Program-made: the position numbers and the translations under genes | Assembly: GCF_023008545.1 (NCBI RefSeq) | Contig: NZ_CP095397.1 | Coordinates: 3,523,199-3,587,198, forward strand | Origin: Natribaculum luteum | Lineage (GTDB): Archaea; Halobacteriota; Halobacteria; Halobacteriales; Natrialbaceae | Length of the DNA: 64,000 bases | Reading direction: 5' to 3' | In this document: piece by piece, positions 1-64,000 of the stretch | How positions within the stretch are numbered: the first letter of the stretch is position 1 | How the letters are laid out: each line of letters opens with the position of its first letter | The notes under the pieces: generated by a model | Databases searched by the model: none | Seen by the model: only the letters and a program-made list of their open reading frames with translations | Told to the model about the DNA's origin: nothing

Positions 1-987
1 CGCGAGGTGCCGACCTCGCTGCCCGCGTTCCTCCGGACGGACGCCCTCTCCTGGCGCGGCAAACTCCGGCTGCTGGCGGAGCCGCTGACCGCGGACGCAC
101 GCCCCGAGGAGACGGCCGCCGACCTGTTCACCCGGAAGTTCGGTCCCGAGGCGTATCACAACGTCATCGGGCCGCTGTTCGGCGGCATCTTCGGCTCCGA
201 TCCCGCCCGAATGCCGGCAAAACACTCCCTCCAGGGGCTCCTCCGACTCGAGCAGCGCGACGGGAACCTGCTCGTACCGGCGATCAAACGCGTCGCCCTC
301 GGCGGCAGCAGTTCGCCCGCCGTGGTGTTCGAGGACGGCAACCAGCGTCTGCCGGAAGCCCTCTACGAGGCGACGAGCGACCGAGTCCGACTCGACACCC
401 CCGTCGAGGCCATCGGCGAGGACGGCGACGGCTACGTCCTCGAAGCAGGTGGCGAGTCGGAGCCCGTCGACGAGGTCGTCGTCACGACGCCGGCGGACGC
501 GAGCGCCGACCTCCTGGCCGACGTCGCCCCTGACGCCGCCGAGCGACTCCGTGGGTTGCACTACAACCCGCTCGCGCTCGTCTACCTCGAGGCCGACGCG
601 CCGGTGGACGGCTTCGGCTACCAGGTGCGAAAGGACGAACGGCTGCACACGCTCGGCGTCTCCTGGAACGGCCGGGCGTTCGGCCGCGACGACGTCACGA
701 CGTGCTTTTTCGGCGGGATGTGGGAACCCGACCTCGTCGACGAGTCGGACGAGCGACTCGCCGACATCGCCCGCCGGGAGTACGAGATGGTGACCGGCCG
801 CGACGCCGAGTTCCTCGAGGTCGAACGCCTCCACCGGGGGTTCCCCGCACACGACGACTCCTGGGACGCACTCGAGGGGATGGAACTGCCCGACGGCGTC
901 CACCTCGCGACGAACTACACCGGTCGGATGGGGATCCCAAGTCGGGTCCGGGAGGCCCGCGGGCTCGCAAAACAGTTCTCGAGTTAG
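1..987 (+). CDS. hemG: Protoporphyrinogen oxidase, C-terminal part (5' end outside window)
   Basis: The frame is open from the first base, so the gene begins upstream and its N-terminal FAD-binding GxGxxG segment is missing. The remaining 328 residues resemble HemY-type protoporphyrinogen IX oxidase: the substrate-binding middle domain (FGPEAYHNVIGPLFGGIFG), an FAD-domain return strand (VDEVVVTTPA) and a C-terminal FAD motif (LPDGVHLATNYTGRMGIPS). The enzyme oxidises protoporphyrinogen or coproporphyrinogen to the porphyrin in heme synthesis. The neighbouring hemE on the opposite strand supports this. The two genes converge, and their stop codons overlap in TTAG at 984-987. Whether the substrate is the proto- or copro- form cannot be told from this part. 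Confidence 0.85.
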   Translation, partial: REVPTSLPAFLRTDALSWRGKLRLLAEPLTADARPEETAADLFTRKFGPEAYHNVIGPLFGGIFGSDPARMPAKHSLQGLLRLEQRDGNLLVPAIKRVALGGSSSPAVVFEDGNQRLPEALYEATSDRVRLDTPVEAIGEDGDGYVLEAGGESEPVDEVVVTTPADASADLLADVAPDAAERLRGLHYNPLALVYLEADAPVDGFGYQVRKDERLHTLGVSWNGRAFGRDDVTTCFFGGMWEPDLVDESDERLADIARREYEMVTGRDAEFLEVERLHRGFPAHDDSWDALEGMELPDGVHLATNYTGRMGIPSRVREARGLAKQFSS

Positions 988-1994
988 CTCCGGTCGACCG
1001 ATTTCGCCGTCTCGACGAACGCTCGCACGTTCTCGACCGGCGTCTTCCGGTTGACGCCGTGGCCGAGGTTCAGCACGTGTCCGGAGGGGCCGGCCGCGTC
1101 GATCACTTCTCTCGTCCGTTCGCGGACGGACGCCTCGTCGCCCAGTAGCACCGCCGGGTCGAGGTTGCCCTGCACCGGCGTCTCGCCGAGTTGCTCGCGG
1201 GCGCTGGCCATGTCGACGGTCCAGTCTAAGGCAACGACGTCCGCGCCGCTCTCCTCGAGCAGGTCGAGCCTGCCGCCCATGTTGCGCGCGAAGACGATCG
1301 TCGGCGCGTCGACCGACTCGAGGATGCGCTGGTGCAACGGCAGCAGGAACTCGCGGTAGTCGTCGGGGCCGAGCAGGCCGGCGTAGGTGTCGAACAGCTT
1401 CACGACGTCCGCGCCGTGGTCGACCTGGTAGGCCAGGTACTCGGCGACGACGTCGGCGAAGGCCGAGAGCAGCGTCTGGAACGCGTCGGGATCCGCGACG
1501 CGCAGTCGCCGCAACGCCATGAAGTTCCGCGAGGGCTCCCCCTGGGCGGCGTAGGCGGCGAGCGTGAACGGCCCGCCGGCGAACCCGAGCACGGCCGCCC
1601 GTCCGTCGAGTCGTTCCTGGAGGCGCTCGAGCAGTTCCCCGACGTACGGGAGCGTCTCGTCGACGGGTGCTCGCTCGCGGTCGACGTCGTCTGGCCCCTC
1701 GACGGGGTTCTCGACGACCGGCCCGACGCCGGACTCGATGTGATAGGAGAAGCCAAGCGGCTCGAGGGCGGTCAGGATGTCGGAGTACATCACGATGCCG
1801 TCGGGCTCGAACAGCTCCCAGGGGAGCATGGTGACGCGCTCGGCGACCTCGGGCGTCGTGATCGCCTCGTAAAACGTGTGTTCCGAGCGGATCTCCCGGT
1901 ACTCGGGGATGTACCGGCCGGCCTGGCGCATCAGCCAGACCGGAGGGCGTTCCGTTCGTTCGCCCCGGGCGGCGCGCAGGAAGAGGTCTCTCAT
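984..1994 (-). CDS. hemE: Uroporphyrinogen decarboxylase
   Basis: The 336-residue product starts with the family hallmark PPVWLMRQAGRYIPEYRE near residues 17-34, which binds the tetrapyrrole carboxylates. It continues with typical HemE blocks (GFAGGPFTLAAY, a GNLDP-type motif and LNLGHGV near the end). It removes four acetate carboxyl groups from uroporphyrinogen III to give coproporphyrinogen III, in the cytoplasm. The length is normal. The ATG at 1994 has a TATA-like element about 27 bp upstream and no clear Shine-Dalgarno, so the transcript may be leaderless. Confidence 0.95.
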   Translation of the reverse strand: MRDLFLRAARGERTERPPVWLMRQAGRYIPEYREIRSEHTFYEAITTPEVAERVTMLPWELFEPDGIVMYSDILTALEPLGFSYHIESGVGPVVENPVEGPDDVDRERAPVDETLPYVGELLERLQERLDGRAAVLGFAGGPFTLAAYAAQGEPSRNFMALRRLRVADPDAFQTLLSAFADVVAEYLAYQVDHGADVVKLFDTYAGLLGPDDYREFLLPLHQRILESVDAPTIVFARNMGGRLDLLEESGADVVALDWTVDMASAREQLGETPVQGNLDPAVLLGDEASVRERTREVIDAAGPSGHVLNLGHGVNRKTPVENVRAFVETAKSVDRS

Positions 1995-2017
1995 ACGTCA
2001 GTTCCGGGCGGCGAGAA

Positions 2018-2025
2018 CCAATAAG
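2018..2025 (-). promoter_or_regulatory. TATA-like element of hemE
   Basis: CTTATTGG on the minus strand is centred about 27 bp before the hemE ATG, the spacing expected for leaderless haloarchaeal transcription. The rest of the 270-bp gap up to the MMPL gene shows nothing else I can support. Confidence 0.4.
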
Positions 2026-2264
2026 TGGGTCGTTTCGCTGCAGATCGGTGGCGGCAGGGGCGACCGCGGCTGTGCGCCGATAGAAACCGAGGCGGAGCGA
2101 TGGGTGGTGGAAAGGTTTTCCCGTGGGGCCGTAGTACGACGGCAAGATCTGTCGTCCGTTCGAAACTGCGAGTCGGCCAGGCGGACGCTGTCGCTGCGAC
2201 AGTTCAGGACCACGTATGAGTACGACACGACGTTTCGCGTTTGCCACCGGTCACGGAGGTTCGT

Positions 2265-5200
2265 ATGGGACTCGGTGAGCGCCTCGTCGGGGCGATCACG
2301 CGACGAAGCCTGACGGTGATCGTCGTCATGCTCGCGCTGTCGGCACTGCTGGGCAGCGGCGTGACCGACCTCGAGCAGGCGTCGTCGCTCGACCAGTTCG
2401 AGACGGAAAGCGAGGAAGCGACGACGCTCGAGTATGCAGACGAGAACTTCGGGACCGACGACAACCAGACGATCGCACAGGTCGTCGTCCGCGAGGACGA
2501 CGCCCTCTCGAAGTCGTCGCTGCTCTCGACGCTCGAGTTACAGCGGACGTTGCGCGAGAACGAGACGATAAACGAGACGCTCGCCGAGGACGACGCCTTC
2601 TCCGACCTCTCGTCGGTCGTCGCGACGGTCGCCATCCAGGAGGAGCAAGCCAGCGACCTCGAGGAGCGACGCGAGGAACTCGAGGCCGACGGCGAGGACC
2701 TCAACGCCACCGCCGAGACGCTCGCGGACCTGCTCAACGAGACCCAGCAGCTCCAGCGCGAGTACGAGCAACTCAACGCCTCCTACCGGCGCGACGAGAT
2801 CACCGCGTTCGAGTACGACGCCGAGTCCGACCGGATCGAAGACGAGTTCGAGGAGATCGAGGACGACGCCGAGGCGGAACTGACCGACGAACAGGCCGAG
2901 ACGTTCTCGGAGCTCGTCTCCGAGATGCGGTCCGTCACGGCCGACCTCGCGGCACTCGAGCGCGGCGAGGACGTCGATCAGAGTCAGCGAGTGCTGGAGA
3001 CGAGACTCGAGGAAGTCTACGGGGACGTCCAGGATCGCGTCCTCGCCGACGAGATCGACGACCTCGAAGAGCGCGGCGAGCAACTCGAGGCCGACGTCGA
3101 GTCGCTGGAAGAGGGAATCGATCCGACGCTCGACGAACAGATCGACCGGCTCGAGTCGATGAACGAGTCCGAACTCGAGGACGTCCTCGAGACGGTGCTC
3201 GACGAGGACGGTACCGGCGAAGCGTACGTCTTCCTGCCGACATCTTACGACTCGGGTGAGACGAGCGCCGACGCGCGGACGCTCTTCGTGGCCCAGGAGA
3301 CCCCGGAGGCCCAGACCGTCGAGGGCGAAGCACCGGAACAGATAGTCGACGCACAGCTCGCGATGTCGTCGATCCTCGACGATCGCTACGGCGACGACGG
3401 GTTCGTCTTCGGCGTCGGCATCATCACCGACGAGATCGACCGCTCGCTCGAGGACAGTATCGGGATCGTCCTCCCGCTGGCCCTGCTGTTCGTCGCCGTC
3501 GTGTTGACGATCGCCTACCGGGACGTTCTCGATATCGCGCTCGGCCTCGTGGGGATCGTCCTGGTGCTCGTCTGGACGTTCGGCTTCATGGGCTGGGTCG
3601 GGATCGGCTTCAACCAGATCATGATCGCGGTGCCGGTGTTGCTCGTCGGGCTGTCGATCGACTACGCGATTCACGTGTTCATGCGACACCGAGAGCAGCG
3701 CGAGACGAGCGGACCCGACGACGGCGAGTCGACGCGGACCGCGATGGCCGTCGCCCTCGGCGGACTCGGCGTCGCACTCGTCTGGGTCACGGCGACGGCC
3801 GTCATCGGCTTCCTCTCGAACCTCGTCAGCCCGGTCGGCCCGATCCGCGAGTTCGGCGTGGCGAGCGCGTTTGGCATCGCCGCTGCACTCGCCATCTTTG
3901 GCGCGCTGATCCCCGCGATGAAAGTCCAGCTCGACGATACGCTCGAGGGGTACGGCGTCGACCGGCGCAAGCGCGCGTTCGGCACCGGCGGCGGGGCGGT
4001 CAGCCAGCTGCTGTCGGCCGGCCAGCGGATCGCCCGGCGGATTCCCTGGGCCGTCGTGCTCGTCTCGCTGCTCCTGACCGCAGGCGGCGTCTACGGGGCG
4101 ACCCAGCTCGACACGTCGTTCGAACAGGAGGACTTCATCGCCGACGAACCCGCAGATTGGATGGCGTCGCTTCCCGAGCCGTTCGCGCCGGGCAACTACA
4201 CCGCAAAGGAGAACCTCGAGTACGTCAACGACGAGTTCCTCCGCCGGGACACCCAGTCGCAGGTGGTCGTCGAGGGCGACGTGACTGGCAACGACACGCT
4301 AGAGCGCGTCGACACGGCCGAGTCGGTGGCTGCCGAGACGGATGCGGCGGCCGTCCTCGCGAGCGGCGAGGCGGACGTCCAGAGCCCGCTATCGGTGATG
4401 GACCGGGTCGCCGACACGAACGAGTCGTTCAACGAGACGTTCACCGACGCTGATACCGACGGCGACGGAGTACCCGACGGGGACCTCGAGTCGGTCTACG
4501 ACGACCTGTTCGCGGCGGACGAGGAGCGGGCCGCCGACGTGATCTACCGGACCGACGACGGCGAGTACGAGGCGATCCGGCTCGTCGTTTCGGTGCGAGG
4601 CGACGCCGGGACCGACCTCGTGACCGAGGACACTCGCGACGTGGCCACGATACTCGACGGGAACGGCCTCGAGGCGACTGCGACCGGGCAGGTGATCGTC
4701 TTCGGGATCGTCGAGGACGAACTGTTCCGGACGGTGATCGAGAGCCTCCTCGTGACGCTCGTGGCCGTGTTCGCGTTCTTGATGGTCGCCTATCGTCGGG
4801 TCCACCGGAGCGCGCTGCTGGGCGCGATCACGCTGTTGCCGATCGTCCTCTCGGTCGCGTGGATCCTCGGCACGATGTTCCTGCTCGAGATCCCGTTCAA
4901 CGTGATGACGGGGACGATCACCAGCCTCACGGTCGGCCTCGGCGTCGCGTACAACATCCACATGACCGAACGCTACGTGCTCGAGCGCCGGCGGGGCCGG
5001 ACACTCTGGGACGCCCTCGGTCGGAGCGTCACCGGGACGGGCGGGGCACTCCTCGGGAGCGCCGCGACGACGGTGGGCGGGTTCGGCGTGCTCACCGTCG
5101 CGATCTTGCCGCCGCTCCAGCAGTTCGGGCTGATCACCGGTCTCACGATCACGTACGCGTTTCTCGGGAGCGTCTTCGTCCTGCCGAGCTTTCTCGTCCT

Positions 5201-5342
5201 CTGGACCCGCTACGTCGGTCCGAAAGGTGGATTCAAGACCGACCGGGCGACGGACGAGACGGCTGCCGGGCGAGCGTACGCCAACGGGGAGGGCTCGCGG
5301 GAAGCCGACGAGGACGGGTCGACGCCGTCCGACACCGACTAG
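2265..5342 (+). CDS. MMPL/RND-superfamily exporter
   Basis: A large integral membrane protein of about 1025 residues. There is one N-terminal membrane helix, then a long acidic extracellular part with coiled-coil character (repeated LEERREELEADGE-like heptads), then a five-to-six-helix block around residues 395-560. The second half repeats this layout: one helix, a soluble domain, and a C-terminal helix bundle. This pseudo-twofold layout is that of RND/MMPL transporters. The substrate is unknown; archaeal relatives are mostly uncharacterised and may export lipids or hydrophobic compounds. A TTG at 2241 would add eight residues, but the ATG at 2265 is preceded by GGAGGT at 2255-2260 and is preferred. 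The gene converges with the next one; the stop codons overlap in CTAG. Confidence 0.88.
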   Translation: MGLGERLVGAITRRSLTVIVVMLALSALLGSGVTDLEQASSLDQFETESEEATTLEYADENFGTDDNQTIAQVVVREDDALSKSSLLSTLELQRTLRENETINETLAEDDAFSDLSSVVATVAIQEEQASDLEERREELEADGEDLNATAETLADLLNETQQLQREYEQLNASYRRDEITAFEYDAESDRIEDEFEEIEDDAEAELTDEQAETFSELVSEMRSVTADLAALERGEDVDQSQRVLETRLEEVYGDVQDRVLADEIDDLEERGEQLEADVESLEEGIDPTLDEQIDRLESMNESELEDVLETVLDEDGTGEAYVFLPTSYDSGETSADARTLFVAQETPEAQTVEGEAPEQIVDAQLAMSSILDDRYGDDGFVFGVGIITDEIDRSLEDSIGIVLPLALLFVAVVLTIAYRDVLDIALGLVGIVLVLVWTFGFMGWVGIGFNQIMIAVPVLLVGLSIDYAIHVFMRHREQRETSGPDDGESTRTAMAVALGGLGVALVWVTATAVIGFLSNLVSPVGPIREFGVASAFGIAAALAIFGALIPAMKVQLDDTLEGYGVDRRKRAFGTGGGAVSQLLSAGQRIARRIPWAVVLVSLLLTAGGVYGATQLDTSFEQEDFIADEPADWMASLPEPFAPGNYTAKENLEYVNDEFLRRDTQSQVVVEGDVTGNDTLERVDTAESVAAETDAAAVLASGEADVQSPLSVMDRVADTNESFNETFTDADTDGDGVPDGDLESVYDDLFAADEERAADVIYRTDDGEYEAIRLVVSVRGDAGTDLVTEDTRDVATILDGNGLEATATGQVIVFGIVEDELFRTVIESLLVTLVAVFAFLMVAYRRVHRSALLGAITLLPIVLSVAWILGTMFLLEIPFNVMTGTITSLTVGLGVAYNIHMTERYVLERRRGRTLWDALGRSVTGTGGALLGSAATTVGGFGVLTVAILPPLQQFGLITGLTITYAFLGSVFVLPSFLVLWTRYVGPKGGFKTDRATDETAAGRAYANGEGSREADEDGSTPSDTD

Positions 5343-5878
5343 TGATACGTCTTCTCGCCCGCTTCGATCGGGACCTCGAGCCAGTTGTCCATCGGCGGGA
5401 GGGGACACTCGTACTGGTCGGAGTACGCGCAGGTGGGATTGTACGCCTCGTTGAAGTCGAGAATCCACTCACCGTCGGGCGTCCGGTGGCTCTCGGGTTC
5501 GAGGTCGAGGTACCGGCCGGCACCGTAGGTCTCCTCGCCGCTGGTCGCGTCGCGGAAGGGGACCCAGAGGCGGTCGTCGTCGGGGTCCGACTTGTAGGCC
5601 TGCAGCGTCACCTCCTCGCCGTCGACCGGAAAGCGAAACTCGCCCCACTGCAGGTACTCCCGTTCGCCGTCCGTGCTGGTTCCGACCGTGATCCGCTCCT
5701 TTTCGTCGTACTCTGCTAGCGGGAGTTCGAACCGGTAGTCCTCGTCGACCGGGAAGTACTCGAGTCCGTCGAACGCGTCGCGTTCGTTCGGCGGAATCGG
5801 CGAGTGCGGGTGGTTCCCGAAGTACTCGTCTTTCTGGGCCCGCTGCTGCTCGATCGCCTGACGCCAATCTTCGCTCAT
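5339..5878 (-). CDS. DUF1684 family protein
   Basis: A 179-residue soluble protein with the DUF1684 pattern: an N-terminal helix followed by RAQKDEYFGNHPHSPI, then FDGLEYFPVDEDYRF, a beta-rich middle with LWVPFRDATSGEETYGAGRYLDL, and a conserved end DFNEAYNPTCAYSDQYECPL. The biochemical function of this family is not established. The start at 5878 is chosen because the upstream in-frame extension (14 residues) does not look like protein sequence of this family. No operon partner is evident. Confidence 0.85.
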   Translation of the reverse strand: MSEDWRQAIEQQRAQKDEYFGNHPHSPIPPNERDAFDGLEYFPVDEDYRFELPLAEYDEKERITVGTSTDGEREYLQWGEFRFPVDGEEVTLQAYKSDPDDDRLWVPFRDATSGEETYGAGRYLDLEPESHRTPDGEWILDFNEAYNPTCAYSDQYECPLPPMDNWLEVPIEAGEKTYH

Positions 5879-5996
5879 GTGCCAGCGTACGCATCGAAGC
5901 GCCACATAAGTTTGCGTCACGCGAGCGGACTGCCGCGAGTCGGCGAGAGTCGTCGATCCAGGACTCGTCCGTCTCGGGCCGACGATCCGGGACGGA

Positions 5997-6710
5997 TCAC
6001 CCGCTGCTCCAGGCGAGGTCCCGGGTGTACCCGAGGAAGACGGCCATCACGATCGAGCCCCCGACGACGAGAGCGACGCTCGCGACCAACAGCGACTTCG
6101 TAAACTGGGGCACCTGGCCGAAGATCGGAACGAAAATGCGAACGTCGAACGCGGCGACCACGAGCGCACCCACACCGTCGAAGACGAGATCCAGCGGCGT
6201 GTCGTACTTCCCGTAGTGTTTGAGCACCGGCTCGAAACCGATCCGTCTGCTCACGTCCCGCGCGACGACCTCGAGGAGTTCCCAGAACACGCCGCCGGCC
6301 ATCGTGAACAGGAACGTCACGCCGATCAGCCCTCCTTTCGAGAGCCGGAATCCGGCCGTGTGGCTCTCGACGGTGACGATGCTGGCGTAGACGACCGCCG
6401 CGACGAGCGCCGCCGACACCGTGTGCGTGACGTGGTCCCACCACCATACCGTGTCGTACCATCCGAGCATTCCGAGCATGTGGAAAAATCCTGCCGCCGC
6501 GACCCACAGCGAGAGCACCGCATCGAACGTGACGTCGACCTCGAGTGTCGTCCACAGGACGGCCTCGGCGATCGCCGGTGTGAGGGCGGCGACGAGCGAC
6601 ACGATCGCGTTCGCGACGACAGAGGGATCGCGCCGTCGCAGGCCGACGACCAGCGTCGCGGCGATAGCTCCCTGCAGGAGCACCGTCCCGGCGTGGAGGG
6701 CGTCGGTCAT
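5997..6710 (-). CDS. Multi-pass membrane protein, YjdF/DUF2238-like
   Basis: A 237-residue protein with about seven hydrophobic segments. The motif WWWDHVTHTVSAAL around residues 88-101 and the later FWELLEVVARDVS and DLVFDGVGAL resemble the DUF2238/YjdF group, where a DH..TH pattern lies in the membrane. The function is unknown. The gene is divergent from the ABC importer genes, with a 268-bp gap between them that holds no other gene I can support. Confidence 0.7.
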   Translation of the reverse strand: MTDALHAGTVLLQGAIAATLVVGLRRRDPSVVANAIVSLVAALTPAIAEAVLWTTLEVDVTFDAVLSLWVAAAGFFHMLGMLGWYDTVWWWDHVTHTVSAALVAAVVYASIVTVESHTAGFRLSKGGLIGVTFLFTMAGGVFWELLEVVARDVSRRIGFEPVLKHYGKYDTPLDLVFDGVGALVVAAFDVRIFVPIFGQVPQFTKSLLVASVALVVGGSIVMAVFLGYTRDLAWSSG

Positions 6711-6978
6711 TGGAGCGTTCCTCGCTGGTAGCTGTTTCCGGTTCCGTTATGGTTCTGTTGGAATTGTCGTCGACGGTAGAGGGAAGCGTGCTCTCGAGTG
6801 ACACGCTTCCCGGGCAGTTTGGCCAGTACCTACGACGATCGAGTCGGGCCGGTTCTCCGGGTGAGCCGCGACACACCGGTGCCGTCCGGCAGACGACGGT
6901 CGTTTCGGCCCGTCTGAAGTCGAGGGGCGACTTGTCGTCACCCGTTCGGCCATAAGTCGTCGGTCGGTATCACGGGTA

Positions 6979-7989
6979 ATGACGCTCGAGCCGACACGGA
7001 TCTCTCGGCGGAGGTATCTCGAAGGAGCTGGTGCGACGGCCGCGGTCGGAATCGCCGGCTGTCTTGGCAGCGACGACGAACTCACCGTCGCGTACATGCC
7101 GATCTTCCCCGACCTCCAGTACTTCGTGATGGAGGCGGAAGGGTACTTCGCGGACGTCGATGCGGAGATCGACGGCCGGGAGTTTACCGACGGACCGGCG
7201 ATCGTCCAGGCGTACGGCGGCGGCGAGGTCGATATCGCCATGTTCGGCATCGTCCCGGCGATGATCGTCATCGATCGTGGGCTCCCCGCGAAGGTCGCGG
7301 CGACGAACATCAAAGAGCCGATGGCGGTCATGGTCCACGAGGAGTTCCAGGCCCTCTGGGCCGACCACGGTGTCGACGCCTTCGACGTCTGGGAGGAAGA
7401 ACACGGTCGCAAGTTCCGGTTCGGGACCTTCCCGCAGGGGTCGGTCCCCGACGTCTTGCTCCGGTACTGGCTCCAGGACGTGGAAGGCGTCGCTCCCGAG
7501 GAGGTGGCCGACGTCGTCGAGATAGGCGGCGCGAACGCCGTCTGGCAGGCCATCGCCAGCGGCGAAGTCGACGGCACGTCGATCATGGAGCCCGTCCCGA
7601 CCCGCGCCGAACGGGAAGGGACGGCGATACAGTCGTTCCGGACCGCCGCCGAGATCATGCCCGGCCAGCCAGCGGCGGTGACGCTCGTCAGCGACGCCGT
7701 CCGTGACACGGACGTCGCCACCCAGTTCCTCGAGCAACACGTCAGGGCGACCGAGTTCATCGGGAACGAGCCCGAAGCGACCGCCGCCATCGTCGAGGAC
7801 GCCATCGGGCTGCCCGAGGAGCAGGCGCTGGCGGCGTTGCAGGGCCCGCTCTCGAACTTCGTGAGCGACCCGCGGGAGATCGAGAACGGGACGGAGATCT
7901 TCGCGCAGTTTGCCCACGAGAACGGCCAGATCGACGAGCAGCTGTCGCTCGAGCAGATATTCGACTACAGCGTCTACGACGACCTATGA
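6979..7989 (+). CDS. ABC transporter substrate-binding lipoprotein, SsuA/NrtA/TauA type
   Basis: A 336-residue binding protein. The N-terminus has a twin-arginine signal (SRRRYL, residues 9-14) and a lipobox IAGC with the lipidated Cys at 28, so it is probably Tat-exported and membrane-anchored. The body (YMPIFPDLQYFVMEAEGYF, FTDGPAIVQAYGGGEVDIAMFG, a central QGSVPDVLLRYWLQ) matches the NMT1/SsuA/NrtA/TauA fold. The genes for a permease and an ATPase follow directly. The ligand could be a sulfonate, taurine, nitrate or a thiamine-pyrimidine precursor; the sequence does not decide. Confidence 0.88.
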   Translation: MTLEPTRISRRRYLEGAGATAAVGIAGCLGSDDELTVAYMPIFPDLQYFVMEAEGYFADVDAEIDGREFTDGPAIVQAYGGGEVDIAMFGIVPAMIVIDRGLPAKVAATNIKEPMAVMVHEEFQALWADHGVDAFDVWEEEHGRKFRFGTFPQGSVPDVLLRYWLQDVEGVAPEEVADVVEIGGANAVWQAIASGEVDGTSIMEPVPTRAEREGTAIQSFRTAAEIMPGQPAAVTLVSDAVRDTDVATQFLEQHVRATEFIGNEPEATAAIVEDAIGLPEEQALAALQGPLSNFVSDPREIENGTEIFAQFAHENGQIDEQLSLEQIFDYSVYDDL

Positions 7990-8004
7990 ACGGAGGTGTG
8001 AACG

Positions 8005-8811
8005 ATGGCGACCGACGTCGGTGACGGACGCGCTCGGACGGAAGACGACACCGGCGTATCGGTCGTCGAGTTCCGTCCGAAACGAGCCCTACTCGGGGTT
8101 GCGGGTATCGTCGCCTTCGTCGCGGCGTGGTGGCTCGTCTCGCTGTTTCAGCCGGCGTACGTGCTGCCGTCGCCGCCCGCCGTCGCCGAGACGTTCTACG
8201 CCGAAGCAGCGTCGGGCGAGATGGCGGCCGCGCTCGGACAGAGCGTCCGCCACTGGCTCCCCGGTACCGTCGTCGGGACGACGCTCGGCATCGCCGCCGG
8301 CGTCGCCCTCGCGTGGAGCCCGCTGCTCGACGGCGTCGCCGCGCCGACCGTCCGCGTGCTCCGCCCCGTCCCGCCGCTGGCGCTGATCGGCTTCGCCGTC
8401 GCGTGGTTCGGCATCAACCACGCCGGTGCCGCGTTCATCATCGCGGTCGGCGCGTTCTGGATCAACTTCTACGCCGCCTACGGGGGCGTCGAGGGCGTCT
8501 CGTCGGACCTGCTCGACGTCGCCCGCAGCCTGGGCGTCCAGGGCGACCTCGAGCTCGTCCGCTCGGTCGTCCTCCCCGCCGCCCTCCCGGACGTCACGAC
8601 CGGCATTCGAACCGGCATCGGCCGCTGCTGGATGCTCGTCGTCGCCGCCGAGATATTCGGCGTCCCCGGTATCGGTCGCCGGATCCTGCGCGCCTCGAAC
8701 AACCTGCAGGTCGACGTCGTCATCACCTACATTCTCGTGTTGAGCCTGCTGTTCTTGCTCGTCGACGTGGCGTTTCGCGCCGTCCAACGGAGGGTTCTGG
8801 CGTGGCGGTAG
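8005..8811 (+). CDS. ABC transporter permease, SsuC/TauC/NrtB type
   Basis: A 268-residue inner-membrane permease with about six membrane helices. The BPD-type EAA loop is visible as [20 protein letters not shown], followed by [19 protein letters not shown], which contacts the ATPase. The ATG at 8005 is preceded by GGAGGT at 7992-7997. The 3' end overlaps the ATPase gene by 10 bp, so the two are translationally coupled. It forms the membrane channel for the ligand delivered by the upstream lipoprotein. Confidence 0.9.
8789..8793 (+). promoter_or_regulatory. Shine-Dalgarno that fixes the GTG start of the ABC ATPase
   Basis: GGAGG inside the 3' end of the permease gene lies eight bases before the GTG at 8802. 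It decides the start of the ATPase, whose reading frame is open far upstream. Confidence 0.65.
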
Positions 8812-9578
8812 ACGATGCCGACCTCGAGGGCGACCGTGCCCACGTCGTCGTCGACGGCGTCAGCAAGCACTACTCGAGTGCACAAGAGCCCGTGCGAGCG
8901 CTCGAGGACGTCTCCTTCGCGGTCGATCCCGGCGAGTTCGTCTGCATCGTCGGCCCCTCCGGCTGTGGCAAGACCACGCTCTTTCGGATCATCGCCGGCC
9001 TCGAGTCGGCGACTGCCGGCACCGTCTCGCTCGACGGCGAGCCAGTCGACGGACCGGGCCCCGAACTCGGCGTCGTCTTCCAGGAGTACCTTCTCTTTCC
9101 CTGGCGGACGGTCGCCGGAAACGTCGGCTTCGGCCTCGAGAAGCAGGCTCTCACGGCAACCGAGCGTGACGAACGCGTCCGGCGACTCCTCTCGCTCGTC
9201 GGCCTCGAGGAGTTCGGGGACAGCTACCCGAAAGAACTCTCCGGCGGGATGAAACAGCGCGTCGCGATCGCCCGCGCGCTGGCGGTCGATCCCGAACTCC
9301 TGTTGATGGACGAGCCGTTCGGCGCGGTCGACGCCCAGACCAGGGAGATGCTCCAGGACGAACTGCTCGAGGTCTGGCGCGAGACCGGCAAGACAATCCT
9401 GTTCGTCACCCACGACGTCGAGGAGGCGATCACGCTCGCGGATCGCATCGTCGTCATGGACAGCGAACCCGGCCGCGTTCGCGAGGTCGTCGACGTCGGC
9501 CTCGAGCGACCCAGGTCGCGTTCCGACGACGGATTCGGCCGGTACTACGAGCGCGTCCTCGAACTCATCCGGGCCTGA
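8802..9578 (+). CDS. ABC transporter ATP-binding protein, SsuB/NrtD type
   Basis: A 258-residue ATPase with Walker [10 protein letters not shown] (residues 51-59), Q-loop VFQEY, signature LSGGMKQR, Walker B LLLMDEPF and the switch His in FVTHDVEEA. It energises the importer encoded by the two preceding genes. The start is GTG at 8802, set by a strong GGAGG. The frame remains open much further upstream through the permease gene, but that part is only the shadow of the permease. Confidence 0.93.
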
Positions 9579-9593
9579 CCAGGCCCCTCGAGG

Positions 9594-10847
9594 TCACACG
9601 GCAACGACGAACAGGAGGCCGACGATCGAGACGGCCCCGAGAACGGCCGTCACCAGGCGAGCGAGTTGGTAGGTTCCGAGGAGCCACACGAGCCCCACCT
9701 TCACGAGGGTGTTCGCGACGGCGCCGACGACGATGCCAGTCGTCGCAACTTGCTGTGAGATCGTGTCCTCGGCGGCGAGCCGACTCAGCGTGATCGTGAT
9801 CGCGTCCACGTCGGCGAGTCCCGAGACGAACGCCGTCACGTAGACGCCCGACGACCCGAACCACGAGTAGGCAGACTCGGAGACGAGCAAGACCACGGCG
9901 AAGACCGCCCCGAAGAACAGCGCCGGTCGCAGCCGAAATGGGTTCTCGATCTCGGTCTCGACGTCGGCCGTCGTGGCCGCTTGCCTGTAGACGGCCACGG
10001 CGACGATCGATCCGAACACGGTCATCGCCCCGAGCGGGACGGCGACGGCGGGGAGTAGCTCCCGGTTGACGACGGCGACCTCGACGAGAGCACGAGGAAA
10101 CATCACGAGCGACGCGACGACCGTCGAGAACGCACACACTCGATAGAGCGAGGGCGTCTGACTCGCTCGTTCGGCCATCGAGACCGTCGTCGCGGTCGAG
10201 GAGACGAACCCGCCCAGCACACCCGTCAGCGCGATGCCCCGCTTTGCCCCGACGACTCGGCTCAGGACGTAGGCGACGAAGCTCAGTCCGGTGACGAACA
10301 CCACCATGAGCCAGACGAACCGCGGGTTGAGCCCGAACAGCACCTCGAGTTCGCGGTCGGGTAACAGCGGAAAGACGACCAGGACGACGAGGATGAACTT
10401 GACCGAGGCACGGCGTTCGCGCTCGTCGATCCGGTCTGCGAACCCGTGGATCGGCCCTTTCGCGGAGAGAATCGCCGTGACGACGCCGGCGACGATGACC
10501 GCGAGGACGGCTCCGCGCTCCGAGTGGGTCGTCATCGCCCCGAGGACGACGGTGAGCAGTGCGGCCATCAGCGTCGTGAGTCCGATGTCGCGTTCGAGCC
10601 AGACCTTCCCGACGTACGCCACCGTCAACGGAATCGTCAGGGCGACCACCACGACGGCGAGCATCGACGGGAAGAACGCCTGGACGAGCGCACCGAGGAG
10701 CGCGAACAGCGGAAACGTGCGACTTCCGGCGAAAGCCCCACCGGACTCGCTTTGCTCTCGCTCCAGTCCGACGAGCGCGCCGATGCCGAACGCGATCGCG
10801 ACGCGAAACACCAGCAAGCCGAGCGAGTCGCCGACCGGGTCGACCAT
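9594..10847 (-). CDS. MgtC/SapB-DUF4010 family membrane protein
   Basis: A 417-residue protein with about 12 hydrophobic segments. The N-terminal part has the MgtC/SapB signature IGALVGLERE followed by a RTFPLFALLGAL segment. The C-terminal part matches DUF4010 (GLADVDAITITLSRLA, then GIVVGAVANTLVKVG). MgtC proteins are linked to magnesium limitation in bacteria, but the longer MgtC-DUF4010 proteins are not characterised. It converges with the ABC ATPase gene with a 15-bp gap. Confidence 0.85.
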   Translation of the reverse strand: MVDPVGDSLGLLVFRVAIAFGIGALVGLEREQSESGGAFAGSRTFPLFALLGALVQAFFPSMLAVVVVALTIPLTVAYVGKVWLERDIGLTTLMAALLTVVLGAMTTHSERGAVLAVIVAGVVTAILSAKGPIHGFADRIDERERRASVKFILVVLVVFPLLPDRELEVLFGLNPRFVWLMVVFVTGLSFVAYVLSRVVGAKRGIALTGVLGGFVSSTATTVSMAERASQTPSLYRVCAFSTVVASLVMFPRALVEVAVVNRELLPAVAVPLGAMTVFGSIVAVAVYRQAATTADVETEIENPFRLRPALFFGAVFAVVLLVSESAYSWFGSSGVYVTAFVSGLADVDAITITLSRLAAEDTISQQVATTGIVVGAVANTLVKVGLVWLLGTYQLARLVTAVLGAVSIVGLLFVVAV

Positions 10848-10952
10848 TGCGCAGGGATTCGCAGACCGTCTCCTTAACCTTCGGGACGCGCACCGTTCTC
10901 GGCCCGTCGTACGACGGCGTTGTGAGATGCTCGTCGAACGAGAACGAAGCGA

Positions 10953-12170
10953 TCACTCCTCGAGCAGCCAGCCGAAGCGTTTCTCCCAGAACTCTTCGCT
11001 CGGTGGCTTCTTGCTCCGTCCGTAGGTCTTCTCGTCGCGGATCTGTCGCTCGAGGACCTCGCGTGCCTCGTTGAGCGCGTGACTCGCGCCGTACCCCTCG
11101 CCGGAGGCGACGTACAGGCCCCGGTCGGTGTGCAGGCGGATGCGGGCGAGCAGGAGTGGTCGCCCGCGGCGGGTCTCGTCGTGTTCGTGGAGGTGGACCT
11201 TCGCGTCCAGCACGTTCATCTCGTGGTCTCTGTCGTCGAACTTCTCGACCATCGCCACGATCTCGTCGTAGGATACGTCGTCGACCATGTCGATCCCGTA
11301 GACCTGGACGCTCCGGTTGCCGCCGGCTTCCCACGTGAGCGAGTCGAGGACGTCGGTCTTCGTGACGATTCCGTGTGGGGAGCCGTCGTCCGTGACGACC
11401 AGCGACGACGCGTCGATCTCGAACATCTCGTCGACGGCCACGTCGAGCGTCTCGCTCGGCCGAATCGTCCGCACCGGCGAGGCCATGACGTCTCGAACTG
11501 GCAGATCCAGCATTCGTGCCGACTCTCCCTCCCGCGCGCCGAAGCCGCCGCGGCGTGCGCGAGCGGTGCTGGTGGATATCTCTCCCCCGAACGGGTCCCT
11601 CCCGCCGGCGTCACCGCCCTGGCTTTGCACCTCGGCTCGGACCGTGAGGTCGGTCACGTCGTAGAGGCTGAGGATGCCGACCGCCGTGTCGTCCTCGACG
11701 ACCGGGAGGTGCGTAATTCGGTTCTCCCGGAAGACGTTGAGCGCGTTTCCGAGGGTCGACGCCGGGTCGACCGAGACGAGGTCGGCAGAGTGAGCCTCGG
11801 CGACGGTCGCCGCGTCGAGGAACGGCTCGACCTTCCGGAGGATCGCGTCGGCGGTGACGACGCCGATCAGCTCCCGTCCTTCGAACACGGGCAGCAACTG
11901 GGAATCGCCGTCGATCATGAGCTGTGCCACCTTGCGAATGTCCTCGTCGGGCGCGAGCCGGGGGACGTGCCAGGTGAGCGACTCGAGCTTTTCGTTGGGT
12001 TTGCGATGTGAGGTGACGAGTTGTCTCCTGGTGACGACCCCCTCGAACTCGTCGCCGTGTATCACGACGCCCTCGACGTCGGTATCCGCGAACGTCCCGA
12101 CGAGCTTCGAGACGGGCGTCTCCGGAGTGAATTCGACGTATTCTTTCGAAACGATGTCAGCGATGTCCAT
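10953..12170 (-). CDS. Four-CBS-domain protein with C-terminal HPF/RaiA-like domain
   Basis: The 405-residue product has four CBS domains at about 1-57, 66-118, 122-180 and 224-282. Residues 183-215 form a low-complexity Gly/Arg-rich linker. From about 286 to 385 the sequence resembles ribosome hibernation factor HPF/RaiA (S30AE): a helix DEIVAMVEKFDDR, strands AKVHLHEHDE and LLLARIRLHTDRG, then a helix ending EVLERQIRDEK. CBS domains commonly bind adenine nucleotides, so this could be an energy-sensing ribosome-binding protein; that is inference. The start is the ATG at 12170; an in-frame extension of 23 residues is less likely. A strong TATA-like box lies about 200 bp upstream. Confidence 0.82.
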   Translation of the reverse strand: MDIADIVSKEYVEFTPETPVSKLVGTFADTDVEGVVIHGDEFEGVVTRRQLVTSHRKPNEKLESLTWHVPRLAPDEDIRKVAQLMIDGDSQLLPVFEGRELIGVVTADAILRKVEPFLDAATVAEAHSADLVSVDPASTLGNALNVFRENRITHLPVVEDDTAVGILSLYDVTDLTVRAEVQSQGGDAGGRDPFGGEISTSTARARRGGFGAREGESARMLDLPVRDVMASPVRTIRPSETLDVAVDEMFEIDASSLVVTDDGSPHGIVTKTDVLDSLTWEAGGNRSVQVYGIDMVDDVSYDEIVAMVEKFDDRDHEMNVLDAKVHLHEHDETRRGRPLLLARIRLHTDRGLYVASGEGYGASHALNEAREVLERQIRDEKTYGRSKKPPSEEFWEKRFGWLLEE

Positions 12171-12366
12171 GATCTGTGTGAGTTTGCTCGGTCGAGCGGT
12201 CTGTTCTCCTGTCGGGACGCCGCTGCCGGCAGCGTCCACCGAACAGCAGGTCCCCGACGATCGTTATCGTCACGCACGTCCTCGGTACCGAGGAGACGGC
12301 CGACGGCTCTCGTCGTGCGTCGATTGCGTCGCAAGTTGCGCTCCCGGGTCGCAGAACGTGACGTGC

Positions 12367-12376
12367 CTATATATAA
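12367..12376 (-). promoter_or_regulatory. Strong TATA box, probable promoter of a long leader or small RNA
   Basis: On the minus strand the sequence is TTATATATAG, a nearly ideal archaeal TATA box. The next minus-strand start codon (CBS-HPF gene) is at 12170, so transcription from here would give a leader of about 170 nt. That leader contains a GC-rich hairpin at 12215-12237 (GGACG and CGTCC arms around CTGCCGGCAG). In the plus direction it would fire antisense into the phosphatase gene. Confidence 0.4.
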
Positions 12377-12394
12377 CTCGCAGGGGCCACCCGA

Positions 12395-13051
12395 TCAGCG
12401 TTCGGCCCCGCCCGTCTCGACGACGTCGTGCTGTTCGAAGTAGAGGCGGAGTTTTCGCATCGACGTCACGACGTCGTCGCAGTACCGTTCGACGGCCTGC
12501 TCCGGGTCGTATCCGACGGCGGCCCCGGCCGCCTGGAGCATCGGGACGTCGGTCGCCCCGCCGCCGACCGCGATCGTCCGGTCGAGGTCGGTCCCCTCGG
12601 CGACGGCGAGTTCTACGAGCGCCTGATCCTTCTGGCCCTCGAGCAGCGGGCCGTCGACGTCGCCCGTCAGCGCACCGTTTTCCAGCACGAGTCGGTTCGC
12701 GACGAGGTGATCGACCGCGACCTCGGCTCGCTCGAGCGCCGCCTCCACGCCGCGCTCGAAACTGCCGGTAACGATCGCCACGGACACGTCGGATCGTCGG
12801 AGGTCGGTGAGCAACTCGGCAGCGCCGTCGCGCAACGTACACCGCTCGAACGCGGCGTCGACGCGCTCTTCCGGCATTCCTTCGAGGAGCGAGACGCGCT
12901 GTCGGAGGCTCGTCTCGAAGTCCACCTCGTCGCGCAGCCCCTGCTCGAGGAGGCCACGAATCTCACTCCCGACGTCGTACTCTCTGCCGAGGAGAACCGA
13001 GAGATCCCACTGGGTGAGTGTCTCGTCGAAGTCGAAGGCAACGAGCGTCAT
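12395..13051 (-). CDS. serB: SerB-like HAD-family phosphatase
   Basis: A 218-residue HAD hydrolase. Motif I is FDFDET (nucleophile Asp7, acid/base Asp9), motif II is IVTGS (Thr95), and the motif III Lys141 is in EGQKDQAL. Motif IV reads VGGGATDVPM, whereas phosphoserine phosphatases have GDG(A)(N/T)D; the first metal-binding Asp is Gly164 here, while Asp168 is kept. The expected role is dephosphorylation of phosphoserine in serine synthesis, but the changed motif makes activity uncertain. The start at 13051 (MTLVAFDFDET) is chosen over an 18-residue upstream extension. Confidence 0.8.
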   Translation of the reverse strand: MTLVAFDFDETLTQWDLSVLLGREYDVGSEIRGLLEQGLRDEVDFETSLRQRVSLLEGMPEERVDAAFERCTLRDGAAELLTDLRRSDVSVAIVTGSFERGVEAALERAEVAVDHLVANRLVLENGALTGDVDGPLLEGQKDQALVELAVAEGTDLDRTIAVGGGATDVPMLQAAGAAVGYDPEQAVERYCDDVVTSMRKLRLYFEQHDVVETGGAER

Positions 13052-13124
13052 GGACAGTTCTTCGTCGGCCACGTCAATAATACCCACTCGAGGGCGGGTC
13101 GGCACACAGTCACGTCCGACAGGA

Positions 13125-13439
13125 TCACTCGTACTCGATTCCGCGCAGTTCGTACCGATACGTCCGCGGCTCCTTTTTGACGACGAGATACTGCGCGTTT
13201 CGCGCTCGCTCGAGTCTGTCGAAGTGCGTTCCCAGATCGCCGGGGTTCAGGGCGTGGGAATCGTCTTCCAGACCGAACCGGAGGGTGGCCCTCCGCTGGC
13301 GGACATCGTCTACCTGTTTCGCTTCGACCGCCAGAACGTCGCCGGTGTTGCCGACGTCGACCATGCCGGTGAGCTCCCACGTGTGGTCGCCGTACTGTAC
13401 CTCCGCGCCGCCGAGTTCCGGCCACTCCGTCTCGACCAT
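13125..13439 (-). CDS. Small conserved-looking haloarchaeal protein of unknown function
   Basis: A 104-residue acidic protein (MVETEWPELGGAEVQYGDHT). It is beta-rich in its first half (WELTGMVDVGNTGDVLAVEA) and then has a helical segment rich in Asp and Arg. Codon use and acidity match its neighbours, which supports a real gene. I recognise no family. It lies divergent from the ribonucleotide reductase gene and ends 73 bp upstream of the phosphatase start on the same strand. Confidence 0.62.
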   Translation of the reverse strand: MVETEWPELGGAEVQYGDHTWELTGMVDVGNTGDVLAVEAKQVDDVRQRRATLRFGLEDDSHALNPGDLGTHFDRLERARNAQYLVVKKEPRTYRYELRGIEYE

Positions 13440-13572
13440 ACGAGGTTGTACCAGCAACACCCAGATCGTCTTTCGGGTACTCACGCGACCGAGAACGTCT
13501 TCACGCTCGTCAGGTCGGTCCCCGGTCGACGAGCGGCCAATCTCTTACTGTCTGCGACCCGGAGTACGAGAT

Positions 13573-15303
13573 ATGGACACACTCGACACAGTCGCCGAGA
13601 CGGTCCTCCGTCGGCGGTACCTGCAACGCGACGAGGACGGCGAGGTCGTCGAGACGCCAGCGGAACTCTTTGGTCGCGTCGCGGAAACCCTCGCCCAGGT
13701 CGAAGCGCGATTCGGCGGCGACGTCGACGCGACCGAACGGGCGTTCTACGAGGCGATGACCGCCCTCGAGTTCCTCCCCAACTCGCCGACGCTGATGAAC
13801 GCCGGGACGGACCTCCAGCAACTCGCCGCCTGCTTCGTCCTGCCGATCGAGGACTCCCTCGAGTCGATCTTCACCGCGCTCGAACAGACCGCGCTGGTCC
13901 ACCAGAGCGGTGGCGGCACCGGCTTTTCGTTCTCGAACCTCCGCCCCGAAGGCGACGTCGTGATGAAGACGGACGGCGTGGCGTCGGGGCCGGTGAGTTT
14001 TATGCGGATCTTCGACGCCGCCACCGAGCAGATCAAACAGGGCGGCCGTCGACGCGGGGCGAACATGGGCGTCCTCGAGGCGTCTCACCCCGACGTCCAG
14101 TCGTTCGTCACCGCCAAGGCGGAGACGGACGCCTTCCAGAACTTCAACCTCTCGGTGGCGACCGACGCGGCGTTCTGGGCAGCCTCCGACGCCGACGAGC
14201 CCTACGCCCTCGTCAATCCGCGGACGGGCGAGGTCGTCGAGCGGATCGATCCCGACGCTCTCTTCGATCTGATCGCCGAGATGGCCTGGGAGACCGGCGA
14301 CCCCGGCATCCTCTTTCTGGACGCGATCAACGAGGACAACCCGACGCCACACCTCGGTCGACTCGAGGCGACGAACCCCTGCGGCGAGGTGCCGCTGCTC
14401 CCCTACGAGGCCTGCGTCCTCGGGTCGATCAACCTCGCCCGGCACACCGACGGCGACGAGATCGACTGGGCGAAACTCCGCGAGACCGTCCACCTCGCCG
14501 TGCGCTTTCTCGACGACGCCATCGAGGCGTCGACGTTTCCGGTCCCGGAAATCGAGGCGACGATGGCCAGAACCCGCAAGATCGGCCTGGGCGTGATGGG
14601 CTTTCACGACCTGCTCATCGACCTTCGCGTCCCGTACTACTCGGCGGAGGCCGTCGCAGTCGCCGACGAGGTGATGGCGTTCGTCCACGACGAGTCGTGG
14701 GCGGCCTCGAGAGAACTGGCTGCGGAACGCGGGCCGTTTCCGGAGTGGGACGACTCCACCCGCGAGGAGCCGATGCGCAACGCCACGACCACCACCATCG
14801 CCCCCACGGGGACGATCTCGCTCATCGCCGGCTGCTCGGCCAGCATCGAACCGATCTACAACGTGGCCTATACGAAACACGTCGTGGGCGGCCTCGAGAT
14901 CGTCGACGATCGGTTCGTCGACCTCGCGAAAGAGCGCGGATTCTACTCCGAGGACCTCGTGGCGGACCTCCGCGACCGAACCACGATCCAGGACGTCGAG
15001 GAGATACCCGACGACGTGAAGCCGCTGTTCCACACGGCCCACGACGTGCCCGCCGAGGGCCACCTCCGCATCCAGGCCGCGTTCCAGGAACACGTCGACA
15101 ACGCGGTGAGCAAGACGGTGAATCTCCCCCGATCGGCGTCCGTCGAGGACGTCGCGGACGTCTTCCGCACCGCACGGGACCTCGGCGTCAAGGGTGTCAC
15201 CGTCTTCCGGAGCGGAGCGAGGCCCGAACAGGTGCTCGGCGAAGACCCCCTCAAGGAGGAGTGTGTGAGCGAGTGCGACTACGTCGCCACGCGCGAGGAG
15301 TAA
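13573..15303 (+). CDS. nrdJ: Adenosylcobalamin-dependent (class II) ribonucleotide reductase
   Basis: A 576-residue enzyme that reduces ribonucleotides to deoxyribonucleotides using a B12-generated radical. The redox-active Cys87 (LAACFVLP) and Cys281 (YEACVLGSINL) are present. So is the active-site motif NPCGE with Asn268, the thiyl Cys270 and Glu272. A C-terminal pair (ECVSEC) can reload the active-site disulfide. There is no N-terminal ATP cone, so overall activity control by ATP/dATP of that type is absent. The frame is open about 400 bp further upstream, but the ATG at 13573 begins the family homology. No inteins are seen. Confidence 0.93.
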   Translation: MDTLDTVAETVLRRRYLQRDEDGEVVETPAELFGRVAETLAQVEARFGGDVDATERAFYEAMTALEFLPNSPTLMNAGTDLQQLAACFVLPIEDSLESIFTALEQTALVHQSGGGTGFSFSNLRPEGDVVMKTDGVASGPVSFMRIFDAATEQIKQGGRRRGANMGVLEASHPDVQSFVTAKAETDAFQNFNLSVATDAAFWAASDADEPYALVNPRTGEVVERIDPDALFDLIAEMAWETGDPGILFLDAINEDNPTPHLGRLEATNPCGEVPLLPYEACVLGSINLARHTDGDEIDWAKLRETVHLAVRFLDDAIEASTFPVPEIEATMARTRKIGLGVMGFHDLLIDLRVPYYSAEAVAVADEVMAFVHDESWAASRELAAERGPFPEWDDSTREEPMRNATTTTIAPTGTISLIAGCSASIEPIYNVAYTKHVVGGLEIVDDRFVDLAKERGFYSEDLVADLRDRTTIQDVEEIPDDVKPLFHTAHDVPAEGHLRIQAAFQEHVDNAVSKTVNLPRSASVEDVADVFRTARDLGVKGVTVFRSGARPEQVLGEDPLKEECVSECDYVATREE

Positions 15304-15424
15304 AGACAGCGTCGCTCGAGGCGAACAGCGCTCGACCGACCCGAGGACAGCGATTCGCGACGCCGGGATCAGCCCCGCAATCCCCGCCAAGATTCACCAT
15401 GCTCCGTGTGGACGTGTTAGCCGC

Positions 15425-15892
15425 ATGAACTTCGACGAGTTCACAGGCCAGATTCAGCACCGACTCGAACTTCCGGACACGGGCAGGACGGTCCGCACGA
15501 TCCGGGCGACGCTCACGACGCTCGGCCAGCGCATCCCCGAAGGGAACGCCGAGGATCTCGCCGCGTCGCTCCCGATGGAGATCGGCTGGTACCTGACCGG
15601 AGCCGTCCACGAACACGGCCAGCGGTTCGACTGGCACGAGTTCGTCGACCGGGTCAGCGAGATCGAGAACGTAGACGCACCAGAGGCGGCCTACCACTCC
15701 CGGGTCGTCGTCGATCTCGTGCGGACGGCGGTTCCACCCTCGGACTTCCAGCAGCTTCGCGACCAGCTTCCCGAGAGCGAAGACGACGAGAACTGGCGCA
15801 AGCTCTTCGAAGTCGTCGACGCCGGCGGCTGGGGCGAGGCCGAAGAGGCTCAGACTGGCGGCGGGCCACAGTCCGAAGACGACTCGGAGTGA
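15425..15892 (+). CDS. DUF2267 domain protein
   Basis: A 155-residue acidic, mostly helical protein that fits DUF2267: MNFDEFTGQIQHRLEL, then TIRATLTTLGQRIPEGNAEDLAASLP, a block found across the family. The C-terminal 25 residues are a low-complexity Gly/Asp/Glu tail. The function is unknown; bacterial relatives often sit in stress or quality-control contexts. It stands alone, 121 bp after nrdJ. Confidence 0.85.
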   Translation: MNFDEFTGQIQHRLELPDTGRTVRTIRATLTTLGQRIPEGNAEDLAASLPMEIGWYLTGAVHEHGQRFDWHEFVDRVSEIENVDAPEAAYHSRVVVDLVRTAVPPSDFQQLRDQLPESEDDENWRKLFEVVDAGGWGEAEEAQTGGGPQSEDDSE

Positions 15893-16061
15893 CCCACTCG
15901 AGGACCGACGGTCCTGAAACGGGTCGCACGTCCACCACCGGTCGTCGGGCCACCACCGTCCGCTAGAAAAGTATGTGTACCGAACAGACAGTGTTCCTGG
16001 TCGCAAGAAGATCATTTCTGCCTGATATAACTATTTAGGTCCGATTGTACTATGGCAGTAC

Positions 16062-16250
16062 ATGGAGCCGAAAGTTGAACGTCGCTGTCATATACTGTTT
16101 GCTCTCGCCCTGGTTCTACTTACAGTTGGCGTCGGCTACTGCGTTATCTTCGAGACGTGTCTGGCGGACTTTCTGGTCGTCGTTGCGGGACTTTTCGTCG
16201 GGTGGATCGCGTTGTTATACTGTCTGGGGAATGCCTCGTTCTGGCGGTAG
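16062..16250 (+). CDS. Possible small two-helix membrane protein
   Basis: A 62-residue ORF with two hydrophobic stretches (ILFALALVLLTVGVGYCVIF and FLVVVAGLFVGWIALLY) and a basic start (MEPKVERR), which suggests both termini inside. Base composition is less GC-rich than its neighbours, and an AT-rich tract lies just upstream. It is unusually rich in Cys for its size. No family is recognised. It could be a spurious ORF, but the clear hydrophobic pattern favours a real small protein. Confidence 0.45.
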   Translation: MEPKVERRCHILFALALVLLTVGVGYCVIFETCLADFLVVVAGLFVGWIALLYCLGNASFWR

Positions 16251-16381
16251 CTCGACGCTCGACCCGCGCTCCGTCCGCCAGGATCGACGCTGCCGACCGC
16301 TCGCCTTCACGACGGCCGTTCCACCCGCCGTCGATAGGCTGGCCCTGCGATCGAATCGGCGACGGCATCGGATTGATACAA

Positions 16382-16390
16382 TCTATATTT
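16382..16390 (+). promoter_or_regulatory. TATA-like element of the aldehyde ferredoxin oxidoreductase gene
   Basis: TCTATATTT is centred about 25 bp before the ATG at 16411. A short inverted repeat (GATTG and CAATC) lies immediately upstream, at about 16372-16383. Confidence 0.45.
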
Positions 16391-16410
16391 CTCGCCACGT
16401 ACGTCCCAGT

Positions 16411-18075
16411 ATGCGCCACGCTACTGGTCCGCTGCTCACCGTCGACGTGAGCGATCGAACCGCGACGAAAACGGACGTCGACGACGTCCTCGAGACGTAC
16501 GTCGGCGGTCGAGCCGTCGCGACAGCGCTCGCACACGAACGCATCCCGTTCGACGCCGATCCGTTCGGTCCGGAAAACCGGGCGTACCTCTCGACCGGCC
16601 CGCTCCAGCAGAGTCGGATGTCCTTTACCGGCCGGATGAACATGACCGGCCTCTCGCCGCTGACCGACGGTCTCGTCTCGACGAACGCTGGCGGCTACCT
16701 CTCGCGAAACTTCACGAGCGCCGGCATCAGCGTCCTCGAGGTCGTCGGCGAGAGCGACGAGTTGCTCGCCATCCACGTCACCGACGACGGCGTCGAGTTC
16801 GAGGCGGTGCCCGAACTCGAGGGAGCCACCGTCCCCGAAACGTCCGACTACGTGGCCGAGCACCACGACCTCGGGCCGGAACACTGCATCGCGATCGGAC
16901 CCGCAGGTGAGAACCTCGTGCGCTTCGCCTCGGTGATGACGTTCGACTCGCGGGCGTTCGGCCGCGGCGGCCTCGGCGCGGTGCTCGGGTCGAAAAACGT
17001 CAAGTGCGTCACCTTCGACGGCGATGCCGACCCAGACGTCGAGATCCCGCCAGTACAGATGGACGTCCACCGCGAGGCCGCGACGTCGGACGACCTGATG
17101 CGACGCCAGGGGACGACCGGCGGCACGGAGTTCATCAACGACAACTTCTCGCTGCCGACGCGGTACTTCCAGGAGTACCAGTTCGAGAACGTCGAGGGAA
17201 TCGGCGGCAACGCCGTCGAGGAGAAAAAGTACAAGAAAGGCGCGTGTTCGGCGTGTGCCTACGCCTGCAAGCTGCCCACCCGCGACGAGGAGACTGGCGT
17301 CGAGACCGAGGGGCCGGAGTTCGAGACCGTCTACGCCTTCGGCTCCAGCCACGGCGTCGGCGACATCGTCGACGTGATGAAGGCGAACGAACTGTGTGAC
17401 ACGCTCGGCATGGACACCATCTCTGCAGGCGTGACCGTCGCGGCCTACCTCGCCGCAGAAGACGAGTTCGGCAACGCCGACCTCGCACAGGAGGTCACCG
17501 AAAAGATTGCCTACCGCGAGGGCATCGGCGACGACCTCGCGGAAGGCGTCGCCCGCGTCCACGACGACCTGGGCGTCGACGACTACACCGTCAAGGGCAT
17601 GGAGTTCGCCGCCCACGACGGTCGCGTCCTCCACGGACAGGGGCTGTCCTACGCCGTCGCCAACCGGGGTGGCGACCACATGTACGCCGGCATGCTCAGT
17701 CTCGAGTACAGCGGCGAACTCGATCCAGAGGGGACGCTCGGCAAGGCCGAGACGCTCGTCGAACAGGAAAATCGCGCCGCCTTCCGCGACTCCGGGATCG
17801 TCTGTGCCTTCGGCAGCGACTACGTGACCGACGACCGCCTCGAGGCGCTGTTCGACGCCGACCACGACGCGTTGCTCGAGGTGGGGGCGAAGACGGTCGA
17901 ACTCGAACGCCACTTCAACAACCAGCGCGGCTTCGACCGCGAGGACGACCGTCTCCCCTACGAGATTCCAGATCTCGAGGCGGCGATCGGCGAGTACTAC
18001 GACGCCCGCGACTGGAACGACGACGGGACCGTCCCCGACGCCACGGTCGACCTGGTCGCACCCTCGGCGGACTGA
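16411..18075 (+). CDS. aor: Aldehyde ferredoxin oxidoreductase (tungsten/molybdopterin enzyme)
   Basis: A 554-residue protein of the AOR family, which oxidises aldehydes to acids and reduces ferredoxin using a tungstopterin and a 4Fe-4S cluster. The N-terminal pterin-binding part is recognisable (YVGGRAVATAL, FTGRMNMTGLSPLT, GRGGLGAVLGSKNVK). The cluster ligands are Cys279, Cys282 and Cys286 (CSACAYAC) and probably Cys465 (GIVCAF). Hyperthermophile enzymes are about 600 residues, so this one is slightly short. The start at ATG 16411 matches the family N-terminus; a longer open frame upstream is not coding-like. The aldehyde substrate is unknown. Confidence 0.9.
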   Translation: MRHATGPLLTVDVSDRTATKTDVDDVLETYVGGRAVATALAHERIPFDADPFGPENRAYLSTGPLQQSRMSFTGRMNMTGLSPLTDGLVSTNAGGYLSRNFTSAGISVLEVVGESDELLAIHVTDDGVEFEAVPELEGATVPETSDYVAEHHDLGPEHCIAIGPAGENLVRFASVMTFDSRAFGRGGLGAVLGSKNVKCVTFDGDADPDVEIPPVQMDVHREAATSDDLMRRQGTTGGTEFINDNFSLPTRYFQEYQFENVEGIGGNAVEEKKYKKGACSACAYACKLPTRDEETGVETEGPEFETVYAFGSSHGVGDIVDVMKANELCDTLGMDTISAGVTVAAYLAAEDEFGNADLAQEVTEKIAYREGIGDDLAEGVARVHDDLGVDDYTVKGMEFAAHDGRVLHGQGLSYAVANRGGDHMYAGMLSLEYSGELDPEGTLGKAETLVEQENRAAFRDSGIVCAFGSDYVTDDRLEALFDADHDALLEVGAKTVELERHFNNQRGFDREDDRLPYEIPDLEAAIGEYYDARDWNDDGTVPDATVDLVAPSAD

Positions 18076-18449
18076 TCCCCAGTCGGGGGTGTCACAGAAC
18101 CCTTTCCACGGTGTTGATTACACCCACTTCGGTGGTGAATTGACCGATACGTAGGTCGTGCGTATTTATTGCTGGACATTCTGCCAGTTTCAATAGATGT
18201 TCTCGCTGCCGTGCAAGATACAAAGCGCGAACTGAACGAACTTAGAATTATATTATAGTAGTTAAATTAAAATTGAAGTAATATATAATAAAATTACTGT
18301 GCTATTTTATTCTCACTTGGCATAATTGCAACCGTAGTTGAGATATTTTTGTGTATTGATATGGGGTGGGTCATTCTGAGCAATCACTCACCTCATATTC
18401 AGACGGTATCAAAGAATTTAATCACTGGAAATTGTATTTTTGATATAAT
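18076..18449. other. AT-rich island without a recognisable gene
   Basis: This 374-bp stretch is strikingly AT-rich from about 18160 on, with runs such as TTAAATTAAAATTGAAG and AATATATAATAAAAT, against a GC-rich background. I see no ORF of note. It probably contains the promoter of the small gene that follows, and it looks foreign. Confidence 0.6.
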
Positions 18450-18653
18450 GTGACCGTCTCGGATGACAGCACAGGATCAGTTCCTGTAAAGCGGCTACTT
18501 CGCGGGTGGGCGGTCATTATGTTACTCGTTGCTATCGGTGCGTATCTGTTGGGAGGGAATGGTGCCTTTGGAACCATAGTGGATATTTTAGGTCCGGCCA
18601 CGGTCTTGGTCAGCTTCGGGTTACTGGCTTGGAAGTATGAGGTTGAAAACTGA
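18450..18653 (+). CDS. Small membrane protein in an AT-rich island
   Basis: A 67-residue ORF starting with GTG. It has two membrane helices (GWAVIMLLVAIGAYLLGG and GPATVLVSFGLLAWKYEV) separated by a short Gly-rich turn. Codon use is AT-shifted compared with all neighbours, consistent with recent transfer. No family is recognised. It is followed at once by one copy of a 17-bp direct repeat. Confidence 0.5.
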   Translation: MTVSDDSTGSVPVKRLLRGWAVIMLLVAIGAYLLGGNGAFGTIVDILGPATVLVSFGLLAWKYEVEN

Positions 18654-18655
18654 TT

Positions 18656-18672
18656 GGTCCCGAGGATACCGT
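18656..18672 (+). repeat. Left copy of a 17-bp direct repeat
   Basis: GGTCCCGAGGATACCGT occurs just after the small membrane protein gene. It matches 19739-19755 at 16 of 17 bases. The two copies bracket the hypothetical gene at 18775-19704. Confidence 0.7.
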
Positions 18673-18774
18673 CTATGAGGGTATACTCTCTATAGTCACC
18701 GATTTGCTGCATAGACCCTCTGACTTATCGAATCAGGGCGCTCACATCGTAGATCATGCCGTTCTATGACATCG

Positions 18775-19704
18775 CTAGTCGGCCGACAGCGCCTCGTCGA
18801 TCCGATCCTCGAGGTCCTCGAGTTCCGCGCGGAGTTGCTCGCCGTCTTCGCCCTCGAGTTCGTCGATCCTGTCGGCGAGTCCCTGCAGGCGCGAGAACTT
18901 CTCGTCCTCGTCGACGCCCGTCTTCTGGGCATAGACCTGTTCGTCGACGTCGTACACCTCCGCTTCGGAGAGGTCGGTCGCGGCGACCACGACGTCGAGT
19001 TTGTCCGGGTCGATCCCGAGTACCCACTCGTGGGGAACGCCGTGCTCGTCGAGCGCGTCGAGCACCGTCGCCTCGTCTTTCGGCCGTCGTCGCTCACGCG
19101 TCGTCCGGTGGACCGTTCCGAACCGGCCGCGCAGCGACTGACCCGGTCCCAGGCGGTCGAGTACCACCTCGCTGGCCTCCCGCCGAAGCCGGTCGGCACC
19201 GCGCTGGACGTCCGACAGCAGGACGTACCGATCGGCCAGTGCGTCGGTCTCGAGCGACCCCGGATCGTCCACCTCGTGTCGCTCGAGGTGGTCTGCGAGC
19301 AACAGCGCGTCGTCGTGGAGGCGCTCCGGTCGCGTGCGTGCCGCCGCGGGTGAGACGAGGTACGGCGTCTCGCCGGCCGTCGCGTCCTCGGGTGCGTACG
19401 TGACGGCGTCGTCGTCGACCGCGTACTCGTCGGACAGCGTCAGGACCGTCGCGTACGGTTCGATGCCGGGCGTCAACTGCGTGACGTCGATCGGCCCGTC
19501 TGCCAGTCGATCCACGAATAGCTCGAACTGTTCGCGTCCCAGCGGGCGCTCCTCGCCGCTGTCGGTAAAGCGGACGACGATTCGATCGCCGTAGGTCGCG
19601 CCGATCCGAAACCGCCGCTCGGAGACTGGCGTCACGAGTTCTGCGCCTGGCTCGAGTCGCTCACAGGCCGTTCGAAGGTCTCGCCAGCGGTCGTCGGCTG
19701 TCAT
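18775..19704 (-). CDS. Haloarchaeal protein of unknown function
   Basis: A 309-residue acidic protein. The first 60 residues look like a small beta-barrel (ELVTPVSERRFRIGATYGDRIVVRF). The middle is helical (RLHDDALLLADHLERHE, DVQRGADRLRREASEVVLDRLGPGQSLRGRFGTVHR in part). The C-terminal 70 residues are strongly charged and probably coiled coil (DEDEKFSRLQGLADRIDELE, then EDLEDRIDEAL). I recognise no characterised family. The barrel plus coiled coil might suit nucleic-acid binding, but that is a guess. It is bracketed by the 17-bp direct repeats. Confidence 0.7.
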   Translation of the reverse strand: MTADDRWRDLRTACERLEPGAELVTPVSERRFRIGATYGDRIVVRFTDSGEERPLGREQFELFVDRLADGPIDVTQLTPGIEPYATVLTLSDEYAVDDDAVTYAPEDATAGETPYLVSPAAARTRPERLHDDALLLADHLERHEVDDPGSLETDALADRYVLLSDVQRGADRLRREASEVVLDRLGPGQSLRGRFGTVHRTTRERRRPKDEATVLDALDEHGVPHEWVLGIDPDKLDVVVAATDLSEAEVYDVDEQVYAQKTGVDEDEKFSRLQGLADRIDELEGEDGEQLRAELEDLEDRIDEALSAD

Positions 19705-19738
19705 ACGCTATCTTTCGACAGTCACCGCGAAAAAGAGT

Positions 19739-19755
19739 GGCCCCGAGGATACCGT
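19739..19755 (+). repeat. Right copy of the 17-bp direct repeat
   Basis: GGCCCCGAGGATACCGT, one mismatch to the copy at 18656-18672, 1083 bp away. It lies between the hypothetical gene and the SAMP gene. Confidence 0.7.
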
Positions 19756-19786
19756 GTCCGGCTGGCCGGTCGACCGCCAAAGCACC

Positions 19787-20062
19787 CTACCCACCGTAGA
19801 CCGACGGCACAAGCCGGTAGACGTCCCCGTCCTCGAGTTCGGTCTCGAGGCCGTCGATGTGCCGAACGTCCTTCTTGTTCTTCGTGACGACCGTCTCCCC
19901 GGCCAGGTCGTCGCCGTCGACGAGTCGCCCCTCGAGAACCGGGTACTCGGTCTCGAGGTCGGCGAGGAGGTCACCGACCGTCTCGGCGTCGGTCTCCCAG
20001 TCGACGGCCTCCTCGCCGACGTCCTCGCGAAACGGACCGAAGAAGAGACACTCGAGTTGCAT
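19787..20062 (-). CDS. Ubiquitin-like small archaeal modifier protein (SAMP/MoaD family)
   Basis: A 91-residue beta-grasp protein (MQLECLFFGPFREDVG; then TVGDLLADLETEYPVLEGRL; NKKDVRHIDGLETELEDGD) that ends in Gly-Gly (VYGG). The diglycine tail is what the E1-like enzyme UbaA adenylates, for protein conjugation or sulfur transfer to tRNA or molybdopterin. The wording of the N-terminal half is closest to the SAMP3/MoaD type. The ATG at 20062 is preferred; the open frame further upstream is not coding-like. Confidence 0.85.
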   Translation of the reverse strand: MQLECLFFGPFREDVGEEAVDWETDAETVGDLLADLETEYPVLEGRLVDGDDLAGETVVTKNKKDVRHIDGLETELEDGDVYRLVPSVYGG

Positions 20063-20131
20063 ACGCGTGCGTTTCGCGCGTCGGCTCTTGTAACCGCCGG
20101 TCGCGACGAGAGCCCCACAACGATGAATGCG

Positions 20132-20198
20132 AGTCAGTTCCGACGCACCCGCCGGACGGCTCACGGTTTTCGGGACACAGGGACAGCAGGCAGCATCA
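20132..20198 (-). repeat. Intergenic repeat, family 1, copy A (diverged)
   Basis: Reading on the minus strand it begins at the stop codon of the 20196-20921 gene, contains CTGCTGTCCCTGTGTCCCG and then GCGGGTGCGTCGGAACTGAC. These blocks match copy B at 29500-29581 almost base for base. The hairpin seen in copy B is decayed here. Confidence 0.5.
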
Positions 20199-20921
20199 GA
20201 GCGGGACGCGCTCGAGGTCGATCCGCTCGAGGTCGCCGTCACCGCCGACGGCGACGTCGGCGCGGTCGGCGACGGTACCCTCGTCCAGCAGCACGATCGT
20301 TCCCCCGGCGAGCAACGGCGCGATCAGGCCCGCCGTTACCGCCCGGTGGTCGGACAGCGCTCCCGCGACGGCGACCCGCGTGTCTTCGTCGAGTTCGTAT
20401 TCGTCGGCGACCGCCGACGCCGCGGTCACGACGTCGCCGTGTGAGACCGTCCGTTCGCCGTCGGAGAGCAACGGCGTCTCCGGATCGATCGAGAGCGGCG
20501 GGAACGACGGGTTCTCGCTCCACAGCCCCGCGTCGAAGTGGTGAACGTCCGGCCGTTCCGGCTGCGTCCCGTATCCCACGCGCTGGGCACCCTGGGGGAC
20601 GTCGTAACGCTCGAGGTCGTCGACGGGGGCGACGAGCGTCCGGAAGTCGGCCTCGTCCGCGAGGCTCGTCGGTGGATCGAACCGCGTCGTCGCCTCGAGC
20701 AGGGCCGTCCCGAAAAACGCGAGCAGCGCAAAGGGGCTATCGCCGACGACGCCGACGGATACCCCGTTTCGGACGCCGCTGTGGCGCAGGAAGTTTCCCG
20801 CCTTCCACGTGGACGTACAGAACCAGTGGTAGTCGAACTCGCGACCCGTCGCGTCCTCGAGCGCCGGCCGTTCGCTCCGTCGGTCCCGCGTCAACAGGTC
20901 GTCGACCGTCTCCGCGTCCAT
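20196..20921 (-). CDS. Short acyl-CoA-synthetase-like (AMP-binding fold) protein
   Basis: A 241-residue protein that reads like the N-terminal half of an acyl-CoA synthetase: a start region YHWFCTSTWKAGNFLRHSG, GVVGDSPFALLAFFGTALLEA, and near the end VAVAGALSDHRAVTAGLIAPLLAGGTIV. The P-loop-like adenylation motif and the C-terminal domain are absent. It is therefore unlikely to be a complete ligase. Such short paralogues are, as far as I recall, kept in haloarchaea, but their role is not known. It lies next to the SAMP gene on the same strand, 133 bp upstream of it. Confidence 0.68.
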   Translation of the reverse strand: MDAETVDDLLTRDRRSERPALEDATGREFDYHWFCTSTWKAGNFLRHSGVRNGVSVGVVGDSPFALLAFFGTALLEATTRFDPPTSLADEADFRTLVAPVDDLERYDVPQGAQRVGYGTQPERPDVHHFDAGLWSENPSFPPLSIDPETPLLSDGERTVSHGDVVTAASAVADEYELDEDTRVAVAGALSDHRAVTAGLIAPLLAGGTIVLLDEGTVADRADVAVGGDGDLERIDLERVPL

Positions 20922-20958
20922 ACCGGATGTTCCGGTTGCGGAGCCAAAAGGACGCCGA

Positions 20959-22107
20959 TCAGAAACTCGACTTGAGTCGCTCGAAGAAGCCCTGCTCGAC
21001 GTCGATCTCCTCGCCGCCGGCCTCGGCGAACGCCTCGAGGGCCTCGCGCTGTTCCGCGTTCAGGCTCTCGGGGGTGACGACCTGTACCTGCACGTAGAGG
21101 TCGCCGTAGCCCCGCCGCTGGAGGCGAGGCATTCCCTTCTCCTCGAGGTGGAACGTCTCGCCGCTCTGGGTCCCCTCGGGAATCTCGAGTTCGACCGGGC
21201 CGTCGAGCGTGGGCACTTCGACGGTGTCGCCGAACGTCGCCTGCGGGAACGAGATCGGCAGCCGGTACCGGAGGTCGTCGCCGTCGCGTTCGAACTCCTC
21301 GTGCTCTGCGATCGAGATGTCGATCAGCAGATCGCCGTTGGGTCCGCCGTTTGGACTCGGCGCACCCTCGCTTTCCATCCGAAGGGTCTGGCCGTCGCGG
21401 ATGCCCGCTGGCACCTCGACAGACAGCGTCGCCTCCTGGCGGACGTATCCCTCGCCGTGACACTCGCTGCAGGTCTCGGAGTACAGCGTCCCCTCGCCCT
21501 CACAGCGGGGACAGGTCGTCGTCTGCTGGACGCGACCGAGCGGCGTCTGCTGGACCTGCGTGACCTGCCCGCGACCCTGGCACTCGGGACAGGTCCGCGC
21601 GTCGGCCTCCGGCGGATGACCGGCGCCGTCACACTCCTCACACTCCTCGGGCCGTTCGATCGTGAACTGCTTTTCGACGCCCTCGTAGGCCTCCTCGAGG
21701 CCGATCTTCAGGGCGGTCCGGAGGTCCTGACCCTTGCGCGGACGGTCGCGACCGCGGCCACCGCCGCCGAAGAACTGCTCGAAGATGTCACCGAGGCCGC
21801 CGCCCATGCCCCCGGCGCCGCCCATGCCACCGAACGGGTCGCCACCCATGCCTCCGGCACCGGCGTCGAAGCCGTGTTTTTCGGCCTGTTCGAACCGGTC
21901 GTGGCCCATCCGGTCGTAGGCTTCCCGCTTTTCCTCGTCGGTCAGGATCTTCTTCGCCTTCTGGATCTTCTTGAACTTCTCTTCAGCGTCCGGATCGTCG
22001 CTGACGTCCGGATGGTACTCGGTTGCTTTCTTTCGGTAGGCCTGTTTGATCTCCTCGGTAGACGCGTCCCGACTCACACCGAGCACGTCGTAGAAGTCCT
22101 CGCTCAT
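20959..22107 (-). CDS. dnaJ: Chaperone DnaJ (Hsp40)
   Basis: A 382-residue type I DnaJ. The J-domain with HPD (EYHPDVSDDP) covers residues 1-70 and stimulates the DnaK ATPase. A Gly/Met-rich linker follows (GGMGGDPFGGMGG). The zinc domain has four CxxCxGxG repeats (CEECDGAG, CPECQGRG, CPRCEGEG, CSECHGEG). The C-terminal substrate-binding region follows. It completes the grpE-dnaK-dnaJ set, all on the minus strand. The start at 22107 (MSEDFYDVLGV) is the family start. Confidence 0.97.
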   Translation of the reverse strand: MSEDFYDVLGVSRDASTEEIKQAYRKKATEYHPDVSDDPDAEEKFKKIQKAKKILTDEEKREAYDRMGHDRFEQAEKHGFDAGAGGMGGDPFGGMGGAGGMGGGLGDIFEQFFGGGGRGRDRPRKGQDLRTALKIGLEEAYEGVEKQFTIERPEECEECDGAGHPPEADARTCPECQGRGQVTQVQQTPLGRVQQTTTCPRCEGEGTLYSETCSECHGEGYVRQEATLSVEVPAGIRDGQTLRMESEGAPSPNGGPNGDLLIDISIAEHEEFERDGDDLRYRLPISFPQATFGDTVEVPTLDGPVELEIPEGTQSGETFHLEEKGMPRLQRRGYGDLYVQVQVVTPESLNAEQREALEAFAEAGGEEIDVEQGFFERLKSSF

Positions 22108-22219
22108 TCGTTGTACACCGATACTGTGTTGAGACACTTGAAAAACGCGCCTCGAGTCGAGGCGGAGAACGGAACGGTCAACAGACGGTTACGTGTCGGC
22201 TACGTGATGCAGTGGGTCG

Positions 22220-24112
22220 CTACTGCTCGTCGTCGTCTACGTCTTCGAAGTCGGCGTCGACGAACTCCTCGCCCTCACCGGCAGCGTCCTCGGGGCCGGG
22301 ATTCGGACCGCCGCCCATTCCACCGGGACCAGCGCCGGCACCTGCGCCGGCACCGCCCGCGCCGGCGGCGGCACCCTGGTAGATCTGCTTGCCGATCTCC
22401 TGGAGCTCTTTGCTCAGCTCTTCGGTCGCGGCCTCGATCTCTTCTGCGCCGGCGTCGGTGTCGTCGATCGTCTCCTCCAGGTCTTCGACCGCGTCCTCGA
22501 TGCTCGAGCGCAGGTCGTCGTCGACCTCGTCGTTCTCCTCGAGGAGGGTCTCGGCGCGCTGGATCGTCGCCTCGGCGGTGTTACGGGCTTCGATGCGTTC
22601 GCGGCGCTGCTTGTCCTCCTCGGCGTGTTCTTCGGCCTCGCGCTGCATGCGGTCGATCTCGGCGTCCGAGAGGCCAGCACCGCCCTCGATCGTGATCTCC
22701 TCGGTCGTGCCGGTCCCTTTGTCCTCGGCGGAGACGTTGACGATGCCGTTCTCGTCGATCGAGAACGTGACCTCGATCTGGGGGGTTCCGGCGGGTGCCG
22801 GCGGGATGCCGGTCAGGTGGAACTCGCCGAGCAGTTCGTTCTTCTCGGCGAGTTCACGCTCACCCTGGAAGACCCGCACCTGCACGGAGGTCTGGTTGTC
22901 CGCGGCGGTGGTGAAGATCTTCGACTCCTCGGTCGGGATCGTGGTGTTCTTCTCGATGAGGCGCTCGAAGAGGCCACCTTTGACTTCGATACCGAGCGAA
23001 AGCGGCGTGACGTCGAGCAGGACGATGTCGTCGACCTCGCCGCCGAGGACGCCGCCCTGGATCGCCGCGCCCAGCGCGACGGCCTCGTCGGGGTTGACGT
23101 TCTTCTGGGGCTCCTCGCCGATGAGTTCCTCGACCTTCTCGGAGACCTGGGGCATCCGGGTCGACCCGCCGACCAGGAGGACTTCGTCGATGTCGTCTTT
23201 GCTGTAGCCTGCGTCCTCGAGTGCCTGCTCGGTGGGTTCGACGGTGCGGTCGATCAGGTCCTGCGTGAGTGACTCGAACTTGGCACGGGTCAGCGACTCT
23301 TCCAGGTGGATCGGGCCGTCGTCGGTCGCCGTGATAAAGGGCAGGTTGATCTCGGTCTCCTTGCGCGAGGAGAGTTCGATCTTGGCCTCCTCGGCGGCGT
23401 CTTTGAGCCGCTGGAGGGCCTGGCGGTCCTCGCGGAGGTCGATGCCGTGTTCGTCCTCGAAGTTGTCGGCGAGCCAGTCGATGATGGCGTGGTCCCAGTC
23501 GTCCCCGCCGAGGTCGTTGTCACCGTTTGTGGCGACGACCTCGTAGACGCCGCCACCCAGATCCAGGATGGAGACGTCGAAGGTGCCACCGCCGAGGTCG
23601 TAGACGAGCACCGTCTGGTCGGACTCGTCGTCGAGTCCGTAGGCCATCGACGCGGCGGTGGGTTCGTTGATGATCCGTTCGACCTCGAAGCCGGCGATCT
23701 CGCCGGCGTCTTTGGTCGCCTGGCGCTGGCGATCGGAGAAGTACGCCGGGACCGTGATGACAGCCTTCTCGACTTCGTCACCCAGGTAGTCTTCGGCGTC
23801 GCGTTTGATCTTCTGGAGGATCATCGCCGAGATCTGCTGGGGCGTGTACTCCTCGCCCTCGATCTCGACGGTGTAGTCGTCTTCCCCCATGTGACGCTTG
23901 ATCGAGGCGATCGTCCGCTCCGGGTTCTGGATCGCCTGATTCTTCGCCGGCTTCCCGACGAGTCGCTCGTCGTCGTCGGTGAAGGCGACGACCGAGGGCG
24001 TCGTTCGCTCACCCTCGGCGTTTACGATGATTTCCGGATCGCCGCCTTCCATGACGGCGAAAGCGCTGTTCGTCGTCCCGAGGTCGATACCGAGGATCTT
24101 GTTGCTCGCCAT
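22220..24112 (-). CDS. dnaK: Chaperone DnaK (Hsp70)
   Basis: A 630-residue Hsp70. The N-terminal ATPase has [35 protein letters not shown] and [17 protein letters not shown]. The substrate-binding domain ([10 protein letters not shown] onward) and helical lid follow. The tail is Gly/Ala-rich and then very acidic, as is usual in haloarchaeal DnaK. The start is the ATG at 24112; a TATA-like box lies about 29 bp upstream and no Shine-Dalgarno is present. It works with the DnaJ and GrpE encoded on either side. Confidence 0.98.
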
Positions 24113-24137
24113 CTTGGAGGTAGTTATGCGCACTTTG

Positions 24138-24145
24138 TTTTAAAG
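24138..24145 (-). promoter_or_regulatory. TATA-like element of dnaK
   Basis: CTTTAAAA on the minus strand is centred about 29 bp before the dnaK ATG. dnaK may thus have its own promoter despite lying only 146 bp after grpE. Confidence 0.5.
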
Positions 24146-24258
24146 GTTGCTACACGGGTCGAGGTGACGAATTAAATTCACGTCCGAGCGAACGTGGCAG
24201 CCGCTGCTGTGGACGTTATCGGTCTCGAGAAGTCTTCAAACGTACGTGTTCCGCGACG

Positions 24259-25182
24259 TTACTCGTCAGCGGGTTCGTCTTCGCGGTCGTCCGCGTCGAC
24301 GTCGCCCTCGAGTTCGATCGCGTCGTCCTCGTCGCCGGCCTCGGACTCGTCGTCTCCCTCTTCGGACGCCAACTCGTCTTCGTCCTCGAGTTCGCCGTTG
24401 CTCACGGTCACCTGTGCGTTCTGGATGACCTTCTCGCCCATCTCGTAGCCGGACGTGTACACCTCGTCGATCGTTCCCTCTGGCAGCGCGCTGTCGACCG
24501 TAACCATCACCTCGTGGCGCTGGGGGTCGACCTCGGTCCCGGGTTCGGGGTCGATCTCCTCGACGTTCTCCTCGTCGAGGACGCGATCGAACTCCCGGAG
24601 GGTCATCTCGACGCCGTCGCGAAGCCCCTCGACGTCGCCGCTTTCCTCCTCGAGTGCGCGTTTCAGGTCGTCGCGGACGCTGACGAGTCGCGTGACCAGA
24701 TCCTCGGTCGCGCGCTCTTCGAGCTGTTTCTGGCGCTTTTTCGCGCGCTTCTTGTAGTTCTGGAAGTCCGCCTGCGTCCGTTTGACGGCGCTTTCGAGCT
24801 CGTCGACCCGTTCGTCTTTCTCCTCGAGTTCCTGCTCGCGGTCGTCGAGTTCGTCCTGGAGGTTGCCGATCGTCTCGGCTTGCTCTTCGATCCGTTCGCG
24901 GAGGTCCTCGAGTTCGGCTCGCTGGGCCTGGACCGTCTCGTTGAGTTCCCGCGCCGTCTCGACGATCGAGTTGACGTCGTGGGCGAGTTCGTCGTCGTAC
25001 TCGGTGACGCGATCGAGGATCTGCTGGACGTCCTCGCTCGTCTCGGGAGTACGTTCGGCGTCACCGTCCTCATCCCGCTCGGTTTCGGGCGCCGATGGAG
25101 CGTCCTCGGCGTCGGTCTCGTCGGCTTCGTCCGCGGACGAGACACCCTGGGCGGTCTGGTTCGTGCCCTCGTCTTCGCTCAT
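24259..25182 (-). CDS. grpE: Nucleotide exchange factor GrpE
   Basis: A 307-residue protein, longer than bacterial GrpE (about 200) because of acidic low-complexity tails at both ends. The centre is a long coiled coil (about residues 65-150), followed by the GrpE head signature FDRVLDEENVEEI, DPQRHEVMVTVDSALPEGTI and EVYTSGYEMGEKVIQNAQVTVS. It releases ADP from DnaK. The ATG at 25182 is chosen; an upstream in-frame extension covers the promoter. Confidence 0.95.
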   Translation of the reverse strand: MSEDEGTNQTAQGVSSADEADETDAEDAPSAPETERDEDGDAERTPETSEDVQQILDRVTEYDDELAHDVNSIVETARELNETVQAQRAELEDLRERIEEQAETIGNLQDELDDREQELEEKDERVDELESAVKRTQADFQNYKKRAKKRQKQLEERATEDLVTRLVSVRDDLKRALEEESGDVEGLRDGVEMTLREFDRVLDEENVEEIDPEPGTEVDPQRHEVMVTVDSALPEGTIDEVYTSGYEMGEKVIQNAQVTVSNGELEDEDELASEEGDDESEAGDEDDAIELEGDVDADDREDEPADE

Positions 25183-25202
25183 GTCCGAGTCAAAGAACAG
25201 CG

Positions 25203-25212
25203 ATAATAAAAG
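25203..25212 (-). promoter_or_regulatory. TATA-like element of grpE
   Basis: TTTTATTATC on the minus strand is centred about 25 bp before the grpE ATG, consistent with a leaderless transcript. Confidence 0.5.
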
Positions 25213-25293
25213 GGTTGAGGTACGCCGTCGCAAGTCCAGGTCGCGACCGTTGCGTCGCCGGTTTCGGCCGCCCGCTACCAGGGAATTGGCCGG

Positions 25294-25887
25294 TTACCAC
25301 GAGGAGTACTGTCGAACACGCTCGATCGCCTCCCGCTCTCGCGGCCCGCCCGCCCGATCGACGACCGACGCGGCGTACTCGAGTCGATCGCGAAGCGTCG
25401 CGTCGTCGTAGCCGGCCACTTCGAGTCGAGACGCGGCGACCGTCGCCTCGATCACGGCACTGAACCCCCGGTTGATCGTCGGCACTCGCCGGTCGCGGAC
25501 CGTCGACTCGAGCGGTCGGAGTACCCAGGCCTCCCATCGCGTCCCGTCCTCGGTACCCTCGTCGACCTGGTCGGCGGCGACGCGCACCCAGGCGTCGGCG
25601 GACTCGAGGACGGGATCGTCGCGCTCGGTGATCGACAGGGCGGCGTCGACGAAGTCGACGGGATCGCTGGTAAACTGGACGTAGCCGCCGCCCTGCCGGT
25701 GGAAGTTGCGGCGAGTGCGGGTGTTTCCCCAGGTTCGGGCGGTAACGGGATCGTCGGCGAACAGGCCGAGCGCCGCGACGTTCCAGCGGTCGTTCGGCCC
25801 GAGCGTCGTCACGATCGACTCCGTGACGCCGTGGAGATCGACGGGCCACGTCGCCGTCTCGTCCTCGCCGCCGGAATGCTCGCTCAT
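25294..25887 (-). CDS. DUF447 family protein, flavin-reductase-like fold
   Basis: A 197-residue protein typical of the archaeal DUF447 group: an early VTESIVTTLGPNDRWNVAALGL, then TWGNTRTRRNFHRQG, FVDAAL, and a late INRGFSAVIEATVAASRL. The fold resembles FMN-binding split barrels. The first codon overlaps the stop of the upstream CitG-like gene by 4 bp, so the pair is an operon. This gene pair is conserved in methanogens and has been suggested to belong to pterin or C1 cofactor metabolism; the exact reaction is not known to me. Confidence 0.82.
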   Translation of the reverse strand: MSEHSGGEDETATWPVDLHGVTESIVTTLGPNDRWNVAALGLFADDPVTARTWGNTRTRRNFHRQGGGYVQFTSDPVDFVDAALSITERDDPVLESADAWVRVAADQVDEGTEDGTRWEAWVLRPLESTVRDRRVPTINRGFSAVIEATVAASRLEVAGYDDATLRDRLEYAASVVDRAGGPREREAIERVRQYSSW

Positions 25888-26735
25888 ACGTCGACGGCTT
25901 CGCGCTCTAGAGCGATGAACAGTCCGGCAGCGGTGAGGTCTGCCGTCGTCCCTGGATTGATCCCGCGCGCGACGAGGTCGTCGGCGAACCGTTCGACGGC
26001 CTCACGGTCGGTCGCGAACGCGTCGGCGTCTACGAGTTCGGCGGCCCGTTCCGTCACCTCCCGTGCGACGGCTTCGCCGCGACGCTTGACGACGAGCGTG
26101 TCCGGCCGGTCGGCGAGCAACGAGAGGAACGTCTCGGCGGCACGGTCCGGTAACGGGCCGTCGGCCGCGGCGATCCGCTCGGCCGCGGCGAACGACCGCT
26201 CGAAGCCGCTTACCCACTCGCGAGCGACGTCGTCACCGGGGACGCTGCGGTCCATCACGTCGAGCAGCGTCAGTCCGCGCTCCTCGAGAGCCGGAATCGC
26301 ATCGCTCCCGCGGCGCACGTCCAGCGGTGCCATGTCCTCTGGCGGATCGGAGACGAAGACGTCCACGTGTTCGAACGCGCGGTAGAACGACGCGGCGTCG
26401 GCGACCGTCGTCTCCTCGACGACCGACTCGAGGACGGGCTGGGAGAGATCCTCGCGTGCGGCACAGACGAGCGGGACGAGCAACAGGAGCGCGCCGAACT
26501 GCGTGTTGCCGCCGCCCTGGTCGGCCATCTCCTCGACGCTTCGCTCGAACGCCGGGCCGACCGAGGCACCGCTGGCTGCCATCCGAAGACCGTTCCGTGC
26601 ACCGACGGCACCCGCGAGGAAGTGTTCGAATCGCAGGTCTTCGAGGTCGCGGTGGCGGTCGACGTTCCCCGGTTTGGGCGTGCCGGCGACCTCGAGCAAG
26701 AGCGCCAGTTCTGCGTTCTGGTCGGGGCTGCGCAT
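25884..26735 (-). CDS. Triphosphoribosyl-dephospho-CoA synthase-like protein (CitG family)
   Basis: A 283-residue all-helical protein with CitG-family motifs: LLLEVAGTPKPGNVDRHRDL near the N-terminus, FLAGAVGARNGLRMAASGA, GGGNTQFGALLLLVPL, and a late ARGINPGTTADLTAAGLFIA. Bacterial CitG makes the citrate-lyase prosthetic group precursor, but haloarchaea have no citrate lyase. A different nucleotide transfer, perhaps in tetrahydromethanopterin or a related cofactor, is more likely (inference). It is coupled by ATGA overlap to the DUF447 gene. Confidence 0.85.
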   Translation of the reverse strand: MRSPDQNAELALLLEVAGTPKPGNVDRHRDLEDLRFEHFLAGAVGARNGLRMAASGASVGPAFERSVEEMADQGGGNTQFGALLLLVPLVCAAREDLSQPVLESVVEETTVADAASFYRAFEHVDVFVSDPPEDMAPLDVRRGSDAIPALEERGLTLLDVMDRSVPGDDVAREWVSGFERSFAAAERIAAADGPLPDRAAETFLSLLADRPDTLVVKRRGEAVAREVTERAAELVDADAFATDREAVERFADDLVARGINPGTTADLTAAGLFIALEREAVDV

Positions 26736-26813
26736 ACCCGATGATGTGCGCCGAGGGGGTTTAGCAGTGATCGATGACGGCGGCCGTCACCGGTAGCACA
26801 CTATCGACCGGCG

Positions 26814-27587
26814 TCAGGATCCAGGGCAGCCGAGTTCGTACGTATTCTCGATCTCGTCGTAGGGAAGTTCGATCGACACCGGTTCGTCGTACTCGGCGTA
26901 CCGGGTCGTCGACGACGCGTGGGCCGATCCGTCGCCGCCCGTGACCTCGAACTCGAGCGTCGACTCGAGCGGCAGGTCCGTCTCCCGATCGATCCAGAGT
27001 TCGACCGTCACGTCCTCGACGTTCGGCCCGCCGAGGCCGGGGATCGACCCGCCCCCGGCCTGCTCCTCGTCGAGCGCACTCGCCGGCGGGTGACCGACGA
27101 GACGGACCGCTTCGCGTCCGTCGACGGTCCCGGTCCCGTTCCAGGTGAGCGACCCCTCCTCGAGCAACGAGAGCTGTGACGCCGCGGGCGTCAGGTCGAG
27201 CCAGTTGCCGTCGCTTTCTGCCTCCTCGACCGCCCAGCCGCCCCAGGGGCGAGGGCACTGCTGGTAGGTCGTTCGGTCGACGAGGAACGATTGCGTCGTC
27301 TCCCCGTCGGCGGTCGAGTTCGTCCGCATCTTCCGTTCGTCGACGTCGACGACGCTTCTGTGCTCGACCGTCATCTGCTCGGTCCGGTCGTTGGCGCTGG
27401 CGACGACACGAATCGTGCCGCTGGTTCGGTACGATTCGACCGCTTCGAGTCGGTCCTGTGACTGCTCGAGGGCGGCGACTGCCCGATCTTCTCTGGTCGG
27501 GTCCGGTTCGAGTGCCGAGCAGCCGGCGAGGACGACGGCGAGCGCGAGCGCGACCGCGAAACTGTCGTGGAGGGACGGCCGATTCAT
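26814..27587 (-). CDS. Haloarchaeal lipoprotein of unknown function, LolA-like
   Basis: A 257-residue exported lipoprotein. The N-terminus has a hydrophobic signal ending in the lipobox VLAGC (Cys near residue 23). The mature part looks like the LolA-like beta-sheet families of haloarchaea: an amphipathic helix (ALEQSQDRLEAVESYRTSG), strands with SVVDVDERKMR, and ELWIDRETDLPLESTLEFE. The function is unknown; such proteins may bind lipids or other lipoproteins. The ATG at 27587 is chosen over a TTG two codons upstream. Confidence 0.75.
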   Translation of the reverse strand: MNRPSLHDSFAVALALAVVLAGCSALEPDPTREDRAVAALEQSQDRLEAVESYRTSGTIRVVASANDRTEQMTVEHRSVVDVDERKMRTNSTADGETTQSFLVDRTTYQQCPRPWGGWAVEEAESDGNWLDLTPAASQLSLLEEGSLTWNGTGTVDGREAVRLVGHPPASALDEEQAGGGSIPGLGGPNVEDVTVELWIDRETDLPLESTLEFEVTGGDGSAHASSTTRYAEYDEPVSIELPYDEIENTYELGCPGS

Positions 27588-27677
27588 CGACAAAAGTATG
27601 TGTCTGTTACAGGAAAGTATTTTGATCGATCACTGGTGGTCGCACCGGCTCGGCCAGCCGTCGAACCACGAGCGCGT

Positions 27678-28442
27678 TCACCGCCCGTCGTCCGAGAACG
27701 GACCCGTCTCGAGCGCCAGCTGCCGATCGACGGCCTCGCGAACGCGCCGGCGGACGACTGGATCGTCGCTCGGCCGACCGATGCTCACCGCGTCCGCGCC
27801 GTACTCGACGTACTCCCGCACCGTCGCCTCGTCGCGAACGCCGTTGTTGGCGATCACGAACAGGTTCGTCGCCGCGGCGACGTCTTCGATCACGGACTCC
27901 GTGTCCATCGCGTCGACGTGGACGAACGACGCGCCCGCGGCCTCGAGGTCGGCGGCCAGTTCCGGGAGGTCGACGCCCGGCACTTCGGCCCGGACTTTCG
28001 TGCCGACGGTCGCGCCCGTCTCGGCCGCCGTCGCGACGTACTCACAGAGCCGGGAGCCGTCCCGGAGGAGCGTCTCGCCACAGCCGACGGCACAGAGTTC
28101 GTCCTGTCGACAGTGAGCGTTTATCTCGAGCAACGCCCCGTGGTCGCGACAGCACTCGGCGACCGGTCCGATCGGCTCGAGCGTCGCGCTCCGGACGTTG
28201 ACCCCGGATACGATGGGGACGTCCTCGAGGGCGGCGAGCTGTCGGTCGACGAACGCGAGCGGATCGGGCGGAAGGAACTCCTCTCGGCCGCGGTCGACCA
28301 TCCGTCTGGCGGCGTCTCGAGCGTCGTCGTCGAGCGCGATGCCGCCGAGGAAGGCTGCGCCGGCGTGATCGGCCCCGGCGCGTGCCCACGCGGCGTCGGA
28401 TCGACCGCTCAGACTCGCCAGTGCGAGTGGTGGCGTGAACAT
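27678..28442 (-). CDS. Dus-like TIM-barrel protein
   Basis: A 254-residue protein related to tRNA-dihydrouridine synthase and dihydroorotate dehydrogenase barrels. It keeps an FMN-binding-like end region (FVIANNGVRDEATVREYVEYGADAV in part, SIGRP) and a central NAHCRQDELCAVGCGE. The RNA-binding C-terminal domain of true Dus enzymes is missing, and the length is short, so it may not act on tRNA. Archaeal homologues exist beside cofactor genes. It follows cofD by three bases, so it is co-transcribed with F420 synthesis. Confidence 0.75.
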   Translation of the reverse strand: MFTPPLALASLSGRSDAAWARAGADHAGAAFLGGIALDDDARDAARRMVDRGREEFLPPDPLAFVDRQLAALEDVPIVSGVNVRSATLEPIGPVAECCRDHGALLEINAHCRQDELCAVGCGETLLRDGSRLCEYVATAAETGATVGTKVRAEVPGVDLPELAADLEAAGASFVHVDAMDTESVIEDVAAATNLFVIANNGVRDEATVREYVEYGADAVSIGRPSDDPVVRRRVREAVDRQLALETGPFSDDGR

Positions 28443-28445
28443 CGA

Positions 28446-29438
28446 TTACGAGACCAGTTCGATCGCTTCGGTCGCGGCGCGGACGACCCGTGCGGCGTCC
28501 TCTCGGCCGTCGATCCTGATGTCGGTTCGAATTGTCGGTCGGTCGAACGCCACGTCGTCGTTCTCGTCGACGACGAACGCGTCGGCGAAAGGGTACGCGG
28601 CCACGAGTCCACGGGTGCCTGGCTCCGCACCGACCGCGTCCATGAGGTCGGCGGCCGGTCCGGAGAACGGTTCGTCGCCGAGAAACGGCGAGACCGCGAC
28701 GACCGTCGTATCGTGGAGCGCGTCGCCGACGCCCGGCAACGAGAGCATCGGGCCGATGCTCGTGATGGGATTCGACGGCCCGACGATGACGGTGTCCTCG
28801 AGCGACTCGAGGACGCCCGGTGCGGGTTCGGCCTTCGACGACCCGCGGAACTCGACGTTTTCGACCGCTGGTTCGCCGCCGCGTCCGACCCAGAACTCCT
28901 GGAAGTGCATCATTCCCTCGTCGGTATGAACGAGACTGGCGACGGGGTCGTCGCTCATCGGCACGACGTCGATCGTCAGCCCGAACGCGTCCGCGAGCGT
29001 CGCGGTGACTGCGCTCAGCGTCTCGCCCTGATCGAGGAGACTCGTTCGCGTGACGTGGACGGCGCGATCCCGGTCGCCGATCGTCATGAACTCGGCGACC
29101 CCCGAGAAGCGCCGCCAGCGAGCGATCTCCCGTCCGACGGTCTGCAACTCCTCGTCGAGGTACTGTGGCCCGTCGGGAAGCCCTGCCGCCGACGCGACGT
29201 TCCGCAGTGCGGTGTGCGTCCGGTGGGTGTCGCCGTCGATCCCCCACCACTTCTCGCGGTCGAGAACGCCACCACCCTGGAACAGCAGCGTGTCGACGTC
29301 CGGCGAGACGAACAGTCCGCCGATCTCGACGTCGTCGCCGGTGTTCGCGACGACCGTGATCTCCTCCGGTGAGAACGCGACGGCGGCGCCGTCCAGCATC
29401 TTCGGCGTCCCAGTGCCCCCGGAGAGAAACGTGACCAT
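28446..29438 (-). CDS. cofD: 2-phospho-L-lactate transferase CofD (coenzyme F420 synthesis)
   Basis: A 330-residue enzyme that transfers the phospholactate (or related) moiety to the deazaflavin FO. Signatures are [14 protein letters not shown] at the N-terminus, [31 protein letters not shown] and [14 protein letters not shown]. The start is the ATG at 29438; a GTG three codons upstream is an alternative. The Dus-like gene follows 3 bp downstream. A family-1 repeat lies about 60 bp upstream. Confidence 0.95.
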
Positions 29439-29499
29439 ATCCCCCACTATTTCCGGTGGTACTTAATCCCTTGCGGCCCGACGCCGCGAGTTCCGACCG

Positions 29500-29581
29500 T
29501 CGTACGGACTTCCGTCCGTCGGTTCCGGCGCACCCGCGACCACGAGGGTGCCCCGGAACACGGGGACAGCAGCCCGTCTCA
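29500..29581 (-). repeat. Intergenic hairpin repeat, family 1, copy B
   Basis: The minus-strand copy begins TGAGACGGGCTGCTGTCCC and ends near GTCCGTACGA, the same ends as copies C and D. The interior holds an inverted repeat, 29522-29535 against 29546-29559 (GTTCCGGCGCACCC and GGGTGCCCCGGAAC on the plus strand, 13 of 14 paired). The stop codon of the CinA-like gene lies in its first three bases. Confidence 0.65.
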
Positions 29582-30289
29582 CTCTCGCACTTCGGGACGC
29601 GTTCGCAACCACTCGTAGGCCCACGCAACCCGATCGCGACCCGGCGCAGAGACCTTGATTCGCTTGCGTTCGCCCTCGGGGTAACAGCCAACCCGGACGT
29701 CGAACCGTTCCCGGAGTTCGACCAGCAGTGGATTCAGGTTGCTCTCCGGGGCGTACGCGACGACCGTCCGCGAGGTGACGTCGCCCGAGAACTCCCCCTC
29801 GACGCGCTCGAAGACAGCTTTCATCTCCGACGGAATTCCCGGCAGCACGACGACGTTCTCGACGGCACAGCCGGGCATGATCCCCTCGTCGTTCGGGATC
29901 GGTCGCCCGCCGGCCGGGAACCGGGCCGCCCGCTCTAGATCGAACTCGAACTCGGGGTACTTCGCTTCGATCTCGCGGACCGTCTCCGCGACGTCTGCAC
30001 GAGCGACCGTGTTTTCCTCGAGTGGCCGCTCGAGCGCCGCGGCGACTCCCTCGAGGGTCACGTCGTCGGGCGTCGATCCCAGTCCGCCGGTGACGACGAC
30101 GTGATCGAACCGGGTGGCGAATTCGGCGACGGCCGTCTCGATCGACGCCTGCTCGTCGGGAACCACCCGAATTTCAGCGACAGCGACGCCGCTGTCGGTC
30201 AGCCGGTCGGCGAGCCACGTCGCGTTGCTGTTTTCTACCTCGCCGGCGAGGAGTTCGTCGCCGACGGTGAGTATCCCCGCGCTCGTCAT
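29579..30289 (-). CDS. CinA N-terminal-like (MoCF-biosynthesis fold) protein
   Basis: A 236-residue protein with the molybdopterin-binding-like fold shared by CinA, MoaB and Mog: AGILTVGDELLAGEVENSNA at the start, VVVTGGLGSTPDDVT in the middle, GCAVENVVVLPGIPSEMKAVF later. Many are annotated competence/damage-inducible CinA, but the C-terminal nicotinamide-nucleotide amidase domain is absent. It may act as a pyrophosphatase on ADP-ribose-like nucleotides; this is uncertain. The ATG at 30289 starts the homology. Confidence 0.88.
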   Translation of the reverse strand: MTSAGILTVGDELLAGEVENSNATWLADRLTDSGVAVAEIRVVPDEQASIETAVAEFATRFDHVVVTGGLGSTPDDVTLEGVAAALERPLEENTVARADVAETVREIEAKYPEFEFDLERAARFPAGGRPIPNDEGIMPGCAVENVVVLPGIPSEMKAVFERVEGEFSGDVTSRTVVAYAPESNLNPLLVELRERFDVRVGCYPEGERKRIKVSAPGRDRVAWAYEWLRTRPEVRE

Positions 30290-30499
30290 GCGATCCGTCG
30301 TCGCTACGAGTGCTGTCGTATTCAACCTGTGGTCGCGCGAGACGGCGACGAAAGACGACCGTCTTTCGCGTTCGCTGATGCGTGAGTGTCGACTCGAGAG
30401 AAACGTTCTCCACGGCGCGTCGCTCCCGTCCGCTGTCCACCGTAGCTGACGTGGGACTACACGCGATCCGTATTCGAAGCCAGCGGCGGACCCTCTCGG

Positions 30500-30588
30500 T
30501 TCATACAGACCGCTGTACGCCCGTCCCGCAGCGACCGCGTCCCGTCGGGCGGTCGCTACGGCAAAGCGGGACAGCAAGACCGTATTAG
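30500..30588 (-). repeat. Intergenic palindromic repeat, family 1, copy D
   Basis: On the minus strand it begins CTAATACGGTCTTGCTGTCC and ends TCTGTATGAA. Its centre is an inverted repeat CCGTAGCGACCGC and GCGGTCGCTGCGG (12 of 13 paired). It aligns along its whole length with copy C at 49347-49430, with long identical blocks such as TGCTGTCCCGCTTTGCCG and GCGGTCGCTGCGGGACG. Confidence 0.75.
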
Positions 30589-30767
30589 AAGAACTCGCGG
30601 CCGAGAAGCGTCGGCTCGACCTCGAGCGCAGCTCGTGGCACGACGCGACGTTCGGCAACGGCACGCCCGTCGAGATCAAGCGCACGATGCTCGAGTACGT
30701 TGCCGATGCGGATGCCGCGACGACCAGCCTGGTAACGGGAAGGTCTACCGACCTCACGGGTGATTAG
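30582..30767 (+). pseudogene. Fragment of a protein-coding gene, no intact start
   Basis: The frame ending at TAG 30765-30767 reads like real halophilic protein for about 60 residues (LEELAAEKRRLDLERSSWHD, then NGTPVEIKRTMLEYVADAD), but it runs backwards into the repeat and has no plausible start. It resembles, from memory, a haloarchaeal family with a GTPxEIK motif of unknown function. It is best read as a remnant. Confidence 0.35.
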
Positions 30768-30916
30768 GATCGGCGATTCGATCGGCCAGACCCATCACGT
30801 GCTGGCTACAGCCGACGAAACTCTCGATCGCGTACTCGACAGACTCGACGAGGCGGCCATCGCTCACCTCCGATCTCGTGGTTCGTGTCCGTGTGCACTG
30901 ACCGTTCTACCCGATC

Positions 30917-30923
30917 TTTTAAG
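30917..30923 (+). promoter_or_regulatory. TATA-like box of the IS-interrupted small ORF
   Basis: TTTTAAG is centred 28-29 bp before the ATG at 30949, the spacing of a leaderless haloarchaeal promoter. Confidence 0.4.
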
Positions 30924-30955
30924 TGTGTGTTGACGTACCATTCGGTAGATGGCAA

Positions 30956-30965
30956 GTTCGACGGG
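30956..30965. repeat. Left target-site duplication of the insertion sequence
   Basis: GTTCGACGGG stands directly before the left inverted repeat and recurs at 32366-32375 directly after the right one. The first G may belong to the element end, so the duplication is 9 or 10 bp. Confidence 0.8.
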
Positions 30966-32366
30966 CATCCGTCTTTAGCTAAGCCAAGAACCGCATGACA
31001 GCGGCGGCTTATCGGAGTTGCTTTTCGGAAGGAATGAGGAGGTGACAGCTGTGCACACCGAAACCTCCTCACGTCACATTGAACGCCGTCTCACTAACCT
31101 CCTTCCCTCTGAAGCGCTCGAAGACCACGCCGATGCCGTCGGCGTGGTCGAGCGCGAGGGGAAGCTTCAGCTCCCGCCACTTGTCTGGTCGTTTGCGTTC
31201 GGCTTCGCCGCAGGCGAAAGCCGAACGCTTGCGGCCTTCAGACGTACCTACAACTCTACCGCTGACGAGTCACTTTCTCCGGGCGGCTTCTACCAGCGGT
31301 TGACTCCGACGCTCGCAGAGTACCTCCGCGACCTCGTCGAATACGGGTTCGACGAGGTCGCTGTCCTCACACCGTCTCTGATGAGTTCGACCGGTTTCGG
31401 ACGTGATGGTCGCTGATGGAACCGTCCTGCGGTTGCACGAGTTGCTCTCTGAAGCGTACAAAGCACGTCACGAGGAGCAGGCTGGAGCGAAGCTCCACCT
31501 GCTCCACAACGTCACTGACCAGACAGTCGAACATTTCAACGTCACAGACGAGAAAACGCACGACAGCACGTTGTTTAACACAGGATCGTGGCTGGAAGGA
31601 CGGCTAGCGATCTTCGACCTCGCCTATTTCAAGTACCGGCGGTTCGCGTTGATCGACGAGAACGACGGCTACTTCGTGAGCCGACTGAAAAAGAGCGCGA
31701 ACCCGGTTGTAACGGAGGAATTACGGGAATGGCGCGGCCGCGCCATTCCCTTAGAAGGCGAGAAGATCTTCGACATCGTGGATGATCTCTCCCGGAAGTA
31801 CATCGACGTGGAAGTCGAGGTCGAGTTTGACCGACGAGAGTACGCGGGCACGCAGTCACGTGATACGAAACGGTTCCGCGTCGTCGGCGTCCGCAACGAG
31901 GACGCCGACGACTACCATCTGTACATCACGAACCTTTCTCGGGAAGAGTTTCTCCCGGCCGATCTAGCGACGATCTACCGATGTAGATGGGAAGTAGAGC
32001 TGTTGTTCCGTGAACTGAAGACGCAGTACGAACTGGACGAGTTCGACACGACGAAGAAGCACATCGTAGAGATTCTGCTGTACGCAGCGTTGTTATCCTT
32101 GGTCGTGAGTCGTGATTTACTCGGTCTGGTCATAGAGCACGCTGATGATGGGATCGTGTTTCCGCCGGAACGCTGGGCGGCGACCTTTCGGTCGCACGCC
32201 CAGCTCATCCTCCGCGAACTGAGAGAGTATCTCGCCTACTCACCGCCGCCACTGCTACAACGACTGATCGAAGACGCTCAGAAGATCCACAGGCAACGAC
32301 CAATCCTGCAAGAACAGCTCGCTACTACCATCCAACCGGCTGCTGAGGCTTAGCTAAAGACCAATG
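30966..32366 (+). mobile_element. ISH8-type insertion sequence (IS4 family), about 1.4 kb
   Basis: The ends are 20-bp inverted repeats: CATCCGTCTTTAGCTAAGCC at 30966-30985, and CATTGGTCTTTAGCTAAGCC as the reverse complement of 32347-32366 (18 of 20 identical). They are flanked by a direct duplication of GTTCGACGGG or TTCGACGGG. The length of about 1.4 kb and the transposase place it in the ISH8 group of the IS4 family, common in haloarchaea. The transposase is frameshifted, so the element should not move by itself but could be mobilised by an active relative. Confidence 0.88.
31051..32353 (+). pseudogene. IS4-family (ISH8 group) transposase with two frameshifts
   Basis: The first frame (31051 to about 31370) encodes ERRLTNLLPSEALEDHADA, PLVWSFAFGFAAGESRTL and the segment VEYGFDEVAV. 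The second frame (from about 31400) encodes VMVADGTVLRLHE with the first catalytic Asp, FDLAYFKYRRFALIDENDGY, and the YREK signature YRCRWEVELLFRELK with the catalytic Glu. The frames join if one base is restored near 31365 (GTCCTCAC) and one near 31400 (TCGGACGTG), giving about 434 residues, the normal size. GTG at 31051 has AGGAGG at 31037-31042. Confidence 0.85.
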
Positions 32367-32375
32367 TTCGACGGG
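32366..32375. repeat. Right target-site duplication of the insertion sequence
   Basis: Second copy of GTTCGACGGG, identical to 30956-30965. Confidence 0.8.
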
Positions 32376-32842
32376 TGACTGCTCCACCGAGGAAGAGGAT
32401 CGAGAAGAGACCGGATGGGTCGATAAGTTGGTCGACGTCGTACTCGAAGTTCTCGGTCTCTTTTAGGATTTCCCGCTGATCGAGTACAGTGACCGCGCTG
32501 AGTACCGTCCGTAGCGTGACCGCCGTTCGTCCGAATCGTCCGATCCTCGAGCGCACGCCGGACGTCGTCGGTTGCCTGGCAGGCGGGGGAGCAATCAGGT
32601 TCCCGCTCTGGACGTTCTAGCGGGGACTTACCTTCTCAGGCACCTCTGAGACTGATTTCGCAAACCGAAACGGCTAATTATGTATCTATATCATCACTAA
32701 TCATCACGTCAACAGAATCCAGCCCACACGGTGACGGCCTGCTAGTCGCTCTCCTTGCAGCCCCCAACACCATCGTTAGCGGGCCGCTCGAAGCAGTTGA
32801 ACTAGCCGCGTATTGGCCGCTTCGAGAAAAGAACGACTAGCG
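32376..32842. other. Gap between the insertion sequence and the protease gene
   Basis: Its first 90 bp carry the second part of the interrupted small ORF. The rest has lower GC, especially around 32680-32710 (AATTATGTATCTATATCATC), which may be promoter DNA. No further gene is supported. Confidence 0.5.
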
Positions 32843-33328
32843 ATGGCGGAGAGCGTACCGGCTCTGATACTGTTCTTCGCGATTCCCGTCGGGATGGTCG
32901 GGTTTCTGGTCTGCCACGAGTTCGGGCATGCACTGCCGATCCTGCTGACGGGCGGACGAGCACACATTACGATCGGGAGCCCCGACGGTCAGACAGCGAC
33001 CATCGGACGGCTCTCACTCACCGTCGGGATAGACGGGATTTCGAGTCTCTTTCGGTACGGTACCTGCCAGTCGAGTGGCGTAGACTCGACTTTCGTTCGG
33101 GCTATCGGTATTCTCGGTGGACCGCTCGTGACCGGGAGTATCGTCTGTGCCCTCGGCGGCATCCTGTTGCGTGGTGTCGACGGCGTGCCGTTTTGGGTCG
33201 TGGTGAACCTCCTCCTTAGCGAGGGATACAGAGCATACCAGACGATTGTACCGAAAACGTACACACAGGGGCCGTACGAAGGCCTGGCAAGTGACGGAAA
33301 ACGGTTCCTCCAATTACTGCAATCGTAG
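32843..33328 (+). CDS. M50-like membrane metalloprotease, short
   Basis: A 161-residue protein with an N-terminal membrane helix running into CHEFGHALPILLTGGRAH. The HExxH zinc motif within a membrane segment is that of site-2-protease-like (M50) enzymes. A further helix is at IGILGGPLVTGSIVCALGGILL, and an acidic residue in the C-terminal helical part could be the third ligand. It is shorter than most M50 proteins, and no PDZ domain is present. The ATG at 32843 is preferred to a TTG ten codons upstream. The substrate is unknown. It lies in the accessory patch between the IS and tRNA-Pro. Confidence 0.68.
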   Translation: MAESVPALILFFAIPVGMVGFLVCHEFGHALPILLTGGRAHITIGSPDGQTATIGRLSLTVGIDGISSLFRYGTCQSSGVDSTFVRAIGILGGPLVTGSIVCALGGILLRGVDGVPFWVVVNLLLSEGYRAYQTIVPKTYTQGPYEGLASDGKRFLQLLQS

Positions 33329-33454
33329 AACGACGAATCTACGCCCTGTACTTACCGTTCACTACGGAATCCAATGAGCCTCTGGCCGATTCCACGACAC
33401 ACGTTCTCTCCTAACTGGTGTCCTGAGACTATCTGACAACAGCCAGTGCATACT

Positions 33455-33509
33455 CGATCGCGTCTCGACGGCTGTCGTCAGCGACGACCGCGTCTCGCGT
33501 GCGATCGAT
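33455..33509. repeat. Intergenic repeat, family 2, copy 1
   Basis: The plus strand carries CGATCGCGTCTCG at 33455-33467 and CGCGTCTCGCGTGCGATCGA at 33489-33508. The second block is, in reverse complement, identical over 21 bases to the core of copy 2 at 47963-47983. Flanking sequence (GTCAG before, TTGTCCGGCAG after) also aligns with copy 2. The rest of the 278-bp gap between the protease gene and the tRNA holds no gene. Confidence 0.6.
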
Positions 33510-33606
33510 GGCTGAACCGTGTTGTCCGGCAGCACGAAACCAAGAATCGAATGCGGCGGTCTCGAGGAGACGAACGGCCAAGAGTTGAACACGTAGAGAA
33601 TCTGTA

Positions 33607-33677
33607 TGGGACCGCCGAGAGTCGAACTCGGGTCCTACGGACCCCATCCGCAGAGGATACCACTACCCCACGGTCCC
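33607..33677 (-). tRNA. tRNA-Pro (anticodon GGG)
   Basis: The minus strand folds as a complete tRNA. The acceptor arms are GGGACCG and CGGTCCC. The D arm is GGGT...ATCC. The anticodon stem is TGCGG/CCGTA with loop ATGGGGT, which gives anticodon GGG. The T arm is CCGAG-TTCGACT-CTCGG, with discriminator base A. CCA is not encoded and no intron is seen. tRNA genes are common integration sites, and the accessory patch lies on its 3' side in this window. Confidence 0.95.
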
Positions 33678-33718
33678 GCATCAGAAACGACGAGTGTGTT
33701 CCCTTTAAGGGTGTCGTT

Positions 33719-34780
33719 TCACTGGCGGGCTGTCACGAGTTCCCCCTCGTCGCGGACTGCCATACTCGCGACGGGATCGTTCTCGTAGACGACTGGCGGC
33801 CGTCGGCCGAGGACGTAGCCGTCGTGCTCGCTCTCGAGCGTCTCGAGGACCTCGCCGTGTGGGTCGACGACGTCCGCGACGGGATCGCTGGCTGCGATCA
33901 CGTCGCCGGCTGCGACCTGGTGGCGAACGAACCCCGACCGTGACGCGTGCGGGCCGACGTACCGCCGTACCGGAAACTCGACCGGAGCCTCGAGTTCGTG
34001 TGACGTGTCGATCCGGCTGGGGACCGCCTCGAGCATCCCCAGGCCGACCATCGCTCGATACGCGGCCGCGACGCCTGCCGCCCGGTTTTCCTCCTCGACG
34101 ACGTCGAAACTGCCGAGCTCGAGCGTTAGCGCGGGGATGCCGGCGTCGTTCAGGACGGCCCCCGCAGTCGAGCGGTGGAGGTTCCGGTCTTCGTACTCCG
34201 CCGTGGGATACTCGGTGACGAGCGGAAGGTCCACCGTACGCGCGAGGTAGTCGAGTCGCGCCGCGAGTGTCCGGGCCGTCTCCTCGTCGCGCTGGGTGCC
34301 GTAGAGGACCCGATCCCGGATGACGAAGGGCATCGAGCCGACCTGTGCGGTGTGGAAGTCGAGCAGTGCGTCCGCGGAGTCGACGATGGCGTCGTAGAGC
34401 CGCCGGTCGATCAGTTCCTGGACGCGCCGGGGGCGCACCCGGTCGGCCGTCGAGTCCGGGAAGAACCGATTCGGATCGTCGTCGTGGTAGTACGACGTCC
34501 GCTCGAGTCGACGAAGTCCCGCGGGGTTGCACGTCGGAACGCAGACGACGGTGCCGGCGAGCCCGTCGGGAACGCCGTCGGCGAGGACGTCCTGTACTGC
34601 CGCGATTCCCGTCATCTCGTTGCCGTGGACGCCGCCGGTGATCCACAGCGTCGGCCCGGCGCGCTCACCGCGAGCGACGATCACGGGCAGGCGTTCCGTC
34701 CCGCCCGTCGGCAGGTCGGCTACCTCCAGGTAGCCGGTCGCGCACTCTCCTCGAGAAACTGCTGCCGTCCCGATCTCCAT
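33719..34780 (-). CDS. Succinylglutamate desuccinylase/aspartoacylase family protein
   Basis: A 353-residue zinc-dependent deacylase-like protein. The metal motif HxxE is in GGVHGNEMTGIAAV, followed by the substrate-binding NPAGLRRLERTSYY and DDDPNRFFPD; the third ligand His is in LLDFHTAQVG. The C-terminal beta domain (GFVRHQVAAGDVIAASDPVADVV) resembles a biotinyl-like swivel found in many archaeal members. Bacterial relatives cleave N-acyl amino acids, but the substrate here is unknown. The ATG at 34780 is preferred to a 53-residue upstream extension that overlaps the divergent gene's leader. Confidence 0.87.
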   Translation of the reverse strand: MEIGTAAVSRGECATGYLEVADLPTGGTERLPVIVARGERAGPTLWITGGVHGNEMTGIAAVQDVLADGVPDGLAGTVVCVPTCNPAGLRRLERTSYYHDDDPNRFFPDSTADRVRPRRVQELIDRRLYDAIVDSADALLDFHTAQVGSMPFVIRDRVLYGTQRDEETARTLAARLDYLARTVDLPLVTEYPTAEYEDRNLHRSTAGAVLNDAGIPALTLELGSFDVVEEENRAAGVAAAYRAMVGLGMLEAVPSRIDTSHELEAPVEFPVRRYVGPHASRSGFVRHQVAAGDVIAASDPVADVVDPHGEVLETLESEHDGYVLGRRPPVVYENDPVASMAVRDEGELVTARQ

Positions 34781-34937
34781 GCCATTCGAACGCGTACCAG
34801 GAGTCAAAACTCCTGCGTTCGTCCGCCCGAGCGACGGCCGGTGGCGATTCGACCGCTCGCGTCGGCTCGCGACTCGAGTCGCGGAACGTTCGAATGCCAA
34901 CCCGTCGTTTGATCGTCCGTGCGAGCGACGTGTTGGC

Positions 34938-35858
34938 ATGGACAGTCACGACATCACGGCCGACGACGGAACGCGACTCAACCTCTGGGAACGGTCACCG
35001 CCGGACCCCGACGCGGCGGTGGTGTTCCTCCACGGTGCGCTGACCTGTTCTCGCGCCCTGTTCGCGCCGCCGGTCCCCGGTGACGATTCGTACTCGTGGC
35101 TCCACGCCGCCGCCGAGGAGCGGGCCGCGTTCGCACTCGACGTCCGCGGGTACGGGGACAGCGAGCGACCGCCGGAGTTCGACGAGCCACCGGAGGCGAA
35201 CGACCCGCCGGTACGTGCGAACGACGCGAAACAGGACGTCAGGGCAGCCTACGAGTACGTCGCCGATCGACACGAGACGGTCCACCTCGTGGGCGTCTCG
35301 TGGGGGACGATGACCGGTGGCGTCTTCGCGAGCGAGAACGATCCCGACCTCGCCTCGCTGACGCAGTGTGCGCCCGTCTACCTGCCGGCCTACGAGTTCG
35401 AAGCGGGCCTCGCAGCGCTGGGCCTCGAGCCGGACCTCGACGCGTACGTCGTCGAGACGAGAGCGGCGGTCGAGGATCGCAAGGGAGACGAGGACGACGA
35501 GGAGCTGTTCGAGGCGGTGTGGCGGACGCAAGTCGAGTCGGGACAGGGCATCGACGGCGAGGACGCCTACGTGGCCCAGACGGGTGCGTTCGCGGACGTC
35601 CGGGACGCCTGTGACGGGACGCCTCCCTACGACGCGAGCGAGATCGACGTCCCGACGCTGGTCGTTCGCGGCTCGGCCGACGTGATCTCGAGTCGCGAGG
35701 ACGCGACCCGGCTGTACGACGACCTCGAGGTCGCAGGCGATCGGGCGGTGTACACGGAACTCGACGGCGGCGACCACTACGTCATGCACGGCTCGCGGCG
35801 ACGCGCGCTGTACGACGCCGTGTCGTCGTTCCACGCGCGGGCAGAACGGTTGCAGTGA
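34938..35858 (+). CDS. Alpha/beta hydrolase
   Basis: A 306-residue hydrolase of the alpha/beta fold. The oxyanion-hole HG is in VVFLHGALT, the nucleophile elbow is GVSWGTMTG, the acid is in LVVRGSADVIS, and the catalytic His is in LDGGDHYVMHG. It could be an esterase, thioesterase or dehalogenase-like enzyme. The start is the ATG at 34938. The divergent deacylase gene is 157 bp away. Confidence 0.88.
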   Translation: MDSHDITADDGTRLNLWERSPPDPDAAVVFLHGALTCSRALFAPPVPGDDSYSWLHAAAEERAAFALDVRGYGDSERPPEFDEPPEANDPPVRANDAKQDVRAAYEYVADRHETVHLVGVSWGTMTGGVFASENDPDLASLTQCAPVYLPAYEFEAGLAALGLEPDLDAYVVETRAAVEDRKGDEDDEELFEAVWRTQVESGQGIDGEDAYVAQTGAFADVRDACDGTPPYDASEIDVPTLVVRGSADVISSREDATRLYDDLEVAGDRAVYTELDGGDHYVMHGSRRRALYDAVSSFHARAERLQ

Positions 35859-35943
35859 GACGAACCGGGTGCGTTCTCGAGACCCGCAATCGTGGCGCGG
35901 CTGACGGTTTATCTGGGCTGACGTCGTAGCCGTATCCAGACAC

Positions 35944-36531
35944 ATGCTATCGTTTCTCGTCTGCTACGGCTCCAGCGAAGGCCAGACGGCGAAGGTCGCC
36001 GATCGCATCGTCGAAACGCTCGCAAAGCGCGGTCACGACGCCACGGCCGTCGACGCCAGCGAGCGTCCGTCGGATCTCGCGATCGACGACGTCGACGCGA
36101 TCCTCGTCGGAGCGTCGGTCCATGCAGGCAGACACCAGTCGTCGGTTCGCAAGTTCGTCACGTCGAACCGCGACGTGCTGGCCGCGGAACCGACGGCCTT
36201 CTTCCAGGTGTCGCTGTCGTCCGCCGACGAGAAACACGAGAGGCAGGCGCAGGCGGCCGGCTACGTCGACGAGTTCGTCGAGGACACCGGGTGGCACCCC
36301 GACCGGATCGGCCTCTTCGGTGGTGCGTTGCGCTACTCGGAGTACGGCTTTCTCAAGCGCCTGGTCATGAAACAGATCGCCAGACGTACCATGCCGGACG
36401 TGGACACGTCGAGCGACGTCGAGTTCACGGACTGGGACGAGGTCGAGGCGTTCGCCGCCGACGTCGCCGCGTTCGTCGAGGGCCGCCTCGGCGTCACGCC
36501 GCCAGCGTCCGACGCGCGAGACGAGGAGTGA
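35944..36531 (+). CDS. Flavodoxin-domain protein, HemG-like
   Basis: A 195-residue protein with a flavodoxin fold. The FMN phosphate loop is YGSSEGQTAKVADRI at residues 9-23. AILVGASVHAGRHQSSVRKF and LFGGALRYSEYGFLKRLVMK match menaquinone-dependent protoporphyrinogen oxidase (E. coli HemG type) and its archaeal relatives. The archaeal proteins may only be flavodoxin-like oxidoreductases. The C-terminal 20 residues are a charged tail. Confidence 0.85.
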   Translation: MLSFLVCYGSSEGQTAKVADRIVETLAKRGHDATAVDASERPSDLAIDDVDAILVGASVHAGRHQSSVRKFVTSNRDVLAAEPTAFFQVSLSSADEKHERQAQAAGYVDEFVEDTGWHPDRIGLFGGALRYSEYGFLKRLVMKQIARRTMPDVDTSSDVEFTDWDEVEAFAADVAAFVEGRLGVTPPASDARDEE

Positions 36532-36603
36532 GCGCGGTGCGCTCGAGGGGCGTGAAAGCGGATCGCTGCGAGTCGCTTTTGCTGTCGGCGGCGTAAGAGG
36601 TTC

Positions 36604-37311
36604 ATGGACGACGACGAGACGTTCGACCCCGAAACGAGAGCGGCCCGTGAAGTGGCTGCAGACGCGGGACAGAAGTCGACGGACTTTCTCTCGCTGCTTC
36701 CACACTACTACCGCGGGGAGGTGAGCCAGATGTCGACGCAGATCGGTCGACTCGACCTCACGATCGACTGGGCCATCGGCGTAATCGCCGCCGTCCTCGC
36801 CCTGTCGTTCGCCTCGCAAGACAGTCCGCCCTACTTCCTGTTGATCGGCATGCTCGCGCTGACGATCTTTCTCGTGTTCGACGTCAGGCGATATCGGGCG
36901 TACGACGCGACGCGTTCGCGAGTCCGAATGATCGAGGAGAACGTATTCGCGAACGCGTTCAACCCGGAAGGATCGGTCCACCGGGAGTGGCGGCGTGAAC
37001 TCGCCGACGACCTCCGAAAGCCCACCCTCAAGGTCTCCGGCCGGGAGGCGATGACCCGGCGGTTACAGCGGGTTTACTTTCCGCTGTTGACGATTTTGCT
37101 CGTCGCCTGGCTGTTTCGAATCACGTTCTTCGTTTCGGGCGAGCCGTGGTTCGAAACCGCGGCCGTGCCAGGGATCGCCGGAACTACCGTCGTCGCCGCC
37201 GTCGTGCTGTACTACCTCGGCATCCTGCTGGTGACCGTGTGGCCGACCGCCCGACAGGCCAAAGGAGAGTACTACGCCGTCGAACCGGGCGACTGGAAGC
37301 GAGACGAGTGA
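36604..37311 (+). CDS. DUF2270 family membrane protein
   Basis: A 235-residue protein with an acidic start and the DUF2270 signature HYYRGEVSQMSTQIGRLDLT, then two helices (WAIGVIAAVLALSFAS, YFLLIGMLALTIFLVFDVRR), a cytosolic RYRAYDATRSRVRMIEENVF block and two C-terminal helices. The function is unknown. It follows the flavodoxin gene by 72 bp on the same strand. Confidence 0.88.
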   Translation: MDDDETFDPETRAAREVAADAGQKSTDFLSLLPHYYRGEVSQMSTQIGRLDLTIDWAIGVIAAVLALSFASQDSPPYFLLIGMLALTIFLVFDVRRYRAYDATRSRVRMIEENVFANAFNPEGSVHREWRRELADDLRKPTLKVSGREAMTRRLQRVYFPLLTILLVAWLFRITFFVSGEPWFETAAVPGIAGTTVVAAVVLYYLGILLVTVWPTARQAKGEYYAVEPGDWKRDE

Positions 37312-37387
37312 GTTCCTCCGTCGCGTCCGGCCGTCGAACGCCCGACGCATACGCTTTAGTAGCTTTGAGTCGAACGGACGTGTATTA

Positions 37388-39004
37388 ATGTCATATATCA
37401 TTCGAATGCCAAAACTTGGCCTCGAGATGCAACAGGGGACGCTCCTCGAGTGGGCGATCGAGGAGGGGGAGACAGTCGAGGAGGGAGAACTGATCGCAGA
37501 GATCGAATCCGAAAAGAGCATCGGTGAGGTCGAGGCGCGAGCGGACGGCATCCTGCGTCGAACCTACCTCGAGGAGGGCGAGACGGTCCCGCCGAGCACG
37601 CCGATCGGCATTCTGGCTCCCGAAGACGCCGACGTGTCCGACCTCGAGCAGGAAGTCGAGAGCGACCTCGAGGTCGACGCCGAGGCCGACGAAACACCCG
37701 AACCGGCCGAGTCGACAGCCACGGCGACAGAACCCGATGCGGGATCGGCAGACACCAGTGACGTAAAGGCGACGCCGCGTGCCAAACAGCGGGCCGACGA
37801 ACTGGGCGTCGACCTCGCGACCATCGAGGGGACGGGCGTGCAGGGGGCTGTCACCGCCGAGGACGTCGAAGAGGCGCAGGCGGCGGGCGGCGACGGCGTC
37901 GAAGAGCGCGAACTGAGCGGGATGCGACGGACGATCGCCGATCGACTCGGCCAGAGTTACCGCGAGGCCGTCCACGTCACCGAACACCGAACGGCCGACG
38001 CGGCGGCGTTGCGTGCCGCTGCGACGGCGGCGTCCGACCAGCTCGAGGGGGACGTCTCGGTCACCGACGTCCTCCTGCGAGCGCTCTCCGCGACGCTGAT
38101 CGAGCACCCCGAGTTCAACGCGACCTACGAGGACGGCGTCCATCGGATCTACGACGCCCAGCACGTCTGCATCGCCGTCGACGTCGAGGAGGGACTCGTC
38201 ACGCCGGCGATGCGCGACGTCGAGTCGCTGTCGATCGACGAACTCGCCGACGAACGGCGGCGCGTCACCGACCTCGCGCTCGAGGGCGAGTACACGATGG
38301 ACGACCTGCAGGGCGGGACGTTCACCGTCACGAACCTTGGCGTCCTCGGCGTGGAGTCGTTCGATCCGGTCATCAATCCCCCGCAGATCGCGATCCTCGG
38401 CGTCGACAGTCTCGAGGAGCGCGTCGTTCCGGGCGACGACGGCGAGCCCGCGGTGCGTCCGGTGCTCCCGCTCGACCTCTCGTTCGACCACCGGATCGTC
38501 GACGGTGCCGACGCTGCCCGGTTCCTCGCCACGCTCGTCGAGTACGTCGAGGAACCGTGGGACCTCTTCGAGGGCGTCACGCCGACCGAGGCGGCCGCAG
38601 TCACGCGCCCCGACCGGTCGGTGACGGCCTCGGCGGGGCCGGAGTTCACCGGGACGGTCTCGGCAGGATCGTTCGAGTACGAGTTCGCCCCCGAAGCGCA
38701 GTTCGGCGGCGGCGACGCCCCGACGCCCGTCGATCACTTCCTCGGCGCGTTCGCCGCCTGCCTCTCGGGAAGCATCGCCATCCAGGCGGACATCCGCGAC
38801 GTCGACCTCGAGTCCGTCGACGTCGAGATGACCGGCGAGCCGGCGGAGGGGTCACTCGAGTCGGTCACCGTCGACGTCGAAATTGCGGCCGACGCGGACG
38901 ACGACGTCCTCGGGCGGATCGTCGAAAACGGCGAACGGACGTGTCACGTCTCGGAACTGCTGCGCGAGGACCTCCCCGTCGACCTCGACTGGACGCGGGC
39001 GTGA
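37388..39004 (+). CDS. 2-oxoacid dehydrogenase E2 (lipoyl acyltransferase) fused to an OsmC peroxidase domain
   Basis: A 538-residue protein. The lipoyl domain covers residues 1-79 with lipoyl Lys43 (ESEKSIGEV). An acidic Pro/Thr linker follows, then the E1/E3-binding domain at about 126-160 (ATPRAKQRADELGVDL). The acyltransferase domain is at about 175-400 with catalytic His368 and Asp372 (SFDHRIVDG). Residues 410-538 form an OsmC/Ohr-type domain that keeps both cysteines, Cys458 (GAFAACLSGS) and Cys519 (ERTCHVSELL). The lipoyl arm could hand electrons to the peroxidase (inference). E1 genes lie 1.4 kb away on the other strand; no E3 gene is in the window. Confidence 0.92.
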   Translation: MSYIIRMPKLGLEMQQGTLLEWAIEEGETVEEGELIAEIESEKSIGEVEARADGILRRTYLEEGETVPPSTPIGILAPEDADVSDLEQEVESDLEVDAEADETPEPAESTATATEPDAGSADTSDVKATPRAKQRADELGVDLATIEGTGVQGAVTAEDVEEAQAAGGDGVEERELSGMRRTIADRLGQSYREAVHVTEHRTADAAALRAAATAASDQLEGDVSVTDVLLRALSATLIEHPEFNATYEDGVHRIYDAQHVCIAVDVEEGLVTPAMRDVESLSIDELADERRRVTDLALEGEYTMDDLQGGTFTVTNLGVLGVESFDPVINPPQIAILGVDSLEERVVPGDDGEPAVRPVLPLDLSFDHRIVDGADAARFLATLVEYVEEPWDLFEGVTPTEAAAVTRPDRSVTASAGPEFTGTVSAGSFEYEFAPEAQFGGGDAPTPVDHFLGAFAACLSGSIAIQADIRDVDLESVDVEMTGEPAEGSLESVTVDVEIAADADDDVLGRIVENGERTCHVSELLREDLPVDLDWTRA

Positions 39005-39107
39005 GCGCACGATCAGAGTGATTCGCGTCGAGACGCGGCGAGTCAGGGGTGATATTTCCACTCGCTGGATAGCAATACTTACGGTATCGACCGTCGAGCC
39101 TATTGGC

Positions 39108-39335
39108 ATGGGACGATACGGCACCCTCGATTATCCGACGTTGACGAAGCGCGGACTGCTGCTCGGACTGGGGTTGTTCGTCGTCGGCGTAGGCGGTGCG
39201 ATGATCGGGAACGCGTACTTCGAATCGATCCCGGCGTGGGAACAGACGCTGTTTTTCGACCTGGCAGTCGGCGGTCTCCTCGTCGGCTTTCTCTCGCCGC
39301 TGCTCTTCGGAGTCGTGTTGCCGCTCACCGAGTGA
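39108..39335 (+). CDS. Small two-helix membrane protein
   Basis: A 75-residue protein (MGRYGTLDYPTLTKRGLLLG start) with two clear membrane helices, LLLGLGLFVVGVGGAMIG and LAVGGLLVGFLSPLLFGVVLPL, joined by an aromatic loop. I recall this pattern as a widespread haloarchaeal small membrane protein without known function. It lies between the converging 2-oxoacid dehydrogenase transcription units. Confidence 0.75.
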   Translation: MGRYGTLDYPTLTKRGLLLGLGLFVVGVGGAMIGNAYFESIPAWEQTLFFDLAVGGLLVGFLSPLLFGVVLPLTE

Positions 39336-39368
39336 CCTCGAGATCGGATCGAAACGGGACGACTGCGG

Positions 39369-40370
39369 TCACTCGAGTCGATCCGTTCGCAACGCACCTT
39401 CTGCAGCCACGAATACGGCGTCGACGTCGACGATTCTGGGGCCGTCGTCGATCGGTGCAACGTCGACGACCGCGTTCTGGAGTTCGAGTTCGCGCTCGCC
39501 GTCGACCGAGAGGACGCCGCGATCGACCTCGAATCGCGTCGACTCGTCGGCCGCGAGCGGTCGCCACTCCTCGACGCCGACGCGCTCGACTACGCCGGGG
39601 GCGACGATCGCCTGTACCGTCTCCGCGGCGGTCTCCGGCGGCCCGAGTCGGAAGCCGACGCCGCCGGGCGTTCCGGGACGGTGGGTCGTGAGCGCGCCGG
39701 CGACGCTCGAGAGGCCGATTTCGGCGGAGAACGCTCGAGAGACGACGCCACCGACGACCGTCGATGGGTCGAGGATCGCGCGGGTGCCGACGAACTCCAC
39801 GTCGAGGACGCCGAGCGTCGCCAGCCCCTGGAGTCGACTCTCGCCCGTCGGCGTGTCGGCGACCGCCTCTACCATTCCGTGGTCGATGCTGACCGCGTCG
39901 GGATCGACCGCCTCGGTCGCGATCAGCGCCGCCGCCGCACCCGCGACCGTCCCGTCGACCGCCGTCGGCACGACGTTGTTCGTCCCGGTCGAGACGCTCA
40001 CGAGTGGGACGTCGCCGACCTCGTGGGCGACGTCGCGGTTCGTCCCGTCCCCGCCGAGGACGACCACGACGTCGGCCTCGTCCCGAAAGCGCGCGGCGGC
40101 ACGACGCGTGTCCGCCGGGCCCCCCTCGACGGAGATCTCGAGTAAGTCCGCCGTCACCGCCGCTGGGGCCTCCGAGACGGCGTGGGCACCGATCCCAGCG
40201 CTGTCCGGCATCACCGCGAGCGTGCACTCGTCCGCTGCAACGCCCACGCCAGCGGCCACGCATTCGGCGATTCGTCGCTTCGAGTAGTCGTCGACGACGC
40301 TCGCACCGCCGGTCAGCCGACGAATGTCACGCCCTGCTGCGGGGTTGACGACGAGTCCAATGGTTGCCAC
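39369..40370 (-). CDS. ATP-NAD kinase-like protein
   Basis: A 333-residue protein of the NAD kinase/diacylglycerol kinase superfamily: IGLVVNPAAGRDIRRLTGGA at the start, the catalytic VVVLGGDGTNRDVAHEVGDV motif, then VSTGTNNVVPTAVDG. Members close to 2-oxoacid dehydrogenase genes are usually named AcoX-like; whether they phosphorylate NAD is not settled. The GTG start at 40370 lies 16 bp after the E1 beta stop, so it is the third gene of an E1 alpha-E1 beta-kinase operon. Confidence 0.87.
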   Translation of the reverse strand: MATIGLVVNPAAGRDIRRLTGGASVVDDYSKRRIAECVAAGVGVAADECTLAVMPDSAGIGAHAVSEAPAAVTADLLEISVEGGPADTRRAAARFRDEADVVVVLGGDGTNRDVAHEVGDVPLVSVSTGTNNVVPTAVDGTVAGAAAALIATEAVDPDAVSIDHGMVEAVADTPTGESRLQGLATLGVLDVEFVGTRAILDPSTVVGGVVSRAFSAEIGLSSVAGALTTHRPGTPGGVGFRLGPPETAAETVQAIVAPGVVERVGVEEWRPLAADESTRFEVDRGVLSVDGERELELQNAVVDVAPIDDGPRIVDVDAVFVAAEGALRTDRLE

Positions 40371-40386
40371 GGTGAAAACGCCTGGG

Positions 40387-41391
40387 TCAGACGATCCGGT
40401 TGATGGCGTTTTCGACGTCGGCCCCGCTGGGAAGGACCTCCTCCTCGAGCGGCGGACTGAACGGAATGTGCGTGTCTGGCGTTCCGACTCGCTGGACGGG
40501 CGCGTCGAGGCTGAAGAATCCCTCCTCCATGGCCCGCGTCGCGATTTCCGCGTGGGTGCCGTAGGAGAGCGGACTCTCGTCGGCGACGACGAGTCGGCCC
40601 GTCTTCTCCAGACTCGAGACGATCGTGTCGGTGTCGAGTGGGTACAGCGACCGGAGGTCGATGACTTCGACGTCGACGTCGCCCTCGAGGTCGTCCGCGA
40701 CGCCGAGCGATTCGCCGACGAGGCGCTGGGTCGCGACGACGGTGACGTCGTCGCCGGTGCGTTCGACCGACGCCTCGCCGATCGGGATCGTGAACTCCTC
40801 GTCGACCGGGACCTCGCCGCTGTCCTCGTAGATCATCTTGTTCTCGAAGAAGAACACCGGGTCGTTCGACCGGATGCTCGACTTCAGCAGTCCCTTGGCG
40901 GCCGCCGGCGTTCCCGGCGCGACCGCCTTGAGGCCGGGGAAGTGTGCGATCCAGGTGTGGATGGTCCCCGAGTGCTGGCTCGCGGCACCCATCCCGCCGC
41001 CCTCGGTGGTTCGGACGGTCACGGGCATCTCGATCTTCCCGCCGAACATGTAGCGCATCTTCGCCATCTGGTTGATGATCTGCTCGGCGGCGACGCCCAG
41101 GAAGTCCGAGAACATGATCTCGATGACCGGGCGCGTGCCGGTCGCGGCCGCCCCGGTGCCGAGACCTGCGAGTCCGGCCTCGCTGATCGGCGAGTCGACG
41201 ATCCGCTTTTCCCCGAACTCCTCCAGAAGGCCGTCGGTGACGCCGAGGACGCCGCCCATGACGCCGACGTCTTCGCCCATCACGAAGACGTCCTCGTCTC
41301 GCTCGAGTTCCTCGCGGAGGGCCTGGTTGATCGCCTCGCGTACGGTCATCCGATCGGTCGCTTCGGTCTCGAGTTCTGCGTGTGCTGTCAT
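40387..41391 (-). CDS. 2-oxoacid dehydrogenase E1 component, beta subunit
   Basis: A 334-residue transketolase-like subunit: MTVREAINQALREELERDE, VFVMGEDVGVMGGVLGVTDG, a DSPISEAGLAGLGTGAAATG segment and the later VVATQRLVGESLG. It pairs with the alpha subunit, with which it shares a 4-bp ATGA overlap, to decarboxylate pyruvate, acetoin or branched-chain 2-oxoacids. The AcoX-like neighbour hints at acetoin, but haloarchaeal members of this group have also been tied to branched-chain substrates. Confidence 0.94.
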   Translation of the reverse strand: MTAHAELETEATDRMTVREAINQALREELERDEDVFVMGEDVGVMGGVLGVTDGLLEEFGEKRIVDSPISEAGLAGLGTGAAATGTRPVIEIMFSDFLGVAAEQIINQMAKMRYMFGGKIEMPVTVRTTEGGGMGAASQHSGTIHTWIAHFPGLKAVAPGTPAAAKGLLKSSIRSNDPVFFFENKMIYEDSGEVPVDEEFTIPIGEASVERTGDDVTVVATQRLVGESLGVADDLEGDVDVEVIDLRSLYPLDTDTIVSSLEKTGRLVVADESPLSYGTHAEIATRAMEEGFFSLDAPVQRVGTPDTHIPFSPPLEEEVLPSGADVENAINRIV

Positions 41392-42434
41392 CGGTCGTCA
41401 CCTCGCTCGCCGCCGTCGGCGCGGAACTGCGCCGCGAAGTGCTGTATTTCGGGTGCCGGTTCCGCGAACATGTCCTCGTAGGCCTCGTCCGGTTCCGGCG
41501 TCGGTGCCTCTCGCGCGTGCTCGACCGCCTCGTCGACGGCCGTCGCGATCTCCTCGCGGAGTTGCTCGAACTCCTCGTCGGTGAGTTCGTCGCGGTCGAC
41601 GAGTCGCTGTTTGAACGTCTCGATCGGGTCGTCCTCGCGCTGCCAGCGCTCGACCTCGTCGTCGGTGCGGTACTCCTCTTCGTCGCCGACGAAGTGGCCA
41701 CGATAGCGGTACGTCTTCGCCTCGATCAGCGTGGGGCCGTCGCCGGCGTCGGCCCGGTCTCGGGCCTCGGCGACGGCCTCGTACACCGCCGTCACGTCCA
41801 TCCCGTCGATCGTGAACCCGGGGATGTCGTAGGCGTGGGCGGTGTCGCTCAGGTTCTCGACGTTGTGTTGTTTCTCGACAGGCGTCCCCTCGCCGTACTG
41901 GTTGTTCTCGACGACGTAGACGACCGGAAGGTCCCACGTGGCCGCCATGTTGATCGCCTCGTGGACCTGCCCCTGAGCGATGCCGCCGTCGCCACAGAAC
42001 GCCAGCGCGACCTGGTCGCGGTCGTCGTACTGGATGCTAAACGCTGCGCCGGTCGCCAGCGGCGGTCCGGCACCGACGATGCCGTTTGCGCCCAGCATGC
42101 CGGCGTCGACGTCCGCGATGTGCATCGAACCGCCTTTCCCCTTGCAGTAGCCCTCGCGTTTCCCGTACAGTTCGGCCATCATCCGCTCCGGGTCGAGTCC
42201 CTTCGCGAGACAGTGGCCGTGTCCCCGGTGCGTGCTGGTGATGTAGTCGTCCGGCTCGAGCGCCCCGATCGCGCCGACGGCGACCGCCTCTTCACCGATG
42301 TACGGGTGGACGAACCCTGGAATGTCGCCGTCGAGGAACCGCTTCTCGGCGGTCTCGTCGAACAGCCGGATCGTGAGCATTCGGCGCAGGGCCTCTTTGC
42401 GACCCTCCGGTTGCTCCATATCAATTGTTACCAT
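41388..42434 (-). CDS. 2-oxoacid dehydrogenase E1 component, alpha subunit
   Basis: A 348-residue thiamine-diphosphate subunit. The ThDP/Mg motif is GDGGIAQGQVHEAINMA...NN (VENNQYGEG), and the phosphorylation-loop region is YRYRGHFVGDEEEYR. TDDEVERWQREDDPIETFKQ is typical. The start is taken at ATG 42434; ATG 42419 is an alternative. It heads the minus-strand operon with the E1 beta and kinase-like genes, and it must work with the E2 encoded convergently at 37388. Confidence 0.94.
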   Translation of the reverse strand: MVTIDMEQPEGRKEALRRMLTIRLFDETAEKRFLDGDIPGFVHPYIGEEAVAVGAIGALEPDDYITSTHRGHGHCLAKGLDPERMMAELYGKREGYCKGKGGSMHIADVDAGMLGANGIVGAGPPLATGAAFSIQYDDRDQVALAFCGDGGIAQGQVHEAINMAATWDLPVVYVVENNQYGEGTPVEKQHNVENLSDTAHAYDIPGFTIDGMDVTAVYEAVAEARDRADAGDGPTLIEAKTYRYRGHFVGDEEEYRTDDEVERWQREDDPIETFKQRLVDRDELTDEEFEQLREEIATAVDEAVEHAREAPTPEPDEAYEDMFAEPAPEIQHFAAQFRADGGERGDDR

Positions 42435-42673
42435 TGTACATTATACGCTACCGCGCAAATGCAAATGTAGTTAATGGACGATCATCATGTATGTCCGGCC
42501 GGGAGACGGTTCCCGGACGAGTCGGGATCGTCCGTTCGACGCGACGGCCGCCACCAGAATATGTGCTGAACCGGCTTTGCAGACGGTCCAGAGCCGTACG
42601 ACGAGTTCGAACGGCCGGTTCTCGTTCGAGCCGACACACTGGACGTCACCGTCGCGCCGGATGGCGGTTCCGG

Positions 42674-43120
42674 CTACGGTCGATCCACCGTCGCCGGCAA
42701 TAACGTCGACACGCGCGCGTTCTCCTTGAGGCGAAGGCCGCCGTCGGCGACGGACAACGGCACCAGCGGCAGGTGGTCGAACACCCGCATCGATGGGTGC
42801 GAACCGCCACGTGCCAGCAGTTCGTGTCGCGGCTGTAAGAACAGCGGTTCTTCGACGTCAGTGACGAACTCGTTGTGCTGGATCACGTACTGGCCGCCCT
42901 CGAGATCCCACCACTCGTACTCGTCGTCCGGATTCCGTTTCGTCGTCGGGTGTGGCTCGAGGTCCGCGTCCTCGAGTTCGTCACCGCCGAAGTCGAGTCG
43001 GCCAGGCGCGACGACGTCGTAGATGGCGCTGACCGTGAGGTCGACGCCGTGGTCGTGAACCTGCGCGGGTTCGTAGACGAGGTTCTCGACGTGCTCGGAG
43101 ACTGGATTGTCCGCGGACAT
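42674..43120 (-). CDS. dCTP deaminase/dUTPase-like protein
   Basis: A 148-residue acidic protein of the trimeric dUTPase/Dcd fold: an early VENLVYEPAQVHDHGVDLTV, then the beta strands EYEWWDLEGGQYVIQHNEFV, and HPSMRVFDHLPLVPLSVA. Haloarchaeal dCTP-deaminase-like proteins have this form. Key Dcd residues cannot be checked fully by eye, so dUTP hydrolysis or deamination is only probable. The ATG at 43120 begins the homology; 22 upstream in-frame residues are discarded. Confidence 0.78.
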   Translation of the reverse strand: MSADNPVSEHVENLVYEPAQVHDHGVDLTVSAIYDVVAPGRLDFGGDELEDADLEPHPTTKRNPDDEYEWWDLEGGQYVIQHNEFVTDVEEPLFLQPRHELLARGGSHPSMRVFDHLPLVPLSVADGGLRLKENARVSTLLPATVDRP

Positions 43121-43329
43121 CTCGCGTGTGATAACGATGTGGAAACTCAAAAAGTATCTGCTGGCGCGGACGGCGCGCCGATGCAAGCCGGGACGGATGA
43201 ATCACTAGTTGTTTCATCTCCCGGATAGTGCGCCAAATTTGAAATCACATCTGGTTATATCATCAGATTAATGTCATAGAGTTTTATTTATCCGCAACTT
43301 GCTAGCTGTGGTACAGTAACTACCAGAAT

Positions 43330-43348
43330 AGTTGGGTAGTATCCAACT
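43330..43348. promoter_or_regulatory. Inverted repeat before the aldehyde dehydrogenase gene
   Basis: AGTTGGGTAGTATCCAACT has perfect 6-bp arms with a 7-bp centre. It lies 18 bp before the ATG, and an AT-rich TATA-like tract (TTTTATTTATCC, about 43277-43290) is upstream. It could be an operator or a leader hairpin. Confidence 0.35.
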
Positions 43349-43365
43349 GCTGAGCGAGATCGACC

Positions 43366-44805
43366 ATGACAGACGAGCAAAACTACTCCCGCCTCTTCAT
43401 CGGGGGCGAATACGTCGCTGCATCGTCCGACGAGCATCTCACGAGCACCGATCCCGCCACGGGCGAACCGATCGCCGAGGTGGCGGCCGGAACCGAAGCC
43501 GACGTCGACCGGGCGGTCGCGGCCGCGAGTGATGCGTTCTCGGCCTGGCGAACGAAGTCCCCGGTAGAGCGCGGGCGGATCGTCGAGCGAGTCGGCGCGA
43601 TACTCCGGGAACGGACCGAGGAACTCGCACGCCTCGAGAGTCGCGATCAGGGCAAGCCGCTGTCACAGGCACGGCAGGACGTCGAGGGCGCCGCGCGGTA
43701 CTTCGAGTACTACGGCGGTGCGGCGGACAAACTCGAGGGCGAGAGTATTCCGCTCGGCCACGAGTCGCTGAACCTCACCGTTCGCGAACCGTACGGCGTA
43801 AGCGCTCAGATCATCCCCTGGAACTTCCCACTCAACATCACGGCTCGCGGTGTAGCGCCAGCACTCGTCGCCGGCAACACCGTCGTGGTCAAACCCGCTC
43901 CGACGACGCCGCTTACGGCGCTGGAGCTGGCCGAGTGCTGCCGAGAAGCCGGCATCCCCGACGGCGTCGTAAACGTCGTCACCGGCGAGACCGAACCCGG
44001 CGCGGCGCTCACGGCACACGACGGCGTCGACACCATCACGTTCACCGGCAGCGTCCCGACGGGGCAGGCCGTCATGACGTCGGCGGCCGAGACGATCACG
44101 CCCGTCACGCTCGAACTCGGCGGAAAGAATCCGGCGATCGTCATGCCAGACGCCGACCTCGAGGAAGCGGTCGACTGGATCGCCACCGGCATCTTCACCA
44201 ACGCCGGACAGATCTGTTCTGCCGCCGACCGCGCGATCGTCCACGAATCACGGTACGACGAGTTCGTCGACCACATCGTCGAGGTAGCCGAGTCGTACGA
44301 CCTCGGCCCCGGCGTCGACGACCCGGACATGGGGCCGCTCAACCACGCCGCCCACCTCGAGAAAGTCAAGCGGTACATCGACGTCGGGACCCGCGAAGGA
44401 GCGACCCTCGAGTGTGGCGGCGAGGCGCTCGATCGCGAGGGTCACTTTGTCCCGCCGACGGTGTTCTCGGACGTCGACCCCGGGATGCGTATCGCGAACG
44501 AGGAGATTTTCGGCCCCGTCCTCGCCGTCATCCCGTTCTCGGACCGCGACGAGGCCGTCGAGATCGCAAACGACGTCGAGTTTGGCCTCACCGGCGGCGT
44601 TTTCTCGAGGGACGTCAAACGAGCGCTCCGGATCGCCCGCGACGTCGAGGCGGGAAGCGTGTACGTCAACGAGTGGTTCGGCGACTCGAATCAGACGCCG
44701 TTCGGCGGCTTCAAGAAGAGCGGTATCGGTCGAGAGAAGGGACTCGAGGCGCTGGATTCCTATCTCCAGACGAAGCACGTCTCGGTAAACCTCGCGGAGC
44801 ACTGA
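43366..44805 (+). CDS. Aldehyde dehydrogenase (NAD(P)-dependent)
   Basis: A 479-residue member of the ALDH superfamily. The general base Glu is in ELGGKNPAIV and the nucleophile Cys in NAGQICSAADR; the cofactor region is PWNFPLNITARGVAPALVAGN, and EEIFGPVLAVIPF is near the C-terminus. The sequence group (succinate-semialdehyde/glycolaldehyde-like) oxidises small aldehydes; the exact substrate is open. The length is normal. Confidence 0.95.
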   Translation: MTDEQNYSRLFIGGEYVAASSDEHLTSTDPATGEPIAEVAAGTEADVDRAVAAASDAFSAWRTKSPVERGRIVERVGAILRERTEELARLESRDQGKPLSQARQDVEGAARYFEYYGGAADKLEGESIPLGHESLNLTVREPYGVSAQIIPWNFPLNITARGVAPALVAGNTVVVKPAPTTPLTALELAECCREAGIPDGVVNVVTGETEPGAALTAHDGVDTITFTGSVPTGQAVMTSAAETITPVTLELGGKNPAIVMPDADLEEAVDWIATGIFTNAGQICSAADRAIVHESRYDEFVDHIVEVAESYDLGPGVDDPDMGPLNHAAHLEKVKRYIDVGTREGATLECGGEALDREGHFVPPTVFSDVDPGMRIANEEIFGPVLAVIPFSDRDEAVEIANDVEFGLTGGVFSRDVKRALRIARDVEAGSVYVNEWFGDSNQTPFGGFKKSGIGREKGLEALDSYLQTKHVSVNLAEH

Positions 44806-44842
44806 CGGCCGACACCCCTCGAGTCCAGGACGGTGGCGGCCG

Positions 44843-44871
44843 GGGCTGGCATTTGGCCAGGGCTGGCATTT
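44843..44871 (+). repeat. Tandem direct repeat before the Mop gene
   Basis: GGGCTGGCATTT occurs twice, at 44843-44854 and 44860-44871, with a 17-bp period. A TATA-like CGTTAAC lies at about 44882-44888, 30 bp before the Mop gene start, so the repeats sit just upstream of the probable promoter. Confidence 0.45.
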
Positions 44872-44914
44872 CTGGGCAAATCGTTAACCCCGTGACTGAG
44901 ATAGGAACCGTCGC

Positions 44915-45121
44915 ATGACGCTGAGTGCACGAAACAGGCTCACCGGAACGGTACAGTCCGTCGAGACGAACGACCCGATTGCGGAAGTCGTCCTCGAACT
45001 GGACGACGGCCAGACCGTCGCCGCGATTATTACGAGCAACTCGGTCGACCGACTCGGACTGGCAGAAGGTGACGACGTCGACGCGGTGATCAAAGCGACG
45101 GAGGTACTGATCGACGCATAG
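44915..45121 (+). CDS. Mop/TOBE-domain molybdate-binding protein
   Basis: A 68-residue protein made of a single TOBE/Mop domain: LSARNRLTGTVQSVETNDPI, VLELDDGQTVAAIITSNSVD, and DAVIKATEVLIDA at the end, all typical of molbindins. Such proteins form hexamers that store molybdate or tungstate. The window also encodes an AOR-type tungstoenzyme, but it is 27 kb away. Confidence 0.9.
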   Translation: MTLSARNRLTGTVQSVETNDPIAEVVLELDDGQTVAAIITSNSVDRLGLAEGDDVDAVIKATEVLIDA

Positions 45122-45210
45122 CGATCCCACGCGAGCGAGACGGTGCAAAACCACGTAGCCGCCGTTCCGCCATCCGAAGGATTAGGTGGATCGGTGCCGC
45201 CGAGCCACGT

Positions 45211-45918
45211 ATGAACGTTCTCACCGACGACGTCGCGCGGTTCGTTCGCGCGGTCGGACCCGACCCGGACGAGACGTTACTCGAGATGGACGAGCACGCG
45301 GCCGCCGAGGGGTTCCCCCACGTCGGCCCCGAGGTCGGCGGGTTCCTGCGACTGCTCGCCCGGTTGACCGACGCCGAGCGAATCTTCGAGTTCGGCTCGG
45401 GTTACGGCTACTCCGCCTACTGGTTCGCCGACGCGCTGCCCGACGACGGCGAGGTCGTCCTCACGGAGGTCGACGAGGACGAACTCGAGTTGGCCCGCGA
45501 GTACATGGCAAAGGGTGGCTACGACGACGTCGCGCGGTACGAACTCGGCGACGCACTCGAGACCGTCGACCGCTACGACGGTCCCTTCGACGTCGTCCTG
45601 ATCGACCACCAGAAGTACCGGTACGTCGACGCCTTCGAGGCGGTCCGATCGAAGGTCCCCGTCGGCGGCGCGATCGTCGCCGACAACGCGATGCGGGCCG
45701 GCCCCATCCAGTTCGAGAAACTGCTCGAGATCGTCGAGAACGAGGCGAAAGCGAGACGCGGGCAGCGACCCGACGAGGACATCGAGGGCCCGGACGACGT
45801 CAACGAACACACCCGAGGCATCGCCGACTATCTCGAGGCGGTGACGGCGGATCCGGCCTTCGAGACGATCGCGTTGCCCCTCGGGGAGGGAATCGCGGTG
45901 AGCTATCGGATCGCCTGA
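45211..45918 (+). CDS. SAM-dependent O-methyltransferase
   Basis: A 235-residue class I methyltransferase. Motif I is FEFGSGYGYSAYWFA, the acidic residue after strand 2 is in VVLTEVDEDELELAREYM, and the metal/catechol-type block is FDVVLIDHQKYRYVDAF followed by GGAIVADNAMRAG. These match cation-dependent O-methyltransferases (caffeoyl-CoA/COMT-like). The substrate is unknown. The gene stands alone. Confidence 0.9.
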   Translation: MNVLTDDVARFVRAVGPDPDETLLEMDEHAAAEGFPHVGPEVGGFLRLLARLTDAERIFEFGSGYGYSAYWFADALPDDGEVVLTEVDEDELELAREYMAKGGYDDVARYELGDALETVDRYDGPFDVVLIDHQKYRYVDAFEAVRSKVPVGGAIVADNAMRAGPIQFEKLLEIVENEAKARRGQRPDEDIEGPDDVNEHTRGIADYLEAVTADPAFETIALPLGEGIAVSYRIA

Positions 45919-46029
45919 GATCGACGAACTGGCGGCGATCCTCTCGAGTCGCGTGAAAACGACCGGAACTGGCGGTGCTCTCGACCGAACCTCGCCTGTA
46001 TCACTTCCCAAGAGCCGAACCGCGACGCC

Positions 46030-46467
46030 CTAGAGGTCCAGGTCCTGGTCGAGGACCTGCTCTTCCGGCGACTCCGATCCCCGTTGTGCGCCGAGTTCGC
46101 GGAATCCGAGAAACGCCGTCGAGCCGCCGGCACCGAGGAGCATCGACCACGTCACGCCGTCGACGAGCGCGATCGTGGTGGCCCTCCCGCCGGGGGTGCT
46201 GGCCGCGACCGTCTCGAGGCCGACGAGGTACGCAAGCGAGAGGACGAGAAACGCACACCAGAGGCCGATCGAGAGGATCGCGAGTCGCTTCCTCGAGATC
46301 GTCCGTGCGTGCCGGGCGAGCGCGTAGACCCCGACCACAGCGAAGGACGTGGCGACGACAGTCCCCACTCCGGAGTCGAGAGACGGGTTCGTCGCGCCCG
46401 CTACGGCGAAAAAGCCGAGTGCCAGTGCGAGTCTGAACCGGTCCGAACGTTCGAGAGTCGGAATCAC
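46030..46467 (-). CDS. Haloarchaeal four-helix membrane protein
   Basis: A 145-residue protein with about four membrane helices (LALALGFFAVAGA, VVATSFAVVGVYALA, LAILSIGLWCAFLVLSLAYL, TTIALVDGVTWSMLLGAG) and an acidic tail. The start codon appears to be GTG at 46467. No characterised family is recognised. Confidence 0.65.
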   Translation of the reverse strand: MIPTLERSDRFRLALALGFFAVAGATNPSLDSGVGTVVATSFAVVGVYALARHARTISRKRLAILSIGLWCAFLVLSLAYLVGLETVAASTPGGRATTIALVDGVTWSMLLGAGGSTAFLGFRELGAQRGSESPEEQVLDQDLDL

Positions 46468-46563
46468 GTCGTCACCGATGTTGATGGGACGTGCACCCGG
46501 CCGTATAAATACCTGTTGGGTACCACGCTCGTCGGCTGCCGCCGGGCGTCGCTCGAGCCGCGG

Positions 46564-47358
46564 TCACCGCCTGCTTCCGGGCTGTGGATCGACGTGGGGG
46601 TCGGGAACCAGGTCGTCGAACGGCTGGTCGTCGAGCCACTCGAGCAGTGCCACGAGCTGGTCCGTCGCAGCCTCGAACAGCCGCTCGCCGATCTCGGGCG
46701 TCGCGTCGGTCTGGTCGCCGAAGACGCCGTTGTCGCTGATCTCCACGGAGTCGTACGAGACGCGCGCGCCGTGAAGGGTCGCCGGGACGTTCTCGAGGTC
46801 GGTCCGGCCGCCGTCGCGCGCGTCCTCGAGGCGCTCCTCTCGGACGAGGTCGCGGGCGATGTGCATGATCATCGCGGTCTCTTTCGGTCCGCCGTGGGGA
46901 CCGGGCGTCTCGAAGACCTCGTCGATGAGATCGGGGATCGACTCGTCCCACATCCACTCGACGGCGTAGGCAGTGCCGTCGTCGCGCAGCCGACGGCCCA
47001 CCTCGCGCAGGTGGTCGACGTTCCCCCCGTGGGCGTTGACGTAGACGATGCGGTCGATCCCATGGTAGGTGAGATTCCGCGAGAGGCTCTCGACGTAGTC
47101 CCGAAAGACCGGCGCGTCGACCCACGTCGTCCCGTGGAACTGCCGGTGGTGGGGACTGACGCCGACCGTCACGGGCGGCGTACAGAGGTGTCCCGTTCGG
47201 TCGGTCGCCGCGCGGGCGAGCGCCCGAGCGATCAGGTAGTCGGTCCCCTCGGGGAGGTGTGGCCCGTGCTGTTCGGTCGAGCCGAGCGGGACGACCGCGA
47301 GCGACTCGCCTGCGACGTACTCCTCGAGGTCTGGCCACGTCTCGTGGGCGAGATACAT
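46564..47358 (-). CDS. Creatininase family amidohydrolase
   Basis: A 264-residue protein with the family's metal-binding blocks: VVPLGSTEQHGPHLPEGTD near residue 22, HHRQFHGTTWV, IVYVNAHGGNVDHLREVG and GPHGGPKETAMIM. In Euryarchaeota one member (ArfB) deformylates the first intermediate of riboflavin and F420 synthesis; creatinine hydrolysis is improbable here. With cofD in the same window an ArfB role is attractive but unproven. The ATG at 47358 is preferred; a much longer open frame upstream is antisense to NikR. Confidence 0.82.
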   Translation of the reverse strand: MYLAHETWPDLEEYVAGESLAVVPLGSTEQHGPHLPEGTDYLIARALARAATDRTGHLCTPPVTVGVSPHHRQFHGTTWVDAPVFRDYVESLSRNLTYHGIDRIVYVNAHGGNVDHLREVGRRLRDDGTAYAVEWMWDESIPDLIDEVFETPGPHGGPKETAMIMHIARDLVREERLEDARDGGRTDLENVPATLHGARVSYDSVEISDNGVFGDQTDATPEIGERLFEAATDQLVALLEWLDDQPFDDLVPDPHVDPQPGSRR

Positions 47359-47478
47359 GCAGTGTGCGTGTGCCTCGTGGGAGAACGTCTTGTGCCTATC
47401 GGTACCAGTCGACGCCAGACGGCAGTGCCGTCTCTCTGACCGGGTCGAGAGCCGGCTCACAGCTCGCGTATGATAAGG

Positions 47479-47486
47479 GTTAATAC
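47479..47486 (+). promoter_or_regulatory. TATA-like element of nikR
   Basis: GTTAATAC is centred about 27 bp before the ATG at 47509; the gene appears leaderless. Confidence 0.45.
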
Positions 47487-47508
47487 TCGCACGGGCCCGA
47501 GTTGTTAT

Positions 47509-47937
47509 ATGGCAGTCGTCAGCGTCTCGATGCCGGACGAACTTCTCGAGCGGATCGACCAGTTCGCAGACGAGCACGGCTACACCGGCCGGAGCGAAGT
47601 CGTCAGGGAAGCTTCGCGAAATCTCCTGGGCGAGTTCGAGGACACCCGACTCGAGGATCGCGACCTGATGGGGATCGTCACGGTACTGTTCGACTACGAG
47701 ACGACGAGCGTCGAGGAACGGATGATGCAACTCCGTCACGAACACGAGGAGCTGGTCGCCTCGAACTTCCACAGTCACGTCGGCAACCACTACTGTATGG
47801 AACTGTTCGTCCTCGAGGGGACGCTCGAGGACATCTCGACGTTCGTCGGCAAGATCCGGGCGACGAAAGACGCGCTGACCGTCGATTACTCGGTGATTCC
47901 CGTCGACGACTTCGATCCGATCGCCCACCAGGGCTGA
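47509..47937 (+). CDS. nikR: NikR-type metal-responsive regulator
   Basis: A 142-residue regulator. The N-terminal ribbon-helix-helix ([34 protein letters not shown]) binds DNA. The ACT-like C-terminal domain carries the nickel ligands His77, His88, His90 and Cys96 ([10 protein letters not shown]), matching the NikR H-H-H-C site. In other organisms NikR represses nickel uptake genes; no nickel transporter is found nearby. The ATG at 47509 is preferred over an upstream in-frame start. Confidence 0.9.
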
Positions 47938-47964
47938 TACTGTCGGACAGCGCGATTCACACAT

Positions 47965-47987
47965 CGATCGCACGCGAGACGCGATCG
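47965..47987. repeat. Intergenic repeat, family 2, copy 2
   Basis: The core is CGATCGCACGCGAGACGCGATCG, with palindromic ends CGATCGC and GCGATCG. The similarity to copy 1 extends to roughly 47941-48003. It lies between nikR and the cupin gene. Confidence 0.6.
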
Positions 47988-48090
47988 GGGCGGTCACTGA
48001 CTGTTTTCCGGCCGTATGACTGTTGCCCGGTAGGACGAACGCGGCCTGCCGACGCCGGAGACGGACCGCAAACAGACAATAGTAGCGTGG

Positions 48091-48100
48091 TTTTACTATT
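48091..48100 (+). promoter_or_regulatory. TATA-like element of the cupin gene
   Basis: TTTTACTATT is centred 28 bp before the ATG at 48124. Confidence 0.45.
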
Positions 48101-48123
48101 TGCCCCTCGAAAAGGACGGTAGG

Positions 48124-48501
48124 ATGTCGTACACGAAGGTCAACTACGAAGACGTCGAGCAGGTATCGAACGCGATGCACTTTCTCGGAGAGCCACTCGA
48201 GACCGAACAGGTCGGCGTGACGATCGCCCGCTGTGACCCCGGCTGGAACAGCAGGCCACACGACCACACCGACAACGACCACGAGGAGGTCTACGTCCTC
48301 ATCGAGGGGAAGGCGACGGTCGTCGTCGACGGCGAAGCGGTCGAGATGGAGACCGGCGACGCGGTGTGGATCTCGCCGGAGTCGACGCGCCAGATCAAAA
48401 ACGGCGACCGCGAGAGCGCGTTCGTCCTCGTCAGCGCGCCGAGTATCGGCGACGAGAACGCCGAGAGCGATGACTGGCCGTTCGTCGGCCTGACCGGGTA
48501 G
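48124..48501 (+). CDS. Small cupin-domain protein
   Basis: A 125-residue single cupin. Motif 1 provides metal ligands in RPHDHTDNDHEEVYVLIEGKA (His pair and Glu), and motif 2 is DAVWISPESTRQI, in which the usual His is replaced. VVVDGEAVEMETGDAV is the intervening barrel. The metal and substrate are unknown. It follows nikR, but the family-2 repeat and a separate TATA-like box indicate its own transcript. Confidence 0.85.
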   Translation: MSYTKVNYEDVEQVSNAMHFLGEPLETEQVGVTIARCDPGWNSRPHDHTDNDHEEVYVLIEGKATVVVDGEAVEMETGDAVWISPESTRQIKNGDRESAFVLVSAPSIGDENAESDDWPFVGLTG

Positions 48502-48656
48502 AGCACGGTTGGAGGGGACGTAGCGGCCAGTCGTCGCTCTCGTCGAGGCTGAAACCGGGCGAGACGGTTTTGTACCTCCACGTCGTCGTCGAGGACGGGT
48601 GACCGCCGATTTACTCGAAACACCACGCTGCCATCTCGTTCGTCGTCGGCACGGCG

Positions 48657-49064
48657 GTGGCGTACGCGTTCTCGCCGATCGCTCTCTTCGGATACGAGGT
48701 TCCCGCTTTCTTCCTCGTCGCGTACGCGGTCGCCGCCGGTGTCCTGATCGATCTCGATCACTTCGTCATCGCCCGGATCAAGACGGGCAGCTGGGACGCC
48801 CTTCGATTCTGTCTCGAGAACCCCCGTACCGCCCTCGTCGACCAGGATGGAATCTTCGAACGGGGCGACGTCGGCGTCCTCTCGAGACTGTTGAGTCACC
48901 TCGTCATCGTCGGCGTACTGGCTCCCGTACTCGCACTCGAGAGCACCGAACTCGCCGTACTCACCGCCGCCGTCCTGTACGCACACCTCGTCAGCGACGT
49001 GGTGTGGGACATCTCACAGCTCCGCCGTCGAAACGAGACCTTCGTCACGCAGGTTCCGGATTGA
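48657..49064 (+). CDS. Membrane protein of the DUF457/YdjM-like hydrolase type
   Basis: The annotated 135 residues begin at GTG 48657. Hydrophobic segments alternate with the conserved acidic motif VLIDLDHFVIARIK and a late AHLVSDVVWDISQLRRR, as in membrane-bound metal-dependent hydrolase-like families. The coding pattern clearly continues upstream of the GTG (residues IYSKHHAAISFVVGTA from 48609), where HH and the N-terminal helix would lie, but no ATG, GTG or TTG exists between the stop at 48600 and 48657. The true start may be the ATT at 48609, or the gene may have suffered a start mutation. Confidence 0.7.
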   Translation: MAYAFSPIALFGYEVPAFFLVAYAVAAGVLIDLDHFVIARIKTGSWDALRFCLENPRTALVDQDGIFERGDVGVLSRLLSHLVIVGVLAPVLALESTELAVLTAAVLYAHLVSDVVWDISQLRRRNETFVTQVPD

Positions 49065-49346
49065 CGGCGGCGGCCGACCTCCGGTCGACGGTCGTTCCGA
49101 ACGCGTCGTACGTCTTCGCCTCGAGGCAGTCGAAATCGGCGACGGACCGCCGATTCGAGAGTAGCCACCCGACAGTCATCGCACACTGCTCGAGCGGCGC
49201 AGCCGGTACTGGCGAGGTACCGCCAGCACTGGCCGCCGAGTCGCGAGCAGTGTGTACACCGTTTCAGTTTCGCGATTCCTTTCCGGCGGTAGATCGGCGT
49301 CGTGTGGTGCCATTCGTCGTCGGCCAGATTTGACGTCCCCACACGG

Positions 49347-49430
49347 CTGATACGGGCTGCTGTCCCGCTTTGCCGCAGCGGCTGGGCGGGAGGCGGTCGC
49401 TGCGGGACGCCGTACCGCGGTCCGTATGAA
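49347..49430 (+). repeat. Intergenic palindromic repeat, family 1, copy C
   Basis: It begins CTGATACGGGCTGCTGTCCC and ends GGTCCGTATGAA. The two ends are themselves an imperfect inverted repeat (GATACGGGCTGC against CATACGGACCGC), and the interior pairs CCGCAGCG with CGCTGCGG. It aligns along its whole length with copy D at 30500-30588. Confidence 0.75.
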
Positions 49431-49686
49431 GGGCTTTCCCCTGTCATCCGTGTGAGTTCCGCTGTTGGGTCGTCGTGTCCGAACCTCGTTTGAGACGCCT
49501 CCCTCTAAAGTGGGAATCAAATTGAGATATCTCGAATCGTTCGCATCGTACTGGTGTCGGCCACACAGCCACGATGCGAGACTGTCTGATCGAGTAGTGA
49601 CGATCCGTACCGACGATTCAGACGGTCACCCAGAAGGCGAACACGGTCGATACTGCGCCGAGTTATGCGTAGCTCTGAAGCCGATC

Positions 49687-49716
49687 TAGTCAAATTTAGT
49701 TGTGTCGATTTGACTA
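49687..49716. terminator. Inverted repeat, possible terminator or operator
   Basis: TAGTCAAAT and ATTTGACTA form perfect 9-bp arms around a 12-bp centre in a low-GC zone. No gene is close upstream on the plus strand, so a regulatory site is as likely as a terminator. Confidence 0.3.
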
Positions 49717-49914
49717 CCGCAATCCGAAAGAAACCACTCAGAGAAGCCGACTTCGATTAGCTACGCTCTTGGCGTCAGTGTTCCGCCCTACAGCGCCGAT
49801 AAATCGGGATTCGGGGGTTATCACGTGGTGTGGATCAGTTTGCCAGAGGACCGGATAGCCCATCATACTCGGACCGATCGGTGAAAACGAATCGAATATT
49901 ATCGAAACGTATTT

Positions 49915-49927
49915 GTGTCAAACCGAA
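49915..49927 (+). promoter_or_regulatory. Shared 13-bp motif upstream of the thioredoxin-ArsP operon
   Basis: GTGTCAAACCGAA starts 140 bp before the ATG of the thioredoxin-fold gene. Nearly the same sequence starts 139 bp before the arsR ATG (51296-51308). It is a candidate operator of the ArsR-type regulator, or a shared promoter element. Confidence 0.35.
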
Positions 49928-50054
49928 AAATGGCGATATGTATGGCAGCTCCGGAACCTGGCGAGACCGTGACCGCCACAGGTCGAACGAGTTCAGTCGC
50001 CCGTGGCAGTGTCTACAGTCGCGCTCACGGTGTTGGAGCGGCCAGAGGTGAACG

Positions 50055-50297
50055 ATGAAAATCACGATCTACGGACCAGACGGTTGTAGCAACTGTTCGA
50101 ACCTGAAAGACAAAACGCAGAACGTCGTCGACGAGCACGGATTCGACGCCGAGGTCAAGAAGGAAGGCGACACCGTGAAGCTTGCCGAGAAAGGCATCAT
50201 GTCGACACCCGGGTTCGAAATCGACGACGAGATGGTGTTCACTGGGTCGAATCCATCTGAAGCAGAACTGAAAGAGTACATCGAGGAGCGCCTGTAG
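50055..50297 (+). CDS. Thioredoxin-fold small redox protein (CxxC)
   Basis: An 80-residue protein: MKITIYGPDGCSNC with the redox pair Cys11 and Cys14, cis-Pro region MSTPGFEIDDEMV, and a C-terminal helix. This is the redox-active disulfide protein 2/thioredoxin_3 family, found beside DUF318/ArsP permeases. It may deliver electrons or trivalent thiol-bound metalloid to the permease. Its stop is 5 bp before the permease start, so the two form an operon. Confidence 0.9.
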   Translation: MKITIYGPDGCSNCSNLKDKTQNVVDEHGFDAEVKKEGDTVKLAEKGIMSTPGFEIDDEMVFTGSNPSEAELKEYIEERL

Positions 50298-50302
50298 CCG
50301 AG

Positions 50303-51232
50303 ATGGTCTTCGAGCAGTTTGCGACGTGGGTCGTCGATACCCTCGGCCTGACCGGTGCACCCAGAGCAGCAGTCCACTTCTGGGTCTACGATACGTTGAA
50401 AATCGTCACGCTGCTGGTGGCGGTGATCTTCGGTGTCGGCTACCTGCGGACGTACTTCCCGCCAGAGAAAATCAGAGATTACCTCGCGGGCAAGCGGGCG
50501 ATTACCGGCTACCTCCTCGCCGCACTGCTCGGCATCGTCTCGCCGTTCTGTTCGTGCTCGACGATTCCGATATTCCTCGGCATGGTCGGGGCAGGTATCC
50601 CGTTTGGCATCACGATGACGTTCCTCGCCGTCTCCCCGATGATTAACGAGGCCGCACTCGTCGTTCTCCCAGGTGTCGTCGGGTTCGAACTGACGGCACT
50701 GTACGCTGTAAGCGGCATCACCATCGGAATGACGAGCGGGTTCGTCCTGAACAAGGCCGGCCTCGACAGGTACATCAAAGAGTTCGATTTCGGCAATTCG
50801 GACGTCGACATCGACGAGCCAACGCACAGAGAACGTGCACGACAGGCGTACGTCGAAGCGAAAGACATCATCACCGACATCCTCCCGTACGTCGTGGTCG
50901 GTGTTGGACTCGGAGCAGCCATCCACGGCTTCGTTCCACAGGCGATCGTGACCGGGTACCTGTCTGGACCGCTTGGTGTCTTCGGCGCGGTCGCCGTCGG
51001 CGTGCCGATCTACACGAACATCCTCGGCGTGATCCCGGTCGTCGAATCGCTCATCGGGAAGGGACTGCCCGTTGGTACGGGACTCGCGTTCATGATGTCC
51101 GTCGCCGCACTCTCGCTCCCGCAGTTCATGATCCTCAAGAAGGTGATGGAAAAGGAACTCATCGTATCGTTTGCGGTGACAGTCGCTACGGGTATCATGA
51201 TTATCGGGCTACTGTTCAACCTCCTTCTTTGA
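50303..51232 (+). CDS. ArsP-like permease (DUF318/COG0701)
   Basis: A 309-residue membrane protein with about eight helices. The hallmark GIVSPFCSCSTIPIFLGMV carries Cys83 and Cys85 in a membrane helix. A second matching half has GVPIYTNILGVIPVVESLIG. Bacterial ArsP members export trivalent organoarsenicals, and others in the family are uncharacterised. With the redox protein in front and an ArsR gene behind, a metalloid-resistance role is likely but the ion is not proven. Confidence 0.88.
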   Translation: MVFEQFATWVVDTLGLTGAPRAAVHFWVYDTLKIVTLLVAVIFGVGYLRTYFPPEKIRDYLAGKRAITGYLLAALLGIVSPFCSCSTIPIFLGMVGAGIPFGITMTFLAVSPMINEAALVVLPGVVGFELTALYAVSGITIGMTSGFVLNKAGLDRYIKEFDFGNSDVDIDEPTHRERARQAYVEAKDIITDILPYVVVGVGLGAAIHGFVPQAIVTGYLSGPLGVFGAVAVGVPIYTNILGVIPVVESLIGKGLPVGTGLAFMMSVAALSLPQFMILKKVMEKELIVSFAVTVATGIMIIGLLFNLLL

Positions 51233-51295
51233 GATAGTCGATCCCAATATATCCCTTCGCGAGGTGGTGCACAGGCCAGTGACCGCAACCGATTA

Positions 51296-51308
51296 GTGCC
51301 AAACCGAA
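51296..51308 (+). promoter_or_regulatory. Shared 13-bp motif upstream of arsR
   Basis: GTGCCAAACCGAA, one mismatch to 49915-49927, starts 139 bp before the arsR ATG. Confidence 0.35.
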
Positions 51309-51434
51309 CATCATCGATTTGTGGGTGCAGGACATCGACTAGCACGTTGCCACACACCGAAGGACCAGAGTTGACCCGAGATACGAGTAGATACTTCACG
51401 GGAGACGCGAAATAAGAGACAAACAGACGGAAGA

Positions 51435-51815
51435 ATGACCGACTCAGTGCCCGAATCAACGCGTCAGACGCTCGAACGACTGTACGAGAACCCGGAGAAT
51501 CGACTGACGTCGCTGTTCGAACTCGCTCCAGACGATGAACAGGTGGAGGGCCCGCTCACAGTGTTCAAAGCGCTGGCGAACGAACACCGAATTCGAATCC
51601 TCGAAGCACTCAGAGATGGTGAGTTGTGCGCGTGTGAACTGCAAGTCGTCTTGGACGCGCCCCAGTCGACAGTCGCTAGCCATCTTCGAGAACTCAAAGA
51701 TGCAGGGCTCGTCAAGACGCGACGGCAAGGGAAGTGGACGTACTACCGAATCGGAGACACAGCCGCGGTTCAATTGCTCGATCTCGCGAGCGCGCTCGCG
51801 ACAGATGCTGGCTGA
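51435..51815 (+). CDS. ArsR/SmtB-family metal-responsive repressor
   Basis: A 126-residue winged-helix repressor. ALANEHRIRILEALRDGELCACEL carries the alpha-3-type metal site with Cys65 and Cys67, equivalent to ELCVCDL in arsenic-sensing ArsR. The recognition helix is APQSTVASHLRELKDAGLV, and the wing is RRQGKWTYYRIG. It probably represses the thioredoxin-ArsP operon and itself until arsenite or another thiophilic metalloid binds. It has its own upstream gap of 200 bp with a motif shared with that operon. Confidence 0.92.
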   Translation: MTDSVPESTRQTLERLYENPENRLTSLFELAPDDEQVEGPLTVFKALANEHRIRILEALRDGELCACELQVVLDAPQSTVASHLRELKDAGLVKTRRQGKWTYYRIGDTAAVQLLDLASALATDAG

Positions 51816-51964
51816 ACCTCACTGGAATCGAGACAGCACTCCTCGACGTGTCGGACTCCTTCTTTCCATTGATCGGTCGTCACGCCGCTTCTGTACACAG
51901 TCGGCACCGATACGGAAATCGCGGCGGCGACCACGTCAGAACGATGGCTGTGAGTCTGTACCGC

Positions 51965-51992
51965 CGCAACCGCGAACCGTCTTGCGGTTGCG
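51965..51992. repeat. Perfect hairpin, first of two related units
   Basis: Arms CGCAACCGC and GCGGTTGCG are joined by a 10-nt loop GAACCGTCTT. The related second unit at 52119-52139 has arms ACGAGAC and GTCTCGT with loop GCGAACC. Confidence 0.5.
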
Positions 51993-52258
51993 TCGGCAAC
52001 ACACTCGAGTCGCGATCAGGTATGTACTGAGTGTTGTCCAGTAGTATCAGCGAGCGCCGAAGGCGCGAGCAGGGAGAGGATACAGCCTCCCCAGAAATCT
52101 TCGATTGCTGGTGTGCAAACGAGACGCGAACCGTCTCGTCAACGCCGCTCGAGTTTCATACACTGTTCTACGAATCGCATCAGGTATGCAGTGTCAGCTG
52201 TATCGTAGCGCCCTGCAACGTATCGAAGACGAATACGTTCATGGGGACCAATATTTGG

Positions 52259-52266
52259 TTATAAAC
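52259..52266 (+). promoter_or_regulatory. TATA box of the first acyl-CoA dehydrogenase gene
   Basis: TTATAAAC is centred about 27 bp before the ATG at 52289; the transcript is probably leaderless. Confidence 0.55.
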
Positions 52267-52288
52267 GACTCGATGCCGAATATTTCGT

Positions 52289-53440
52289 ATGGAGCTTCTC
52301 GACGACAGCCTGATTCCGGAACGCGCTCGAGACGTGAAAGCCGAGGCACGGGAGTTCGCGAGCGAGTACATCGAACCGAACGCCCGGGAGTACTTCCAGT
52401 CGGGTGAGTACCCCAGAGAGATACTCGAGGCCGGACAGGACGCGGGTCTCGTCGCCCAGGACGTCCCCGAAGAGTGGGGCGGACGAGGATTCGATCTGGC
52501 GCAACTGCTCGCGCTCACCGAGGAGTTCTACCGGGCGGACGCTGGAATCGCCCTGACGCTCCAGCTCGCCAGCTTCGGCTGCGAGATGACCTACGAGTAC
52601 GGCACCGACGAGCAGTGCGAGGAGTACGTCCGTCCCGTCGCCGAGGGCGACCAGCTCTCGGGGCTTGCCGTCTCGGAACCGGAGACGGGAAGCGACCTCG
52701 CGGGGATGCAGACGCAGGCGGAGAGAGACGGCGACGAGTACGTGTTGAACGGTGAGAAGTACTGGATCGGGAACGGCGTCGAGGCCGACTGGGTGACCGT
52801 CTACGCGCAGACTGGCGACGACGAGGACGACCGGTACAGCAACCACTCGCTTTTCATCGTCCCGACGGACACCGACGGGTACGAGGCCGAGCACATCCCC
52901 GAGAAGATGGCGATGCGCGCCTCGAAGCAGGCACACATCACCTTCGACGACTGTCGCGTCCCCGCGGAGAACCTGATCGGCAGCGAAGGGGCCGGCTTCA
53001 TGCTGCTCGCCGACTTCTTTAACCACGGCCGGGTGATCGTCGCGGGCCACGGGATCGGCCTGGCTGCGGCCGCCATCGAGGAAGCCTGGGAGTTTACCCA
53101 CGAACGAGAGGAGTTCGGCCGCACGATCAATCAGTTCCAGTCGGTTCAGCACGGGCTCGCGGACATGCTCACCGCGTTCGAGAGCGCTCGCACGTTGACC
53201 TGGCGCGCCTGCGAGAACGTCGCAAACCGCACGAACGAGGGCTACTGGGCGGCGATGGCCAAGACGAAAGCGACCGAAACTGCAGTCGATGTCGCCGAAC
53301 AGGGAATGCAGTTCCACGGCGGCCGGTCGGTTCTCGACGAGCGACGCATCGCTCGCGTCTACCGGGACGCACGCGTTCCGGTCATCTACGAGGGGGCAAA
53401 CGAAGTCCAGCGCAACCTCGTCTACCGACAGGCGCCCTAG
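52289..53440 (+). CDS. Acyl-CoA dehydrogenase
   Basis: A 383-residue flavoenzyme. Typical blocks are LALTEEFYRADAGIALTLQL, LSGLAVSEPETGSDLAGMQT (FAD contact), KYWIGNGVEADWVTVYAQTG and near the end QFHGGRSVLDERRIARVYRDA. It introduces the 2,3 double bond in an acyl-CoA and passes electrons to an electron-transfer flavoprotein. The usual catalytic base Glu near the C-terminus appears in VIYEGANEVQRNLVYR. It converges with the response regulator gene, with 5 bp between their ends. Confidence 0.94.
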   Translation: MELLDDSLIPERARDVKAEAREFASEYIEPNAREYFQSGEYPREILEAGQDAGLVAQDVPEEWGGRGFDLAQLLALTEEFYRADAGIALTLQLASFGCEMTYEYGTDEQCEEYVRPVAEGDQLSGLAVSEPETGSDLAGMQTQAERDGDEYVLNGEKYWIGNGVEADWVTVYAQTGDDEDDRYSNHSLFIVPTDTDGYEAEHIPEKMAMRASKQAHITFDDCRVPAENLIGSEGAGFMLLADFFNHGRVIVAGHGIGLAAAAIEEAWEFTHEREEFGRTINQFQSVQHGLADMLTAFESARTLTWRACENVANRTNEGYWAAMAKTKATETAVDVAEQGMQFHGGRSVLDERRIARVYRDARVPVIYEGANEVQRNLVYRQAP

Positions 53441-53445
53441 ACCGA

Positions 53446-54018
53446 TCAGTTCTCGGACCGGAGATCCTGAAATGCGCCCACGAAGTCGTCGTGGCTGGTC
53501 ATCCCCGAGACGGTATCGTCGACTCGCTTCCGAAGGCGGTCGACGCGCTCGCGGAGTCGCCGGTACTCCTCGTTGTCCTCGAGTTCCCACTCCGTCTTCT
53601 CTGCCTCGAGGAGCGCCTTCTTCGAGACGAGCGAGTAGTACCGCTGGACGTCGGCCTCGTAGTCGGCTCGCCTCGAGACGCTCTGGACGACCTCGACGAG
53701 TTCGTCCTTCGAGACCGGTTTGACCAGGTAATCGTCGAAGCCCATCTCGATGATGTCGAAGTCGGGATCGACCGCGGTCACCATGACGACCCGACAGTCG
53801 CATCCGACGTCCCGGATCTCCCGGAGGACGTCGTCCCCCGAACGCCCGGGCATTCGCCGATCGAGGAGGACCACCTCGAGCGAATCGGACAACATCTCGA
53901 GCGCCTCTTCGCCGTCGTAGGCCGTCGCGACGGCCCAGTCCTGCTGGAGCCACATCGCGAACAGATCCGCGAGCTGGGTTTCGTCGTCGACGACGAGCAC
54001 GTCAGGTCCGTCGCTCAT
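53446..54018 (-). CDS. HalX-type response regulator
   Basis: A 190-residue protein. The N-terminal receiver domain has the acidic pair in VLVVDDETQLAD, phospho-acceptor Asp in VVLLDRRMPGRSGDDVL, Thr in VVMVTAVDPD, and Lys in YLVKPVSKDEL. After it comes the HalX domain (residues 120-180), a charged helical hairpin found in haloarchaeal regulators. No DNA-binding domain is visible. The partner histidine kinase is not in the window. Confidence 0.93.
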   Translation of the reverse strand: MSDGPDVLVVDDETQLADLFAMWLQQDWAVATAYDGEEALEMLSDSLEVVLLDRRMPGRSGDDVLREIRDVGCDCRVVMVTAVDPDFDIIEMGFDDYLVKPVSKDELVEVVQSVSRRADYEADVQRYYSLVSKKALLEAEKTEWELEDNEEYRRLRERVDRLRKRVDDTVSGMTSHDDFVGAFQDLRSEN

Positions 54019-54352
54019 CGACGGGCCCCCTCCTGTCCCTTCATCGATAGCATTACAGGTTTCCCATGGTAGTAACCAGTGATAAAGCTCGCGCTCACCG
54101 TTATCCCGTCGGGCGAATCAGGCCGTTGCGATCGCACTCGTGACGCGATCGGGTATTCACGGATCGTCGTCGTACGGTTTACCATTCGGTCATCGACGGC
54201 CGATCTGCGAACGCGCGAGAGAAGGAGATTGGACGAGGACGATCCCGTGTCGCAAACGAGTGCCGGACGGGTCGCCGGCCGGTCTCGACAACTCGTCGAA
54301 CCGTCACGCCCGTTCGCTGGCGAGACCGACAGTCAGAGCGTCGAGACCGGCG
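54019..54352. other. Intergenic region with a family-2 repeat
   Basis: A 334-bp gap without a supported gene. It contains family-2 repeat copy 3 and the promoter of the response regulator; TTTACCATTCGG near 54180 resembles promoter DNA but has no plus-strand gene behind it. Confidence 0.5.
54129..54151. repeat. Intergenic repeat, family 2, copy 3
   Basis: CGATCGCACTCGTGACGCGATCG matches copy 2 at 21 of 23 bases with the same palindromic ends, and the flanking GGG and TTCAC also align. Confidence 0.6.
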
Positions 54353-56335
54353 TTATTTGCCTTCGAACTCGGGTTCGTCGTCGCCGAAGAAGGCGTTGAT
54401 ACCCTCGTGGACGTCCTCGGAGTTGACGACGTGTCCGAAGCCCATCGACTCGACCTCAAGTCCGGCCTCGTGGTTGTCCCAGCCGCTGTGCATCGCGCGC
54501 TTGGTAAAGCGCATCGCGAGCGGCGGGCCGCCGGCGAGTTTCGCGGCGTACTCGTGTGCGGCCGTCTCGAACTCGTCGGGTTCGACGACCTCGTTGACGA
54601 ACCCGTACTCGGCCATCTCCTCGGCGGGGAACCGCTCTGCGGTGAAGATGATCTCTTTTGCACGGCCCATGCCGACGATGCGCTGGAGACGCTGCGTGCC
54701 GCCCCACCCCGGCAGCAGGCCGAGGTCGAACTCGGGCTGGCCGAACTCCGAGCGCGTGGTGGCGATCCGGACGTCGGCACACGTCGCGAGTTCCATCCCG
54801 CCGCCCAGACAGTAGCCGTCGATGGCGGCGACGACTGGCATCTCGATCTCCTCGAGGCGGCCGAACGTCTCCTGGCCGTACTTCGAGAGTTCGACCGCAC
54901 CGAACGGGTCGGTGCCGCTGCCGGCGATGCTCATGAAGTCCGCGCCTGCGGAGAACGCCTTCGAGCCGGCACCCGTCAGCAAGAGCGCGCGAACGTCGTC
55001 GTCCTCCTCGACGAGGTCGAGTGCGGCGTCGAGTTCCTCGATGAGTTCCAGGCTGATGGAGTTCATCTGCTGGGGGCGGTTGAGTTCGATCTGTGCGACC
55101 TTGTCACCGGAGTAGGTCAGTTCGATCGTGTCGAACTCTGGCGCGCCGTCTTCGTCGTCCGTGTCGTCGTAGAAGCCGCCTTCCTCGGCGACGGTAGCGA
55201 AGTAGTCGAAGGGCTCGTACCGTGGGTGTTCGGTCTCCTCGTAGGCGTCCTCGAGGGCGTCGAAGAGCGTGGCGATGCCGTATTCGTCGGCGAACTTCGC
55301 GGGTCCTTTCGGCCAGCGCCCGCCGAGTTTGACCGCGGTGTCGATCTCCTCGGGCGAGGCGACGTCGTTCCCGACGAGGAAGGCGACTTCGTTCGCGAGC
55401 ACGGCCAGCAGGCGTTCCTTGACGGCCTCGCTGAACAGGTCCTCGTCCATCGAGACGTCCGCGCCGTCACCGTCCTCGTAGTCGTAGAAGCCTTTGCCGG
55501 ACTTCTGGCCGAACTCCTCGTTCTCGACTTTCTCGTTCATCAGCGGACACGGCTCGTAACGATCGCCCGCGACATCGTGCATGTACTCGAGGACGTGGTA
55601 GCCGACGTCGATGCCGACGTAGTCTGCGAGTTCGAAACTCCCCATCGGCAGCCCGACGTCGAACTTCGTCGTCGCGTCGATCTCCTCGATGGTGGCGACG
55701 TCGTCCTCGACGAGCCAGGCGGCCTCGTTCATCAGCGGGACGAGGATGCGGTTGACGATGAACCCGGGGACGTCCTTCCGGACGCGTACTGGCGTCTTCC
55801 CGAAGTCCTCCGCGAGCGCCTCGACGACGTCGAGCGTGGCGTCGTCGGTGTGCTCGCCGGAGATGACCTCGACGAGGTCCATCCGGATCGGCGGGTTGAA
55901 AAAGTGCATCCCGCAGAACCGTTCGGGACGCTCCGTGAACTCCGAGAGGTCGGTGATCGACAGACTCGAGGTGTTCGTCGTGAAGACGGCGTGGTCTGGG
56001 GCAAAGGCCTCGACGTCCTCCCAGACGTCCCGTTTGATCTCCATCTTCTCTGGAACGGCCTCGATGACGACGTCGGCGTCGGCGACGGCCTCCTCGAGGT
56101 CGACGAGCGGCGTCACCCGTTCGAGGGCGGCGTCGGCGTCGTCCTCGGTTATCTGGTCGCTCTCGGCGAGTTTGCCCAGCGACCACTCGATCTGGTCGTA
56201 GCCGTTCTGGACGAACTCGTCGTTGATGTCACGCATGTTGACGTCGTACCCTGAGAGGGCGGCGACTTCACTGATCCCGTGACCCATGTTGCCGGCACCG
56301 AGAACTGCGATGGTGTTGATTTCCTCGAGTTCCAT
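54353..56335 (-). CDS. 3-hydroxyacyl-CoA dehydrogenase/enoyl-CoA hydratase fusion
   Basis: A 660-residue two-enzyme protein of beta-oxidation. The N-terminal NAD-binding domain starts [20 protein letters not shown], and the HAD signature includes [21 protein letters not shown] second HAD C-terminal-type segment follows. The enoyl-CoA hydratase domain is at about 400-660 with GADFMSIAG and both catalytic Glu residues ([11 protein letters not shown] and FGQPEFDLG). The domain order is dehydrogenase first, the reverse of bacterial FadB and typical of archaea. It is divergent from the second acyl-CoA dehydrogenase gene. Confidence 0.95.
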
Positions 56336-56422
56336 AGTCGAGTATGCAACCGGAACCCGTTTGAACGTTTCCCTCTCTCGAAAACAAAACTCTGTTTCAG
56401 TTTACTCCCGGTTACAAAGCTC

Positions 56423-56429
56423 TTTATCG
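56423..56429 (+). promoter_or_regulatory. TATA-like element of the second acyl-CoA dehydrogenase gene
   Basis: TTTATCG is centred about 26 bp before the ATG at 56451; no Shine-Dalgarno is present. Confidence 0.5.
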
Positions 56430-56450
56430 TTCAGGCAAGAATGCGACGTT

Positions 56451-57602
56451 ATGGATTTCGGACTTACTGACGAACAACAACAGATTCGCGAGGAAGTTCG
56501 ACGCTTCGCCGAGAACGAGATCGCGCCCCACGCAGAGGAGTACGACGTCGAAGAGAAGTTCCCACACGATATCGTCGAGAAGGCAGCCGAGATGGGACTT
56601 ACGGGTCCGTACATCCCGATGGACTACGGCGGCGCGGGCTACTCGATCCTCGACACGACGATCATCGTCGAGGAACTGTTCGCCGTCGACCCCGGGATCG
56701 CGCTCTCGATCGTCGCCTCTTCTTTCGGCTGTGAGGCCATCATGGAGTTCGGGACCGAAGACCAGAAAGAACGCTTCCTCGAGCCGGTCGCTCGCGGCGA
56801 GAAGATCTCCGGCGCGGCCATCTCCGAACCGGACACCGGCTCTGACGTCTCCTCGGTCTCGACGACGGCCGAGAAAGACGGCGACGAGTGGGTGATCAAC
56901 GGGAACAAGATGTGGATCACCAACGGTACCGTCGGCGACTTCTTCGTCGTCCTCTGTAAGACCAATCCCGACGCCGAGGGCCGGTACAACGGCTTCTCCC
57001 AGATCGTCGTCGAGGCAGACCGCGACGGCTTCTCCGCCGACAAGATCACCGGCAAGCTCGGTATTCGGGCGTCGGACACCGCCGAGCTCATCTTCGACGA
57101 CGTGCGCGTTCCCGAGGAGAACCTCATCGGGACTCGAGACGCCGCCTTCATGCAGCAGATGCAGTTTTTCGACCAGACTCGAGTCGCGGTCGCCGCCCAG
57201 GGCGTCGGCATCGCGAAAGGTGCCTCCGAAGCCGCACTCGAGTACGCCCAGGATCGCGAGCAGTTCGGCCAGTCGATCTCCGAGTTCCAGGCCATCCAGC
57301 ACAAGCTCGCCGACATGCACACCAAGACCGAGGCCGCGCGCAACCTGACCTACAAGGCTTCCTGGAAGGTCGACCAGGGCGAGAACATCACGAAGCTCGC
57401 CTCGATGGCCAAGGAGTACGCCTCCCGCGTCGCGACCGACGTCGCCGACGAGGCCGTCCAGATCCACGGCGGTGCCGGCTACGTCAACGACTTCCCCGTC
57501 GAGCGGTTCTACCGCGACTCGAAGATTACCCAGATCTACGAGGGAACGACCGAAATCCAAAAGAACATCATCGCCCGCGAACTGCTCGGTAAAGGATTCT
57601 AG
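56451..57602 (+). CDS. Acyl-CoA dehydrogenase
   Basis: A 383-residue enzyme closely similar in layout to the one at 52289. It starts [20 protein letters not shown] and has [36 protein letters not shown] and [19 protein letters not shown], with the catalytic Glu in [12 protein letters not shown]. It is therefore of the short/branched-chain or general acyl-CoA dehydrogenase type. Promoter spacing suggests a leaderless transcript, divergent from the HADH-hydratase fusion gene, so the two may share control. Confidence 0.96.
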
Positions 57603-57788
57603 GCACACTACCCGTCTGAGCCGCCCCGACTCGTCTCCCCTCTCGCCACCGCTGCCCCGCTGACGCTACGCGAATCCGGTTGGTGGCAGTTCTTCGTCGA
57701 CAGAAACGTCGAAGTGGACTGGCCATCAGACCTGTTCCCGACGGCGTTTGCGTGACTCCTTTGCCGTCTCGGCCCGTACGAACGGGCA

Positions 57789-58535
57789 ATGAGAGAGTTC
57801 GTCTTCGCCCTCGAGTACGACGCCGGAACGAACCCGGTCGCCGACGTCCTCGAGGCGTACCCCGACACGACGATCCGTTCGCTGTCGTGTCACGTCACCG
57901 AGGAGAGCCTCTGGCGAGTCGACCACGCGAGCGGCTCGACGGCGGGACTCGAGGCGCTCGAGGCCGCCTACCGCGAGTCGACCTACTGTGCAGACTGTCT
58001 CGTGAAAGACGACTGCGGGGCCGACTGCGAGACGCAGGTGCTCGATCGGTCGGACGACACGCTCGTCGTCTACACCTACTGGGACCGGACGGACGTCTGC
58101 GAGTCGGTCCCCCACCTCGCGCTCGAGTATCTCGGCGAGGGACTGCTGTTCGAGACCTACCGGGAGGGACGGCGCTATCGCTGGCGGATCGTCCTCGCGA
58201 ACGACGCGCCGATTCACGACTTCTTCGACGCGCTCGGCGACGAAGTTGGGCACTGCGCGGGCATGGAGATGCTCCGGCTGACAGACCTCGACCCGGATCG
58301 CTCCCGCGAGGAGCGACCCGAGTCGCTCCCGAAAGAACAGCGCGACGCGCTGCGCGTCGCCGTCGAGCGCGGCTACTACGAGACGCCGCGACGGATCGAC
58401 CTGTCGGAACTCGCCGAGCAACTGGACGTTCCGCGGTCGACGCTCTCCTACCGGCTGCGACGGGCGGAAGCCGAACTCGCGACGGCGTTCGTCGACGCCG
58501 ACGACTCGCTCGAGGCGCTCTCGCCGGGTCTCTGA
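57789..58535 (+). CDS. HTH-10 (Bat-type) regulator with a Cys-rich sensor segment
   Basis: A 248-residue protein. The C-terminal HTH-10 domain (LPKEQRDALRVAVERGYYET, then LAEQLDVPRSTLSYRLRRAE) is the bacterio-opsin-activator type. Between residues 67 and 80 are four cysteines, CADCLVKDDCGADC, and Cys34 with His35 is nearby, so a metal-binding sensor is plausible. The next gene, 83 bp downstream on the same strand, is a heavy-metal P-type ATPase with its own palindrome and TATA box. The protein is likely its metal-dependent regulator (inference). Confidence 0.88.
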   Translation: MREFVFALEYDAGTNPVADVLEAYPDTTIRSLSCHVTEESLWRVDHASGSTAGLEALEAAYRESTYCADCLVKDDCGADCETQVLDRSDDTLVVYTYWDRTDVCESVPHLALEYLGEGLLFETYREGRRYRWRIVLANDAPIHDFFDALGDEVGHCAGMEMLRLTDLDPDRSREERPESLPKEQRDALRVAVERGYYETPRRIDLSELAEQLDVPRSTLSYRLRRAEAELATAFVDADDSLEALSPGL

Positions 58536-58566
58536 CGGCCACGGGGCACCGACGACAGACCACGAG

Positions 58567-58582
58567 TTTGGCGCGCGCCAAA
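58567..58582. promoter_or_regulatory. Perfect 16-bp palindrome, candidate operator of the metal ATPase
   Basis: TTTGGCGCGCGCCAAA is a perfect palindrome in the gap between the regulator and ATPase genes. A TATA-like GTATAGG follows at about 58589-58595, 27 bp before the ATPase ATG. The site ends about 7 bp before the TATA element, over the BRE position, where a bound regulator could act on TFB/TBP. Confidence 0.6.
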
Positions 58583-58618
58583 TAATCCGTATAGGGACGG
58601 CTCCCGTACTGATCGGTG

Positions 58619-61132
58619 ATGAGCGAGCAGGAACCACCAGCCTCGGCGTCGACGGACGGCTCGACGCGAATTCTCGAGCTGTCGGTCCCGGAGATGGACT
58701 GTCCGTCCTGTGCGGGGAAGGTGACGAACAGCGTCGAGCGACTCGACGGGATCGAGGGGCTCGAGGCGCGCGTGGCGGCCGGCACCCTGATCGTCGAGTA
58801 CGACCCCGACGTCGTCAGCGACGCGGACGTTCGCGACCGCGTCGAGGCGGCGGGATACGTCGTCGAGTCGAGCGAGACCGAACTGGCGCTGTCGGTCCCG
58901 GAGATGGACTGTCCCTCGTGTGCGACCAAAGTCGAGAACGCACTCGAGGACGTCCCCGGCGTCTCGGACGTCGAGACCCAGCCGGCGGCCGGCCGGGTTA
59001 CCGCCACGGTCTCCGGCGGGGCGAGCGACACCGAGACCGCGATTTCGGCGATCGAGAGCGCCGGCTACGAGGCGACGCCGCTCGACGGCGGCGGCGATCG
59101 GTTCCGCGACCCGAACGAGGTCTGGACGAGTCGTCGGGCCGGCACGACGGCGATCGGTGCCGTCCTGGTCGTGACGGGACTCGCCCTGCGATTTCTCTTC
59201 CCCACGGTCGATCCCGCGCTCTTTACGCTCGCCGGCCGGTCGTTCGCCGTCTCGCACGTCCTCTTCGTCGTCGCGGCCGCGATCGCCGGCGCGCCGATCG
59301 TCCGCAACGGCTACTACTCGGCGCGCAACCGCAGTCTCGACATCGACTTCCTGATGACCGTCGGGATCCTCGCCTCCGTGGCGACCCACCACCCCTTCGA
59401 GGGGGCCACCCTCGCGGTGCTTTTCAGCGTCGCCGAACTGCTCGAGCGGTTCTCGATGGACCGCGCCAGGGACTCGCTGCGGGAACTGATCGACCTCTCG
59501 CCGGAGACGGCGACGGTCCTGCGAGACGACGGCACCGAGGAGACGGTGCCAGCGGAGACGGTCGAGGCGGGCGACGTGGTCGTCGTCCGGCCGGGCGAGA
59601 AGATTCCGGCCGACGGCGTCGTCCGCGAGGGCGAGAGTGCGGTCAACCAGGCCCCGATCACCGGCGAGAGCGTTCCCGTCGACAAGACGCCCGGTGAGGA
59701 GGTCTTCGCCGGGACGATCACCGAGTCGGGCTACCTCGAGGTCGAGGTCACGAGCGACGCGGCCGACTCGACGATCTCGCGGATCGTCAGATTAGTCGAG
59801 TCGGCGGAACGCGAGCGGACCGACCGCGAGCAGTTCGTCGAGCGATTCGCCGACGTCTACACGCCGATCGTCGTCGCGCTGGCGATCCTCGTCGCCGCGG
59901 GGCCGCCGCTGGTCGTCGGTGCGTCCTGGAACACGTGGTTCCTGCGGGGGCTGACGCTGCTGGTCATCGCGTGTCCCTGTGCGTTCGTCATCAGTACGCC
60001 CGTCAGCGTCGTCTCCGGGATCACGAGCGCCGCCCGAAACGGCGTCCTGATCAAGGGCGGTCGCTACCTCGAGGCGGCAGGCGAGAGCGACGTCCTGGCG
60101 ATCGACAAGACGGGGACGCTGACGACCGGCGACCTCTCCGTGACCGACGTCGTCGCCCTCGAGGGCGTCGACGAGGAGACGGTGCTCCGGCGTGCGAGCG
60201 CCCTCGAGCGGCGCAGCGAACACCCGATCGGCGAGGCGATCGTCGCCCACGCGGCCGACCGCGGGATCGGCGGGGACGTCGCGGTCGACGACTTCGAGGC
60301 CCTGACCGGCCGGGGCGTCAGCGGTGACGTCGACGGTGTGACCCACTACGTCGGCAAGCCCGACCTCTTCGACGGCCTCGGACTGGACCTCGAGCACGCA
60401 CACGTGACGACCGACGGCGGGCGACTCCTCGAGTCGGCCAACCAGCAGTGCGACGAGGGCGACTGCCTGAACGTCCTCGAGGACGCCGTCGAGAAACTCG
60501 AGCGCGAGGGGAAGACGGCGGTCCTCGTCGGTACCGACGACCGACTGCTCGGCGTCGTCGGCGTCGCCGACGCAGTCCGCCCCGACGCGTCGTGGGCCGT
60601 CTCCCGGCTGCAAGCGCAGGGCGTCCGCGTCGTGATGCTCACCGGTGACAACGAGGGGACGGCCCGCGCGATCGCCCAGGCGGTCGGCATCGACGAGTAC
60701 CACGCCGAACTGCTGCCGGAGGAGAAACTCGAGGAGATCCGCCGCCTCGAGGACGAACGCGGCGACGTCGTCATGGTCGGCGACGGGATAAACGACGCGC
60801 CCGCGCTCGCGACGGCCACCGTCGGCGTCGCGATGGGAGCCGCCGGCACGGACACCGCACTCGAGACGGCCGACGTCGCGCTCATGGGTGACGACCTCAC
60901 GCGCCTGCCGTACCTCTACCGACTCGCCCGGAAGGCAAACGGCGTGATCAGACAGAACATCTGGTCGAGTCTGGCGGTGAAAGCCGTCCTCGCCGCCGGT
61001 GCGCCGTTCGGGATCGTGACGGTGGTCCACGCGGTCGTCGTCGGCGACATGGGGATGAGCCTCGGCGTGACGGGCAACGCGATGCGCCTCTCGAACGTCG
61101 AACCCGAGACGCCCGACGGGGGCGGCGACTAG
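58619..61132 (+). CDS. Heavy-metal P1B-type ATPase, Zn/Cd type
   Basis: An 837-residue pump with two N-terminal HMA domains (MDCPSC motifs at Cys28/Cys31 and Cys98/Cys101). The membrane site is Cys452-Pro-Cys454 in ACPCAFVISTPVSVVSG, a wording like ZntA/CadA and unlike the CPCALGLATP of copper pumps. The phosphorylated residue is Asp496 (DKTGTLTTGD), with GDGINDAPALA in the hinge. The nucleotide domain carries an extra pair, Cys611 and Cys616. Export of Zn, Cd, Pb or Co is likely. The ATG at 58619 is chosen; the GTG directly before it is an alternative. Confidence 0.94.
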   Translation: MSEQEPPASASTDGSTRILELSVPEMDCPSCAGKVTNSVERLDGIEGLEARVAAGTLIVEYDPDVVSDADVRDRVEAAGYVVESSETELALSVPEMDCPSCATKVENALEDVPGVSDVETQPAAGRVTATVSGGASDTETAISAIESAGYEATPLDGGGDRFRDPNEVWTSRRAGTTAIGAVLVVTGLALRFLFPTVDPALFTLAGRSFAVSHVLFVVAAAIAGAPIVRNGYYSARNRSLDIDFLMTVGILASVATHHPFEGATLAVLFSVAELLERFSMDRARDSLRELIDLSPETATVLRDDGTEETVPAETVEAGDVVVVRPGEKIPADGVVREGESAVNQAPITGESVPVDKTPGEEVFAGTITESGYLEVEVTSDAADSTISRIVRLVESAERERTDREQFVERFADVYTPIVVALAILVAAGPPLVVGASWNTWFLRGLTLLVIACPCAFVISTPVSVVSGITSAARNGVLIKGGRYLEAAGESDVLAIDKTGTLTTGDLSVTDVVALEGVDEETVLRRASALERRSEHPIGEAIVAHAADRGIGGDVAVDDFEALTGRGVSGDVDGVTHYVGKPDLFDGLGLDLEHAHVTTDGGRLLESANQQCDEGDCLNVLEDAVEKLEREGKTAVLVGTDDRLLGVVGVADAVRPDASWAVSRLQAQGVRVVMLTGDNEGTARAIAQAVGIDEYHAELLPEEKLEEIRRLEDERGDVVMVGDGINDAPALATATVGVAMGAAGTDTALETADVALMGDDLTRLPYLYRLARKANGVIRQNIWSSLAVKAVLAAGAPFGIVTVVHAVVVGDMGMSLGVTGNAMRLSNVEPETPDGGGD

Positions 61133-61204
61133 CGCGGTTCGCTGCGTCGACTGCGCTCGGATCGCGGTGGACCCGACGTCGACGCGCTCGAGCCACCGGT
61201 AAAA

Positions 61205-61213
61205 TTTTATTTC
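61205..61213 (+). promoter_or_regulatory. TATA-like element
   Basis: ATTTTATTT is centred about 26 bp before the ATG at 61234. Confidence 0.5.
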
Positions 61214-61233
61214 TGACAGTTGATCACAGATGC

Positions 61234-61707
61234 ATGTCCTCCAGAAACGCCCTGGTCGTCGGATTCCTCGTCGCAGTCGCCGCCGGCGTCGTCGCCGTCC
61301 TGAGCCGTTACAGTACCACGATCGGATTCGAGTACTTCGGACTGGAGACGACTGCGGAACTCTCGGCGCTCGCCATCGGAACCAACCTCCTCACGCTCCT
61401 CGTCGAACCGCTCGGCGTCTTCGTCGTCGGCGTCGTCGCCGTCCGCTGGCTCGGCGAGTCGGGATCGTACGCCGCGTTCGCGGTCGTCCTGTTTCTCGGG
61501 GCGGCGATCGGCAGCGCCGTCTGCCAGTTCGCGCTTCGAGGGCTGCTAGACGCCGCTTCGGAACCGCTCGGACGCCTCGCCCTCGGATACCTCGAGGTCA
61601 CGGTCGGGACGGGTCTGCGGGTGGCAGTCGCCGGACTCGCCGGTGTCGGGGCGCGCTACGCGTTCACGGACGATCTTCCACCGGCGAGACGAACTCGAGC
61701 CGACTGA
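61234..61707 (+). CDS. Haloarchaeal multi-pass membrane protein
   Basis: A 157-residue protein with about four membrane helices (ALVVGFLVAVAAGVVAVL, LLTLLVEPLGVFVVGVVAV, YAAFAVVLFLGAAIGSAVC, VAVAGLAGVGARY) and an amphipathic loop. No family with a known function is recognised. It has its own promoter and no clear operon partner. Confidence 0.65.
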   Translation: MSSRNALVVGFLVAVAAGVVAVLSRYSTTIGFEYFGLETTAELSALAIGTNLLTLLVEPLGVFVVGVVAVRWLGESGSYAAFAVVLFLGAAIGSAVCQFALRGLLDAASEPLGRLALGYLEVTVGTGLRVAVAGLAGVGARYAFTDDLPPARRTRAD

Positions 61708-61849
61708 ACCGATCCCGCCGCCAGACGCAATGGTGTGAACTTTCGAGTGGCGAAATCTTCCGAGTTCCATCTGACACGTTTCGGAGCCGGAGTGTACGAA
61801 ACGGCAACCTGCGAGACGCCTATACGCGTACGGCACCTATCTCGTACTG

Positions 61850-63715
61850 ATGACAGACACGTCCCCAAGTGACCACGAAAGGCCCGGCGGCGGTGTGCAG
61901 ATCGGCGACGTCGAGCGCATCGTCGATGATTCGACGAACGGAGCGACTCGAGGGGACGGTCCCGTCGAGTACGAGGAGCGATCGGTCCCGGTATTGATCG
62001 TCGGCGCGGGAGCGGCAGGTGCTCGAGTCGCCATCGAACTGGCCGAGCGCGGCGTCGAATCGCTGGTCGTCGGCAAGCGCGACCACGGCGACGCCCACAC
62101 GACGTGGGCGGCCGGCGGCGTCAACGCCGCCCTCGGATCGCGCGACGACGAGGATGACTGGACGATCCACGCCGCGGACACCCTGAAGGAGGGACACTTC
62201 CTCAACGATCCCGAGGCCGTCGAACTGACCGCGAAACACATGCCCGACCGGATTCGCGAACTCGCGGCGTGGGGGACGCCGTTCGATCGTACAGACGACG
62301 GGCGGATCGACCAGCGATACTTCGGCGCGCAGTCGTACCGGCGCACCTGCTTCGTCGGCGACCGGACCGGCGAGGCGATGCTCGAGACGCTGATCGAGCG
62401 AGTCCGAGAACTCGAGGTACCCTACCGCGAGAACGTGATGATCACGCGGCTGCTGTCGGACGGTCGCCGCGTCTACGGTGCCGTCGGCTTCGACATGGAG
62501 GACGGCCACGATCTCCTGTTCCGGACGAACCACGTCGTGTTGGCCGCCGGCGGCTTCTCCGCGCTGTACGATCGCCACTCCTCGCGCGCCGACGAGAACA
62601 ACGGCGACGGGCCAGCGATGGCGCTCGAGGCGGGGGCGACGCTGCTGGACGTCGAGTTCGTCCAGTTTCACCCGACCGGAATGGTCGGCGCACGCTACGG
62701 CCAGGAGTGGGACGGGAGGCTCGTCACGGAAGCCGTTCGCGGCGAGGGCGGCCGACTCTACAACGTGGACGGCGAGCGGTTCATGGAGCGGTACTCGCCG
62801 GACCAGATGGAACTCGACGCCCGCGACGTGGTGGCCCGGGCGATCGCCCAGGAGCTACGAGAGGACAGAGGGACCGAGAACGGCGGGGTCTACCTCGACA
62901 TCTCCCACCGCGATCCGGAGTACGTCAAAGAACGCCTCCCGACGATGTACGAGCGGTTCCAGTCGCTCGGCGTAGACATCACCGACGCGCCGATGGAGAT
63001 CGCGCCGACCGCCCACTACACGATGGGCGGTGTCGACGTCGACTTCCGGACCGGCGAGACCGGCGTCGGGGGACTGTACGCGGTCGGCGAGACCGTGGCG
63101 GGTGTCCACGGTGCGAACCGTCTCGGCGGCAACTCCCTGGCCGAAACCGTCGCCATCGGCAAACTCGTCGGCGAACACGTCGGCGACCGCGTGACCGAGG
63201 CGGACGACGACCCCGACCTCCCCGACGGCCAGCGCGCGCTCGCCGAGCGGGAGTTTCGCGCGCTCGCTGCACTCGAGACCGCAGACGGCGACACCACCCC
63301 GCAGGAACTGCTCTCGGACCTCGGTGACCTGCTGTGGGACCACGCCGGAATCCTTCGAGACGAGGGGAGTCTCGAGGAGGGCCGACGGAAGCTCGCCACG
63401 CTTCGCGACCGAACGGCCGACCTCCGGGTCGAGGGCGACCGGACGTCCCAGTCGTTCGAGTTCGCCGTCGACCTCGCGTTCAGCCTCACCATGGCGGACG
63501 CGATACTCCGGGCGGCGACAGAGCGCACCGAGTCTCGCGGCGCACATCATCGCACCGACTATCCCGAGACCGACCCGTCCTGGCGAGCGAATCTCACGAT
63601 CACCGACGATGGCACCGGAATGACGCTTCGCCGCCGCGGCGTCGCCGAACCCAGCGACGCCGTCCAGGAGGCGCTCGAGGCGGGCTACGAACTCGACTAC
63701 CACCACCTCGAGTGA
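61850..63715 (+). CDS. FAD-binding protein of the L-aspartate oxidase/fumarate reductase family
   Basis: A 621-residue flavoprotein. The FAD motif is VPVLIVGAGAAGARVAIELA (from about residue 46). HTTWAAGGVNAALG, then VQFHPTGMVG, the substrate-site HYTMGGVDVD, and GANRLGGNSLAETVAIGKLVG are shared by succinate dehydrogenase, fumarate reductase and L-aspartate oxidase. The C-terminal helical domain is present. A 40-residue N-terminal extension precedes the FAD motif. No iron-sulfur or membrane subunit gene is adjacent, which favours a soluble oxidase such as NadB, but nadA and nadC are not here either. Confidence 0.86.
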   Translation: MTDTSPSDHERPGGGVQIGDVERIVDDSTNGATRGDGPVEYEERSVPVLIVGAGAAGARVAIELAERGVESLVVGKRDHGDAHTTWAAGGVNAALGSRDDEDDWTIHAADTLKEGHFLNDPEAVELTAKHMPDRIRELAAWGTPFDRTDDGRIDQRYFGAQSYRRTCFVGDRTGEAMLETLIERVRELEVPYRENVMITRLLSDGRRVYGAVGFDMEDGHDLLFRTNHVVLAAGGFSALYDRHSSRADENNGDGPAMALEAGATLLDVEFVQFHPTGMVGARYGQEWDGRLVTEAVRGEGGRLYNVDGERFMERYSPDQMELDARDVVARAIAQELREDRGTENGGVYLDISHRDPEYVKERLPTMYERFQSLGVDITDAPMEIAPTAHYTMGGVDVDFRTGETGVGGLYAVGETVAGVHGANRLGGNSLAETVAIGKLVGEHVGDRVTEADDDPDLPDGQRALAEREFRALAALETADGDTTPQELLSDLGDLLWDHAGILRDEGSLEEGRRKLATLRDRTADLRVEGDRTSQSFEFAVDLAFSLTMADAILRAATERTESRGAHHRTDYPETDPSWRANLTITDDGTGMTLRRRGVAEPSDAVQEALEAGYELDYHHLE

Positions 63716-63725
63716 CGAGGGAAAA

Positions 63726-64000
63726 TCACTCGTCGGACTCGTAGGCGGCCCAGACGTACCGCGTCGCCAGGCTCCGGTACGGACGCCACGGCTCGGCGAT
63801 CTCGCGCATCTCCGTGCGCGTCAACGACGCGCCGTCGTTGTACAGCGTCTCGATGCCTCGACGGACGGCGAGGTCGCCAAGCGGGAGCACGTCGGGACGC
63901 TCGAGGACGAAGATGAGGTACATCCGGGCGGTCCACTCGCCGATCCCCCGGATCGACGTCAGTTCTGCGACGACGTCCTCGTTCGAGTGGTCGGCGAGCC
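63726..64000 (-). CDS. DNA-3-methyladenine glycosylase II-like protein, C-terminal part (5' end outside window)
   Basis: The minus-strand frame is open to the window edge. It encodes the helix-hairpin-helix LTSIRGIGEWTARMYLIFVL, the catalytic Asp region in ERPDVLPLGDLAVRRG and the final helix with AEPWRPYRSLATRYVWAAY. These are typical of AlkA-type base-excision glycosylases, which remove alkylated purines. The N-terminal part lies beyond the window. The stop is 10 bp after that of the converging flavoprotein gene. Confidence 0.9.
   Translation of the reverse strand, partial: LADHSNEDVVAELTSIRGIGEWTARMYLIFVLERPDVLPLGDLAVRRGIETLYNDGASLTRTEMREIAEPWRPYRSLATRYVWAAYESDE

What the first reader, a model, noticed from the sequence alone, without database searches (positions are those of the whole stretch)
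37388..39004. E2 acyltransferase fused to an OsmC/Ohr peroxidase domain
One open frame encodes a full lipoyl acyltransferase (lipoyl Lys43, His368/Asp372 of the DHRxxDG motif) followed by a 130-residue OsmC-type domain with both cysteines kept (Cys458, Cys519). In bacteria, Ohr/OsmC peroxidases take their electrons from lipoylated E2 proteins and dihydrolipoamide dehydrogenase. A covalent fusion would therefore make a self-contained lipoyl-driven hydroperoxide reductase within the dehydrogenase complex, protecting lipoamide or coupling catabolism to peroxide defence.
Basis: partly seen in the sequence, partly recalled or inferred. Interest (0 to 1): 0.72.

Follow-up and report, generated by a model that had tools for sequence, protein, structure and literature searches.

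The report
Acyltransferase fused to OsmC redox domain
In salt-loving archaea the core enzyme of an acetoin-dehydrogenase-like complex carries an extra cysteine-based redox domain on the same chain, so one protein holds both the lipoyl electron carrier and a probable user of its electrons; the fusion is real and conserved, but its activity is untested.

Summary
One uninterrupted 538-aa frame (37388-39004, +) of a haloarchaeon encodes lipoyl, E3-binding, acyltransferase and OsmC domains, with Lys43, His368, Asp372, Cys458 and Cys519 in place. It is conserved: in 42 of 392 Halobacteriales genomes the OsmC domain lies in a 493-700-aa frame. I read 40 such proteins; all are E2-OsmC. The OsmC part evolves under purifying selection and in step with the acyltransferase. 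Beside the gene lie E1-alpha, E1-beta and an AcoX-like protein, so the host complex is most likely an acetoin-dehydrogenase type. The domain has the OsmC fold and both cysteines, but not the Arg/Glu pair of Ohr peroxidases (Phe420 and Val448 here), and scores far below the Ohr family cut-off; "Ohr peroxidase" is too specific. Support for lipoyl-to-OsmC electron flow comes from a second locus in the same genome: a lipoyl-E3 fusion, a stand-alone OsmC and a lipoate ligase, without E1 or E2, kept together in related genomes. Complications: short relatives keep OsmC but have lost the lipoyl lysine and acyltransferase, and many related complexes lack OsmC. Verdict: new variant of a known kind, a lipoyl-coupled thiol reductase, possibly a peroxidase, built into E2.

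The parts
37388..39004 (+). E2-OsmC fusion gene (538 aa)
37400..37612 (+). lipoyl domain, residues 5-75; lipoyl Lys43 at 37514-37516
   Evidence: Pfam PF00364 49.7 bits; K43 invariant in 24 fusions
37763..37870 (+). E3-binding (peripheral subunit-binding) domain, residues 126-161
   Evidence: Pfam PF02817 45.6 bits
37901..38569 (+). acyltransferase catalytic domain, residues 172-394; His368 and Asp372 of DHRIVDG
   Evidence: Pfam PF00198 216 bits; H368 and N316 invariant in 24 fusions
38570..38611 (+). inter-domain linker, residues 395-408 (13-42 residues in relatives)
38612..39001 (+). OsmC domain, residues 409-538; Cys458 (38759-38761) and Cys519 (38942-38944)
   Evidence: Pfam PF02566 59.1 bits; AlphaFold2 model with OsmC fold; both Cys invariant
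39369..40370 (-). AcoX-like NAD-kinase-family protein, convergent neighbour
   Evidence: PF01513 43.1 bits; matches annotated bacterial 'acetoin catabolism protein X'
40387..41391 (-). E1-beta subunit
   Evidence: Transket_pyr and Transketolase_C; NF006667 339 bits over cut-off 321
41388..42434 (-). E1-alpha subunit
   Evidence: E1_dh 328.8 bits
43366..44805 (+). aldehyde dehydrogenase; candidate user of acetaldehyde from acetoin cleavage (inferred; a close copy beside the cluster was seen only in the window's genus)
   Evidence: Aldedh 597.7 bits

Best explanation
The protein is the E2 core of an acetoin-dehydrogenase-like complex to which an OsmC-superfamily domain has been joined. Proposed mechanism: E1 loads acyl groups on the lipoyl arm (Lys43) and the E2 domain passes them to CoA, leaving dihydrolipoyl. 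E3, docked on the E3-binding domain, exchanges electrons between dihydrolipoyl and NAD(H). The same arm can reach the OsmC domain and reduce its Cys458-Cys519 disulfide, which in turn reduces an oxidised substrate, most likely an organic hydroperoxide or a small disulfide. Shown here: the fusion, its conservation, the intact residues, the fold and the gene neighbourhood. Inferred: the acetoin substrate, electron flow from lipoyl to the OsmC cysteines, and the final substrate.
For: Four domains on one chain, with lipoyl Lys, acyltransferase His and both OsmC Cys invariant in 24 fusions. OsmC dN/dS 0.12-0.37, and pairwise identities of OsmC and acyltransferase domains correlate at 0.85 over 29 fusions. 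OsmC fold in the model: Z 12.5 to 3cje, 12.0 to Ohr 6mjn, 10.7 to OhrB with dihydrolipoamide (6ebd, 6ebg); Cys458 lies in the long helix and Cys519 at the end of the next. An independent lipoyl-E3 fusion beside a stand-alone OsmC in 13 of the 17 closest OsmC loci, most also with lipoate ligase, and no E1 or E2 in the four wider loci read. E1-alpha/E1-beta/AcoX beside 20 of the fusions, the gene set of an annotated bacterial acetoin cluster. Literature: lipoyl/E3 reduces Ohr and also OsmC (PMC4486171).
Against: The Ohr catalytic Arg and Glu are not conserved, so peroxide activation must differ or be absent. Seven short relatives keep the OsmC cysteines but have lost the lipoyl Lys, the E3-binding domain and the acyltransferase, and one fusion (L044) has lost the lipoyl domain, so a lipoyl arm in cis is not always needed. 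Fourteen AcoX-linked E2s with an intact acyltransferase have no fused OsmC, so the domain is dispensable for the complex.
Confidence: 0.5

Rival explanations
1. The OsmC domain is a thiol/disulfide sensor or protector of the complex: its cysteine pair buffers or repairs oxidised or over-reduced lipoyl and E2 thiols and regulates flux, without being a peroxidase.
For: Both cysteines and the fold are kept but the Ohr Arg/Glu pair is not. A purely lipoyl-linked role fits the fused E2 and the lipoyl-E3/OsmC/lipoate-ligase set.
Against: Short relatives without lipoyl Lys or acyltransferase still keep the OsmC cysteines, so OsmC has a role beyond guarding its own E2.
Confidence: 0.22
2. The OsmC domain is a true lipoyl-driven organic hydroperoxide peroxidase, as the first reader proposed (a special case of the best explanation), using a different residue set, for example the conserved Asp449 and Arg517, to activate Cys458.
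For: OsmC superfamily fold and both cysteines. Asp449 and Arg517 are nearly invariant (columns D41 and R109). Lpd/SucB supports OsmC and Ohr in bacteria (PMC4486171).
Against: No Arg at the Ohr position and Val at the Glu position; Ohr model score 20 against cut-off 88.85. The YhfA register P-x-[DE] is shared with a subfamily not counted among the peroxidases (PMC4069020).
Confidence: 0.33
3. The OsmC domain is only a structural or oligomerisation add-on: OsmC is a dimer and may tie E2 trimers together; its chemistry is vestigial.
For: The linker is short (13-42 residues) and the domain sits at the C-terminus of the E2 core. OsmC proteins are dimers (general knowledge).
Against: Both cysteines are invariant in the diverse fusions and in the short forms that no longer have an E2 core, which argues for retained chemistry.
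Confidence: 0.1
4. Accidental fusion or annotation artefact: two genes joined by a lost stop codon or a sequencing error.
For: 11 of 29 fusions have Met-Pro-x-Arg at the start of the OsmC part, which looks like an old start codon of a once separate gene.
Against: Forty fusions read in several families, purifying selection on both halves.
Confidence: 0.02

Closest known systems
Ohr/OsmC lipoyl-dependent peroxidase system (Ohr or OsmC + lipoylated SucB/E2 + Lpd), e.g. Xylella, Corynebacterium (PMC4486171, PMC4069020)
   Same: OsmC-superfamily fold with two conserved cysteines; lipoyl domain and E3 as the expected electron path
   Different: Here the OsmC domain is fused to the lipoyl-bearing E2; the Ohr Arg/Glu pair is absent; activity unknown
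AhpC/AhpD-SucB-Lpd peroxidase of Mycobacterium tuberculosis (from memory: Bryk et al. 2002)
   Same: A metabolic E2 lends electrons to a peroxide reductase
   Different: Separate proteins, unrelated all-helical AhpD adaptor; no fusion
Acetoin dehydrogenase complex AcoABC with AcoX (bacterial aco operons; Paracoccus pFER3)
   Same: E1-alpha, E1-beta, AcoX-like protein and a lipoyl E2 encoded together
   Different: No OsmC domain is annotated on the bacterial AcoC; here E2 is convergent to the E1/AcoX genes; substrate not tested
Lipoyl-domain-fused dihydrolipoamide dehydrogenase of halophiles (LpdA cluster 14_1.2 in the archaeal fusion survey PMC11237513)
   Same: The lipoyl-E3 protein beside OsmC2 and LplA in the window's genome is of this architecture
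   Different: The survey's main text does not mention OsmC, and so neither the neighbouring OsmC gene nor the E2-OsmC fusion

Membership tests
2-oxoacid dehydrogenase E2 (dihydrolipoyl acyltransferase) | lipoyl domain with lipoylation Lys, E3-binding domain, catalytic domain with DHRxxDG His | tested here: met
   Pfam over cut-offs; K43, H368 invariant in 24 fusions; three relatives have N for D372
OsmC/Ohr superfamily (PF02566) | OsmC fold with two conserved cysteines | tested here: met
   59.1 bits, cut-off 27.5; AlphaFold2 model matches OsmC/Ohr structures at Z 10-12.5; C458, C519 invariant
Ohr subfamily (organic hydroperoxide resistance) | active-site Arg (Xylella Arg19) and Glu (Glu51) around the peroxidatic Cys (PMC5962072) | tested here: not met
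   Arg position is Phe420, Leu or Met in most fusions, Glu position Val448; Asp449 in the next position
Ohr subfamily (organic hydroperoxide resistance) | score over NCBIfam TIGR03561 cut-off | tested here: not met
   20.2 bits against 88.85
Lipoyl-dependent peroxidase system | electron transfer NADH to E3 to lipoyl to OsmC Cys pair to hydroperoxide | not testable with these tools
   Only the parts list and gene linkage are shown; needs enzymology
Acetoin dehydrogenase complex | E1-alpha, E1-beta and AcoX genes beside the E2 | tested here: met
   window 39369-42434; AcoX match to annotated acetoin catabolism protein X; AcoX within about 3 kb of 20 fusions
Acetoin dehydrogenase complex | acetoin as substrate of E1 | not testable with these tools
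   Best solved relatives of E1-alpha are pyruvate dehydrogenases, so sequence alone does not settle it

The most novel reading that the evidence does not exclude
The fused OsmC domain gives the complex a second electron outlet: dihydrolipoyl made during acetoin (or other 2-oxo or acyloin) cleavage, or by E3 from NADH, is spent directly on hydroperoxides or disulfides inside the complex, making a self-contained catabolism-driven reductase; the lipoyl-E3/OsmC/LplA cluster is a stripped-down version of the same design without any dehydrogenase.
Probability: 0.35. Interest if true: 0.75.

Novelty: new variant of a known kind. Interest (0 to 1): 0.58.

Why it matters
Lipoyl arms of metabolic complexes are known to lend electrons to separate peroxide reductases in bacteria. 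A conserved covalent version in haloarchaea, with a parallel lipoyl-E3/OsmC gene set, would show that this coupling is selected for in its own right, would give the OsmC-like subfamilies outside Ohr and OsmC a testable reductant, and would offer one purified chain on which lipoyl-to-OsmC electron transfer can be measured directly.

Tried and rejected
1) Artefact or chance read-through: rejected by 40 fusions read and by dN/dS. 2) Filing the domain as Ohr: rejected by residue and score tests. 3) Filing it simply as YhfA: the acidic residue sits in the YhfA register (P-x-[DE]), but the profile scores 2onf Ta0195 (54 bits) and Ohr (48) above YhfA 1ml8 (26); left as an unassigned OsmC branch. 4) Short lipoyl-OsmC proteins looked at first like proof of a lipoyl-OsmC unit, but on reading they have lost the lipoyl Lys, so they count against a strict cis mechanism. 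6) The full-length AlphaFold2 model is of middling confidence (pLDDT 65.7, pTM 0.42), with residues 401-446 under pLDDT 50, and was not used for domain geometry. 7) A sample of 393 genomes of the phylum gave no match to the domain at 1e-9 outside the order; rarer occurrences elsewhere are not excluded. 8) Papers searched did not describe the fusion; subscription journals are mostly not in the library.

Full report
What is there. The frame 37388-39004 (+) is open for 538 codons. Pfam assigns lipoyl (5-75), E3-binding (126-161), acyltransferase (172-394) and OsmC (440-533) domains, each over its curated cut-off. The E3-binding domain, not mentioned in the finding, matters because it brings E3 to the same chain.

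It is conserved. The OsmC part was searched in 392 Halobacteriales genomes: 57 have a match at 1e-12, and 43 of the matches, in 42 genomes, lie in open frames of 493-700 aa. I read 40 distinct ones; all are E2-OsmC, one (L044) without the lipoyl domain. Named hosts include Natrinema ejinorense, Natronococcus pandeyae, Natronorubrum bangense and Halegenticoccus soli; Haloferax marinum and H. gibbonsii have the same cluster with an E2 that lacks OsmC. In 24 aligned full-length fusions K43, N316, H368, C458 and C519 are invariant. dN/dS of the OsmC part is 0.12-0.37 in the close pairs where it could be computed, and its pairwise identities follow those of the acyltransferase (r = 0.85, 29 fusions). 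On the acyltransferase tree the OsmC label needs 6 changes, which fits an old fusion lost several times, or a few gains; the tree cannot tell which. In a sample of 393 genomes of the phylum no match to the domain at 1e-9 was found outside the order.

Neighbourhood. Convergent to the gene lie an NAD-kinase-family protein, E1-beta and E1-alpha (39369-42434, -). The first matches bacterial proteins annotated as acetoin catabolism protein X; in Paracoccus ferrooxidans plasmid pFER3 this gene is followed by E1-alpha, E1-beta, an acetoin dehydrogenase E2 and, further on, 2,3-butanediol dehydrogenase. The complex is therefore most likely of the acetoin-dehydrogenase type; an aldehyde dehydrogenase at 43366-44805 would suit acetaldehyde removal, but a close copy was seen beside the cluster only in the window's genus. 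E1-alpha's best solved relatives are pyruvate dehydrogenases, so the substrate stays open.

The OsmC domain. AlphaFold2 on residues 401-538 with four fusion relatives gives an OsmC fold (pLDDT 71.8), with VIA Z 12.5 to 3cje, 12.2 to YhfA 1ml8, 12.0 to Ohr 6mjn and 10.7 to OhrB crystallised with dihydrolipoamide. Cys458 lies in the long central helix and Cys519 at the end of the following one. But aligned with E. coli OsmC, YhfA and three annotated Ohr proteins, the Ohr Arg is Phe420 here (mostly Leu or Met in relatives) and the Ohr Glu is Val448, with a conserved acidic residue (Asp449) one position on. The Ohr family model gives 20 bits against a cut-off of 88.85. None of the eight OsmC-family proteins found in this genome shows the Ohr Arg-plus-NPEQ pattern. 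So the domain is a member of the superfamily but not of the Ohr subfamily; YhfA-type proteins, whose acidic register it shares, are not counted among the peroxidases (PMC4069020).

Independent link between OsmC and lipoyl. On a second replicon of the same genome (L109) an E3 with an N-terminal lipoyl domain is followed by a stand-alone OsmC protein and a lipoate-protein ligase. Among the 17 loci with the closest OsmC relatives (about 70% identity or more), 13 have the lipoyl-E3 directly beside it, most also the ligase. In the four loci read over a wider stretch (L109, L199, L200, L212) there is no E1 or E2. There the lipoyl arm can hardly serve acyl transfer, which points to NADH-E3-lipoyl-OsmC electron flow. 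The lipoyl-E3 fusion itself is known (PMC11237513).

Complications. Seven short relatives (244-271 aa) consist of a lipoyl-like domain and OsmC, but the lipoyl Lys is lost and the acyltransferase is gone, while both OsmC cysteines stay. So the OsmC function can outlive its lipoyl arm, perhaps served in trans. Among AcoX-linked complexes without the fusion, 14 have an intact E2 and about as many have an E2 with a lipoyl Lys but no catalytic His, so OsmC is an optional module. Eleven of 29 fusions have Met-Pro-x-Arg where the OsmC part begins, probably the old start codon of a once separate gene; the window lacks this Met.

Mechanism, with status. Shown: the covalent arrangement, its conservation, fold and gene context. 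Known from bacteria: lipoylated proteins with Lpd reduce Ohr, and Lpd/SucB is reported to serve OsmC and AhpC too (PMC4486171). Inferred: that the arm on Lys43 reduces the Cys458-Cys519 disulfide in the same complex, and that the final acceptor is a hydroperoxide or a small disulfide. I put the lipoyl-to-OsmC electron path at about one half and organic hydroperoxide as the acceptor at about one third.

Novelty. I found no description of an E2-OsmC fusion in the papers searched; the archaeal fusion survey does not mention OsmC in its main text. It is a new variant of a known kind, the coupling of lipoyl complexes to thiol-based reductases, not a new kind of system.

Noticed in passing
L109:7401-11428 (window's genome, second replicon): Lipoyl-E3 fusion, stand-alone OsmC and lipoate-protein ligase in a row, the lipoyl-E3 and OsmC kept together in 13 of 17 loci with close OsmC relatives, with no E1 or E2 in the four wider loci read; looks like a dehydrogenase-free lipoyl reductase set.
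   Followed up: yes
L049, L061, L138, L174, L175, L177-L179, L181, L182, L185, L191-L193: Beside the same E1-AcoX genes, about 14 genomes encode an E2 with, in most, an intact lipoyl Lys but an acyltransferase that lost its catalytic His (YDxR instead of FDHR); how these complexes release the acyl group is unclear.
   Followed up: partly
L057, L058, L113, L119, L120, L121, L134: Short proteins of a lipoyl-like domain without the lipoyl Lys joined to OsmC, away from E1 genes; apparent remnants of the fusion in which only the OsmC part stays conserved.
   Followed up: partly
L044:10188-11618: A fusion that lost its lipoyl and E3-binding domains but keeps acyltransferase and OsmC.
   Followed up: no
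L299 (Paracoccus ferrooxidans pFER3): A carboxymuconolactone-decarboxylase family gene (the AhpD superfamily) sits inside the bacterial acetoin operon near the lipoyl E2; perhaps another lipoyl-linked redox partner.
   Followed up: no
window 31018-32353: A DDE transposase split into two overlapping frames; full-length 445-aa copies stand on the second replicon (L109:4249-5586, L130:614-1951).
   Followed up: no
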